Position numbers and translations under genes: made by a program. From positions 1 through 42,877 of the forward strand of contig JAILRI010000130.1 of NCBI GenBank assembly GCA_024698555.1: 42,877 nt of DNA, read 5' to 3'. This stretch comes from Lachnospiraceae bacterium. GTDB lineage: Bacteria > Bacillota > Clostridia > Lachnospirales > Lachnospiraceae. Every line of letters starts with the position of its first letter. Within the stretch, counting starts at the first letter, position 1. The notes under the pieces were generated by a model. It was not told where the DNA came from, made no database searches, and was given only the letters and a program-made list of their open reading frames with translations. Below, in pieces: positions 1 to 42,877 of the stretch.

Positions 1-31
1 TAACAGCATAATCAGCCATAAGTACATATTA

Positions 32-145
32 TTGGAATTTGATGTTTATTCGTCACATCATGTCTTGGAATTTAATGTGTATTCATTATATCATATTTCA
101 GAATTTAATGTATATCCATCATATAATATCTCGGAATATTGTGCA
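32..145. repeat. 33-bp imperfect tandem repeat, AT-rich, 3.4 copies
   Basis: The core TTGGAATTT or TCAGAATTT recurs at 32, 65 and 98, and a diverged TCGGAATAT at 131, exactly 33 bp apart each time. The repeat is followed by a T-rich stretch. A 78-codon frame runs through it with an 11-residue repeat, but it has no ribosome binding site, so I read the region as non-coding. It lies downstream of the terminator of the first minus-strand gene. Together with that terminator it accounts for bases 1-384, where I see no gene. Confidence 0.75.
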
Positions 146-273
146 ATATTTTTATAATTATTACATCTTTTTCTTTTTCATATTAGTAAATAACGACAGA
201 AACAGCGATTGCTTGAAATCCGCAAAGTTATTGTCGGATATCTTATTGACAATGAAGGAATTTGAGAAATCGT

Positions 274-318
274 AAAAAACAAAAGCAGCCATCATCCGTC
301 TCCTTGGGTAATGGCTGC
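274..318 (-). terminator. Rho-independent terminator of the interrupted secreted-protein gene
   Basis: GCAGCCAT (285-292) pairs with ATGGCTGC (311-318) around an 18-nt loop. Read on the minus strand the stem is followed by TTTTGTTTTTT. It lies about 65 nt past the stop of the minus-strand gene ending at 385. Confidence 0.8.
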
Positions 319-384
319 CTTGTTCTGTCTTATTATATAGAACTTATGTAGATCATCTATGCTTTTATCAATACTTCTTCTGTA

Positions 385-1023
385 TTATTGTGCAGGTGTG
401 AACTTAACACCCTTAAGGTAATATTTATTCCCGTCCTGCTTGAATTTAAATTTCATCTTACCGAGCGGCGTTTCTTCATATTCAGGTTCGCCGGTTACCT
501 CATTTCTTTCAAATCCTTCAGTATCACGGTAATTATAATCACTGGAAACATAAACATATCCCTTTTTCTTGGTTATTTTAATGTTATGACTGACATAATC
601 CCACCCCCAGTCAGTTCCCCAAGAAAAGTACTTATCTCCTTCTTTTGTATACCATTTTTCCAAATGTGATATAAACTCCGAATCTATGTATGACTTTCCA
701 AACATATTTTGGGAGATCTCCTTAAAATCGGCTTTTGTATAATTTCCACCACTGCCAACTAGTCTTTCAGTCAGGATTTCCTTGTAATCATCCTTTGATA
801 ACTTGTATGATTTCTTGCCTGTTTCGTATTTTCCGTTGTAGCCAAATAGAGCTTCAATTGTCCAGAATATTTATATTTCATTATCTGTATTGTTAACGAT
901 CTTCTTATACTCATCCGAATCCTTTTTTACGGTCTTCGCAGATGCTTCCGTAGAAGGTGTAAATACACTCATCAGCAGGCAGATTGCCGCTGCAAAAGCT
1001 ATAATCCTTATTTTTGATCTCAT
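385..1023 (-). pseudogene. Small secreted protein of unknown function, interrupted by an in-frame TAA
   Basis: The product is unknown. The start is ATG at 1021-1023 with a GAGGAGG ribosome binding site 8 nt upstream. The first 30 residues form a signal peptide (MRSKIRIIAFAAAICLLMSV, then an Ala-rich cleavage zone near TEASA). After 50 codons the frame meets TAA (871-873). The same frame then stays open without a break for 161 more codons, giving a lysine- and tyrosine-rich, mostly beta-like region (GYVYVSSDYNYRDTEGFERN) that ends in KFTPAQ just before a good terminator. No frameshift is involved, only one stop codon, so the gene looks recently inactivated, or the base is a sequence error. Restart at the internal ATG (703-705) would give a 106-aa protein without a signal peptide, but no strong ribosome binding site is seen there. 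It lies 56 bp downstream of the next minus-strand gene and may share its transcript. Confidence 0.75.
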
Positions 1024-1079
1024 GTAGTGTTCCTCCTCATATTTAGTGATAGTTGAGGAATGTAATGCTGATAAAGTCA

Positions 1080-1595
1080 TCAGCTTAGCGTTATCGCGAT
1101 TATCCTTGAGATTGACTCATATACCAGCTTACAGTATTCTAAATAGTATTCCGTTTCAACGGATGAATGCTCAAGCAGGTCGCCTGCCTCAGCCTTCGCG
1201 CCGCGCAGCTCCTCAAGCATTGATACTACCTCATTTTCCCTTGCCGCAAGCAGGTCGGAGACTTCCTTGTCCTGCATGATAAGCTCGTAAACATTGTCGA
1301 TCACATCGTCCGAGCCGTTCATAATGGCGTTCACATCACTTTCAAAAAGCTCATGCATCCTGTTATCAAGCCATGCCTCAGAATACCCGGAAAGCTCACT
1401 GACACCGTCACTCTCAACCATTTCCGCATATGAGGCAACCTTATCCTTTAGTTTCAGCACTCCGCGCAGGTCATCGCCCGTCTTCTTCTTAAATGCCAGT
1501 GTGATATAGCCGATCTTAATGCTCTGGAGCTCACCTCTGTATTTCTTGATGTTTCCGATGAGCTTATCCAACAGGTCTTTGATATTACCCGTCAT
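1080..1595 (-). CDS. Hypothetical helical protein, 171 aa
   Basis: I do not recognise this family. The ATG at 1593-1595 is preferred because AAGGAG lies 8 nt upstream; a TTG six bases earlier would leave only 2 nt of spacing. The protein has no signal peptide and no membrane segment. It is rich in Glu, Asp, Leu and Lys with long helix-like stretches, for example LLAARENEVVSMLEELRGAK near residue 120, so it is probably a soluble all-alpha protein with coiled-coil potential. The upstream gap of 155 bp holds a short hairpin. The interrupted secreted-protein gene follows after 56 bp, so the two may be cotranscribed. Nothing in the residues suggests an enzyme active site. Confidence 0.7.
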   Translation of the reverse strand: MTGNIKDLLDKLIGNIKKYRGELQSIKIGYITLAFKKKTGDDLRGVLKLKDKVASYAEMVESDGVSELSGYSEAWLDNRMHELFESDVNAIMNGSDDVIDNVYELIMQDKEVSDLLAARENEVVSMLEELRGAKAEAGDLLEHSSVETEYYLEYCKLVYESISRIIAITLS

Positions 1596-1654
1596 ATTCA
1601 AATCTCCTTATCCTGATATAATTTCTGTTAAGTTCAAACAAGTTATTTTGCTTA

Positions 1655-1676
1655 CAGATAAAACCGAAAGCGGTTT
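1655..1676 (-). terminator. Weak hairpin, possible terminator of the DUF6273 gene
   Basis: AAACCG (1661-1666) and CGGTTT (1671-1676) pair around a 4-nt loop. On the minus strand the stem is followed by TTTTATC. It lies about 75 nt after the stop at 1751. The short stem and short T-run make this tentative. Confidence 0.35.
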
Positions 1677-1750
1677 CATTACTATCACGTTGTTATCCGA
1701 ATCCCGTAAACAGACTATCACAACAACTTCATTCATGAAATTAATGACCG

Positions 1751-2968
1751 TCAGGGATTCATATTGATCCACATTGCGGGACGAACACCGTCAACAGAGT
1801 CACCCCCTGTTTTGCTGCCAGGCCATGTTTTATACGTTTTACCATCAAAAGAAATCTCTGGGTAATGCTCGCCCCATTTATATTCTTTTGCTTTAAGTAC
1901 ATCACCACTAACCGTTCCATAAGCAAACAATGACTCAGTATATTTTTTATAAGTGCTATCTAATATCACAGAAAGGTGACCTTCCCTCTTTGATCCCCCC
2001 TCAGTTACATAAGCAATATACTTTTGTGTTTTGCCCGGAGAACGAAGAAGGTAACTGATTTTTGTTCCATCAAATAATGTTGCGCCGTATATACCGTAAT
2101 AATTAGCTTCGTTGTAGGACAGCAAAAATATCCTGTCTTTTGTATCTTCGCCGCCATTTATGCCATAACTATTATTCAGGTCGTTAACTACTTCCGTCTG
2201 AAGGATCAGGTTCTTTCTCTCATTTTCGGAAAAAGCTTCGTAGAGAAAGTCTTCATTCAACCATGAACGGAGCTCGCATTCCTCCCATGTTATGTAATCA
2301 AACTCATTATGATAATACTCTCTGTCCACTACATACCGGCTGATAAATAATGCCGCGCCCTCATCCTCGTCATAATCGAGGCATATCCACTCAATATCCT
2401 GTTCCTTCCTGTTTCCGTTTCGATCGATCATATCATAAGATCCGAGAGTGAAATACACATTGCTCGAATCATCCATCGTCAGTCCCAGCTTGCCGTCTTC
2501 AACCAGAGCGTACAGATCGGGGTACTCTTCCGCCGCGATCTCCTTCATCCTGGCGCTATGGGCGCGGGTTTTGGCATCAACCACGTCTATCTTAACGACC
2601 TTGGAAAAGCTTCCCCATACAGTCTTGCCGGACGCCTTTGAATATGCCCTTACCCGGAAGCTATATGTGCCGGATGAAAGATTTTCAGCATCATATGTGC
2701 GCTTCTTGGTTCCTTTTTTATCAATATCAGCCAGTTTCGAATACTTCTTTGCTCCGGGTGCTTTTACAAATATCCTGTACCCGTCCACATATCTTGTAGA
2801 AGCTATGGTTATCCTGACCTCGCCGTAATTGTCGGTCTCCGACACCTTTACCTCGGGCGCGCCGGGCTTTTCTGCCGCCCGAACCTCTCCTGCTCCTTTA
2901 GCGCCGAACATCCCGACCACAAGGGCAAATGTCAGCACAGCCGCAAGTAACACTTTGATCTTTTTCAT
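1751..2968 (-). CDS. Secreted protein with Fn3-like domain and DUF6273 domain
   Basis: The 405-aa product begins with a clear signal peptide (MKKIKVLLAAVLTFALVVGM, cleavage near VRAAEK at about residue 32). Residues 35-130 look like a fibronectin type III domain (PGAPEVKVSETDN, then VDGYRIFVKAPGAKKYSKLA and TYSFRVRAYSKASGKT). Residues 170-405 match DUF6273, a domain common in clostridial cell-surface proteins: the characteristic pattern IEWICLDYD, ALFISRYVVD, WEECELRSWLN, FLLSYNEANYY, YLLRSPG and a C-terminal GVRPAMWIN is all visible. No catalytic residues are known for the domain, so a carbohydrate or protein ligand at the cell surface is only a guess. AAGGAG lies 9 nt upstream of the ATG. 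It stands alone, with its own upstream region of about 500 bp and no LPXTG or choline-binding anchor. Confidence 0.88.
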   Translation of the reverse strand: MKKIKVLLAAVLTFALVVGMFGAKGAGEVRAAEKPGAPEVKVSETDNYGEVRITIASTRYVDGYRIFVKAPGAKKYSKLADIDKKGTKKRTYDAENLSSGTYSFRVRAYSKASGKTVWGSFSKVVKIDVVDAKTRAHSARMKEIAAEEYPDLYALVEDGKLGLTMDDSSNVYFTLGSYDMIDRNGNRKEQDIEWICLDYDEDEGAALFISRYVVDREYYHNEFDYITWEECELRSWLNEDFLYEAFSENERKNLILQTEVVNDLNNSYGINGGEDTKDRIFLLSYNEANYYGIYGATLFDGTKISYLLRSPGKTQKYIAYVTEGGSKREGHLSVILDSTYKKYTESLFAYGTVSGDVLKAKEYKWGEHYPEISFDGKTYKTWPGSKTGGDSVDGVRPAMWINMNP

Positions 2969-3029
2969 AAGTATCTTCTCCTTTTATATAAAATATGGCA
3001 GACGTGCCTGCAAGACACATCTACCACCT

Positions 3030-3055
3030 ATTGTACCACCCCCCGATTTTGTCAA
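3030..3055 (-). promoter_or_regulatory. Possible extended -10 promoter for the DUF6273 gene
   Basis: On the minus strand a TTGACA (3050-3055) is followed after 14 bp by TACAAT (3030-3035), and TACAAT is preceded by TGG, which is an extended -10. The spacing is too short for a classical promoter, so only the -10 may be used. It lies 62 nt upstream of the start codon. Confidence 0.4.
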
Positions 3056-3406
3056 GAGAAATCTCGCAAACCCGCCATTTTACAGGGTTTCAGGCACTTC
3101 ATTGCGACTCAATTCCCTATTCTTCCAATATACTCATAAGAATACTGCCCTGTTTCCTGCCCTGTTCCCTTGATTTTTCAATGTAAGAAATACTTTAGTT
3201 TGCTAACACATTTTCCGACGAAAAAGTGTTGTATTTTTACACTTATTCGTTTATAGTCAAGCGATTTTATTGTGAAAAATTCAAACCGTCAGAGGCGATA
3301 CGTACATCTTCAGCCGACTTCCGCGAACAGGAGTGGATGAAGAACGTGCCTTTATGGGCAGTGAGCGGAATTTAAATACTTAGCGCGTCTGTGGTAAAAA
3401 AAGTAT
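3056..3406. other. Intergenic region without a gene
   Basis: This stretch separates two divergent genes and has no convincing frame. It holds a short direct duplication (GCCCTGTTTCCT then GCCCTGTTCCC, about 3147-3171) and a small inverted repeat AAGTGT/ACACTT around 3224-3244. Neither is placed like a terminator, and no riboswitch fold was recognised. Confidence 0.5.
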
Positions 3407-3435
3407 TTGTCATGGCTCCATATAAGTATTATAAT
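3407..3435 (+). promoter_or_regulatory. Sigma-A promoter of the activase gene
   Basis: TTGTCA (3407-3412) and TATAAT (3430-3435) are separated by exactly 17 bp. The predicted transcript start is about 30 nt upstream of the ATG, and an AGGAGG ribosome binding site (3456-3461) lies between. Confidence 0.85.
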
Positions 3436-3471
3436 AAAGAGATGTGGTTATAAACAGGAGGATTTTATTAC

Positions 3472-6400
3472 ATGTACAAACTCGGCATAGACATCGGCTC
3501 CACCACGGTCAAGGTGGCGCTGCTCGATAAAGACAACAATCTGGTCGCTTCCGACTATAAGCGACATTTCGCGAATATTCAGGAGACTCTGTTTGACCTG
3601 GTGGATGATCTCGCCAGACGCTTCCCCGGTGAGGAGGTCGCGCCTGTCATCACAGGTTCCGGCGGACTCGCCCTGGCCAATGTACTGGGAGTGCCCTTCG
3701 TGCAGGAAGTCATCGCTGTATCGACTGCCCTGTCCGAACTGCCCAAGCAACCTGACGTGGCTATAGAGCTGGGCGGTGAGGACGCGAAGATCATATACTT
3801 CGGTCAGACCATCGAACAACGCATGAACGGCATATGCGCCGGTGGAACAGGCTCCTTCATCGACCAGATGGCGACTTTGCTCAAGACTGACGCCTCGGGT
3901 CTGAACGAATATGCAAAAAACTATAAGGCGATCTATCCCATAGCCGCCCGTTGCGGCGTATTTGCCAAGTCCGATATCCAGCCGCTTATCAATGAGGGCG
4001 CGACCAAGGAAGACTTATCGGCCTCCATCTTCCAGGCAGTGGTCAACCAGACCATATCGGGTCTGGCCTGCGGCAAGCCCATCCGCGGCAAGGTGGCATT
4101 CTTAGGCGGTCCTCTGCACTTTTTGTCAGAACTAAAGAACGCCTTTATCCGCACCTTAAAGCTTACCGATGAGACCATCATCTCCCCTGAGAACTCTCAT
4201 CTGTTCGCTGCCATGGGGGCGGGTCAGAATTCGGTGCTGCTTCCAGGCGGCATACCCAAGCCTGAGAAAGACATATATAAGCTTACCATTGATGAACTGG
4301 CTGAGCGTCTCAACAAGCATATAGATATCCAGTTCGAGGTCAACCGTCTGCAGCCTCTGTTTAAGGACTCGTCTGATTATGACGCTTTCCGCAGCCGTCA
4401 CGCGCAGCATTCTGTGACCAAAGGTGATCTGGCCTCATACAGCGGCAACGCGTATCTGGGGATCGATGCCGGTTCCACTACCACGAAAGCTGCCCTCGTA
4501 GGTGAAAATGGCGAGCTTCTCTACTCTTTCTATTCAAACAACAACGGTTCGCCCTTAAAAACCGCCATCCGCGCGATCAAGGAGATATACGCCAAAAAAC
4601 CTGAAGATGTGCATATAGTACGTTCCTGTTCCACCGGTTACGGTGAAGCTCTGATAAAAGCCGCCTTAAGGCTGGACGAGGGTGAGGTGGAAACAGTAGC
4701 ACACTACACTGCCGCCGCCTTCTTCGATCCGAAGGTCGACTGTATCCTTGACATCGGCGGTCAGGACATGAAATGCATCCGCATCAAGGATAACGCTGTC
4801 AACTCCGTACAGCTCAACGAAGCCTGCTCCTCAGGCTGCGGTTCCTTCATAGAGACCTTTGCCAAGTCACTTAACTTAGAGATCGCGGAATTCGCGAAGA
4901 TCGCACTGTACGCTGAGAATCCCATCGACTTAGGCTCCCGCTGTACCGTGTTCATGAATTCCAAGGTTAAGCAGGCTCAAAAGGAAGGCGCGACCGTCGC
5001 TGATATCTCGGCAGGCTTAGCTTACTCTGTCATCAAAAACGCTTTATACAAGGTTATCAAGGTCTCCAATCCCAAGGACTTAGGCGAGCAGATCGTAGTT
5101 CAGGGCGGAACCTTCTATAACGACGCCGTTCTGCGTGCCTTTGAGACCATACTCGGCGCCGATGCCGTGCGTCCCGACATAGCAGGTATCATGGGAGCCT
5201 TCGGAGCCGCTCTCATTGCGCGCCGCGACTACACCGGTGAAGCCACGACCATGCTCGGCATAGATGAGATCAATGCCCTTACTTACGAGACTTCTATGAC
5301 CCGTTGCAAAGGCTGCACCAACTCCTGCCTCCTGACCATCAACAAATTCAGCAACGGAACCCGTTTTGTATCCGGAAACCGCTGTGAAAAAGGCATCGGA
5401 GGCGAGAAGAACAAGGACAATATCCCCAATCTTTTTGAGTACAAGCTTCACAGGGTATTCGACTACGAACCTCTAAAACTCGAAAAGGCAAAACGTGGAA
5501 TTGTAGGCATTCCCCGCGTATTAAACATGTATGAGAACTATCCGTTCTGGTTCACGTTCTTTACGAAACTGGGTTATTCTGTGATGCTTTCACCCTTAAG
5601 CACCCGCAAGATCTACGAACTTGGCATCGAATCCATCCCCAGCGAATCCGAGTGCTACCCTGCCAAGATCGCCCACGGTCACATCATGTGGCTGATAAAC
5701 GCAGGCTGCAAGTTCATCTTCTACCCCTGCGTTCCTTATGAGCGCATCGAGCAGGAGCATGCGGGCAATCATTATAACTGCCCTATCGTTACTTCTTACG
5801 GAGAGAACATCAAGAACAACGTCGAGGAATTAAAGACCGGAGACGTGATCTACGACGATCCCTTCATGAGCTTTGAGTCGGAAAAGATCCTTTCAGACAG
5901 GCTGGTTCAGATATTTACCGATAGAACAACTCCATACTACAACAACTTCACCGCCGATGAGATAAAGGCCGCCGCGCACGCGGGTTGGGAGGAATTGGGA
6001 AGCGCCCGTAAAGACATGATGAAAAAAGGCGAGGAGACCCTTGAGTATCTGAAGGAAACCGGACGTAAGGGCATAGTGCTTGCAGGCCGTCCGTACCATA
6101 TAGATCCCGAGATCAACCACGGCATCCCTGAGATGATCAATTCCTACGGCGTAGCCGTGCTTACCGAGGACAGTGTTTCACACCTGGGCACCATCGATCG
6201 TCCCATGATAGTCATCGACCAGTGGATGTACCACTCAAGGCTTTACGCTTCCGCTGCCTATGTACGCACGAACCCGGCTCTGGAGCTGGTACAGCTCAAC
6301 TCCTTCGGCTGCGGACTCGACGCGGTAACAACCGATGGAGTAGCTGATATCCTTACCAAATCGGGCAAGATCTACACCGTGCTCAAAATTGACGAAGTCA

Positions 6401-7767
6401 ATAACTTAGGTGCCGCCAGGATACGCATCAGATCCCTGCTCTCGGCTATAAAAGAACGTGAGCGTCTGGGCGTCAAAGCAGAGATACATTCCGCAGCGCA
6501 CCACAGAGCCATCTATACCAAGGAGATGAAGAAGGACTATACCCTTCTGGCTCCTCAGATGTCCCCGATCCACTTTTCGCTCCTCGAAGCCGCTTTCGCA
6601 TCCGAGGGCTATCACATGGAGGTGCTGGGAAACGACGGACGAGAAGCTATCGACGAAGGCCTTAAATATGTAAACAACGATGCCTGCTATCCTTCCCTTA
6701 TGGTCGTAGGACAGCTTATGCTGGCGATCAATTCCGGTCAGTACGATCCGAATAAGATCGCGCTTATGATCACACAGACCGGCGGAGGTTGCCGCGCTAC
6801 CAACTATATAGGCTTTATCCGCCGTGCCCTGGAGAAAGCCGGCTTAAGCCAGGTACCGGTAGTATCGATCAGCGCCCAGGGTCTCGAAAAGAATCCCGGT
6901 CTCGAATACACGCCCGAGCTCATCGTCAAAGCCTTCCAGTCACTGATCTACGGCGATGTGTTCCAGAAGGTTGTTTACAAGACCAGGCCTTATGAAGCTG
7001 TTCCCGGTTCAGCCAATGCCCTGCATAAAAAATGGGAGAAAAGATGCATTGACTCCCTGAAAAAACACGGTGTAGGCACGGTAATCAACTGGAGCGAGTA
7101 TAACCGCAATATCCGAGGCATCATCAAGGATTTTGACGAGCTGCCTCTTGATGAGACCATCAAAAAGCCCAAGGTCGGCATAGTGGGCGAGATCCTGGTC
7201 AAATTCATGCCCGCCGCCAACAACTACCTGATAGACCAACTCGAAGCCGAAGGCGCCGAGGTCATAGTACCGGAGCTTCTCAATTTCATGCTCTATTGCT
7301 CGTACAACAATATCTTCAAGCATGATTATCTGGGAAAGAGTAAGAAATCCATGGTCATAAATGAATTCGCCATCAAGATCATGGAAAAAGCAAGAAAGTC
7401 TTCCGTGGAAGCCTTTGAGAAGAGCAAACGCTTTGAGCCGCCCGCAAGGATAGAGACTCTGGCCGAATACGCCTCACCCATAGCCAGCATAGGCAACCAG
7501 ACCGGTGAAGGCTGGTTCCTGACCGGCGAAATGATAGAACTGATAAAGGCCGGCGCGCCCAACATCGTGTGCGCCCAGCCTTTCGCGTGCCTTCCCAACC
7601 ACATCGTGGGCAAGGGTGTTATAAAAGAGCTTCGCCGCCGCTACCCCGAGTCCAACATAGTCGCAGTCGACTACGACCCCGGAGCCAGCGAAGTTAATCA
7701 GCTCAACCGCATCAAACTCATGCTCTCCACCGCCATGCGGAAGCTGAACGAAGCGGAAAGAAATTGA
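3472..7767 (+). CDS. Giant double-ATPase activase of the 2-hydroxyacyl-CoA dehydratase (BcrAD/BadFG, HgdC) type
   Basis: The 1431-aa protein has two ASKHA ATPase domains in tandem. The first has the phosphate-1 loop [15 protein letters not shown] at residues 3-17 and the second has [16 protein letters not shown] near 328. Each has the Cys-bearing activator motifs [12 protein letters not shown] (about 120) or [12 protein letters not shown] (about 450), and RCGVFAKSD or [10 protein letters not shown]. In HgdC these cysteines bind a [4Fe-4S] cluster at the dimer interface. A cysteine cluster RCKGCTNSC follows near 610. The rest matches DUF2229 and an HgdB-like C-terminal region. HgdC uses ATP to push an electron into a dehydratase. 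Long fused proteins like this are widespread in clostridia, and their substrate is unknown. No dehydratase subunits lie next to it, so the partner must be elsewhere or within the C-terminal half. The gene is monocistronic, with its own promoter, and converges on lepA. Confidence 0.88.
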
Positions 7768-7770
7768 AAA

Positions 7771-8043
7771 CCGTTTGGGATATGACTCAGCTCCATAAGC
7801 CTGCCTGCAAACAACCTGCACAAGCGATAGAACTTCTCAAAGTTTTCCAATTTGCTGTCGAGCAAAAACGGCATCTGTCTGAGCTGTTTTTGCGAGTTTT
7901 GCCGTTTTGGCGAGTGGTACAGCAAATTGTAAAACTTTGTCAGAAGTTCATCGCGCGGAAGCCGTTTGCGGGCAAGGTTATGAAGCCGAGTCATTATCAA
8001 GACGGATACTTGCAATATCTTATGGAGCCGAATCATTATCAAG
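7771..8043. repeat. Long imperfect inverted repeat (about 235 bp) with a duplicated end; MITE-like
   Basis: The left arm from 7771 (CCGTTTGGGATATGACTCAG, then CTCCATAAG) is matched in reverse complement by the right arm ending at 8005 (GAAGCCGAGTCATTATCAAG, then ACGG). Further pairs are GCAAAC with GTTTGC, GAACTTCT with AGAAGTTC, CAAAGTTTT with AAAACTTTG, CAATTTGCTGT with ACAGCAAATTG, and ACGGCA with TGCCGT, all in order towards a centre near 7888. The right end (7979-8001) is repeated directly at 8021-8043 with 21 of 23 bases identical. It fills the gap between two convergent genes. It could be a mobile palindromic element or a transcript-end structure. Both strands read open only because of the symmetry. 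Confidence 0.85.
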
Positions 8044-8061
8044 CCAGCTATTGCATTTCTT

Positions 8062-9867
8062 TCACTCCTCGTCCAGCTTCAGCACACTCATAAACGCGTT
8101 CTGCGGTATCTCCACATTGCCGAAGGTCCTCATGCGCTTCTTGCCTTCCTTTTGCTTCTCCAGCAGCTTTTTCTTACGCGTGATGTCGCCTCCGTAACAC
8201 TTGGCAAGCACGTCCTTGCGCATAGCCTTGACCGTCTCGCGGGCGATGATCTTGCTTCCGATGGCGGCCTGTATCGGTATCTCGAAGAGCTGCCTCGGGA
8301 TGTTCTCCTTCAGCTTCTCGCACATCTTCCTGGCCCGCTCGTATGCGCCCTCCTCGTGGATAATAAAGCTTAAAGCATCCACTTCCTCACGGTTCACCAG
8401 CATATCCAGCTTCACCAGCTTCGACGGCACATAACCCTTAAGTTCATAATCAAAAGACGCATATCCCTTGGAACGTGATTTCAGCGCATCAAAAAAGTCA
8501 TATATGATCTCATTGAGCGGCAGCTCATATTTAAGCAGCGCCCTCGTCTGCTCCATATACTCTATGCTCTTGTATACTCCCCTGCGCTCCTGACACAGCT
8601 TCATGATCGCGCCCACAAACTCGGTCGTAACCATGATCTCGGCATTGACAAAGGGTTCCTCCATGTGCTCTATCTCAGAAGGGTCGGGCATATTGGTCGG
8701 ATTCGTCAGATCGATCACCTCGCCGTTAGTCTTGTATATCTTGTAAATAACACTCGGAGCGGTCGTGACCAGATCAAGGTTATACTCTCTTTCAAGCCGT
8801 TCCTGAATGATCTCGAGATGCAGGAGTCCCAAAAAACCGCATCTGAAGCCAAATCCCAATGCCACCGAGGTCTCGGGTTCAAACTGAAGAGACGCGTCAT
8901 TCAGCTGCAGCTTCTCCAATGCGTCGCGCAGATCGGGATATTTCGCTCCGTCCGCGGGATACATGCCGCAGTATACCATGGGTAATACCTTCTTATAACC
9001 CGGAAGAGCCTCCGTGCAGGGATTCATAGCATCCGTAACAGTATCGCCCACACGGGTATCCTTGACATTTTTAAGCGACGCGGTGATATAACCAACCATG
9101 CCGGCTGAAAGTTCATCGCAGGGTATAAACTGTCCCGGACCGAATATTCCTATCTCTACCACATCCGCTTCGGCGCCGGTAGCCATCATCCTGATGCGGG
9201 AATCCTTCGTGATCTTTCCTTCCATCACGCGTACAAATACGATGACGCCCTTATATGAATCATATATCGAATCAAATATCAGACTCTTAAACGGCGCGTT
9301 CTCCTCTCCCACCGGAGCCGGTATCTTATGAACTATTGCTTCGAGGACTTCTTCGATATTGATCCCGTTTTTGGCTGAAATAAGCGGCGCGTCCTGAGCT
9401 TCCAGACCTATCACGTCCTCGATCTCGGCGATCACGCGCTGCGGCTCGGCACTGGGAAGATCTATCTTGTTGATCACGGGAAAGACCTCAAGATTGTGAT
9501 CCAGGGCCATGTATACATTGGCAAGCGTCTGAGCCTCAATTCCCTGAGCAGCATCCACGACAAGTATTGCTCCCTCACATGCAGCCAGACTCCTCGATAC
9601 CTCATAGTTAAAGTCCACATGTCCGGGAGTATCTATCAGATTGAAAATATACTCGTTCCCATCCTTGGCCTTATAAATAGTCCTGATGGTCTGAGCCTTG
9701 ATGGTAATGCCGCGCTCTCTCTCCAGATCCATATTATCCAGCACCTGCTCCTGCATCTCACGAGAAGTGAGCAAGCCTGTCATCTCTATGATACGGTCGG
9801 CAAGAGTGGACTTGCCGTGATCTATATGCGCTATAATGCAGAAATTCCTGATCTTACTCTGATCCAT
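8062..9867 (-). CDS. lepA: Elongation factor 4 (LepA) GTPase
   Basis: The 601-aa product has the normal length and full domain order of LepA. The G1 loop AHIDHGKST lies at residues 14-22, switch motifs include [11 protein letters not shown] and DTPGHVDF, and NKIDLP is the guanine-specificity motif. The LepA-specific C-terminal domain ([12 protein letters not shown], then [20 protein letters not shown]) closes the protein. EF4 binds ribosomes and helps elongation and biogenesis under stress. The start follows the stop of the Mrp gene by 3 nt, with a GAGGA ribosome binding site inside that gene's last codons, so the two are translationally coupled. The clostridial neighbour hemN/hrcA is not seen here. 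The stop is 18 bp from the inverted repeat, which may serve as transcript end. Confidence 0.98.
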
Positions 9868-9870
9868 TTA

Positions 9871-10725
9871 TCAGTCCTCATCGCCTGGGATAAACTGCGA
9901 TTCGATAAAATCCGCCGTCTCATCAAGCCACTTTCCCTCCAGCTCCTCCACAGCGCCTTTATCCACCTTCTGAGCGATCACAGGAGTCATCGGAATGCGT
10001 CCAAGCACGGTCAGTCCGAACTTCTTAGCTACATCCTCAACATGGCTGTCCCCGAACACGTCGATCCTCTCACCGCACTTGGGACATTCCACATAGCTGT
10101 AATTTTCAACTATTCCGACGATCGGTATCTTCATCTCATTAGCCATGTTCACAGCCTTTGACACGATGGTTGAAACCAGTTCCTGAGGACTGGTGACTAC
10201 TATCAGACCGTCAACGGGAATAGACTGGAATACGGTGAGCGGTACATCGCCCGTTCCGGGAGGCATGTCCACCAGCATAAAATCCACATCATCCCAGAAC
10301 ACATCTGTCCAGAACTGCTTAACCACACCCGCGATCACAGGACCTCTCCAGATGACGGGAGCATCCTCTTTTTCAAGCATAAGGTTTATGGAAATAAGCT
10401 TTATCCCGGTCTTGGTCTCGGCCGGAACGATACCCAGTTCATTTCCCTTCGCCCTCTCATGTATGCCGAATGCAGCGGGGATCGAAGGTCCTGTAATATC
10501 CGCATCAAGCACTCCCACACTGTATTCTTTTCTTCTGAGCAGCGTGGCAAGATATGAAGTCACAAAGCTTTTTCCGACTCCTCCCTTACCGCTTACTATT
10601 CCTATCACCTTTCTGACATTGCTCGCTTCATTCAGTTTCGCCCTGAAATCAAAACTCTGCTCCCCGCCCTCTCGCGATGAACAGGCTTCCGAACAAGTCG
10701 AACAATCGTGTGTACATTCAGCCAT
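9871..10725 (-). CDS. Mrp/NBP35 family P-loop ATPase, iron-sulfur cluster carrier
   Basis: The 284-aa protein carries the deviant Walker A GKGGVGKS at residues 46-53, followed by DADITGPSIP and the DMPPGTGD motif typical of Mrp/ApbC/NBP35. The N-terminal cysteine cluster CTHDCSTCSEAC resembles the ferredoxin-like cluster site of NBP35. The CPKC pair near residue 215 is the conserved CXXC that holds a bridging [4Fe-4S] cluster between subunits. The family carries clusters to apoproteins in the cytoplasm. I chose the ATG at 10723-10725 because GAGAGG lies 10 nt upstream; a TTG three codons earlier would sit against that site. A strong promoter lies about 50 nt upstream, and lepA follows in the same transcript. 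Confidence 0.93.
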   Translation of the reverse strand: MAECTHDCSTCSEACSSREGGEQSFDFRAKLNEASNVRKVIGIVSGKGGVGKSFVTSYLATLLRRKEYSVGVLDADITGPSIPAAFGIHERAKGNELGIVPAETKTGIKLISINLMLEKEDAPVIWRGPVIAGVVKQFWTDVFWDDVDFMLVDMPPGTGDVPLTVFQSIPVDGLIVVTSPQELVSTIVSKAVNMANEMKIPIVGIVENYSYVECPKCGERIDVFGDSHVEDVAKKFGLTVLGRIPMTPVIAQKVDKGAVEELEGKWLDETADFIESQFIPGDED

Positions 10726-10775
10726 TTTAAACAAACCTCTCTTTCGTCTTCAGATATAATCACACAGTAATATGG

Positions 10776-10804
10776 ATGATACCATATATCCCTGCATCTG
10801 TCAA
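10776..10804 (-). promoter_or_regulatory. Sigma-A promoter of the mrp-lepA operon
   Basis: On the minus strand TTGACA (10799-10804) and TATCAT (10776-10781) are 17 bp apart. The start point would fall about 45 nt before the Mrp start codon. It begins just 6 bp after the stop of the preceding gene. Confidence 0.85.
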
Positions 10805-10809
10805 AACAT

Positions 10810-11283
10810 TCAGCTTTTTTTGACAAACTCATTACCGCACCTGCGGCAGGTGATACGTATTTTACCTCTGCCCTTGGGAACACGCAGCTTTTGTTTGCAG
10901 GAGGGACATTTAAATATCCTGTATTGTTCGTCAAAAACCTGACCGCTGTATGAGTTGCATCGGGAGCTGCAGCCTGCGCGTTCCTGCGTTCCCGAACCGA
11001 TCGGACCATGAGTCTTCAGTCCCGGAAACAGCTTTCTGAAAGTATTCGCTATTCTCTCCTTTATCCTGAGATATGCGCTGTTTTCATCACTTCTTCGGGA
11101 GTAATTTCTGGAAAAAATACGAAAATACGCATATATCCAGATAAGCAGCGAAAGGAATGAGAAAACTACCGTTCTGAAAAGCATATTAACCAAAGCAAGT
11201 ATTAATCCGGTGTAGATCAAAAACTTGCCGAATGCATCGATCCCGTATCGTCCCTGCATAAATCTGTACAGCTTTTCCCGCAT
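10810..11283 (-). CDS. Membrane protein with C-terminal zinc ribbon
   Basis: The 157-aa product has a hydrophobic section at about residues 18-56 that can form two membrane helices (FLIYTGLILALVNMLF, then VVFSFLSLLIWIYAYF). A basic stretch follows, then a C-terminal zinc ribbon with CPSC and CRRC knuckles about 17 residues apart. A hydrophilic linker of about 45 residues lies between. Proteins of this design are common and unassigned in Lachnospiraceae. The ribbon may bind nucleic acid or protein at the cytoplasmic face. The start was set at 11281-11283, where GGAGG lies 7 nt upstream. The upstream 144 bp contain imperfect hairpins (for example GCGGCA with TGCCGC, 11315-11346) that may end the glycosyltransferase transcript. 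Confidence 0.8.
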   Translation of the reverse strand: MREKLYRFMQGRYGIDAFGKFLIYTGLILALVNMLFRTVVFSFLSLLIWIYAYFRIFSRNYSRRSDENSAYLRIKERIANTFRKLFPGLKTHGPIGSGTQERAGCSSRCNSYSGQVFDEQYRIFKCPSCKQKLRVPKGRGKIRITCRRCGNEFVKKS

Positions 11284-11427
11284 ATTAATCCTCCATGCCG
11301 AGCGATCTATGTGATGCGGCATACTGCATGCAAAGTGTGCGTGCCGCGCATCAAACGACGGGAGCAGCTATGCCGCTCTCGTTTAGTCAGGGCAAAAGCC
11401 CGACAGATCTTTTGTCTCCTGACATCA

Positions 11428-12417
11428 TCATATATACATCATCAGCCCGGCGTTGCGTGCCGGACCGGACTTCAAATACCCGTACCTTAACAGCGCGACT
11501 CTCTTCCCGACAGCATTCATGTCTTTAAGCTTTAGAAATGCGCGCACTATCATCCTGTCCTTCCTACGCAGCTGCCTTCCGTAATACTTATAAAACGCGG
11601 CCGCCTGGTCAAAGGTAGCTTTAAGCCGTTCTCTCGCGTCTTTTCTCCCTGAATGCAGTCTCCCGCGCAGATAATCCGTAAAACTTCCCTGGCCTACCGC
11701 ATTGTCTTCATGCTGCCGATGCATCAAAGTCGGTGTATCGATAAATCCTATCCTCCCGAATGCCGACGCGATAAGGGCGATCCACCAGTCATGATAACGA
11801 ACTCTTTCGTCATACGAGCCGATCATGCCGGCCAGGGCATTGTTTATCATCATAGTACAGCCCTGACATTTGTTTTCCATGAGCAGATGCGCCAGATCGG
11901 TCTTTGAAGCGTCCAGTCTGTCAGCCTTGATGAAGGTCATGCCTGTAGGTTCCGCGTCTGCATTTACCAGTATGGCGTCTGTAAAGACCATACACGGTGT
12001 ACAGCTGCTCACACCTTCCGAAGATCGCTTGGCTGTTCTGCTTTCTTCATCAACGGACCGGTCTGCCGTATTTGTTTCCAAGCTCCTTATGCGAGCCAGA
12101 CACAGACTGATCTTATCCTTCAGCCACAGATCATCCTGATCGCTGAACATATAGTACTCAGCGGGATACTCACGCACAGCCTTTTTAAGTCCCTGCAGGA
12201 AATTCGCGCAATGCCCGTATCTGATCTCGTTTTTAAAACAGAATACCTTTCCGGGGGCCTTATCCGCAAAGCTCTTCACGATATCAGGCGTTTCATCCTC
12301 CGACATATCGTCATATACCAAAACTCTTATGTCTTTTTCGTCCGAACCAAGGATAGACCGGATCTGCTCCGCAATATAACGGGCACCGTTATATGTGGCC
12401 ATAATAATATCGATCAT
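11428..12417 (-). CDS. Family 2 glycosyltransferase (rhamnosyltransferase type)
   Basis: The 329-aa enzyme has a GT-A fold start (MIDIIMATYNGARYIAEQI), the nucleotide-sugar Asp motif VYDDMSEDETPDI, the acceptor-side motif FSDQDDLW where the DXD-like pair holds a metal ion, and a C-terminal region near residue 200 (YDERVRYHDWWIALIA) typical of wbbL/rfbN-like rhamnosyltransferases that build surface polysaccharide. A polar insert sits around residues 120-145. I took the ATG at 12415-12417 with GAGG upstream. A farther start would overlap the preceding gene by 32 nt. The gene follows the second glycosyltransferase by 10 nt, so the pair is cotranscribed and likely acts in one polymer. The donor sugar cannot be told from the sequence. 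Confidence 0.9.
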   Translation of the reverse strand: MIDIIMATYNGARYIAEQIRSILGSDEKDIRVLVYDDMSEDETPDIVKSFADKAPGKVFCFKNEIRYGHCANFLQGLKKAVREYPAEYYMFSDQDDLWLKDKISLCLARIRSLETNTADRSVDEESRTAKRSSEGVSSCTPCMVFTDAILVNADAEPTGMTFIKADRLDASKTDLAHLLMENKCQGCTMMINNALAGMIGSYDERVRYHDWWIALIASAFGRIGFIDTPTLMHRQHEDNAVGQGSFTDYLRGRLHSGRKDARERLKATFDQAAAFYKYYGRQLRRKDRMIVRAFLKLKDMNAVGKRVALLRYGYLKSGPARNAGLMMYI

Positions 12418-12427
12418 TTCTTTTCCT

Positions 12428-13360
12428 CTAAAGATTCTTTCCCACAAAATATCCCGCATACTTCGCTATACAGGTAGCTATCAGTTCTGCTGCCGACAGA
12501 TAGTCTTTTCTTTTCCATAATGCCTTTAAGCCAAGTCTTAAGAACTTCATGCCCTCATTTTCACTCGAGACCTGTCCGAAGATGTCCTTGTGCTGCTTCT
12601 GTGATATGGCAAGAACCCTGCTTCGCTCAAACATTTCTTTAAATGACATATTATGGCTGTGAAAAACCAAAGCTTCGGCTGCGTATTCAACCGTATACCC
12701 GGCCTTAAGGGCATGATAGGCGAATATGCTGTCCTCGTTGAAGTCTATGCTTGTATCAAATCCGCCGAGCTGTTCAAATACAGACTTCTTATACATACAG
12801 CACACATCAGAACTGAAAAATGCCTTTACTCCCATTTTTTCAATATCTGACGCAGTCTTTGAAACGCTTTTTCTGGGATAATTGAACAATCTGTACAGGC
12901 GTTCCACCTTTGAAGCATCCGGATAAGGCACCTGTCTTGCGTAGGCTAAAGCCGCATCCATCCCGGACACTGCCTTGAGGAGATTGCTTATCAGCCGCCC
13001 GTTCACCGGTACCGCATCCTGTGTCATGAGCAGCACATATCCGCACTGCGAGCTCATTACCGCCTTCTGCCTTGTCGCGCCATGCGAGAATTCATGTTTT
13101 GAAACTGTTTCAATCTTGACTTTCCGATCCAGCCCTGCCAAAGCCAGCTTGCGCGCAACCTCTTTAGCCTCCTTAGGCTGCTCCGGTACACAGTCTGCCG
13201 CGTCTGTCAGACCGGCCTCAGCATCATCCACTGTCAGTACGATCCTGATACGGTCGGGATGGGCTGCCTGAACTGCTATCCTTTTTAAGGATTCATAAAG
13301 TCTCTCATCAGGCCTGTACGCAATATATATCACTTCTATCATTTCATTGTCAGCTGTCAT
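12428..13360 (-). CDS. Family 2 glycosyltransferase (rhamnosyltransferase type)
   Basis: The 310-aa protein opens with EVIYIAYRPDERLYESLKRI. It then has the HEFSHGATRQKAVMSSQCGY and LLMTQDAVP motifs of rhamnosyltransferase-like GT2 enzymes. QDA stands for the metal-binding DXD, and the FNEDSIFAYHALKAGY motif near residue 230 carries the ED pair typical of the family's catalytic base. There is no membrane helix, so the enzyme is cytoplasmic or peripheral. No good ribosome binding site precedes the ATG. The start instead overlaps the stop of a 40-codon frame as ATGA, which suggests translational coupling. The neighbouring second glycosyltransferase suggests a small surface-glycan pair without the usual flippase or polymerase genes nearby. 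Confidence 0.9.
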   Translation of the reverse strand: MTADNEMIEVIYIAYRPDERLYESLKRIAVQAAHPDRIRIVLTVDDAEAGLTDAADCVPEQPKEAKEVARKLALAGLDRKVKIETVSKHEFSHGATRQKAVMSSQCGYVLLMTQDAVPVNGRLISNLLKAVSGMDAALAYARQVPYPDASKVERLYRLFNYPRKSVSKTASDIEKMGVKAFFSSDVCCMYKKSVFEQLGGFDTSIDFNEDSIFAYHALKAGYTVEYAAEALVFHSHNMSFKEMFERSRVLAISQKQHKDIFGQVSSENEGMKFLRLGLKALWKRKDYLSAAELIATCIAKYAGYFVGKNL

Positions 13361-13479
13361 ACTTTAGTCAGGTTACCTTCCGTATCTTTTTCATTCTGCT
13401 TCATCCGATAATATAACTTGAAACCGCTCTTTACATGATAAGTAAACGGCTTCAATCCGTTCAGTTCCGATTTTACCAT
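13357..13479 (-). CDS. Possible 40-aa leader peptide or small protein coupled to a glycosyltransferase
   Basis: An ATG at 13477-13479 opens 40 codons, basic in character (MVKSELNGLKPFTYHVKSGF, then KLYYRMKQNEKDTEGNLTKV). Its TGA overlaps the ATG of the next gene by four bases (ATGA), a classic coupling arrangement, and that next gene lacks its own ribosome binding site. Against it, no clear ribosome binding site is seen before this ATG either, the length is short, and no homolog is recalled. The frame stays open upstream into the T-rich tail of the terminator without an obvious start. Confidence 0.35.
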   Translation of the reverse strand: MVKSELNGLKPFTYHVKSGFKLYYRMKQNEKDTEGNLTKV

Positions 13480-13530
13480 ATTTCTGATGATTTGTTTCTT
13501 AAAATACAATAAAATCAAAATAAACAAAAT

Positions 13531-13577
13531 AAAAACTGCCCGTCACAGTTTGGAAACCGTGCACGGGGCAGTTTTTT
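13531..13577 (-). terminator. Strong terminator, usable in both directions
   Basis: AAAAACTGCCCGT (13531-13543) pairs with ACGGGGCAGTTTTT (from 13563) with one bulged base. On the minus strand the tail is T-rich (TTTTTATTTTGTTTATTTTG). It lies 54 nt after the stop at 13631 and closes the long minus-strand transcript. Confidence 0.9.
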
Positions 13578-13630
13578 GTCCTTCAAAATAAAACACTGAT
13601 CACGTAAAAGAAGATCTAACCTTCGCTTCC

Positions 13631-14278
13631 TTAAAAATCCTCTTCCGAGTAGTCTTCTTCTATCACATCATCATCGTCTTCATCACCATAAAAATCAATA
13701 TTGATCTGTTCGATGATCTCCTTGCGGTTATCGGAAATAGTAGCAAGCTTATCCGAGATCACCTTTACCAAGGCATTCGAACGTTCTTCAATATCCTTAT
13801 GAGCCTCGGCAAGCAGGCTCTCTATCTCTGACAGAATATCGCTGGAGTAATTGAGCACTCCCGAGCGCATCTGAGTCGAATAATTCTTCGCGTCGGTAGT
13901 CATCGTATCGCTCTGCTGGGATGCGCTCTGTATCATGGAATTGGCCTTCTCAAAAGCCTGTTTGTATACTTCAGTCTCGCTGACCAGCTCTTCGGCCTTC
14001 GCGCGTGCTTCTTCCTCTATCTCTCTGGCTTTGTCGTAAGCCTCCTTGATCTTGGCAGCCGCTTCTTCCTCCGCGCTCTTTAAGATATTTTCCCTGTTTG
14101 CGATAACCTTCTGGCTGCGCTTTATTTCCTCAGGTGTACGGCGTTTCAGCTCATCCACCAGATCCAACAGTTCGTCCTTTGATACAACTACCTTCGCCTG
14201 TGAAAATGCCGTCGGTTTACAGCTTTCCACATAGTCGTAAATATTATCTATGATCTCCTCGATCCTTGAAAGTGCCAT
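13631..14278 (-). CDS. Coiled-coil protein of the clostridial 'ATPase subunit H-like' type
   Basis: The 215-aa product is almost wholly helical. Residues 60-120 are a Glu/Lys/Ala-rich coiled coil (RENILKSAEEEAAAKIKEAY, then DKAREIEEEARAKAEELVSE). A second helical region runs from about 130 to 195. The tail is highly acidic (DEDDDDVIEEDYSEEDF). This kind of protein is often named 'ATPase' or V-ATPase subunit H-like, but I see no Walker motif; it resembles DivIVA-like or rod-shape accessory coiled coils more. The start at 14276-14278 has AAGGAGAG upstream. A good promoter lies about 60 nt away. It follows coaD after 140 bp and its transcript ends at the strong terminator at 13531. Confidence 0.8.
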   Translation of the reverse strand: MALSRIEEIIDNIYDYVESCKPTAFSQAKVVVSKDELLDLVDELKRRTPEEIKRSQKVIANRENILKSAEEEAAAKIKEAYDKAREIEEEARAKAEELVSETEVYKQAFEKANSMIQSASQQSDTMTTDAKNYSTQMRSGVLNYSSDILSEIESLLAEAHKDIEERSNALVKVISDKLATISDNRKEIIEQINIDFYGDEDDDDVIEEDYSEEDF

Positions 14279-14338
14279 AAACTCTCTCCTTAAAAGCCAT
14301 GATAATGCTAATTGGTAAAATCCAACCCAAGCAAAATC

Positions 14339-14368
14339 ATTATAATATATTTTTACGAAGTATTGCAA
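14339..14368 (-). promoter_or_regulatory. Promoter of the coiled-coil protein gene
   Basis: TTGCAA (14363-14368) and TATAAT (14339-14344) are separated by 18 bp on the minus strand in an AT-rich stretch, about 60 nt before the start codon. Confidence 0.7.
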
Positions 14369-14384
14369 CTTTTTTCTTATATTT

Positions 14385-14421
14385 TGAAACCATTATCATT
14401 CTTTATCACATCATGGTTTCA
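14385..14421 (-). other. Inverted repeat spanning the coaD stop codon
   Basis: TGAAACCAT (14385-14393) and ATGGTTTCA (14413-14421) are perfect 9-bp complements. The TGA stop of coaD lies inside one arm. The following tail is A-rich, not T-rich, on the minus strand, so this may stabilise the message end or bind a protein rather than terminate. Confidence 0.5.
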
Positions 14422-14928
14422 TCTGCGGGAAGCCACTATCTCCTCATGCTTTTTAAAAATATCCTTTATGATCTGGGGTGATACAAATCCGCTGATATCC
14501 CCGCCATAGCTGGCGATCTCCTTGACTATGCTGGAGCTTACGTAGGAATACTCCACATTTGTCGTAAAGAAAACCGTATCGATATCGGGATTCAGTTTAT
14601 GGTTTATCTGCGCGATCTGCAGTTCATATTCAAAATCAGTGATAGCGCGCAGGCCGCGCACAATCATACTGGCTCCGAGCTCACGTCCGAAATCCACGGT
14701 CAGTCCGTCAAAGCTCATGACTTCCACGTTCTTTATATCGGCAGTACATTTGCGGATCAGTTCCATACGCTCTTCCACCGAAAACCAGGGCTTCTTCGCC
14801 TGATTCGGAAGAACTCCTATCACCAGTCTGTCAACCAGCTTTGATGATCTCATTATGATATCGAGATGTCCCCTCGTAACCGGGTCAAAGGTTCCCGGAT
14901 ATAATCCTGTCTTAATACCGTCCACCAT
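14419..14928 (-). CDS. coaD: Phosphopantetheine adenylyltransferase
   Basis: CoaD transfers AMP from ATP to 4'-phosphopantetheine, the penultimate step of CoA synthesis, in the cytoplasm. The 169-aa product shows the nucleotidyltransferase signature [17 protein letters not shown] with its T-x-G-H site, the substrate loop [20 protein letters not shown], and the ISSTxVR-like [13 protein letters not shown]. Length is near the family's usual 160. The gene overlaps the end of rsmD by 17 nt, the common rsmD-coaD pairing of Firmicutes. I used ATG 14926-14928. AGAAAGG lies right against it, so the true start may be the GTG one codon later, or an ATG at 14944-14946 that has no ribosome binding site. 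Confidence 0.97.
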
Positions 14929-15475
14929 CCTTTCTGATAAACACATGTTTATTCGAGCCGTAGGACTTTACCCTGTATGCTTCAAAGCCCAGTTCCGGCA
15001 GATAATCAAACTCTGTAGCCGTATCGGCTTCCACTATCACTATTCCGTCACCGGAAAGGATATCATGTACAGCCATCTGTTCCAGCACCTGCTTTTCCAG
15101 CTGTTTTCCATACGGCGGATCCATAAATACCACATCATATTTCTTTTCTGCCGCAAGTCTGGATATCACTCCTGCCGCTTCGCCCCGTATGACATGGGCA
15201 CGTCCGTCCAGCCGGGTATGCTCCAGATTGGCTCTGGTACAGTCAAGCGAAGCAGGAGAATTATCTACAAACACACACTCTGATGCTCCCCTGCTCAGCG
15301 CCTCTATTCCTATGGCCCCGCTTCCGCAGAACAGATCCAGAAAAACGGCATCATAAATATCCGGACTTAATATGTTGAACAGAGTCTCCTTTATCCTGTC
15401 GGTGGTAGGTCGCACTTCAAGTCCTTTCGGGGCCGTCAGCTTCAGACTTCTTGCAGTTCCTGCAATAACTCTCAC
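14912..15475 (-). CDS. rsmD: 16S rRNA (guanine-966-N2)-methyltransferase
   Basis: The 187-aa enzyme begins [18 protein letters not shown], the standard RsmD start, with the SAM-binding loop [20 protein letters not shown] near residue 45. The catalytic motif FMDPPYGK lies near residue 125. It methylates G966 of 16S rRNA during 30S assembly. I placed the start at the GTG 15473-15475, where AAGGGA lies 7 nt upstream and the family's N terminus begins. The stop of the upstream GGDEF/EAL gene lies one base before it, so the three genes EAL, rsmD and coaD are coupled. Confidence 0.96.
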
Positions 15476-15476
15476 T

Positions 15477-17354
15477 TTAAATTCCCTTCTTCTCCAGCAT
15501 CCGGTCAAATTTTGCCACATCGACCGGAGGCGAAAACAGATTGCCCTGAATATAAGGACAATCATTTTTTATCAGGAACTGTCTCTGTTCTTCATTTTCA
15601 ACTCCCTCGCAGAACACCTGCAGTCCCAGCCTGTTTGCCATATCAACCATACATGAAATGACTATTTTATCCTTGTATTCAAGCTTTTCCTTCATAAACT
15701 TCCGATCCAGCATGATCCCGTCGATCTGATACTTTGTCAGTGTGTTGAGGGAGGAATAACCGGACCCGAAGCCGTCGAGATATACCCTGAAGCCTCTGCG
15801 TTTCAGTCCTTCGATGATCTGTCTTACTCCAACGAAGTCTGAAATATAAATCTTTTCACTCAGCTCAAATTCAATATAATCCGTATCCACACCATACTTT
15901 TCCATCAGCCTGTCTATTTCTTTAAGCAGATCCAATGAGTAAAAATGGATGATCGAAACATTTACGCTTACAGGTACCAGCGTCAGGCCTTTTTTAAGCC
16001 TGTCAGCCACGTATGCAAAAACCTGCTCATAGACATCATAGTCCAGATCCACTATACATCCGTTTTCTTCAAAAACGCTCAGGAAATCGTCAGGATAAAG
16101 GATCTCGTCTCCATCCTTTTTCCAGCGTACCAGAGCCTCTGCCCCTACGATCTCCTTTGTGTCGGAAGTAAATTTCGGCTGCAGCTGGAAGAAGAATTCA
16201 TCCCGTTCAAGCGCTTTCTTCATGGAGGAAATATACTCGGCGTATTTTTCCATGGTTACGGACATACGCTTATCATACATAAGACACCTGAAGGCGCTGT
16301 TAACCGATTCGCGTTTTGCGAATTTCCGCGCAAGATTGGCGTTGAACAGAGCGGTCTCTATACTTGCGTTGAACTGCAGTCCGGCTTTTTTCAGTGAAGT
16401 ATTTACTCTTTTATCTCCGTGAAGACTGAAAATACCGCAGTTTACAATAAGATTGCAGTCAAAAAAACGTTTTCTGAGTTCATCGATCAGTTCAACAGCC
16501 GCGTTTTCAAGTCTCATACGCACATGATCTGTCGATTTTGTCTCAGGTACCTTTATGACTACGAAAAAATTATCCGAATAGGGTCTGCAGCAGGCAATGA
16601 TATACCCGGAAACGGAATAAACAAATTCGGCCACATCGCAAAGTATCCTGTTGCCTTCGTTATACCCGTACTTTTCATTTATAAATTTGAAATTTGTAAA
16701 ATCAAAGCTGATAAAATCAAGTCTTGAACCATGAAATCCGTCATTAATGATCTTTTCAAGGTCGTGATAGACTACCTCGTACTTTAACAGTCTCGTCAGC
16801 GGATCGAATTCGGAGATATCCTTTGATTCGGTCTCGATCCTTTCTTTTTCACGCAGAGGCAGAAGATACATCAGCATCAGCTTTGAAAAGTTCTTCATCT
16901 GGCTGATCTCTTCCGGATCAAAGCTTCTGGATGCATTCTTTTTGTCAACGAAATCCACATAACCGCAGAATTCATCATCCTGCAAAAGCGGGATACGAAG
17001 CATGGATTTCATGCCAGCACAAACAAGATGACGCGGAACATCCGCTTCACCCTCATGAAATTCAAAAACCTTGAACACCGCATCAGGATGTGTATTCAGC
17101 AGTTTGAACTCTTCAAAGGCCTGAGTCTCATAACGTTTTTCCAGATTGAGGAGATCACGGTCGCCCTGAACATCCCAAACATAAGTGCATCTAAATGTAT
17201 GGCTTACAGGGTCGGTCACCTCTTTTACGGAAACATTATCGATCCCGTACAGGTTTCCGACCCTTTCCATTGCGTCCATGATCACCAGGTCCGCGTTCAG
17301 ACCTTCCTCAACCTTGGAAAAAACATAATCTGTTATTGAACTGACATCTGACAT
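15477..17354 (-). CDS. GAF-like, degenerate GGDEF and degenerate EAL protein
   Basis: The 625-aa cytoplasmic protein has a GAF-like sensor region (residues 1-170), a GGDEF-like domain (about 185-345) and an EAL domain (about 370-620). The diguanylate cyclase signature is lost: where GGDEF is expected it reads YSDNF at 259-263. The EAL domain keeps EAL at 405-407, N in VNVS near 465, E498, the EGVE loop (583-586) and Q603. It has D527-G528 in place of the DD pair of DDFGTG, and M548 in place of the catalytic Lys of the LKID motif. Two metal- or water-handling residues are therefore missing, so hydrolysis of cyclic di-GMP is doubtful and a cyclic di-GMP receptor or scaffold role is more likely. 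It sits between pheT (65 nt) and rsmD (1 nt). No clear ribosome binding site precedes the ATG. Confidence 0.88.
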   Translation of the reverse strand: MSDVSSITDYVFSKVEEGLNADLVIMDAMERVGNLYGIDNVSVKEVTDPVSHTFRCTYVWDVQGDRDLLNLEKRYETQAFEEFKLLNTHPDAVFKVFEFHEGEADVPRHLVCAGMKSMLRIPLLQDDEFCGYVDFVDKKNASRSFDPEEISQMKNFSKLMLMYLLPLREKERIETESKDISEFDPLTRLLKYEVVYHDLEKIINDGFHGSRLDFISFDFTNFKFINEKYGYNEGNRILCDVAEFVYSVSGYIIACCRPYSDNFFVVIKVPETKSTDHVRMRLENAAVELIDELRKRFFDCNLIVNCGIFSLHGDKRVNTSLKKAGLQFNASIETALFNANLARKFAKRESVNSAFRCLMYDKRMSVTMEKYAEYISSMKKALERDEFFFQLQPKFTSDTKEIVGAEALVRWKKDGDEILYPDDFLSVFEENGCIVDLDYDVYEQVFAYVADRLKKGLTLVPVSVNVSIIHFYSLDLLKEIDRLMEKYGVDTDYIEFELSEKIYISDFVGVRQIIEGLKRRGFRVYLDGFGSGYSSLNTLTKYQIDGIMLDRKFMKEKLEYKDKIVISCMVDMANRLGLQVFCEGVENEEQRQFLIKNDCPYIQGNLFSPPVDVAKFDRMLEKKGI

Positions 17355-17419
17355 TTTTTACCGTATGCCTCATGCATATAATCTGTGCCTGATCTATTAC
17401 GCGATCCCGATTGGAAGCA

Positions 17420-19807
17420 TCATGCTCTAAGTGAGATCCCCTTCGCTTCGAAAGCATCAAGAACTTCCTTCACGTACCCGTTCACCTCTTCGGCTACCAG
17501 CGTACGTTCATTTGATCCGTAATACAGCCTGATAGTCTGACTTACCTTACCGGCAGGAAGCGAATCATCTTCAAAAATATCAACAAAGCTGCAGCTTCTA
17601 AGGCTTTCGTTGTGAATCCCGAGGACTGTTTCTTCCAGATCGCCGTAAGACAGATCCTTGTCTGTAAGCAGACTTAAGTCTATGGAAATACCGGGGAATC
17701 TGGACACCTCTTCAAAGGCAATATCGCAGCCTTTGGTAGTACTTAATGCGTCAAGATCGATCTCGCATACCGCGGCGGAAAGCTTCTTATCTATCTTCAT
17801 AGATATTCCGGGATTAAGAACACTGATATAGCCCAGTTTCACTCCGTCCATTAATATGTTGGCGCTGTTTTTCGGATGGATAAAGCTTTCATCTGCCGAT
17901 GCCGGCTGTATGAATCTGAACTGTTTATTCCTTATGCTTTTCGCGATATAGTCCACCGCTTTCTTAAGCTCACCCAGCACCGTATCCTCTTCCTCCTCAC
18001 GGCTGGCGATGATCAGGGAAAGATACTTGTGTTCATCCACCAGATTGTCTTCTTTTATCCCCTTTACCACCCTGCCGCTCTCGAACATGCGAACCGTAGG
18101 AAATGAATCTATATTTTTATTGACAAAGCTGACGAGCATGGGAATGATCGTGCTCCTGATATCCTCATTGTCGCCTGTCAGCGAATTGATGATGCGGACA
18201 TATGACGCAGCCTCCAGCCCCAGATCCCTGCATGCTTTATTATCATACCAGATGTAGGAATGAACCTCGCTGAAAGCGTATTTTAACGCAAGTATCTGCT
18301 TGATCCGGTACTCATCCTCACGTGAAGGGTCCTGACGGACGGGTGTGAGCATGCTCGCGCAGCTCTTGTATTCAAAATTATCGTATCCGTATACACGGGT
18401 TATCTCTTCAATGATATCGGCTTTCATGGTAACATCCTTGGTAGCGCGCCATGAAGGAACATCAACCACAAAATCCCTGCCTTCGCGCTTCAGCCCAAAG
18501 CCAAGCCTCGTCAGAGTATCTTCTATCTCATCCTCGCTGATATCAATTCCGGTATATTTATCAACATACGCTTTATCAAAGGTTATGGTAACATGGTCAA
18601 AATGTCTGTTGTACACATCGGTCATGGATGAGGATACCTTTATGCCGCTGTCCACATCCATAAGAAGCTTTAAGAATCTGGCAATGGCGAGTGTAGTCAT
18701 CTCAGGATCCAGAGTCTTCTCATATCTTGCGGAAGATTCTGTACGAAGACCGAGCTTTGCCGCTGATTTTCTAACCGATGCGCCGTCAAAGTTGGCCGAC
18801 TCCAAAAGAAGCGTGTCGGTATCATCCTCGATCTCTGAAAGCAGGCCTCCCATGATACCCGCAAGCGCAACAGGCTCCTTCTCGTTGCAGATCATCATGA
18901 TCCCGGGATCGACATTACGCATGGACGAATCGAGAGTCTGAAATTCCTTTGCTTCATCAAATACCTTAACTCTTATTTCTTTTACTTTGGCATTGTCAAA
19001 TGCATGCATGGGCTGCCCTAGCTCCATGGACAGATAATTGGTAAGATCCGCCAGGAGATTAATGGGACGCTGTCCGCAATACTGAAGTCTGACTTTCATC
19101 CAGAGCGGTGAAACATTTTTGCTGACATTGCCGACGGTAATGCAGGAATAACGGTAGCAGAGCTTGGTTTCAACCCTGACATCGATGCCGGGCAGTGCCG
19201 CGTATTTAGTAAGATCATCGACCACAAGCTCTTTTAACGGGCGCTTTACCAGACAGGATATTTCCCTGGCAATGCCGTAATGTCCCCACAGGTCGGGCCG
19301 GTTGGTCAATGACTTGTTGTCAACTTCAAAAACCGTGTCCTCGATAGGGATTATGGATTTAATATCCGTACCTACAGCTGCATCGATACCCAGATCGTCA
19401 AATATCATGATACCGCTGTGATCCTCGCTTATTCCGAGTTCTTTTTCCGAACAGCACATGCCGCAGCTTCTATATCCCGCTATCTTAGCCTCACCTATGG
19501 GATTGCCGCAGACACTTCCGCCGGCTTTTGCAAAAGCCACCCTTATGCCCTCTCTTACATTGGGAGCGCCGCAAACGCAGTCAACCACTTCCGTGCCGTT
19601 ATCGACTTTCAGAAGATGGAGTTTTTTTGATTCGGGATGAGGCTCTACAGACAGTATCTTACCTACGACTACGTCATGGGTATCCTTCCCGAATTCATAG
19701 ATATCCTCCACTTCAGCCGTTGAAAGAGTAAACCTGTTGATAAGTGCTTTTATATCTACCCCGGACAGATCAACAAAGTCCGAGATCCAGTTCATTGAGA
19801 TGAACAT
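17420..19807 (-). CDS. pheT: Phenylalanyl-tRNA synthetase beta chain
   Basis: The 795-aa product has the full PheT order. These are the tRNA-binding EMAP-like domain (VVVGKILSVEPHPESKKLHL, then LKVDNG, residues 45-150), the B3/B4 editing core with LWGHYGIARE, the B5 domain (VTITFDKAYVDKYTGIDISE), the catalytic-like module, and the C-terminal FDX-ACB anticodon-binding domain (RFPGISIDLSLLTDKDLSYG). It charges tRNA-Phe together with PheS as an alpha2-beta2 tetramer. The start has AGGAGG 9 nt upstream. It follows pheS by 38 nt. The length is normal and no key part seems missing. Confidence 0.98.
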   Translation of the reverse strand: MFISMNWISDFVDLSGVDIKALINRFTLSTAEVEDIYEFGKDTHDVVVGKILSVEPHPESKKLHLLKVDNGTEVVDCVCGAPNVREGIRVAFAKAGGSVCGNPIGEAKIAGYRSCGMCCSEKELGISEDHSGIMIFDDLGIDAAVGTDIKSIIPIEDTVFEVDNKSLTNRPDLWGHYGIAREISCLVKRPLKELVVDDLTKYAALPGIDVRVETKLCYRYSCITVGNVSKNVSPLWMKVRLQYCGQRPINLLADLTNYLSMELGQPMHAFDNAKVKEIRVKVFDEAKEFQTLDSSMRNVDPGIMMICNEKEPVALAGIMGGLLSEIEDDTDTLLLESANFDGASVRKSAAKLGLRTESSARYEKTLDPEMTTLAIARFLKLLMDVDSGIKVSSSMTDVYNRHFDHVTITFDKAYVDKYTGIDISEDEIEDTLTRLGFGLKREGRDFVVDVPSWRATKDVTMKADIIEEITRVYGYDNFEYKSCASMLTPVRQDPSREDEYRIKQILALKYAFSEVHSYIWYDNKACRDLGLEAASYVRIINSLTGDNEDIRSTIIPMLVSFVNKNIDSFPTVRMFESGRVVKGIKEDNLVDEHKYLSLIIASREEEEDTVLGELKKAVDYIAKSIRNKQFRFIQPASADESFIHPKNSANILMDGVKLGYISVLNPGISMKIDKKLSAAVCEIDLDALSTTKGCDIAFEEVSRFPGISIDLSLLTDKDLSYGDLEETVLGIHNESLRSCSFVDIFEDDSLPAGKVSQTIRLYYGSNERTLVAEEVNGYVKEVLDAFEAKGISLRA

Positions 19808-19845
19808 ATCATTTCCTCCTGATAATAAATTTTTATGTTATGCCT

Positions 19846-20889
19846 TTAGTCTACAAACTGCTTCAGAGCCTTCAGATTACCGCTGTTCAGCACTCTTATG
19901 TCCGTGATCCCGAATTTCATCATAGCCAGACGGGTCAGTCCCAGACCAAACGCGAAACCGGTATACTTATCAGGATCTATGCCTCCCATCCTCAGTACAT
20001 TGGGATGGATCATACCGCAGGGAAGAAGCTCCAGCCAGCCGGAATTCTTACAGGTCGGGCATCCCTCACCGCCGCAGATAAGGCAGTTGATATCCAGCTC
20101 AAAGCCGGGTTCCACAAAGGGGAAGAATCCCGGACGCAGGCGGACCTTAATATCGCGCTCAAACACCTCGCTTAACAGCACCTTCATAAAATAAATGAGG
20201 TTGGAAATGGAAATGTCCTCTCCAATCATCATGCCTTCCATCTGCCAGAAGGTATTTTCATGGCAGGCGTCGATATTCTCATTGCGGAAGCACCTTCCGG
20301 GGAACAGCACCTTAAGCGGGGGTTCGCCTTTTTTGGGCGCGCCGTATTTACGCATGATATAATTCTGGGCAGCCGAGGTATGAGTCTTTAAAAGCTGTCC
20401 GTTGCTTAAGTAATAGGTATCCTGCATATCTCTGGCAGGATGATTCTTCGGGATATTTACGGCCTCAAAATTATTATATTCTGTCTGGATCTCCAGTCCG
20501 TCCTCTATGATAAAGCCCATGGATTTAAAAATATCCTCGATCCTGCGCTGTACGATAGTTATGGGGTGCAGGCTTCCTTCAGGCTGATCCGAAGGGATCG
20601 TAAAATCGAATTTCTTCGCGTTCCGGATCTGGGCATCAAGTCTGGCCTGATCGAGCTTTTCACCAAAACTCCTGATGGAAGCATCGATAGCATCCTTAAG
20701 GATATTCACTTCCTTCCCGAACTCCTTTTTGGATTCATTGTCCATGTTTTTGAGTTCCTTCATAAAGTCCGCAACCGCGCCCTTTTTTCCCAGATACGCG
20801 ATACGAAGCTTCTCCAGCTCCTCGCTGTCGCTTACTTTAGCCAAAGCTTCCTCAAAGGCAGCCTTCAGCTTCTCAACACTTTCTAACAT
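19846..20889 (-). CDS. pheS: Phenylalanyl-tRNA synthetase alpha chain
   Basis: The 347-aa product has the N-terminal coiled-coil arm (residues 1-90) that binds tRNA, the class II motif 2 LFPGRCFRNENIDACHENTF, the phenylalanine site FWQMEG, and motif 3 GFAFGLGLTRLAMMKFGI. A cysteine cluster (CLICGGEGCPTCKNSGW, near residue 280) is common in clostridial PheS. ATG 20887-20889 was chosen with GGAGGAG upstream. The gap to the upstream membrane-protein gene is only 28 nt, so the T-box leader often found before pheST has no space here; expression must come from the operon promoter. Confidence 0.98.
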   Translation of the reverse strand: MLESVEKLKAAFEEALAKVSDSEELEKLRIAYLGKKGAVADFMKELKNMDNESKKEFGKEVNILKDAIDASIRSFGEKLDQARLDAQIRNAKKFDFTIPSDQPEGSLHPITIVQRRIEDIFKSMGFIIEDGLEIQTEYNNFEAVNIPKNHPARDMQDTYYLSNGQLLKTHTSAAQNYIMRKYGAPKKGEPPLKVLFPGRCFRNENIDACHENTFWQMEGMMIGEDISISNLIYFMKVLLSEVFERDIKVRLRPGFFPFVEPGFELDINCLICGGEGCPTCKNSGWLELLPCGMIHPNVLRMGGIDPDKYTGFAFGLGLTRLAMMKFGITDIRVLNSGNLKALKQFVD

Positions 20890-20917
20890 TTCCTTTCTCC
20901 TCCGTTTGTATTTTATA

Positions 20918-23248
20918 TTATCTGTCAACTTTTATGATATACGTGGTATCATACGAATCATCCGGATCAAATCCCGCGGGATACACGACCTTTCCCAGCG
21001 ACTGCAAAAGCATGTGATTTACGCCTGCTTCGTATTTTTCGCGTTCCAGCTTGCCGATATAGATATATTCGATATCGTACTCCCCGACCATCTGCTTTAC
21101 GGTATTTACATCATGTGATGTATAGATAGTCTCAATATCCTGACCGCGTTTGCTGACGATCTCAGGCAGACCCCCTGTCTCATCGCTCTGCCAGAGCCAT
21201 TCATGAGTCCGCCATCCAAGCAGGGTAGGAAGACCTGTCCGGACTGAAATGCGGCAGTAATCCGTATAGGAATCACCATTGACCTCCAGCATTACAGGAC
21301 GCCCTTCTATATTGTCATTGATCCAGTTAGCCGCGTAATAATCATCAGCATTCACATCTTTTAAGTATTCACCGGCATTTAAGCCTTTGTAGTTTTCAGA
21401 ATCCTTCCAGTCGCCGAACCATGCTTTGGTCGAATTGTTAAAATACCCTGTCGTCATTATAAGGAATACCAGCATGATCAGGGCAAATATCCTTCTTCCC
21501 TTTTTCCGGGTATAAAAGAGCATTTTGGAAACAGCATAGCTCATGGTCATCCCAAATAGGATATAGCTCTGGTAGGTAAGCTTGAACATGGTATTGGCAC
21601 GTTTATAATCCCCTGAGTAAATATCCTTTACATAGATGACCTCAGGTATCAGTACCAGTCCCAGCGCACACAACCCTATAATGACGATGAACAGATCGCT
21701 GATGTTCATGTTTGCTATAAAACGGAATAACGCAATATCCCTGCCGGGTTTGCTTTTCGCTTCGGCTCTGTTCTCACCCAAAACATACACGCCGTCCTGT
21801 ATCTGATTTCGCACGGTCGCGACAATGAATACCAGCAGACATAACACAGGCAGCCCCCAGAGAATGATCAGCTGATACAGAGGCGTATGATTTTCACACA
21901 GCATGACGGATGTCGATATCTGGTGAAATTTCAGCGTAAACGGCAGACAGACAAGCTTTGCGGTAACAAACACCACTATGGCATGGAACAGAGTAAGCTT
22001 GAGCGTAGTCAGCGAAAAATTGTAGATGACCGCGTTGGATAACAGTATGACCGCTCCCGCAACCACAAAATAAATGGGGAAATCCCAGAAGTTTGTGGTA
22101 TGAAACAGACCTATGAAAAAGCCTGTAAGCACAACAGGCGGATTGAATACCTCCTCGATGCAATCGGGTATTCCCCATATGGTATGGCCGGAGGTGTTCC
22201 CGCTGTCAGCATAGATACAGTTTGATCTCGCATTGTTCATCTTTTCACGCCGGTACTGAAGATATGCGTACAGTATCGCAACCACGGTCAGAACAAACAT
22301 GATATTGATTACATGCGCATGCAGATCGCCCAGCACAAACGAGTACAGGGGAAATTCATGTATGGTCTTGTCGTTGGTCTCGGGATTATAACCGATGTAT
22401 CTGGTCGCATTGGGGAACCAGTACCCAGGAAAACTGTATCCTGACGATTCCGCCATTTTATCAAGTCCCAGCATGGTACGAATCCACGGGATCAGCCTGG
22501 CATATATCACATAATGCATATTTCCCGTAAAGCATACCGCGAGGCCTGCCAGTCCTCCGGTAAATACCGGAAAAATCTGCTCCGCAAAGCTGCCCTTTTT
22601 CTTCTCATCCGCAAACATATCCCGGCACGCGTTCGCGACGATCGATGCCGGCATGGAAAAGGCAAAAGCCGCTACCATCATAAGCATCAGATTGTAGCCG
22701 TATTCAACGCCCACACCGGACAGTTTGGAAAGATATGTGGCGATAAACTGCCCGACATAATAATAATTCAGGTCATGTCCCGAAAGCCACATATCTTCGG
22801 GAGGCATATATTCGGACTTGAACATTGCCTGCATAAAGCCGAAATCCATAAGCTTCTCGGTAGTACCGTACGCCTCCGGTTTGAAGCACTTAAGATATAT
22901 CCAGAAGGCGAACACTGCCGTAAAAACGGCTTCGGTGATCAGCATATTCAGGATATTGCTCATACTGATACTGAACTTCTTATTCCGGATCAGATATACA
23001 AGCAATGCCGCATTGGCCGCCAGCGACAGCACCAGGACTACCCAAATGCCGCCCGTGGTAAACTTCAGAATATGACATGATGATAAAAACCATACCAGCC
23101 ACGACGTGATCCCTATTCCCACTGCTTTTGAAAATATCCATCCGCAGTCCCAGAACCGTTTGAATATCAGATAAGACAGCGGTAAAAATGTAAGGCCCAG
23201 CGCGAATATGGTAAACCACCAACTGATAAAGTACTGTAGATCGCTCAT
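20918..23248 (-). CDS. Polytopic YYY-family (DUF2298) membrane protein
   Basis: The 776-aa protein has about a dozen hydrophobic helices and the signatures of the Chlor_Arch_YYY family: LSGHDLNYYYVGQFIATYLS near residue 165 and EFPLYSFVLGDLHAHVINIM near 305, which give the family its name. A soluble, probably extracellular tail (about 600-776) follows. The family is thought to be GT-C-like and may transfer sugars from a lipid-phosphate carrier, but no member is well defined. The neighbour upstream by 23 nt is a dolichol-phosphate-mannose-synthase-like GT2, the usual source of such carriers, and the next gene upstream is another large membrane protein. This suggests a glycosylation module. AGGAAAG lies about 6 nt before the ATG. 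Confidence 0.85.
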   Translation of the reverse strand: MSDLQYFISWWFTIFALGLTFLPLSYLIFKRFWDCGWIFSKAVGIGITSWLVWFLSSCHILKFTTGGIWVVLVLSLAANAALLVYLIRNKKFSISMSNILNMLITEAVFTAVFAFWIYLKCFKPEAYGTTEKLMDFGFMQAMFKSEYMPPEDMWLSGHDLNYYYVGQFIATYLSKLSGVGVEYGYNLMLMMVAAFAFSMPASIVANACRDMFADEKKKGSFAEQIFPVFTGGLAGLAVCFTGNMHYVIYARLIPWIRTMLGLDKMAESSGYSFPGYWFPNATRYIGYNPETNDKTIHEFPLYSFVLGDLHAHVINIMFVLTVVAILYAYLQYRREKMNNARSNCIYADSGNTSGHTIWGIPDCIEEVFNPPVVLTGFFIGLFHTTNFWDFPIYFVVAGAVILLSNAVIYNFSLTTLKLTLFHAIVVFVTAKLVCLPFTLKFHQISTSVMLCENHTPLYQLIILWGLPVLCLLVFIVATVRNQIQDGVYVLGENRAEAKSKPGRDIALFRFIANMNISDLFIVIIGLCALGLVLIPEVIYVKDIYSGDYKRANTMFKLTYQSYILFGMTMSYAVSKMLFYTRKKGRRIFALIMLVFLIMTTGYFNNSTKAWFGDWKDSENYKGLNAGEYLKDVNADDYYAANWINDNIEGRPVMLEVNGDSYTDYCRISVRTGLPTLLGWRTHEWLWQSDETGGLPEIVSKRGQDIETIYTSHDVNTVKQMVGEYDIEYIYIGKLEREKYEAGVNHMLLQSLGKVVYPAGFDPDDSYDTTYIIKVDR

Positions 23249-23271
23249 TTCTTCTTTCCTGCTCTCAATTA

Positions 23272-23988
23272 TTAATTAATGTTCTTTAGCTGTTTGTTTA
23301 TGGTCCTGAAATCCTTCAGTGCCTGCTTTCCTATCTTGAAAATACGTTTCAGGTTGATGGAATTCACACCTCCCTGGCGGGGTCTGAAGGTGATCGGAAT
23401 ATATTTTACCTTCTGCCCGCGCTTAGCGTATATCACAGAAAGGATAACATTGGAAAGGTTGAAATCCTTCGGAACGTATTTAAGATTATCGTAAAGCACC
23501 TTTGCCTCCATCAGCCTGAAGGGCGTATTGGCATCTGTCAGAGTCACGCCGAAGCATAATCTGCACACTATCTTCAGGGTCTTTGTGACAAACCTGCGGG
23601 AAAGACCGTCCTGCCGCCCCTTCCTGTGTCCTATGACCATATCATATTCCCGGCGCTTTTCGAAGAACTGTCCAAACTCCGAAGCAAGCGTCTGTCCGTC
23701 AGAATCAGTCTGGAACACATAATCCGCGCCATGCTCCAGAGCATAATTATATCCGTATAAAACAGTTGCTCCGTGACCGCCGTTCGGTTTAGTGAGCGCG
23801 ATCAGCTTAGGTCTGTCCTGCGCCGCGGCGCATGTAACCCTGTAGGTATCGTCTTTGCTCCCATCATCAATGATCACCAGCCTCGACTCATCATTTTGAG
23901 CATCTACGACCGGATACCAGTCTTTTATCACTTCCTCGATATTGTCCTGCTCATTATAAGCAGGGATCACTATGTATAACGTATCCAT
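23272..23988 (-). CDS. DPM1-like family 2 glycosyltransferase
   Basis: The 238-aa enzyme has the GT-A opening LYIVIPAYNEQDNIEEVI, LVIIDDGSKDDTY as nucleotide site and FQTDSDGQ as the metal-binding DXD. LTDANTPFRLMEA is close to the acceptor motif of dolichol-phosphate-mannose synthases and polyprenyl-phosphate transferases. There is no membrane helix, so it likely works at the inner face of the membrane and makes polyprenyl-phosphate-linked sugar for the two GT-C-like membrane proteins that flank it. I took the ATG at 23986-23988; a TTG two codons earlier is less likely. Neighbour gaps are 38 and 23 nt. Confidence 0.92.
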   Translation of the reverse strand: MDTLYIVIPAYNEQDNIEEVIKDWYPVVDAQNDESRLVIIDDGSKDDTYRVTCAAAQDRPKLIALTKPNGGHGATVLYGYNYALEHGADYVFQTDSDGQTLASEFGQFFEKRREYDMVIGHRKGRQDGLSRRFVTKTLKIVCRLCFGVTLTDANTPFRLMEAKVLYDNLKYVPKDFNLSNVILSVIYAKRGQKVKYIPITFRPRQGGVNSINLKRIFKIGKQALKDFRTINKQLKNIN

Positions 23989-24026
23989 CAGCAATCTTCT
24001 TTCAGTATTTCATATTTTTATGCCGG

Positions 24027-26132
24027 CTACTGTAAGCCGGAGCACTTATATATCTTCAGCAGATCCTCACCCTCATGCGCGCTGAAAACCACCGGAAGAG
24101 TCCGGTCAAACAGACTTTCATTGACATCAAACTCCTGATTTTCGCGGACAGCCCTGTCAATGATTATATAATCGAATCCGAATTCATTGATCATACTTCT
24201 CAGATAATCTTCATTACCGGCACTATATGTCGCCGCGACTACCGAGTCGCGGAAAGGAGTATCATACCCCGCCGACCAGCCAAAATACTGCCATGCGTCA
24301 TACAGCGACGCGCCGCTCATGATGATGCGGCTGTTGTCCGAACGACCGGCAAGATAAATGTTTGATGTAAGGAACAGATCCTTCGATAAACAGTTATCTC
24401 TTATCCAGTTGGTAACTTCATTGTCCAGCTCGGTGACAATACTGTTTTCCTGCCTGTCACGCCTTAAGACCACCACCAGATCATATATTCCCGTAGAAGT
24501 CATGCACAGGATCAGAAATACTGCAATAACGCATCTTACCTTTTCTTTGCCGTCAAACAGTTTACAAACAAGCCCTGCCGCGAAAATATTTAAAAGCATC
24601 ACCGATATCATAATGTATTTATGATTCACCGCAATATCCGGCGTCATCGATACGCAGAACGCAAATATGACAGGCGTAGAAAATGCAAACAGCACATATC
24701 TCTCTGCAGCGCCTGAAAAAGCAAAAGCCGCTATCAGGATAAACGGTAACAGTCCCAAAAGCTTGATCAGGTAATCGATCGAACCGAAAACAGTCGGATT
24801 TTCAGCCAGAAAACCGTACTGATACTTCATTCCAAGCGCGCTTCCATCTATGAACACTTTTGTCTGTATAAGGGAAAGCGCACCTGCTATAGCTGCTATT
24901 ATCAGATACTCCAGCCTTCTGTCGGCAAATATCGCCAGAAAGAATAGTACGATAACGGTCGCGATCAGTACCGCTCCGTTCCAAAAGCCCAGCGCGCCCA
25001 AAATGATGCCGGTACAGACAGCGCCTTTAAGATCAACAGGCATCCACCCTTCTTTTGAAAAAAACGTTAAACCGAAAAATGTGTCACTCACTTCCTGATC
25101 AGCGGAAACAGCGTATTCTACATTTGTCTCATTTGTCTCATTCGTCGCTTTTCCGTTCAATCTCTTAGTGATCCTGGCTGCCGCTTCAAATAAGGGTTCC
25201 AGATATACGGTAATGATCAGCAGCAGAAGTATCAGCGCAAACGCAAGATGTCTCTGGTTGCAGTAAACGTTCAGATTCCAAAGTCCCCAGTCTTCATGCG
25301 GGGTAACTCCGACAAAATCAGAAGCGTTTTTTAAGGTTTCCCATACCGTACCTTTCGGGAGGGCGGCCAGATAATACAGCAAGCCTCCAGAACTGCGGAA
25401 AGCGAACATCAGGCAGGCGATCATACCTGCCGGCCTTTTTCCGGTAAGCTTTACCGCCAAAGCATACAGAACCATAAATGAACCGAACAGCCCCATAATA
25501 CTGGGTATATTAAACGCATGGTCTATCCTCATTCCCAGAAATTCCAGATTGCCGACCAGGAATGTGAACATAAAATGGTATTTGATATCCGCACCGGCAC
25601 AAACCGTATACTGCGTAGGAAAATTCTGCATGTATGAAAACGATCTTACCATGCTTACATGCGGAGTAAAATCGCTGAATACCGATAATCCGATATAAAG
25701 ATCGGTTCCATCGCAGTTTAAGGTCCTGTACATCAAAAGTACCGACAAGGCAAGAACAGCAGCCGCCAGCAGCCATTCTTCCGGTTTTATCCCCAAAAAC
25801 TCTCCCGGCAGTTCCCGGTATGATCTATGTGAAACAACATGATAAATACCGACCGCAATGATGATTCCCGCAATTAAAAAAGCAAGAATATCACCATAAA
25901 TGAGAGGCTTATCCGAAAAGCCCGAAAATACACACGCTCCGATGTAGGCAGTCCAAGTGATCATTATGGTCCCAACTACAAACCAAGCCGGAAAACGGAT
26001 AAAAAGACTGCTTAAGTTAATATCCTGTCCGCGGTATGTTTTATGTGTGATATCCTTTAATCCCGGAAATACCGTCTCGCATATCGCGTATCCCAGCAGC
26101 AGGGCAACTGTCAGATAAATATATCCCAGCAT
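24027..26132 (-). CDS. Large polytopic membrane protein, GT-C-like
   Basis: The roughly 700-aa protein has 12 or more hydrophobic helices and a C-terminal soluble part from about residue 560 (ELDNEVTNWIRDNCLSKDLF), as in many GT-C glycosyltransferases. A motif like SDFTPHVSMVRSFSYMQNFP near residue 165, followed by ADIKYHFMFTFLVGN, resembles the first loop of YYY-type proteins, where an acidic residue could be catalytic. It may transfer a sugar from a polyprenyl-phosphate carrier made by the following GT2 gene. The start may be ATG 26130-26132 or a TTG nine bases upstream, at 26139-26141. The TTG overlaps the AAA+ gene's stop (TTGA) and has GAGGA 7 nt before it. Its function is inferred, not established. 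Confidence 0.75.
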   Translation of the reverse strand: MLGYIYLTVALLLGYAICETVFPGLKDITHKTYRGQDINLSSLFIRFPAWFVVGTIMITWTAYIGACVFSGFSDKPLIYGDILAFLIAGIIIAVGIYHVVSHRSYRELPGEFLGIKPEEWLLAAAVLALSVLLMYRTLNCDGTDLYIGLSVFSDFTPHVSMVRSFSYMQNFPTQYTVCAGADIKYHFMFTFLVGNLEFLGMRIDHAFNIPSIMGLFGSFMVLYALAVKLTGKRPAGMIACLMFAFRSSGGLLYYLAALPKGTVWETLKNASDFVGVTPHEDWGLWNLNVYCNQRHLAFALILLLLIITVYLEPLFEAAARITKRLNGKATNETNETNVEYAVSADQEVSDTFFGLTFFSKEGWMPVDLKGAVCTGIILGALGFWNGAVLIATVIVLFFLAIFADRRLEYLIIAAIAGALSLIQTKVFIDGSALGMKYQYGFLAENPTVFGSIDYLIKLLGLLPFILIAAFAFSGAAERYVLFAFSTPVIFAFCVSMTPDIAVNHKYIMISVMLLNIFAAGLVCKLFDGKEKVRCVIAVFLILCMTSTGIYDLVVVLRRDRQENSIVTELDNEVTNWIRDNCLSKDLFLTSNIYLAGRSDNSRIIMSGASLYDAWQYFGWSAGYDTPFRDSVVAATYSAGNEDYLRSMINEFGFDYIIIDRAVRENQEFDVNESLFDRTLPVVFSAHEGEDLLKIYKCSGLQ

Positions 26133-26137
26133 GTCGA

Positions 26138-28312
26138 TCAACCTATGTCCTCTTCAACTATCATCTCCAGATCCTCAAACTGCGGATCCGGAATACGGCT
26201 GATACGGTTGGCCTGATTAACTACGACTCTTTCAAAAAGATTTCTTATTCCGCGCGCATTGCCGAATTCTGCTTTTTTAAGCTCGTCCATGCCCTCGACG
26301 ATGCCGGCCACCTTTTTTCTGGCTTCGTCTGTCATCTTAAAGCCTGCTTTCCCGGTCATGGAGTCCATGATAAGGATCAGTTCTTCGGTAGTATAATCCG
26401 CAAAATTGATAAACTTGTTAAATCTGGAGGTAAGACCCGTATTGCTCTTTAGGAATTCCCGCATCTCATCATTATAACCGGCAACGATCACTACCAGATC
26501 GTCCCTGTGATCCTCCATGAGCTTGACCAGGGTCTCTATAGCCTCATCTCCGAAATCATTCTGAGCATTGCCTTTAAGAGAATATGCCTCGTCGATAAAA
26601 AGCACTCCTCCCAAAGCTTTTTCAACCACTTCCCTGACCTTTAAGGCAGTCTGTCCCACATAGCCGGCAACCAGTCCGGAACGGTCACTTTCTACGAGCT
26701 GTCCCTTGCTTAACAGGCCAAGCTCCCTGTATATTCCCGCTATAAGCCTGGCTACGGTAGTCTTGCCAGTTCCGGGGTTCCCTGTAAATACCATATGGAA
26801 ACTCATGTCGATAAGAGGCATATTATGCTTCTTTCGAAGAGCCCTTACCTTGATCAGGTTGATCAGGGATCTGACTTCTTCCTTTACCGCCTCAAGTCCT
26901 ACCAGATCGTCAAGATCCTTTAAGAGCTTATCCAGTTCGTCTCCGGTAGATAAGGTATTCTCACCCTCTTTGGTCCCGAGCACCTTGCGTACCGCGCTGG
27001 TCTCACGGTTGGCTCTTGAGGTGAACCTTAAGGATTCGGAAAGGCTCCTGACATTTATCTCCTCATCTTCCGCCTCGATCCCCATAGCGTGTTCACTGTC
27101 AGCAGGACCTTTCTGCATCGCGGCGTCAGAAGCAAATTCTTTATCGATATCCCATGCATCGGGTTCGTCTTCCGCTTCTTCATCGGAATTGACCAGATGA
27201 CCGCCTATAAGAACGCCGTTTTCATCGTAGTATCCGTACTTTTCATCAAATTCATCATAATCGTCATCAGATGAGTAGACCCTGTACTGCTTGGTAGGAT
27301 CAGCCTTCATGATGTGATATTCTTCTTCAGCCTCAGGTTCCGTCTCAGTCTGCTGCGATCCGGCCTGTTCCGCTTCCGGTATATCCGCGCTTTCCGTCTT
27401 CGTTTCAGGAGTATTCGCTTTTTCCGTCTTCGTTTCAGGAGTATCCGCGCTTTTCTCCTGCTTTTCGTCAGTATCCGGAATCTGTTCTTTGGCATCCGTC
27501 GATACAGTCCCATCGGACAGCTTCACTTCGGCAACCTGATCAGGCTTGCCCAAAGTCCTGCGTTCGATCTCTTCTTTGAGACGCTCATCTGCGGCAGCCT
27601 TTGCCCTTTTTGCATGTTCAGCAGCCCTCGCACGTCTTGCAGCGCGCTTTTCTTCCATTTCGGCAGGACTGACCAGCTGCATCATATGCTTGTATTTATC
27701 AAAACTGTCCCCGCATTTACGAAGATTATAGGCAGATTTTTCAAAATCCTCGGAACACAGCTTCTTGAAAATATATCTTTCGTTCACCATGGAGCCGTAA
27801 TTGTCCCCATAGCCCAGAAAAGCCTCGATCCTTGTATAATAATCCTTTATAAAGCTTGCGACCAGTCCGGTCTTGGCAGCATCCTGAAAAGCAAGGGAAA
27901 GCTGTATGTTCATGAGAGCATCGAAAAACAATCCCAAAAGCCCGCTTTCCTTGTTGACATCTCTTAATCCGCACAGCTGGAGAAGTATGGGCGGAGTCTT
28001 GAAAAAGCGTTCGGTCTGGTCATTGATCCTCGCGTCATCATCCCCGTCTTCAGACAGGTCATATATATTGGTTTCGGGAAGATCCGCGATAAAATGCCTG
28101 TCTTCCTTACGGAGTCTCCCGCAATACAGGGCAAGACGCAGCAGAACAGTCTGCACATACATGTCCAGGATCGCATAAATGGACTGGTTCATGACAGTTT
28201 TAGGCCCGTCCCAGTAGCCCTCTTTTTCGAGGAGCTCGCAATATCCCCGAAGAACCTCATAATTGTCGCGGGCTATATTGTCAAGCTGTCCTTTTGAATA
28301 TGAACACTGCAT
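26138..28312 (-). CDS. AAA+ ATPase of the CbbX/SpoVK type with N-terminal helical domain
   Basis: The 724-aa protein has three parts. Residues 1-200 are helical and unassigned. Residues 250-450 are an acidic, repeat-bearing low-complexity linker (TPETKTEKAN, TPETKTESAD). The C-terminal 270 residues are an AAA+ module with Walker A FTGNPGTGKTT, Walker B GGVLFIDEAYSL, and a pore-like loop region GLVAGYVGQTALKVREVVEK. Such CbbX/SpoVK-like proteins remodel partner proteins as hexamers; the client is unknown. The start at 28312 has GGAG 5 nt upstream inside recG and overlaps recG by 40 nt. The stop overlaps the next gene. The tight packing suggests cotranslation with RecG and the glycosylation genes, although no direct functional link is known. 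Confidence 0.85.
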   Translation of the reverse strand: MQCSYSKGQLDNIARDNYEVLRGYCELLEKEGYWDGPKTVMNQSIYAILDMYVQTVLLRLALYCGRLRKEDRHFIADLPETNIYDLSEDGDDDARINDQTERFFKTPPILLQLCGLRDVNKESGLLGLFFDALMNIQLSLAFQDAAKTGLVASFIKDYYTRIEAFLGYGDNYGSMVNERYIFKKLCSEDFEKSAYNLRKCGDSFDKYKHMMQLVSPAEMEEKRAARRARAAEHAKRAKAAADERLKEEIERRTLGKPDQVAEVKLSDGTVSTDAKEQIPDTDEKQEKSADTPETKTEKANTPETKTESADIPEAEQAGSQQTETEPEAEEEYHIMKADPTKQYRVYSSDDDYDEFDEKYGYYDENGVLIGGHLVNSDEEAEDEPDAWDIDKEFASDAAMQKGPADSEHAMGIEAEDEEINVRSLSESLRFTSRANRETSAVRKVLGTKEGENTLSTGDELDKLLKDLDDLVGLEAVKEEVRSLINLIKVRALRKKHNMPLIDMSFHMVFTGNPGTGKTTVARLIAGIYRELGLLSKGQLVESDRSGLVAGYVGQTALKVREVVEKALGGVLFIDEAYSLKGNAQNDFGDEAIETLVKLMEDHRDDLVVIVAGYNDEMREFLKSNTGLTSRFNKFINFADYTTEELILIMDSMTGKAGFKMTDEARKKVAGIVEGMDELKKAEFGNARGIRNLFERVVVNQANRISRIPDPQFEDLEMIVEEDIG
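27391..27450. repeat. 30-bp tandem duplication in the AAA+ protein linker
   Basis: TTTCCGTCTTCGTTTCAGGA recurs at 27391 and 27421, giving two nearly identical 30-bp units. They encode TPETKTEKAN and TPETKTESAD. It may vary in copy number among strains. Confidence 0.8.
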
Positions 28313-30321
28313 ATACGCTCCAACTCCTTTTCATCCAAACCATTGACATAATCTGTTGCAAGCTTTAAAATGTCGGCATCTCCATATATATCAGCCAGAG
28401 TGAACCTGATGTCTCCACTCTGTCTTACACCGAAAAGATCCCCCGGACCGCGGTTTTTTAAGTCCGCTTCGGCTACCTTCATGCCGTCATTGTACTGAAC
28501 CAGGATATTCAGCCGTTCATCTATCTGTCTGCCGCCGATTCCCTTAATAAAAATGCAATAGCTCTGGGCTGCTCCGCGTCCGACCCGCCCCCTCAGCTGG
28601 TGGAGCTGGGCAAGTCCGAACCTCTCGGAATTTTCAACCATCATGACCGTTGCGTTCGCGACGTTTACGCCGACTTCAATAACCGTGGTGGAAATAAGCA
28701 CATCTATCTCTCCTGCCGCGAAACGCTCCATGATACCGGCTTTCTCCGCGGGCTTCATGCGGCCGTGCAGATATTCCACATTGATAGTTCTACGGTTTGG
28801 CAACGTACTCTCTTCCCCGCAGAGTATCTTTCTGACTCTTTCCGTATATTCAAGCACATTTTCAGCTTCTGTTTCATCATTCTCATCTATCATGGGACAG
28901 ATGATATAGGCCTGATGTCCCTCCTCCACCTGCTTACGTATGAATTTATAGGCTGTGGAACGGTAGTCCGTATCTACCACGCAGTTCTTTATGGGCAGCC
29001 TGTTCTTGGGCATTTCATCGATCAGCGAAAGTTCCAGGTCACCGTAAAGAATGATCGCCAATGATCGCGGAATGGGCGTTGCGCTCATGACTACCACATG
29101 GGGGGCATTTCCTTTGGCACTCAGGATTTCACGCTGTTTGACACCGAAACGATGCTGTTCGTCTATAATTGCCAGCCCCAAATCGGCGTATTCCACCTTA
29201 TCCTGTATCAGTGCGTGAGTACCGATGATGATATCGGCCTCATGCTCCTTTATCTGTCTGTATATCTCTTTTTTCTGAGCAGCTCCGGCAGCTCCCGTAA
29301 GCAGAACACATCTGATACCGAAGGGATGCAGTATCGAGCAGAAACTGTCAAAATGCTGCCTCGCCAGTACATCAGTCGGAGCCATTATGCAGCCCTGAAA
29401 TCCCGCTCTCGCAAATGCGGCCAAAGCAAATATCGCGACTATGGTTTTCCCCGAACCAACATCTCCCTGTATCATGCGCGCGGCAGAATACTCTCCCGAA
29501 AAATCCCCCTTAAGCTCCTCAAGGACTCTTTCCTGCGCGCCGGTCAGTTCGTAATCGATGACCTGTCTTATCTCATCCCATATGCAATAATCTCTGACAG
29601 GATGGGTATTAAGCAGTCTTATCCGGTTTTCCTTCAGTTTCCTGACGCCTGTCATGAACCCTGTAAATTCATCAAACACAAGTCTGCGCCTGGCGCGGGC
29701 AAAATCCTCCACTGTTTCCGGAAAATGGATCCCTTCGAGCGTTTCCCGCATGCCGGGCATATCAAGAGCCCTACGCTCCTTTGGACTTAAATAGTCCTTC
29801 AGGTCATCCTTATCCAGTCCTTCATATGCCCCGGCTATGAGCTTTGTAAGCATATTGTTGGTAACTCCGGCCTTCAAAGGATATACCGGCCACAACCGCG
29901 ACATTTTCCTGACGTACTCTTCGCGTTTGAAAACAGCCGGCTGGTTAAGAGTCAGCTCTCCCCTGTGGATAAGGACATGTCCCCTGAATATATACCTCGT
30001 CCCCGGATAGATCGTTTTGGTAATGAACGGCGCATTGTACCAGACCAGCTTTACCGATCCGGTTCCATCCCCTGCGGTAAGGCTCACGATAACAAGTCCG
30101 CGTGCCCGGATCATCTGTGGCCTGACCGTCACCAGACATTCAACGGAAGCAATCTCTCCTTCCCTGATATCCTTAATATCCTGCGGAAGCGCATACATCT
30201 CATAGCTTCTCGGCCAATAATGCAATGCGTCGTCTACGGTCACGATCCCGAGTTTTTTTAACGCAAGCGCGGTCTTTTCTCCCACACCCTTCACATTCTC
30301 AACGCCGCTGTCCGGATGCAT
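28273..30321 (-). CDS. recG: ATP-dependent DNA helicase RecG
   Basis: The 682-aa enzyme has the wedge/OB-fold region at about residues 40-150, the Walker A MIQGDVGSGKT, the DEXH-type motif IIDEQHRFG, and the conserved C-terminal RFGLAQLHQLRGRVGRG, all in RecG order. RecG reverses and restarts stalled replication forks and processes Holliday junctions. I used ATG 30319-30321 because the GGAGGGGAG site sits just upstream and the RecG family begins there; a longer frame to 30375 would start almost at the promoter's -10. The gene heads a long minus-strand operon. A strong sigma-A promoter lies 43 nt upstream. The gene ends in TAG, which shows that TAG is a normal stop here. Confidence 0.97.
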   Translation of the reverse strand: MHPDSGVENVKGVGEKTALALKKLGIVTVDDALHYWPRSYEMYALPQDIKDIREGEIASVECLVTVRPQMIRARGLVIVSLTAGDGTGSVKLVWYNAPFITKTIYPGTRYIFRGHVLIHRGELTLNQPAVFKREEYVRKMSRLWPVYPLKAGVTNNMLTKLIAGAYEGLDKDDLKDYLSPKERRALDMPGMRETLEGIHFPETVEDFARARRRLVFDEFTGFMTGVRKLKENRIRLLNTHPVRDYCIWDEIRQVIDYELTGAQERVLEELKGDFSGEYSAARMIQGDVGSGKTIVAIFALAAFARAGFQGCIMAPTDVLARQHFDSFCSILHPFGIRCVLLTGAAGAAQKKEIYRQIKEHEADIIIGTHALIQDKVEYADLGLAIIDEQHRFGVKQREILSAKGNAPHVVVMSATPIPRSLAIILYGDLELSLIDEMPKNRLPIKNCVVDTDYRSTAYKFIRKQVEEGHQAYIICPMIDENDETEAENVLEYTERVRKILCGEESTLPNRRTINVEYLHGRMKPAEKAGIMERFAAGEIDVLISTTVIEVGVNVANATVMMVENSERFGLAQLHQLRGRVGRGAAQSYCIFIKGIGGRQIDERLNILVQYNDGMKVAEADLKNRGPGDLFGVRQSGDIRFTLADIYGDADILKLATDYVNGLDEKELERICSVHIQKDSLTI

Positions 30322-30363
30322 GTAACACTCCCCTCCACAAAAATCCATAAAGCACCAATTTTC

Positions 30364-30392
30364 AGTATAGCACATTTTTACGCTTATGTCAA
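30364..30392 (-). promoter_or_regulatory. Sigma-A promoter of the recG operon
   Basis: TTGACA (30387-30392) and TATACT (30364-30369) lie 17 bp apart on the minus strand, about 43 nt before the recG ATG. It is the first promoter upstream of a run of 10 tightly packed genes. Confidence 0.9.
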
Positions 30393-30411
30393 AATCTTCT
30401 CTGTTTTTATC

Positions 30412-30440
30412 TTGTCACTCCTGTTCATTTGAACTATAAT
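30412..30440 (+). promoter_or_regulatory. Divergent sigma-A promoter of alaX-maf
   Basis: TTGTCA (30412-30417) and TATAAT (30435-30440) lie 17 bp apart. The -35 elements of the two divergent promoters are about 20 bp apart, so they could share a regulator or compete. Confidence 0.88.
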
Positions 30441-30485
30441 TGTAACTGTTCGAAATTCCTTAACAATGCTTTACAGGTAAATTAT

Positions 30486-31763
30486 ATGAATTCCACGATC
30501 AGACTTTACGATCTCGACTCTTATGTCAGAGAATTTGATGCCGAAGTGCTCTCTTGCGAGAAGATAACTGCAGGCATGTATTCCGGAATGTACGGAATGA
30601 TCCTCGACCGCACCGCCTTTTTCCCGGAAGGAGGCGGACAGGCTTCAGATACGGGTTATTTTCTTCCGGACCGGCGTCTTTCGACGTCCGAAGAAGCCCC
30701 TGAAGAAAACAGACTCATAGTTAAGGACGTGCACATATCCGATGGCATCATCACGCACTATATAGAGCCTGCGGGTGCTTTTGAAGCATCGTGCGAAATG
30801 CTCCCCGCTCCCGGCACTCAGATTAAGGGGTACGTTGATTTTGCGGTACGTTTCGACCGTATGCAGCAGCATTCCGGCGAACATCTGCTCTCCGGCCATG
30901 TAAGCCGCCTTTTTGGTTATTCCAATGTCGGATTTCATCTTTCGGATGATGTGACCACAGTGGATTTCGACGGAACATTCAGTGATACGGATCTGAAAAA
31001 TATAGAGATCGCCGTCAACGAGGCTGTTTATTCCAACACCGCATGTGAGATTTTTTACCCTTCCCCCGAGGAGCTTATAACACTCGAATACCGTTCCAAA
31101 AAAGAACTCGAGGGCGCAGTGCGTATAGTAAGATTCGGTAATTTCGATACATGTGCTTGCTGTGCTCCACATGTTAAACGCTCAGGTGAGATCGGTCTTT
31201 TCAAAATCCTTTCCGCTGAGCATTTCCGCGGCGGAACTCGTATGACTATAGTCTACGGGATGAGAGCGCTTAAGGCTTTTGCAGGCTTCCAGGATTCCGT
31301 AAGATCCATATCCCAGCTGCTGTCGGTCAAACCGGACGAAGTAGCCGAAGGAGTGTTTAAGCTCAAGGATAACGAAAAGAATCTGAAATTCGAAAATATC
31401 CGTCTTGAAAAAGAACTGTTTGCGGAAAAGATCGACCTTTTGACGCAGCAAAGCCGGACAAACTCCCCTGTTCCCTTTATTTTCACAGAAAAGGCAAATA
31501 CCGATAACGCAAGGGAAGCCGCAAACAGGCTCGCTGAAATATTTCCTGGATACTGCGGTGTTTTTACCGGCAATGACTGTGACGGCTACAGTTTCATCAT
31601 CGGAAGCAAAGACAGCGACTGCACCGCCCTCATGAACATTTTGAAAACGGAACTGGATGCGGGTGGCGGAGGTAAAAAAACTATGATCCAGGGAAAAGTC
31701 TTTAAGCCTCGGGAGACCATACTGAACACACTTAAGCAGCTTTCCCGCTCCGCAGCATCGTAA
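30486..31763 (+). CDS. Alanyl-tRNA editing protein, AlaX-L type
   Basis: The 425-aa protein has an AlaRS-like second additional domain with FFPEGGGQASDTG and the zinc-binding HSGEHLLSG motif near residue 130 (the two His). CACCAPHVKRSGEIG near 220 gives the Cys and His that complete the zinc site. A coiled coil and a C-terminal DHHA1 domain with the GGGGKKTMIQGK motif follow. AlaX-type proteins hydrolyse Ser- or Gly-tRNA-Ala made by error. I set the start at 30486 because the earlier frame opening at 30429 lies upstream of the -10 of its own promoter. A weak AGG lies about 10 nt before the ATG. maf follows 31 nt downstream, so the two form a small operon. Confidence 0.93.
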   Translation: MNSTIRLYDLDSYVREFDAEVLSCEKITAGMYSGMYGMILDRTAFFPEGGGQASDTGYFLPDRRLSTSEEAPEENRLIVKDVHISDGIITHYIEPAGAFEASCEMLPAPGTQIKGYVDFAVRFDRMQQHSGEHLLSGHVSRLFGYSNVGFHLSDDVTTVDFDGTFSDTDLKNIEIAVNEAVYSNTACEIFYPSPEELITLEYRSKKELEGAVRIVRFGNFDTCACCAPHVKRSGEIGLFKILSAEHFRGGTRMTIVYGMRALKAFAGFQDSVRSISQLLSVKPDEVAEGVFKLKDNEKNLKFENIRLEKELFAEKIDLLTQQSRTNSPVPFIFTEKANTDNAREAANRLAEIFPGYCGVFTGNDCDGYSFIIGSKDSDCTALMNILKTELDAGGGGKKTMIQGKVFKPRETILNTLKQLSRSAAS

Positions 31764-31794
31764 AACAGGTATTATCCGGAAAGGAAAAATTTAT

Positions 31795-32484
31795 ATGAAA
31801 TACAGGATCATTCTTGCCTCGGGATCACCGAGGCGAAAAGAGCTCATGGACCGTATCGGCAGCGACTATATCGCGATACCCTCCGAAAAGGAAGAGGACA
31901 TGTCCGGACATGATCCGGCAAAAATGGTTGAAATGCTGTCGTCCATGAAAGCCGAAGATATCGCTGAACGTATAAAGAAGGAATACAGCCGGGAAAGCAT
32001 GGATGCGGGGCTTGCGCGCATGTTTTCCAACACGGACCTGAAAAATCCCATCGAGGATGATTTTAAAAACTGTGTCATCATCGGATGTGATACGGTTGTA
32101 GCCTTTGAAAATACCATTCTGGGCAAGCCCGTCTCTGAAGAGGATGCTTTTGACATGATAAAAAGCTACGCCGGCAGAACGCATCATGTTCATACCGGCG
32201 TATGCATACTGGTCACACAGGACTATAAGATCTCAAAAAAGCTTAATTACTCCGTTTCTACGAAGGTTAACGTTGTCACGATGACAGATCAGGAGATCCG
32301 GTCTTACATCGCTACGGGTGAACCCATGGACAAAGCCGGAGCATACGCCATCCAGGGTCTTTTCTGTCCTTATATCGACTCCATCGAGGGCGATTACTAC
32401 AACATTGTCGGATATCCCATCGCCTCTGTCTTCCGTTCCTTTAAAGAACTGGGCATTGATATACGTACAGGGCAGGAATTATGA
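31795..32484 (+). CDS. maf: Maf family nucleotide pyrophosphatase
   Basis: The 229-aa protein begins MKYRIILASGSPRRKELMDR with the SxSPRR triad of the family, has CDTVVAFENTILGKP as the conserved Asp-containing loop, and ends with GAYAIQGLFCPYIDSIEGDY, which carries the conserved Gln-Gly pair and closing acidic residues. Maf enzymes hydrolyse dTTP, UTP and modified nucleotides to monophosphates and are linked to septum control in some bacteria. It is longer than the usual 190 residues: about 30 extra residues sit between positions 60 and 95, before CDTVV. AAAGGAAAA lies upstream of the ATG. A strong terminator closes the operon. Confidence 0.95.
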   Translation: MKYRIILASGSPRRKELMDRIGSDYIAIPSEKEEDMSGHDPAKMVEMLSSMKAEDIAERIKKEYSRESMDAGLARMFSNTDLKNPIEDDFKNCVIIGCDTVVAFENTILGKPVSEEDAFDMIKSYAGRTHHVHTGVCILVTQDYKISKKLNYSVSTKVNVVTMTDQEIRSYIATGEPMDKAGAYAIQGLFCPYIDSIEGDYYNIVGYPIASVFRSFKELGIDIRTGQEL

Positions 32485-32507
32485 TCCGCTTATCGATTAT
32501 CGCACAC

Positions 32508-32553
32508 AAAGGGGCTGTCGCACTAAGAAAGCGCGGCGGCCCCTTTATTTTTT
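32508..32553 (+). terminator. Strong terminator of alaX-maf
   Basis: AAAGGGGCTGTCGC (32508-32521) pairs over 14 bp with GCGGCGGCCCCTTT (32533-32546), with two G-U pairs, and is followed by ATTTTTT. It belongs to a GGGCTGTCGC stem type seen two more times in this window. Confidence 0.95.
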
Positions 32554-32592
32554 ACGTAACCATTATTTCAGACCACAGTGCGGTACGGAGCA

Positions 32593-35019
32593 TTACCAGT
32601 ACCATCCGTAATCGCTGTCATCATAATCACCGTAATCGTCATAATCACCATAGTCATCGTAATCACCATAGTCATCGTAATCACTATAGTCATCGTAATC
32701 ACCATAGTCACTGTAATCACCATAGTAATCATAATCACCGTAACCGGTGAAGTCTTCAAGCAGGTCCTCTCCGTCCTCACTGAAGTAGATCTCTCCGTTC
32801 TCGGTAAGCTGGAAGAATATCGGATCGGTGATCAGATAATCGCCGTAAATATCGTCTATGCAGAAGGCGTACATATAGACGCCGGGCTCCATCAGATCAT
32901 AAACCACATCAGTGGTTCCCTTGACCTTATAAGGCTGGCCTTCATACTCAAATTCCTCGCCGCCTTCAATGGTATAAGCTGTATAAAGCGGTATGATCAC
33001 ATCACCCTTTTTAAGCTTCACTACGTCACGCGACGCGGCTCCGCTCTCATCGATACCGTCCCAGGCTCCTTCGACAACTGCTGTTCCCTTGCTGTAATCG
33101 ATCCTGATACGCAGATTGGTATCCTCTCCGTTCAATGATACCGGAGAAGTATATAGCACATAATCATCCCCACTGTCCACTATGTAGGTTGCCAGTTCCT
33201 GTCCATCGGGAAGTGATATCCACTCTCCGTCGAAAGCATCGTAAACTATACCGGTATCCTCGTCACAATTGATATCTACAGTCTGGCCGATCTCAATATA
33301 GTTTTCAAGATCATCCGAAAGCATATACACAAAAGCGGTAACATCCGATACGGCATCCCATCCGTAGTCGTCAAGCAGGAAGCAGTAATTGCCCTCATCA
33401 TCAAACTGCGGCTCATATTCAAAGGTTATGAAAGGACTCTCTCCCGACTGCTCGTAGCCATCGAGATATTCCCAATAATCTTCGTAATCGTTATCCTCGT
33501 CATAGTCCCAGTAACCATAATCCCACTCACCGTAATCATCAAACCAGGTATCATCGTCATAAGCGGTATCGAAATTACCCGATACACCGTAGCTGTTCTG
33601 CCTGTCGACAAATGAGAGATAATAGGGGCTTACGCATACCTTGCCGAAAATGGACAATTCCTGCGAACCTTGCACGCTCAGAGGGAAATACGTCGCAAGA
33701 CCTGAAGCATCCCTGTGCTGTGAACCGTTTTTCTTGTAAACGATCGCGTCATCAAGAGCCTTAAGCGCCGATGCCGCGTTACTTGAATATGACGAGCAGG
33801 ATTCTATGATCCCGCCTAAGTCAACCATGTTGGTATAGCCCTCGGAACGATTGTTGCCGCCATAATTATCAACCGACTCTATCGCTTTTACGATCTTTGA
33901 ACGGCTCGATGAGTCCTCGCCTGCTTCGTACATATCCTTGGCGAAGGTATTGAAGCTGGTGAGCAGCGCGTCCACTTTTGACAGGTCGATTATTGAAAAT
34001 GTAGCTCCGTCCTCTTCATTCGTCTGTTTGCAGCTCTCATAGAAGCTGTCTGCCACTACTTTGCCGAGGGAAGCGCCATCGGCATCCGGATTTGACGACA
34101 GGAAATTACCTATGGCTGTATAATCCCAGCCCAGTCCGGGCTCAGTCTCCTCTGAACCGAACATATAATCCGAGTATGTAGCCAGAATGTTCGCCGCTTC
34201 AATAGTACCCATCAGGCATGCGTCAAAGCCTATAAAATCAAATCTGTAGCCGGTACCTGAAACAGCTGATGAAAGTGCCTGATCCAGCTCCATCAGGTCG
34301 ATGGATTCATTGTTGTACAGCTCGTCGAAGCATACTCCGGTGATACTTCCGCCGCCATGATTCCAAAGGTCAAGACCTATATGTTCGCTTGCATAGTTTG
34401 CCAGTCCCCATTTGACGAATGCCTCAAGAGTATCTCCCTTTCCCATGCTGGCGCTCTTCTGCTCATCAACTAAGGATATCTCTCCGTTCTGAATCAGATA
34501 TCTCTGAAGCTTGCCTGAGTCAACCAGATTATTGTCCCAGTAGCTGGCACCTCCGGTCTGAACGATGAACCTTACCCGGTCACTGTTCGCGCCGTCCATC
34601 ATTTCCTGCATATCCATGGTGCCCACCGAGTTGCCCGATTCCAGATCGGTTCCGCACAGATAAACGAAAAACGTCCATACGGAATCCGAGCCACTTGAAC
34701 CGGCACTGCGGCTGACAGGCATACGGCTGACTGTAAGCTGTCCGTCCTTATTCACCTTCATGTTCACGCTTCTGGATACGGCCGTATCATTCTGAACATT
34801 ACTGCCTGTTGTCGTGTTCTGGTCGGATTTTGTGTCATCCTGCTGCGTCTTGCCGGTCAGGTCCGTCTTTTTTCCGTCATCGGAAGCAATCGGATTGATG
34901 TTCTCTACTGTTTTCTTATCCTCTTCTTCGTAAGGCTCGTCATCTGAGCAGGCTGTAAGCGAGGTGAGCGAAAAAACAAGCACCAATACCATTAACAGAC
35001 TGAATATTCGCTTTTTCAT
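32593..35019 (-). CDS. Secreted lipoprotein protease of family C11 (clostripain-like) with Asp/Tyr repeat tail
   Basis: The 808-aa product begins with a lipoprotein signal (SLTSLTAC, lipobox Cys at about residue 24) after a helical leader. A polar linker follows to about residue 115, then the C11 domain (WTFFVYLCGTDLESGNSVGT, IVQTGGASYW, DLWNHGGG with the catalytic His near 221, IGFDACLMG with the catalytic Cys near 266). C11 peptidases cut after Arg or Lys and are activated by self-cleavage. After an Asp/Trp/Tyr-rich stretch (about residues 490-530) comes a beta-rich region, and a final Gly-Asp-Tyr tail of about 50 residues encoded by 18-bp tandem repeats. It has AAAGGG before the ATG. The gene is single, with a hairpin upstream; it converges on maf and opens the right-hand protease cluster. 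Confidence 0.92.
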   Translation of the reverse strand: MKKRIFSLLMVLVLVFSLTSLTACSDDEPYEEEDKKTVENINPIASDDGKKTDLTGKTQQDDTKSDQNTTTGSNVQNDTAVSRSVNMKVNKDGQLTVSRMPVSRSAGSSGSDSVWTFFVYLCGTDLESGNSVGTMDMQEMMDGANSDRVRFIVQTGGASYWDNNLVDSGKLQRYLIQNGEISLVDEQKSASMGKGDTLEAFVKWGLANYASEHIGLDLWNHGGGSITGVCFDELYNNESIDLMELDQALSSAVSGTGYRFDFIGFDACLMGTIEAANILATYSDYMFGSEETEPGLGWDYTAIGNFLSSNPDADGASLGKVVADSFYESCKQTNEEDGATFSIIDLSKVDALLTSFNTFAKDMYEAGEDSSSRSKIVKAIESVDNYGGNNRSEGYTNMVDLGGIIESCSSYSSNAASALKALDDAIVYKKNGSQHRDASGLATYFPLSVQGSQELSIFGKVCVSPYYLSFVDRQNSYGVSGNFDTAYDDDTWFDDYGEWDYGYWDYDEDNDYEDYWEYLDGYEQSGESPFITFEYEPQFDDEGNYCFLLDDYGWDAVSDVTAFVYMLSDDLENYIEIGQTVDINCDEDTGIVYDAFDGEWISLPDGQELATYIVDSGDDYVLYTSPVSLNGEDTNLRIRIDYSKGTAVVEGAWDGIDESGAASRDVVKLKKGDVIIPLYTAYTIEGGEEFEYEGQPYKVKGTTDVVYDLMEPGVYMYAFCIDDIYGDYLITDPIFFQLTENGEIYFSEDGEDLLEDFTGYGDYDYYGDYSDYGDYDDYSDYDDYGDYDDYGDYDDYGDYDDSDYGWYW
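32622..32745. repeat. 18-bp tandem repeat encoding the Asp/Tyr tail
   Basis: On the plus strand the unit TAATCACCATAGTCATCG is repeated about six times with few changes. In the minus frame it gives DYGDYD-type units. Such a tract can change length by slippage without a frameshift because 18 is divisible by 3. Confidence 0.85.
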
Positions 35020-35054
35020 ACCTAAACCCTTTCATAAAAAACATATATACTATG

Positions 35055-35082
35055 ATGGCGGCATCAGATATGATACCGCCAT
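35055..35082 (-). terminator. 12-bp hairpin, possible terminator or 5'-leader structure
   Basis: ATGGCGGCATCA (35055-35066) and TGATACCGCCAT (35071-35082) pair fully (one G-U pair) around a 4-nt loop. It lies between the membrane-protein stop at 35143 and the C11 protease start. A T-run follows only about 14 nt later on the minus strand, so termination is uncertain. Confidence 0.5.
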
Positions 35083-35142
35083 TAAAAAATATCCGCGTGA
35101 CTTAAAAAAACAATCACTCCGAAGTTACTTATTCACAAATAA

Positions 35143-35877
35143 TTACAGATAGTTAGCAAAGCTGAAGTCTGTAGGCATCGGGATGGTAAACATATATACC
35201 GTTGCGATCACGAAGCCGACTACGGCAACTATCAGAACCACTCTTCTGTTCGGGATATTCTTGAATATTCCGACGATACCGAGCAGGAACAGCACGATGG
35301 AGTAAATAACGGTAACCAGACCGAACTTATCTCCGTTGGAGTTGTCTGCCTGACCCTGATCCAGAAGCTCCTGAGACTCGGCAAGCAGCTCATTGGCTGT
35401 TACAAAATACTTATCAACCAGACCGGGTACCTCAAAGGGAGATTCCATATCATCAGTCATCTCATCAAAGCCTTCAGCCAGTATTTCACTGCAGTTCTGT
35501 TCGATATAGGATTCAAGCTTTGCTTCGATCATAGCGGCTTCATCTTCCCTGCCCTCATAGAGATTACAGATCTCGATGTCGATCTGGTAGTTCATCATCT
35601 CATTCCATGCCATGAGGTCGGACAGATAAGTCTGCAGAGCGGAATTATACTCTGAATTGCCTTCAGCGGCCAGATTGTTGCTCTTGGTATAATTGGTCGC
35701 CTGGTTGCCGCCGTGAAGTGAACCGATCCAGGAAGCCCATGCAGTGAGCAGCGCAGTTACGCCCAGGAAAATAGCACACAGCAGCTCGATGGTCTTTTCG
35801 TTTAAGAATCCCTTCTTTCCGCCGTTTTCATTTTCAGCATTTTCAGTTGTTTCAGTTGCGTTTGTAATTTCTTCCAT
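35143..35877 (-). CDS. Membrane protein with three helices and large soluble loop
   Basis: I do not recognise a named family with certainty; the shape is like DUF4337-type proteins. The 244-aa product has a polar N terminus (about 30 residues), a membrane helix at about 31-52 (IELLCAIFLGVTALLTAWAS), a 130-residue soluble helical loop rich in Glu, and two closely spaced helices at about 185-205 and 212-233. The loop starts SLHGGNQATNYTKSNNLAAE, also seen in small membrane proteins that bind partners. Either the loop is outside and the N terminus inside, or the reverse. AAGGAG lies 7 nt upstream. It has its own promoter of the shared 60-bp type. Confidence 0.82.
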   Translation of the reverse strand: MEEITNATETTENAENENGGKKGFLNEKTIELLCAIFLGVTALLTAWASWIGSLHGGNQATNYTKSNNLAAEGNSEYNSALQTYLSDLMAWNEMMNYQIDIEICNLYEGREDEAAMIEAKLESYIEQNCSEILAEGFDEMTDDMESPFEVPGLVDKYFVTANELLAESQELLDQGQADNSNGDKFGLVTVIYSIVLFLLGIVGIFKNIPNRRVVLIVAVVGFVIATVYMFTIPMPTDFSFANYL

Positions 35878-35938
35878 TTCTTCTCTCCTTGTGATTATTT
35901 ACATCTTATACAAAGGTCTAATTACAAGACCGCAAAAT

Positions 35939-35998
35939 ATAATAAGTGAGATAAAAAAAAATGTATAGTAACCCTAAGGCTAATTCGCCTGTTTTTTT
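35939..35998 (-). promoter_or_regulatory. Shared-module promoter, copy 1 (membrane protein)
   Basis: On the minus strand the -10 is TATTAT (35939-35944), then a 17-bp spacer, then a poor -35 TATACA (35962-35967). Directly upstream comes GGGTTAC and, 24 nt from the -35 edge, an A7 tract (35992-35998). The order and spacing match copies at 36584-36642 and 37177-37236 without a gap. Confidence 0.8.
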
Positions 35999-36023
35999 AT
36001 TCATACTCTCTCTTATTCCAACG

Positions 36024-36065
36024 AAAAGGGCTGTCGCATCAAGTCCGAAAGGAAGCGGCAGCCCT
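36024..36065 (-). terminator. Terminator of the 128-aa protein gene
   Basis: AGGGCTGTCGC (36027-36037) pairs with GCGGCAGCCCT (36055-36065) with one G-U pair, and TTTT follows on the minus strand. It is 58 nt past the stop at 36123 and is of the GGGCTGTCGC stem type. Confidence 0.85.
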
Positions 36066-36122
36066 GAATTAATTATCTCGAACGAAAAATTTGTTTATTG
36101 TCGCGATAATAAATGTTTATGA

Positions 36123-36509
36123 TCAAAGTCCGAGTGCGTTGAATTCAGCAACTACCGCATCAACCTGCTGCTCGCAGAGCTTGCTGTTCTTTCCGCCGAG
36201 TGATCCAAGATTGCCCAGACCATTGGTAAGCGCGCCGATCACAGCATTCTTCGCCATATTATCAAGTCCTGCTGCTTCAGCCTTCAGGATAGTCCACTTA
36301 TTGCCTTCCTGACCTGTCAGCCAGCCCTGAGTGATCTGAACCTGATTCTGCCTGTCAACCTCAGGGAAAGCGATGATAGTCGCAAATCCCTGCTTAACAA
36401 GATTGGGTTTGCCGGGAGTAAACTCATGATCCTTGATCGCCTCGTAAAGAGACTGAATGTTATACTTGTTTTTTGTTTCAACTTTCTTCTGCTTAATTCC
36501 GAGTGCCAT
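36123..36509 (-). CDS. Unknown 128-aa cytoplasmic protein
   Basis: I do not recognise this protein. It has no signal peptide or membrane helix. The first 40 residues are basic and polar (MALGIKQKKVETKNKYNIQS, then LYEAIKDHEF), and a middle hydrophobic-polar region follows. A Gly/Asn/Leu-rich stretch comes near residues 90-110 (NAVIGALTNGLGNLGSLGGK) and the end is helical (LCEQQVDAVVAEFNALGL). The start at 36507-36509 has AGGAGG 9 nt upstream. A shared-module promoter and a tight 13-bp hairpin in its leader suggest regulation. It lies between a lipoprotein gene and a membrane-protein gene with the same promoter type, so a common role at the cell surface is possible but unproven. Confidence 0.8.
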   Translation of the reverse strand: MALGIKQKKVETKNKYNIQSLYEAIKDHEFTPGKPNLVKQGFATIIAFPEVDRQNQVQITQGWLTGQEGNKWTILKAEAAGLDNMAKNAVIGALTNGLGNLGSLGGKNSKLCEQQVDAVVAEFNALGL

Positions 36510-36535
36510 AACAAAAACCTCCTGAAAATAAAATT

Positions 36536-36565
36536 GTCCCATATGGGATGTCTCCCATATGGGAC
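36536..36565 (-). promoter_or_regulatory. Leader hairpin or operator: twin TCCCATATGGGA palindromes
   Basis: The 12-bp perfect palindrome TCCCATATGGGA occurs at 36537-36548 and again at 36553-36564, 4 bp apart. With the flanking G and C they also pair with each other as a 13-bp stem with a 4-nt loop. It lies 27-56 nt upstream of the start codon, right after the likely transcript start. It could be an operator for a dimeric repressor or a stabilising 5' hairpin. Confidence 0.8.
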
Positions 36566-36583
36566 CCACACAGCTTCGTGGAA

Positions 36584-36642
36584 ATTATAATCAAAAACGC
36601 TTCGGTTGAAAAGTAACCTCAGGGCTAATTTGCCTGTTTTTT
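36584..36642 (-). promoter_or_regulatory. Shared-module promoter, copy 2 (128-aa protein)
   Basis: -10 TATAAT (36584-36589), 17-bp spacer, -35 TTTTCA (36607-36612), then GGTTAC, and an A6 tract (36637-36642) at the same 24-nt spacing as in the two other copies. Confidence 0.8.
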
Positions 36643-36652
36643 CACGTTTTTA

Positions 36653-37108
36653 TTACTGAAGAGCGTTGTAGATCTCGTCAGCCTGTGATTCGGTAAGTCT
36701 TCCCGCCGCATAGATATCACCCGAGCTCATGTCTACAAGATAAATATCATCGCCGCCGTTGTCAACATAACCGATCTGAAGATTGCCAACAGTTACCAGA
36801 AGATAATCTGTTCCGTTCGGGGTCTGAGCCTTCTCAACGGTGTACTGTGCAAGAGCTTCGTTTGTTCCGTCATTTACATAAGCAACATCACCAGCTGATC
36901 CCTCATAAAAAGCGATCATAAAATCGCTTCCCTGTCCGTTATTGGCATAGAAACCATCAACGAAGCTTACACCTGAAGCATTTCCTGTGCTTACGTTTGA
37001 ACTGTTATTTGCGTTGCTGCCGGATGAATCACTGTCACCACCGCAGGCTGTCAATGTAAATACTGCCAGAGCAGCAACCAGCAACATAGCCAATACTTTC
37101 TTTTTCAT
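36653..37108 (-). CDS. Lipoprotein of unknown function, 151 aa
   Basis: The product starts MKKKVLAMLLVAALAVFTLT with lipobox LTAC, so the mature protein begins at Cys22 and is anchored outside the membrane. A Ser/Asn/Gly linker of about 20 residues follows. The domain at about 50-151 looks like a small beta-sheet protein (VSFVDGFYANNGQGSDFMIA, then YVDNGGDDIYLVDMSSGDIY) and ends LTESQADEIYNALQ. I do not know its family. GAGGAG lies 7 nt upstream of ATG 37106-37108. It has its own promoter (shared module, copy 3). No clear terminator separates it from the next gene's promoter, so some read-through into the 128-aa gene is possible. Confidence 0.88.
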   Translation of the reverse strand: MKKKVLAMLLVAALAVFTLTACGGDSDSSGSNANNSSNVSTGNASGVSFVDGFYANNGQGSDFMIAFYEGSAGDVAYVNDGTNEALAQYTVEKAQTPNGTDYLLVTVGNLQIGYVDNGGDDIYLVDMSSGDIYAAGRLTESQADEIYNALQ

Positions 37109-37176
37109 TTTGTCTCTCCTCTTTGATTGAAATAATTTTCGTCCCGGACACATCATTTTCCGGACACCGAGGGAAT

Positions 37177-37236
37177 ATGATAATAGAGTTGGTATGAAAT
37201 GTATAGTAACCCTAAGTAGTACATCGATGTTTTTTT
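37177..37236 (-). promoter_or_regulatory. Shared-module promoter, copy 3 (lipoprotein)
   Basis: -10 TATCAT (37177-37182), 17-bp spacer, -35 TATACA (37200-37205), then GGGTTAC, and an A7 tract (37230-37236) 24 nt further. The inner part between A-tract and core differs from the other two, but the spacing does not. Confidence 0.8.
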
Positions 37237-37249
37237 ACTCCTGCACAAT

Positions 37250-37282
37250 AAACAAAAAAGACCTCTTATCAGGAGGTCTTTT
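37250..37282 (-). terminator. Terminator of the subtilase gene
   Basis: AAAAGACCTC (37256-37265) pairs with GAGGTCTTTT (37273-37282) around a 7-nt loop; on the minus strand TTTTTTG follows. It lies 41 nt after the stop at 37323. Confidence 0.92.
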
Positions 37283-37322
37283 AAGTCATTCTATACTATA
37301 TTCTTTCAAGCCACCGTCAGCC

Positions 37323-39557
37323 TCAACCGCCTACACTGCCGGAGGACACTATATTGCCGTAGTAATCGTAAGCAGTATATGTAATAGTGATACCTCCGCC
37401 CTGGTAGGATCTGGTCACGTTTATTCCGGAACCGTTATTTACCAGTTCCTCCCTGTTTCCGTTTGAAAATACCAATATTATGTTCTTTACTCCGGCACCG
37501 GCAACAACACTGAGATTCAACATCATCTTTCCGTTGGAATACGAGGATGAGGTGCTGATGCTGACGGATGTATTGCCTGAATATACAGGCTGAGTGGGAT
37601 AAGGGTTCTGGGTAGGCCATACTATCTGCGTAGGATACGGATTCTGCGTAGGATACACTATCTGCGTGGGATATGGGCTCTGCGTAGGATACACTATCTG
37701 CGTAGGGTACGGATTCTGCGTAGGCCATACTATCTGTGTGGGATAAGGGTTCTGCGTAGGATACACTATCTGCGTGGGATAAGCAGGCTGTGTAGGTGCC
37801 GGCTGCGATGTAGGAACAGCAGTAGGACGTGGTGTGGGTGTAATATAGCTGTCACCTCCGCCGTTTATTTCCAGGGCTGATACATCCGGAACGCCATATC
37901 CGTAATAATAGTCAAATCCGGCAGTTCCAAGATCCTGTGCGCATGAGCGCAGGATACTTTCAACCGTCGAGCATGAAGCAGAAGGACGGATGAGTCTTAC
38001 CAGTGCCGCCAGTCCGCTTACATGAGGAGTCGCCATGGATGTACCTGACATGTATTCATATGAATTACCGGGTACCGTGCTGTAAATATCAACTCCGGGA
38101 GCTGCCACATCCACGCTTGAACCGTAGTTGGAAAAATAAGCCCTGTTTTTGCCCGAATCGATGGCAGCCACTACTATAGCGCTGTTATTGTGAGCCGGGC
38201 AGGAATAAGCCGTATCGCTGCTCTCATTGCCGGCGGCAACCACTACAACGCATCCGTAAGAGAGAGCCGTGGAAATCGCCTGATCTTCATAGTGATTTGA
38301 CCCGGTAGAAGCTCCACCCAGGCTCAGATTGATCACATCCGCCCCCTGCTGTGCCGCGTAAGTTATGCCGTTCGCGACAGCCAGGCTCGAACCATAGCCC
38401 TGTCCGGATAGAACCTTGACGGGAAGAAGCTTAACATTGGCACCTGAAGCGGTATTTATGACTATACCGGCACAATGTGTCCCATGGCTGTTATCGTCAT
38501 AAGCGTCATAATCACTGTTGATAAAGTCATAACCCTTTGATACCACATGCTGGCTCAGGTAACTATGATTGTAATCTATGCCTGTATCCACGATAGCTAC
38601 GGTAACACTGCCGCTTACTCCGGCGGATTTGATCCTCTCCGCAAGCACATCGGCTCCAAGCATGGCTACATTCCAGTCGGCTCCGCTTCCACCGTAATCA
38701 TCCGTATTGCCATCATCATTACCCGGATTCCAAAGATCATCCCATCCGGGGATTTCGCCCCAGTCGTCCCAGTTATCCCAATCATCAAAATCCTGTGTAT
38801 TCTGCTTCTTAACAGTGTTTTCAGATTGTTTTCCGGATTCGGGCTCTATCATGCTGATAAACTTGTCAGGCTCGACATAAGACACCTTTTTGTTTTCCGA
38901 CAGTTTTTCAAAAGCAGCCTTTGTATCCTTTTCGGTAGCAAACTGAAGAACATAAGTGTTACCGTTTACAGCGCTTTTTATCGCACCGTACGTATCGGGA
39001 GATATTCTTCTGCTGCTCTTCATTTCAACGATCAGGCGCTTGAGCTGGAAGGGTCTGGTAACGCTCAGACCGTCATCCGTCTGTACGATGTCATAGCATA
39101 AATTGTTCTCAAGCTCCTCGGCATTGATCATATACTTTCCGTTTTTCTTGACCGGTTTGTTCTCAAAAGTATAGGTTTCGCCGTCGATAGTCGATGTCTT
39201 CTTTCCGACCCTGCAGCTCCAGGTAAATTCATCTGAAGAGATCGTAAACCTCTTGCCCTTCTGCTTGTAGCTCAAGCCTGCGTCCTCGCAGAAAGAGTCA
39301 GCCGACAGATACCACTCCCCGTCTATCAGACAGGCTTCCGTATCATCGGAGAAGTTGAGACTGGTAAAATAATCATCCTCCCAATACTCGGATATCATCT
39401 GTGCCGCGGCGGCATAATACTCTAAAGACGGGTTGGAACCGTCTACGCCGTCAGGAATATACAGATCCACCGCACCCGCGGGAACAGCCGTGAACGGATC
39501 GATAATCAGCAATAATGTAAGAAGCAGACTGATGATCTTAAAAATAACACGCTTCAT
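37323..39557 (-). CDS. Secreted subtilase (S8) with prodomain-like region and PTQ repeat linker
   Basis: The 744-aa product has a signal peptide (about 1-30, ending VPAGA). A region of about 200 residues includes a copper-amine-oxidase-like or inhibitor-I9-like fold (STIDGETYTFENKPVKKNGK; VLQFATEKDTKAAFEKLSEN). An Asp/Trp-rich linker (DFDDWDNWDDWGEIPGWDDL) precedes the S8 domain. The catalytic triad is complete: Asp in AIVDTGID (about 322), His in SHGTHCAG (about 358), Ser in SGTSMATPH (about 506). A long Pro-Thr-Gln linker (YPTQIVYPTQNPYPTQ) and an about 80-residue C-terminal beta domain follow. It acts outside the cell, probably on proteins or on surface partners. I used ATG 39555-39557 (GGAGG 8 nt upstream). 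The regulator's stop is only 29 bp upstream, so the two are one transcript. Confidence 0.95.
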   Translation of the reverse strand: MKRVIFKIISLLLTLLLIIDPFTAVPAGAVDLYIPDGVDGSNPSLEYYAAAAQMISEYWEDDYFTSLNFSDDTEACLIDGEWYLSADSFCEDAGLSYKQKGKRFTISSDEFTWSCRVGKKTSTIDGETYTFENKPVKKNGKYMINAEELENNLCYDIVQTDDGLSVTRPFQLKRLIVEMKSSRRISPDTYGAIKSAVNGNTYVLQFATEKDTKAAFEKLSENKKVSYVEPDKFISMIEPESGKQSENTVKKQNTQDFDDWDNWDDWGEIPGWDDLWNPGNDDGNTDDYGGSGADWNVAMLGADVLAERIKSAGVSGSVTVAIVDTGIDYNHSYLSQHVVSKGYDFINSDYDAYDDNSHGTHCAGIVINTASGANVKLLPVKVLSGQGYGSSLAVANGITYAAQQGADVINLSLGGASTGSNHYEDQAISTALSYGCVVVVAAGNESSDTAYSCPAHNNSAIVVAAIDSGKNRAYFSNYGSSVDVAAPGVDIYSTVPGNSYEYMSGTSMATPHVSGLAALVRLIRPSASCSTVESILRSCAQDLGTAGFDYYYGYGVPDVSALEINGGGDSYITPTPRPTAVPTSQPAPTQPAYPTQIVYPTQNPYPTQIVWPTQNPYPTQIVYPTQSPYPTQIVYPTQNPYPTQIVWPTQNPYPTQPVYSGNTSVSISTSSSYSNGKMMLNLSVVAGAGVKNIILVFSNGNREELVNNGSGINVTRSYQGGGITITYTAYDYYGNIVSSGSVGG
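37588..37800. repeat. Tandem repeat of the subtilase Pro-Thr-Gln linker
   Basis: Units of 21 bp, grouped as 42-bp pairs (GTAGGATACACTATCTGCGT and variants), encode YPTQIV[Y/W]PTQNP. About ten PTQ units are present. Copies are nearly identical, which suggests recent expansion. Confidence 0.85.
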
Positions 39558-39586
39558 AGACACACCCTCCGAACATAAACAGTTTT

Positions 39587-41959
39587 TTATCTTCCTCTGT
39601 ATACCAGCCCTATCTGTACCGCCTTGCGTTCCGCCTCGGCGCGGTTCGAGGCACCCAGTTTGGCATATATGCTCCTGTTATGCTTTTTTAAGCAGGCATA
39701 AGTTATCTCGCACTTTGTGCATATATCTTCCGATGTCAGGCCTGAACACAGCATGGAAAGTATCTGGGATTCCCTCTTTGTCAGCTTTATCATATTTTTG
39801 GGGATCATCCGCAGATAATCAGGATAGTACAGTGCCATCTGATTTGCTTCAGCCAGTACCTGAGATAGAAATTCCCAGTTGATATCCTGTATCTGCGCAA
39901 GCTGTGTCAGTTCATTCAGCAGAGGTAATACTGCCTCTCCTTCAAGAGATATCACCCTGATAAAATGGTATGGTTCAGCAAGCTTAAGCGCATCGATCAG
40001 GTATTCCTTCCACAAAGGATCTCCCAGACGGTAAAATATGACCGCCCTCAATACTTCATTTTGGATATGATAGTATTTTCTGTCATATTCCATAAAATAT
40101 CCGTCAAGAAAAAACGAAAGATCTGCCGCTTTTTCAAGCTCACCGACGGCTATAAGGGCTTTAAGCCGCATCATCTGGACGTAGCGGTCCAGCGTGCAGA
40201 ACGCTGACCTGGCGTCATGTGTCCCCGCTACAAAACCACTTGCAGACGCATTTCCCGTATACAGCGACAGGTACATGCCAAAGGCTTCAATTTCGGGCAT
40301 CAGCCATGAAGCACCTGAATCTGCGGCATATTTTTTAAAACTTGTATATATCTCCACGGCCATGGGCCGATCCCCATCCATGATATATTGTCTGGCCTGT
40401 ACCCCCATAGAGGCAAAGGCTATCTCGCAGCTGCCGCCTCTTATCGCCTCCGAATATCCCTGAGCGCATCGTGACAGTACATCCCGCGATCTCATGGAAC
40501 CTTTTTCAAACCCGCTTTCGGCTGCAACCGTTGTAACAAGCCCCTTGCCAAATCTTCCCGTTATAGCTTCAACAGGTGCCTTCACGAGTTTTTCCATCTG
40601 AGTATCGTTTTTTACCCAATCACAAAGATCAAGACCGCCGTTCATGATCGAGGGAGAATTCCCGGTAACGGATAATTCAGGAAGCTTAACATTTTCCTTC
40701 TTTGCATACTCAAAGGTGTCTTTTAACGTTTTCTGCAGCCCCTTTGTACCTTTATGAGGCAGCGCAATATTCAGGTAGGCAAGCCAGAAAGCCGCTTTGC
40801 TCCGACTTTCCCGGCTGTTATTCCTATCCTTTTCATAATCGGATAAGCGTTCGTACCATAACTTTGACAGTTCTTTTTTTAGAATGATCGAACATAGCAT
40901 GCTCATACCGGCCATGAGCAGCGGCTCCTGCATGATCTCAGTCTCACTCATTTCAAAGTAGTAGTCCTTCATTTCTACCAGACTTCCTACACCGGGACGT
41001 AAGGCAGCTTCCCGCATCAAAATACTTCTGATATGTTCGGTTTCTCCCGCCAGTTTATAGTATTTCAGAGCTTTGGTCACCTCGCCCTTTTCCTCAAAAT
41101 AGCGGGCACCGCGCCTGTAATTTTCTTTTTTATCCTGCTGTGTCCACAGCAGACTTTTCTTCCATTCGAAATAACGTCTCATCTCAGGTCTTAACATATA
41201 ATATCCGTCATTTTTATAGATGAGCTGATTCGTGTTCCGTCTGCAATACTCGATAACTTTGCCAGCCGACGGATTGCCGGTAACTTTCTGAGTCATTTCA
41301 ACGTTGAAATCATCATAGCCGCACATTGCCAACGCGAACTCACGGAAATCCTCATTCCACTGCCCATACACCACATCGTCCCACATATGGAACAGATCCT
41401 GCCAGACAGCTTCCTGCAAATCGTCACTGTAGCGCTCTCCATGCTGCATGTGTCTGGCATAATAGAACAGGGCTATAGGATATCCTTCGGATGTGCCGGT
41501 CACCTGATCAATATCCTCTTCATCGGCTGTAATTCCAAGAAGATCAAAGTAATCCCTCACTTCATTCTTTCCAAACGCAAGATCGGCCTCGGTTATCCGG
41601 ATAAAATCCAGCCCCATCTCATCACCGGCCAGCTATTCCGGAACATTGCCCTGGGTGATCAGTACTATCTGCTTTTCATTTCTTTGCAGGAGAGTATGTA
41701 TATAAGTGATCGATTGCTCTTCGGTAAGCCATTGCATATTATCTATGATGATAATACTGCGTCTGATGGAATCGGGATTCGGCCTTTCAAGCAGGTTACC
41801 TGAACTGCAGTCCAGGATCAGGGGGTTCTTACGCCGGTAATAATACTTTACCGCCGCGCTCTTGCCCCATCCGTGGGCAGCTGTTATGATCACGGGGCGA
41901 AAGCTTTCTTCCGCTTTCTTAAGCTTGTCATAAGCCGCCGCAACCTTAATGTATTTCAT
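39587..41959 (-). pseudogene. MalT-type LuxR-family regulator broken by an in-frame TAG
   Basis: ATG 41957-41959 (GGAG 6 nt upstream) opens 108 codons with an ATPase start: Walker A AAHGWGKS at 27-34 and Walker B SIIIIDNMQWL. The frame then hits TAG at 41633-41635 and continues without a shift for 681 more codons to the true end. The second part has TPR-like helical repeats and a C-terminal LuxR helix-turn-helix (LTKRESQILSMLCSGLTSED, then ICTKCEITYACLKKHNRSIY). Related STAND regulators usually read PEWL where this one reads PE-stop-L, so TGG to TAG is the likely change. The parts may be made separately: an ATG (41615-41617) 15 nt after the stop opens the downstream frame. It controls, or once controlled, the adjacent subtilase and perhaps the shared-module promoters. 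Confidence 0.85.
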
Positions 41960-42001
41960 GCGCATCTCCAAAACAGGATAATAAGCAGTCACAGCCGATA
42001 A

Positions 42002-42080
42002 TTTAAAGGGCTGCCGCACTATGCAGATAACACGACCGGAAGATCGAGTCATATGCTTTATATACTAGTGTGACAGCCCC
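42002..42080 (-). terminator. Long-armed hairpin, likely terminator of the LURP-like gene
   Basis: GGGCTGCCGCACTA (42008-42021) and TAGTGTGACAGCCC (42066-42079) pair over 14 bp with one wobble and one mismatch. The loop is 44 nt. On the minus strand TTTAAATT follows. It is of the GGGCTGTCGC stem type, 39 nt after the stop at 42118. Confidence 0.65.
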
Positions 42081-42117
42081 ACATATACTATGACAACCGA
42101 AATGATACAGGCATCTG

Positions 42118-42877
42118 TTAATTCTTATTGGAATCAACCACGTTATCGCATATGATAGTGAGAGTGACCATGATATCCTGATAGCTCTCATCATAAACAA
42201 CGATACGGTAGCAATCCTGCCAAATAGTCTGAGCGGTATCGATATGTCCGATAAGAGTGCCGCCGACACGGATATCAAAATTGAATCCGAACAGATCTCC
42301 GTCGATCTTAAGTTCCTTTCCGTTAATAGTTCCTACCAGTTCGGGAGCAGTCAGCTTCAGCTTCTTCTTGATCTGTCCGATCTCGCTTCCGCCGATAACG
42401 ATAGTATACTCAGGCATAACGGCTACCAGTTTCTTCTTAAGCTTGACAACCTCAGTGCCGTTCTTCTGGATACCGAAATTAAGTCTGGGAAGATCGCCCT
42501 CTATATGATAAACCGGGGTCTCCTTCTCGTCAAAGATATCAAACTTGGGCTTAAGTGAGATAGCCTTCTGCTTCATGAAGAACTTGATCTCACTGCCGGT
42601 GGAATTAGAAGCAACTGTAGCAGCTCTCTCACTTGTAGAAACGCTTTCACCTGCCTCAAGCTTCTTAAGCACGTCAGCCAGCTCATCAACCGCATGATCT
42701 GCCTTTGAGGTGCCCTCGCCCTTATGTCCGAGGAAAAGATCCATACCCATGCTGAGTGCCGCGGTGCCGCCGCCTACGCTGTCCTTTGGTATCTTGCCGC
42801 AGATCACATTTTTGCCGTCGATACGGGCGAAAACATTGAACATATCGGAAACGCCCATATACATAACCGACTGTGTT
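42118..42877 (-). CDS. LURP-one-related / Tubby C-terminal-like protein (cut by window edge)
   Basis: The visible 248 or more residues end in a LURP-one-like (LOR, YxjI-type) beta-barrel domain, from about residue 95: KFDIFDEKETPVYHIEGDLP, then KLKKKLVAVMPEYTIVIGG, LVGTINGKELKIDGDLFGFN and DIRVGGTLIGHID. The N-terminal part has a Gly-rich stretch (VGGGTAALSMGMDLFLGHKG) and a helical Ser/Glu linker. The frame has no stop up to the end of the window (42877), and the internal ATG codons lack a ribosome binding site, so the true start is probably outside. LOR domains bind membrane phospholipids or act as scaffolds; the function in bacteria is unknown. It lies upstream of the regulator-subtilase pair and is separated from it by a hairpin. 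Confidence 0.8.
   Translation of the reverse strand, partial: TQSVMYMGVSDMFNVFARIDGKNVICGKIPKDSVGGGTAALSMGMDLFLGHKGEGTSKADHAVDELADVLKKLEAGESVSTSERAATVASNSTGSEIKFFMKQKAISLKPKFDIFDEKETPVYHIEGDLPRLNFGIQKNGTEVVKLKKKLVAVMPEYTIVIGGSEIGQIKKKLKLTAPELVGTINGKELKIDGDLFGFNFDIRVGGTLIGHIDTAQTIWQDCYRIVVYDESYQDIMVTLTIICDNVVDSNKN

Follow-up and report, generated by a model that had tools for sequence, protein, structure and literature searches.

Three neighbouring genes in the window, i.e., the whole stretch of 42,877 nucleotides from a Lachnospiraceae bacterium that was analysed, share one gapless promoter module. Quite probably this module serves a local surface-gene regulon, as its promoter and as the site bound by a MalT-type STAND/LuxR activator which is encoded next to it. 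The initial annotation had described three copies of the module and suspected a small cell-surface regulon, perhaps controlled by the nearby LuxR protein. Our analyses support the regulon. Across 397 family genomes a strict form of the pattern turns up exclusively in the company of a regulator homologue, no more than about 4 kb away. Sites in 44 orthologue loci are grouped around the regulator, and many stand ahead of its own gene. The three copies hold; instead of three, however, the regulon has at least four promoters.

The promoter module

The pattern A6-N18-GGTTAC-N23-TATNAT is matched perfectly at three places of the assembled genome (3,152,691 bases in 275 contigs, 94% complete), all of them in the window and on the minus strand. 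Allowing up to one mismatch the window again yields three matches, versus none in 100 dinucleotide shuffles. The description of three neighbouring genes with one gapless module is thus exact, and without mismatch the module occurs nowhere else in the assembly. At three mismatches specificity is gone, with 27 genome matches versus 18 for the backward pattern. A pattern made of the A-tract and the operator is more selective: at up to three mismatches in the whole genome it recovers three of the four promoter sites discussed here and no other match, with none in the backward control; module 2 is the site which falls below the cut. A separate pattern derived from the window has five matches in the own genome at three mismatches, three of which are the module copies, versus four backward. 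In relatives it gave single matches with two mismatches in eight of 60; by eye, A-tract and -10 box are not properly placed in these eight, and they were discarded.

Module 1, ahead of the membrane protein gene, extends from 35939 to 35997 (minus strand). It consists of an A-tract (35992-35997), an operator (35967-35984, ATTAGCCTTAGGGTTACT), the -35 box TATACA (35962-35967) and the -10 box TATTAT (35939-35944). Module 2 of the 128-aa protein gene (36584-36642, minus) has the same order of A-tract, operator (36612-36629, ATTAGCCCTGAGGTTACT), -35 box TTTTCA and -10 box TATAAT (36584-36589). Module 3 of the lipoprotein gene (37177-37235, minus) likewise starts with an A-tract; its operator (37205-37222, GTACTACTTAGGGTTACT) possesses a poor, degenerate left arm and is followed by TATACA and, at 37177-37182, TATCAT. 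All three spacers measure 17 bp and each -35 hexamer agrees with TTGACA in four of six positions, so the far-from-consensus -35 boxes, the spacers and the -10 boxes are as originally described. From the end of the -10 box to the start codon it is 61 nt for the membrane protein (start at 35877), 74 nt for the 128-aa protein (36509), and 68 nt for the lipoprotein (37108). Generic sigma-70-like sites are not in excess between 34900 and 37400 (six found, 5.0 expected). Therefore, the case rests on the module and not on generic promoter scores.

The view that the downstream genes are no duplicates is confirmed. The encoded membrane protein (MEM), the 128-aa protein (P128), the lipoprotein and the LURP-one-related protein (LOR) introduced below are mutually unlike (best pair E = 0.19). 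When 280-nt pieces are compared, DNA likeness between the copies is limited to the module, i.e., 31 nt for modules 1 and 2 and 68 nt for modules 1 and 3, and stops at its edges; one extra weak match (E = 0.03) links the leaders of modules 1 and 3.

Leader hairpins had been seen by eye at the four own sites. As a property common to all sites they were rejected, the mean z being -0.9 over 52 sites with seven below -2; among the four own sites only module 2 is extreme (z -5.1). There, the leader of the 128-aa gene carries at 36536-36565 a perfect 13-bp inverted repeat with a 4-nt loop and an A-T-rich stretch after it. It is terminator-like and possibly represents an attenuator behind module 2. 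Another terminator-like hairpin, distinct from module 3, stands before this module at 37256-37282.

Gene neighbourhood and a fourth copy

All genes of the locus are located on the minus strand. A LOR gene (42118-42877, Pfam PF04525) is truncated at the window end; its 5' part is found on the adjoining contig C193. Between LOR and the lipoprotein gene lie the gene of the MalT-like regulator, the proposed operator binder (39587-42052), and, 23 nt behind it, that of a subtilase (S8) with a Cu-amine-oxidase N1-like domain (37323-39563). The latter is probably cotranscribed with the regulator gene; both genes are adjacent also in the relative G014, in reversed order. The small lipoprotein gene (36653-37108) is the first behind module 3. 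P128 (36123-36509), behind module 2, has no Pfam or NCBIfam match; its AlphaFold2 model has a mean pLDDT of 68.8 and finds no counterpart in the PDB (E up to 0.001). MEM (35143-35877), behind module 1, has Pfam matches below cut-off only. Then follows a clostripain-family (C11) lipoprotein-like protease, recognised by Pfam (32593-35019), which lacks a module in the window.

The last 24 bases of the window (42854-42877) overlap positions 1-24 of C193. This end overlap lies in mid-gene, and by it the two contigs are probably neighbours in the genome. The LOR gene starts on C193 and runs into the window. Ahead of it, at C193:234-292 on the minus strand, module 4 is located. It deviates from the pattern by two mismatches, the remaining sequence is also alike, and its -10 box lies 63 nt upstream of the LOR gene start. 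Thus, four promoters in this neighbourhood carry the module.

The regulator

The carboxy-terminal part of the regulator (39587-41617) comprises a TPR region and a GerE/LuxR helix-turn-helix, the amino-terminal part (41636-42052) a P-loop ATPase. GerE (PF00196) is matched with E = 7.6e-12 at residues 612-664 of the 676-aa part. Other domains of the window protein, the chain of which is broken by a TAG codon, stay below the Pfam cut-offs: AAA_22 scores 24.8 versus 27, AAA_16 20.9 versus 32.6, and TPR_MalT 31.6 versus 45. Regulators of the MalT type (STAND, LAL) carry an N-terminal P-loop ATPase, a TPR region, and a GerE domain on a single chain of roughly 800-900 aa; the orthologues, where most complete, consist of one frame of 785-810 aa. 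One of them (G159) has a partial match to the NCBIfam model NF003420 for MalT with 78.9 bits versus a cut-off of 537, i.e., it falls short of the maltose regulator proper. Neither an autoinducer-binding nor a receiver domain is matched by Pfam in the window regulator. The nearby LuxR protein of the initial annotation is therefore of the LuxR/GerE type as assumed, yet it is probably a MalT-type STAND/LuxR protein rather than a simple LuxR.

The TAG is a single in-frame codon at 41633-41635 in the ATPase part. The frame is open on either side, and most orthologues are uninterrupted. The gene may be decaying, or the codon may be an assembly error. Should it be real, loss of the activator from the regulon may be under way in interrupted strains, or the DNA-binding part may act alone. 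The search for a second close homologue in this genome found none (one match at E up to 1e-30), and the window's own regulator gene has no module upstream. An interruption is also seen in locus L165 (the same locus as G181), where a DDE-transposase gene (PF13701; 5928-7292, minus) splits the regulator. Two operator sites remain. Conserved sites thus need no intact neighbour gene at present.

In several relatives a conserved protein of about 88 aa with the start MKWK or similar is encoded behind the regulator gene, in the place of the subtilase of the window (L149 12260-12526; L157 5499-5765; L163 12051-12317; L176 12146-12412; L117, reversed, 2905-3171). The L149 copy has no Pfam match. The protein is a possible partner of the regulator.

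The predicted operator and its position in the promoter

The conserved core GGTTAC is present as annotated, but the core extends beyond it to an 18-bp palindrome, with GGTTAC in one of the arms; relatives keep this palindrome better. In the best relative and as a consensus it reads AGTACCCCT joined directly to AGGGGTACT. In the window, GGTTAC belongs to the right arm. The palindrome is perfect in L148 (AGTACCCTTAAGGGTACT) and L167 (AGTACCCCTAGGGGTACT); all other sites have 4 to 8 of 9 pairs. Sites before P128 have the right arm AGGGTTACT in L174 and L176, as in the window, and AGAGTTACT in L157. The module recurs in other genera; in G181, for example, AAAAAACAGGCAAAGTAGCCATAGGGGTACTATAC is followed further on by TAAAAT and lies upstream of a lipoprotein-like gene.

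With a start inferred at 7 nt behind the -10 box the operator spans -52 to -35 and its centre is at -43.5. The last operator base is the first base of the weak -35 box. The A-tract is situated near -60 to -65 at a fixed distance from the operator. This arrangement, i.e., an operator which touches a poor -35 box (four of six), a 17-bp spacer, and a centre near -43.5 relative to this start, corresponds to a class II position.

Conservation of sites in orthologue loci

A scan of named genomes gave 45 regulator loci, mostly with Lachnospiraceae labels, besides Butyrivibrio, Oribacterium, Eubacterium, and a few Ruminococcus or other labels. One of them, L183 from Cohnella, which matches in the GerE part only with 35% identity, was left out. 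Up to 10,000 bases per side were scanned in the remaining 44. The search used a 37-base consensus composed by eye from the window and G127, G181, G323, G159, and G377. There is some circularity in the counts since these sources recur among the 44 loci as L155, L165, L153, L177, and L171, and G150, G294, and G336 recur as well; none of the 44 contigs is as long as that of the window. A site was accepted at 24 or more of 35 matches, the maximum in reversed sequence being 23. Fifty places reached this score; removal of two reverse-strand palindrome shadows (L140, L173) left 48, and four places with a score of 23 remained below the cut.

The 48 forward sites are distributed over 35 loci, and reversed sequence contains none at that score. 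The -10 box, which is outside the consensus, has at least four of six matches in every one of the 48 sites at the best of the spacings 16-18; the spacing is 17 in 39 sites, 18 in five, and 16 in four. A same-strand reading frame begins within about 400 nt of 45 of the 48. The distance between site and regulator frame has a median of 302 bases and a maximum of 3,858. Nine of the 44 loci are without a site at this threshold. Of these, L179-L181 are fragments of contigs, weaker candidates exist in L169 and L172, and no site was found in L158-L160 and L170.

We built a matrix from the 39 foreign sites with spacer 17, which were themselves chosen with the by-eye consensus. It scores the own sites at 56.3, 51.2 (module 1), 40.8 (module 2), and 22.0 (module 3). 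In 50.8 kb the next scores are 9.8, which is the reverse-strand shadow of module 1, and then -6.8; the best score of the reversed control is -7.1. The initial annotation would have been contradicted by a matrix that matches random sites as often as promoters. This did not occur in the part covered, i.e., genome-wide for the patterns and over the window and C193 for the matrix.

A scan free of the consensus, looking for palindrome, A-tract, and -10 box, gave 73 forward versus 29 reverse-strand matches in all stretches, counts which include duplicates from overlapping stretches and evident chance matches. Many of the forward matches precede regulator genes, and in a more distant clade the half-sites are ACTACCC, ACTATCC, and CCTACCC. 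None of the window's own four sites is picked up, their arms being too imperfect; the two places that the scan reports in the window are different ones.

The first gene behind the 48 sites is the regulator in 16 cases, lipoprotein-like in nine, C11 in three, P128 in three, and LOR in one; other frames follow in 13, and three sites have none within reach. These labels were assigned by phmmer with E limits of 1e-3 or 1e-4, and weak matches among the lipoprotein-like genes of relatives may rest on the signal peptide. The module precedes C11 genes in L153, L168, and L178 and P128 in L157, L174, and L176; in the latter three and in G014 the P128-MEM pair is conserved. Eight of the other frames were run against Pfam and five were above cut-off: bacterial PH-domain, AIM24, transglutaminase-like, thioredoxin-like, and RNase H, the last with a gene start 250 nt away. 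Examples of genes behind the module are a 2,920-aa frame in L167 (2431-11193), an AIM24-family gene in L151 (8771-9583), and a transglutaminase-like gene in L154 (3282-4727).

Deviant palindromes are present in just two loci, L164 (ATTACACTTGAGTGTAAT) and L177 (TGTCCACCTGGGTGGAAT and a near copy). Of the 35 loci the same two possess deviant recognition helices, GLKKHNYN and TVKKYNSR versus (G/A)LKKHN(R/K). For such a coincidence of two and two among 35 the probability is P = 0.0017, in a comparison made post hoc. Helices are deviant in L170 and L181 as well; since the search gave no site in either locus, these two neither support nor refute a pairing of helix and operator.

Occurrence in the family

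With the G014 protein as a query (E up to 1e-20) regulator homologues are found in 51 of 397 sampled family genomes; with the window protein (E up to 1e-30) they are found in two of 24 genomes from the genus, counting the present one. The neighbourhoods of the homologues recur in varying sets of C11 proteases, small lipoprotein-like genes, LOR, the P128-MEM pair, and subtilase. The strict pattern CAGNCNNNGTANCCNTNGGGGTACTAT at up to two mismatches has nine sites in six of the 397 genomes (G000, G127, G150, G181, G323, G377). All six carry a regulator homologue, for which P = 3.4e-6 by chance given 51 of 397, with position not yet used. Every site lies within about 4 kb of the homologue, for one G000 site by way of the probable contig adjacency. 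The backward control has seven matches in seven genomes, one of which (G311) is among the 51. Since this is nearly as many (seven versus nine), the family-wide case rests on place, not on number. No strict-pattern match is present in 45 of the 51 genomes with a homologue; some of these have variant palindromes in the same layout. Going by sequence, it is the regulator gene that accompanies the operator site. Since many related gut bacteria keep this switch next to the same regulator gene, the operator is very probably the landing site of the neighbouring protein.

Proposed mechanism and alternatives

We propose that the MalT-type STAND/LuxR protein (39587-42052), once switched on by an inducer, would settle as a dimer via its GerE domains on the 18-bp palindrome. 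In the class II position, with the final operator base opening the weak -35 box, it would contact sigma and the alpha subunit, and the A-tract would probably add an upstream (UP-like) contact. In this manner the regulator would turn on the lipoprotein, 128-aa protein, membrane protein, and LOR genes. In relatives, it would also turn on its own gene and C11 proteases. Our confidence is tempered because the consensus-free scan misses the window sites and because of the second interrupted regulator in L165.

The same protein might bind the same operator as a repressor, or with a sign that depends on the promoter. Since palindrome and -35 box overlap, a protein sitting there could block the polymerase, and sites before the regulator gene (16 of 48) would fit negative autoregulation. 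We consider this unlikely, given weak -35 boxes combined with good spacers and -10 boxes. Moreover, the MalT protein of Actinoplanes, whose sites have the same position, acts as an activator according to the available part of the report (PMC7567727). A little less probable still is that the palindrome is recognised by a different transcription factor, which would have the regulator gene among its targets. Binding by the regulator is a prediction from sequence, and in the window and in L165 the regulator gene is interrupted though the sites look intact. Further, the 44 loci share the regulator by construction. The 397 genomes, however, were not picked for the regulator and the sites still occur only beside a homologue, for a pattern that came from such loci, and deviant helices accompany deviant operators.

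A role of the palindrome and its A-rich and T-rich flanks in transcription termination, or as an RNA hairpin, appears very improbable. A T-run does follow several copies, e.g., in L148 and L171, and the reverse strand also ends in a T-run. Yet a -10 box at a nearly fixed distance in all sites and the nearby same-strand frame starts speak against such a reading; moreover, a terminator scan reports none of the three window modules, and a separate hairpin is already present before module 3. Least of all do we believe in a recent duplication of one promoter region or in chance likeness of A-T-rich promoters. Modules 1 and 2 do share more than the operator (AAAAAACAGGC.AATTAGCC), but the letters in common are those conserved in other genera, the likeness ends at the module edges, and the shuffled sequences gave no match. 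Thus, activation by the MalT-type protein from the palindrome is the explanation we prefer.

Relation to known systems and meaning

NarL/FixJ-type sites are TACYYMT heptamers, and the half-site TACCC of the present operator resembles them. Differences are an arm spacing that deviates by two bases and the lack of a receiver domain match. The quorum-sensing LuxR regulators bind the lux box, a palindrome of about 20 bp centred at -42.5, according to the available parts of two reports (PMC4471428, PMC7585371). The present 18-bp palindrome near -43.5 is similar in being a palindrome for a LuxR-type DNA-binding domain; it differs in sequence, and an autoinducer-binding domain is not matched.

With MalT of E. 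coli and Klebsiella the regulator has in common the C-terminal GerE domain and, by matches below cut-off in the window protein, the MalT-like TPR region and the N-terminal ATPase. The MalT box consists of GGA(T/G)GA repeats, as quoted in the part available of PMC7567727. The half-site differs here: instead of such boxes near maltose genes, palindromes of the TACCC type are predicted as sites, and the genes close to them encode regulator, protease, lipoprotein-like, and LOR proteins. The score of the G159 orthologue given above is far below the MalT cut-off. In Actinoplanes sp. SE50/110, as the same portion of this report states, MalT activates a maltose-regulated large genomic region via TCATCC-5nt-GGATGA, with the 3' end of the motif 34.4 +/- 1.0 bases from the start at 17 starts (PMC7567727). 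Both systems share a MalT-type regulator (a probable one here), a palindrome that overlaps the -35 box, and targets gathered in one region, and the operator ends at 35 bases from the inferred start here versus the 34.4 +/- 1.0 there. Unlike in Actinoplanes, the arms abut without a 5-nt spacer, an A-tract is present at a fixed distance, and target genes and phylum are different (PMC7567727).

Among the literature matches listed, none describes the regulon or the targets of the regulator in this family. The type of switch is already known; this particular one seems undescribed. On balance, we incline to the view that it belongs to a widespread, undescribed STAND/LuxR system of Lachnospiraceae and some relatives. 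Its sensor-activator would be ATP-dependent, and the envelope and surface genes under it would form a local and variable group, coding for small lipoproteins, clostripain-like and subtilisin proteases, LOR, bacterial PH, and AIM24-like proteins. Between clades, the operator code would shift together with the recognition helix.

By these findings, a regulator with homologues in 51 of 397 family genomes gains a predicted operator, a promoter geometry, and a list of targets. The regulon ties proteins without an assigned role to a set of surface proteases and lipoproteins, and this gives a handle on their function. The pairs of helix and operator constitute a small natural series for reading GerE specificity.
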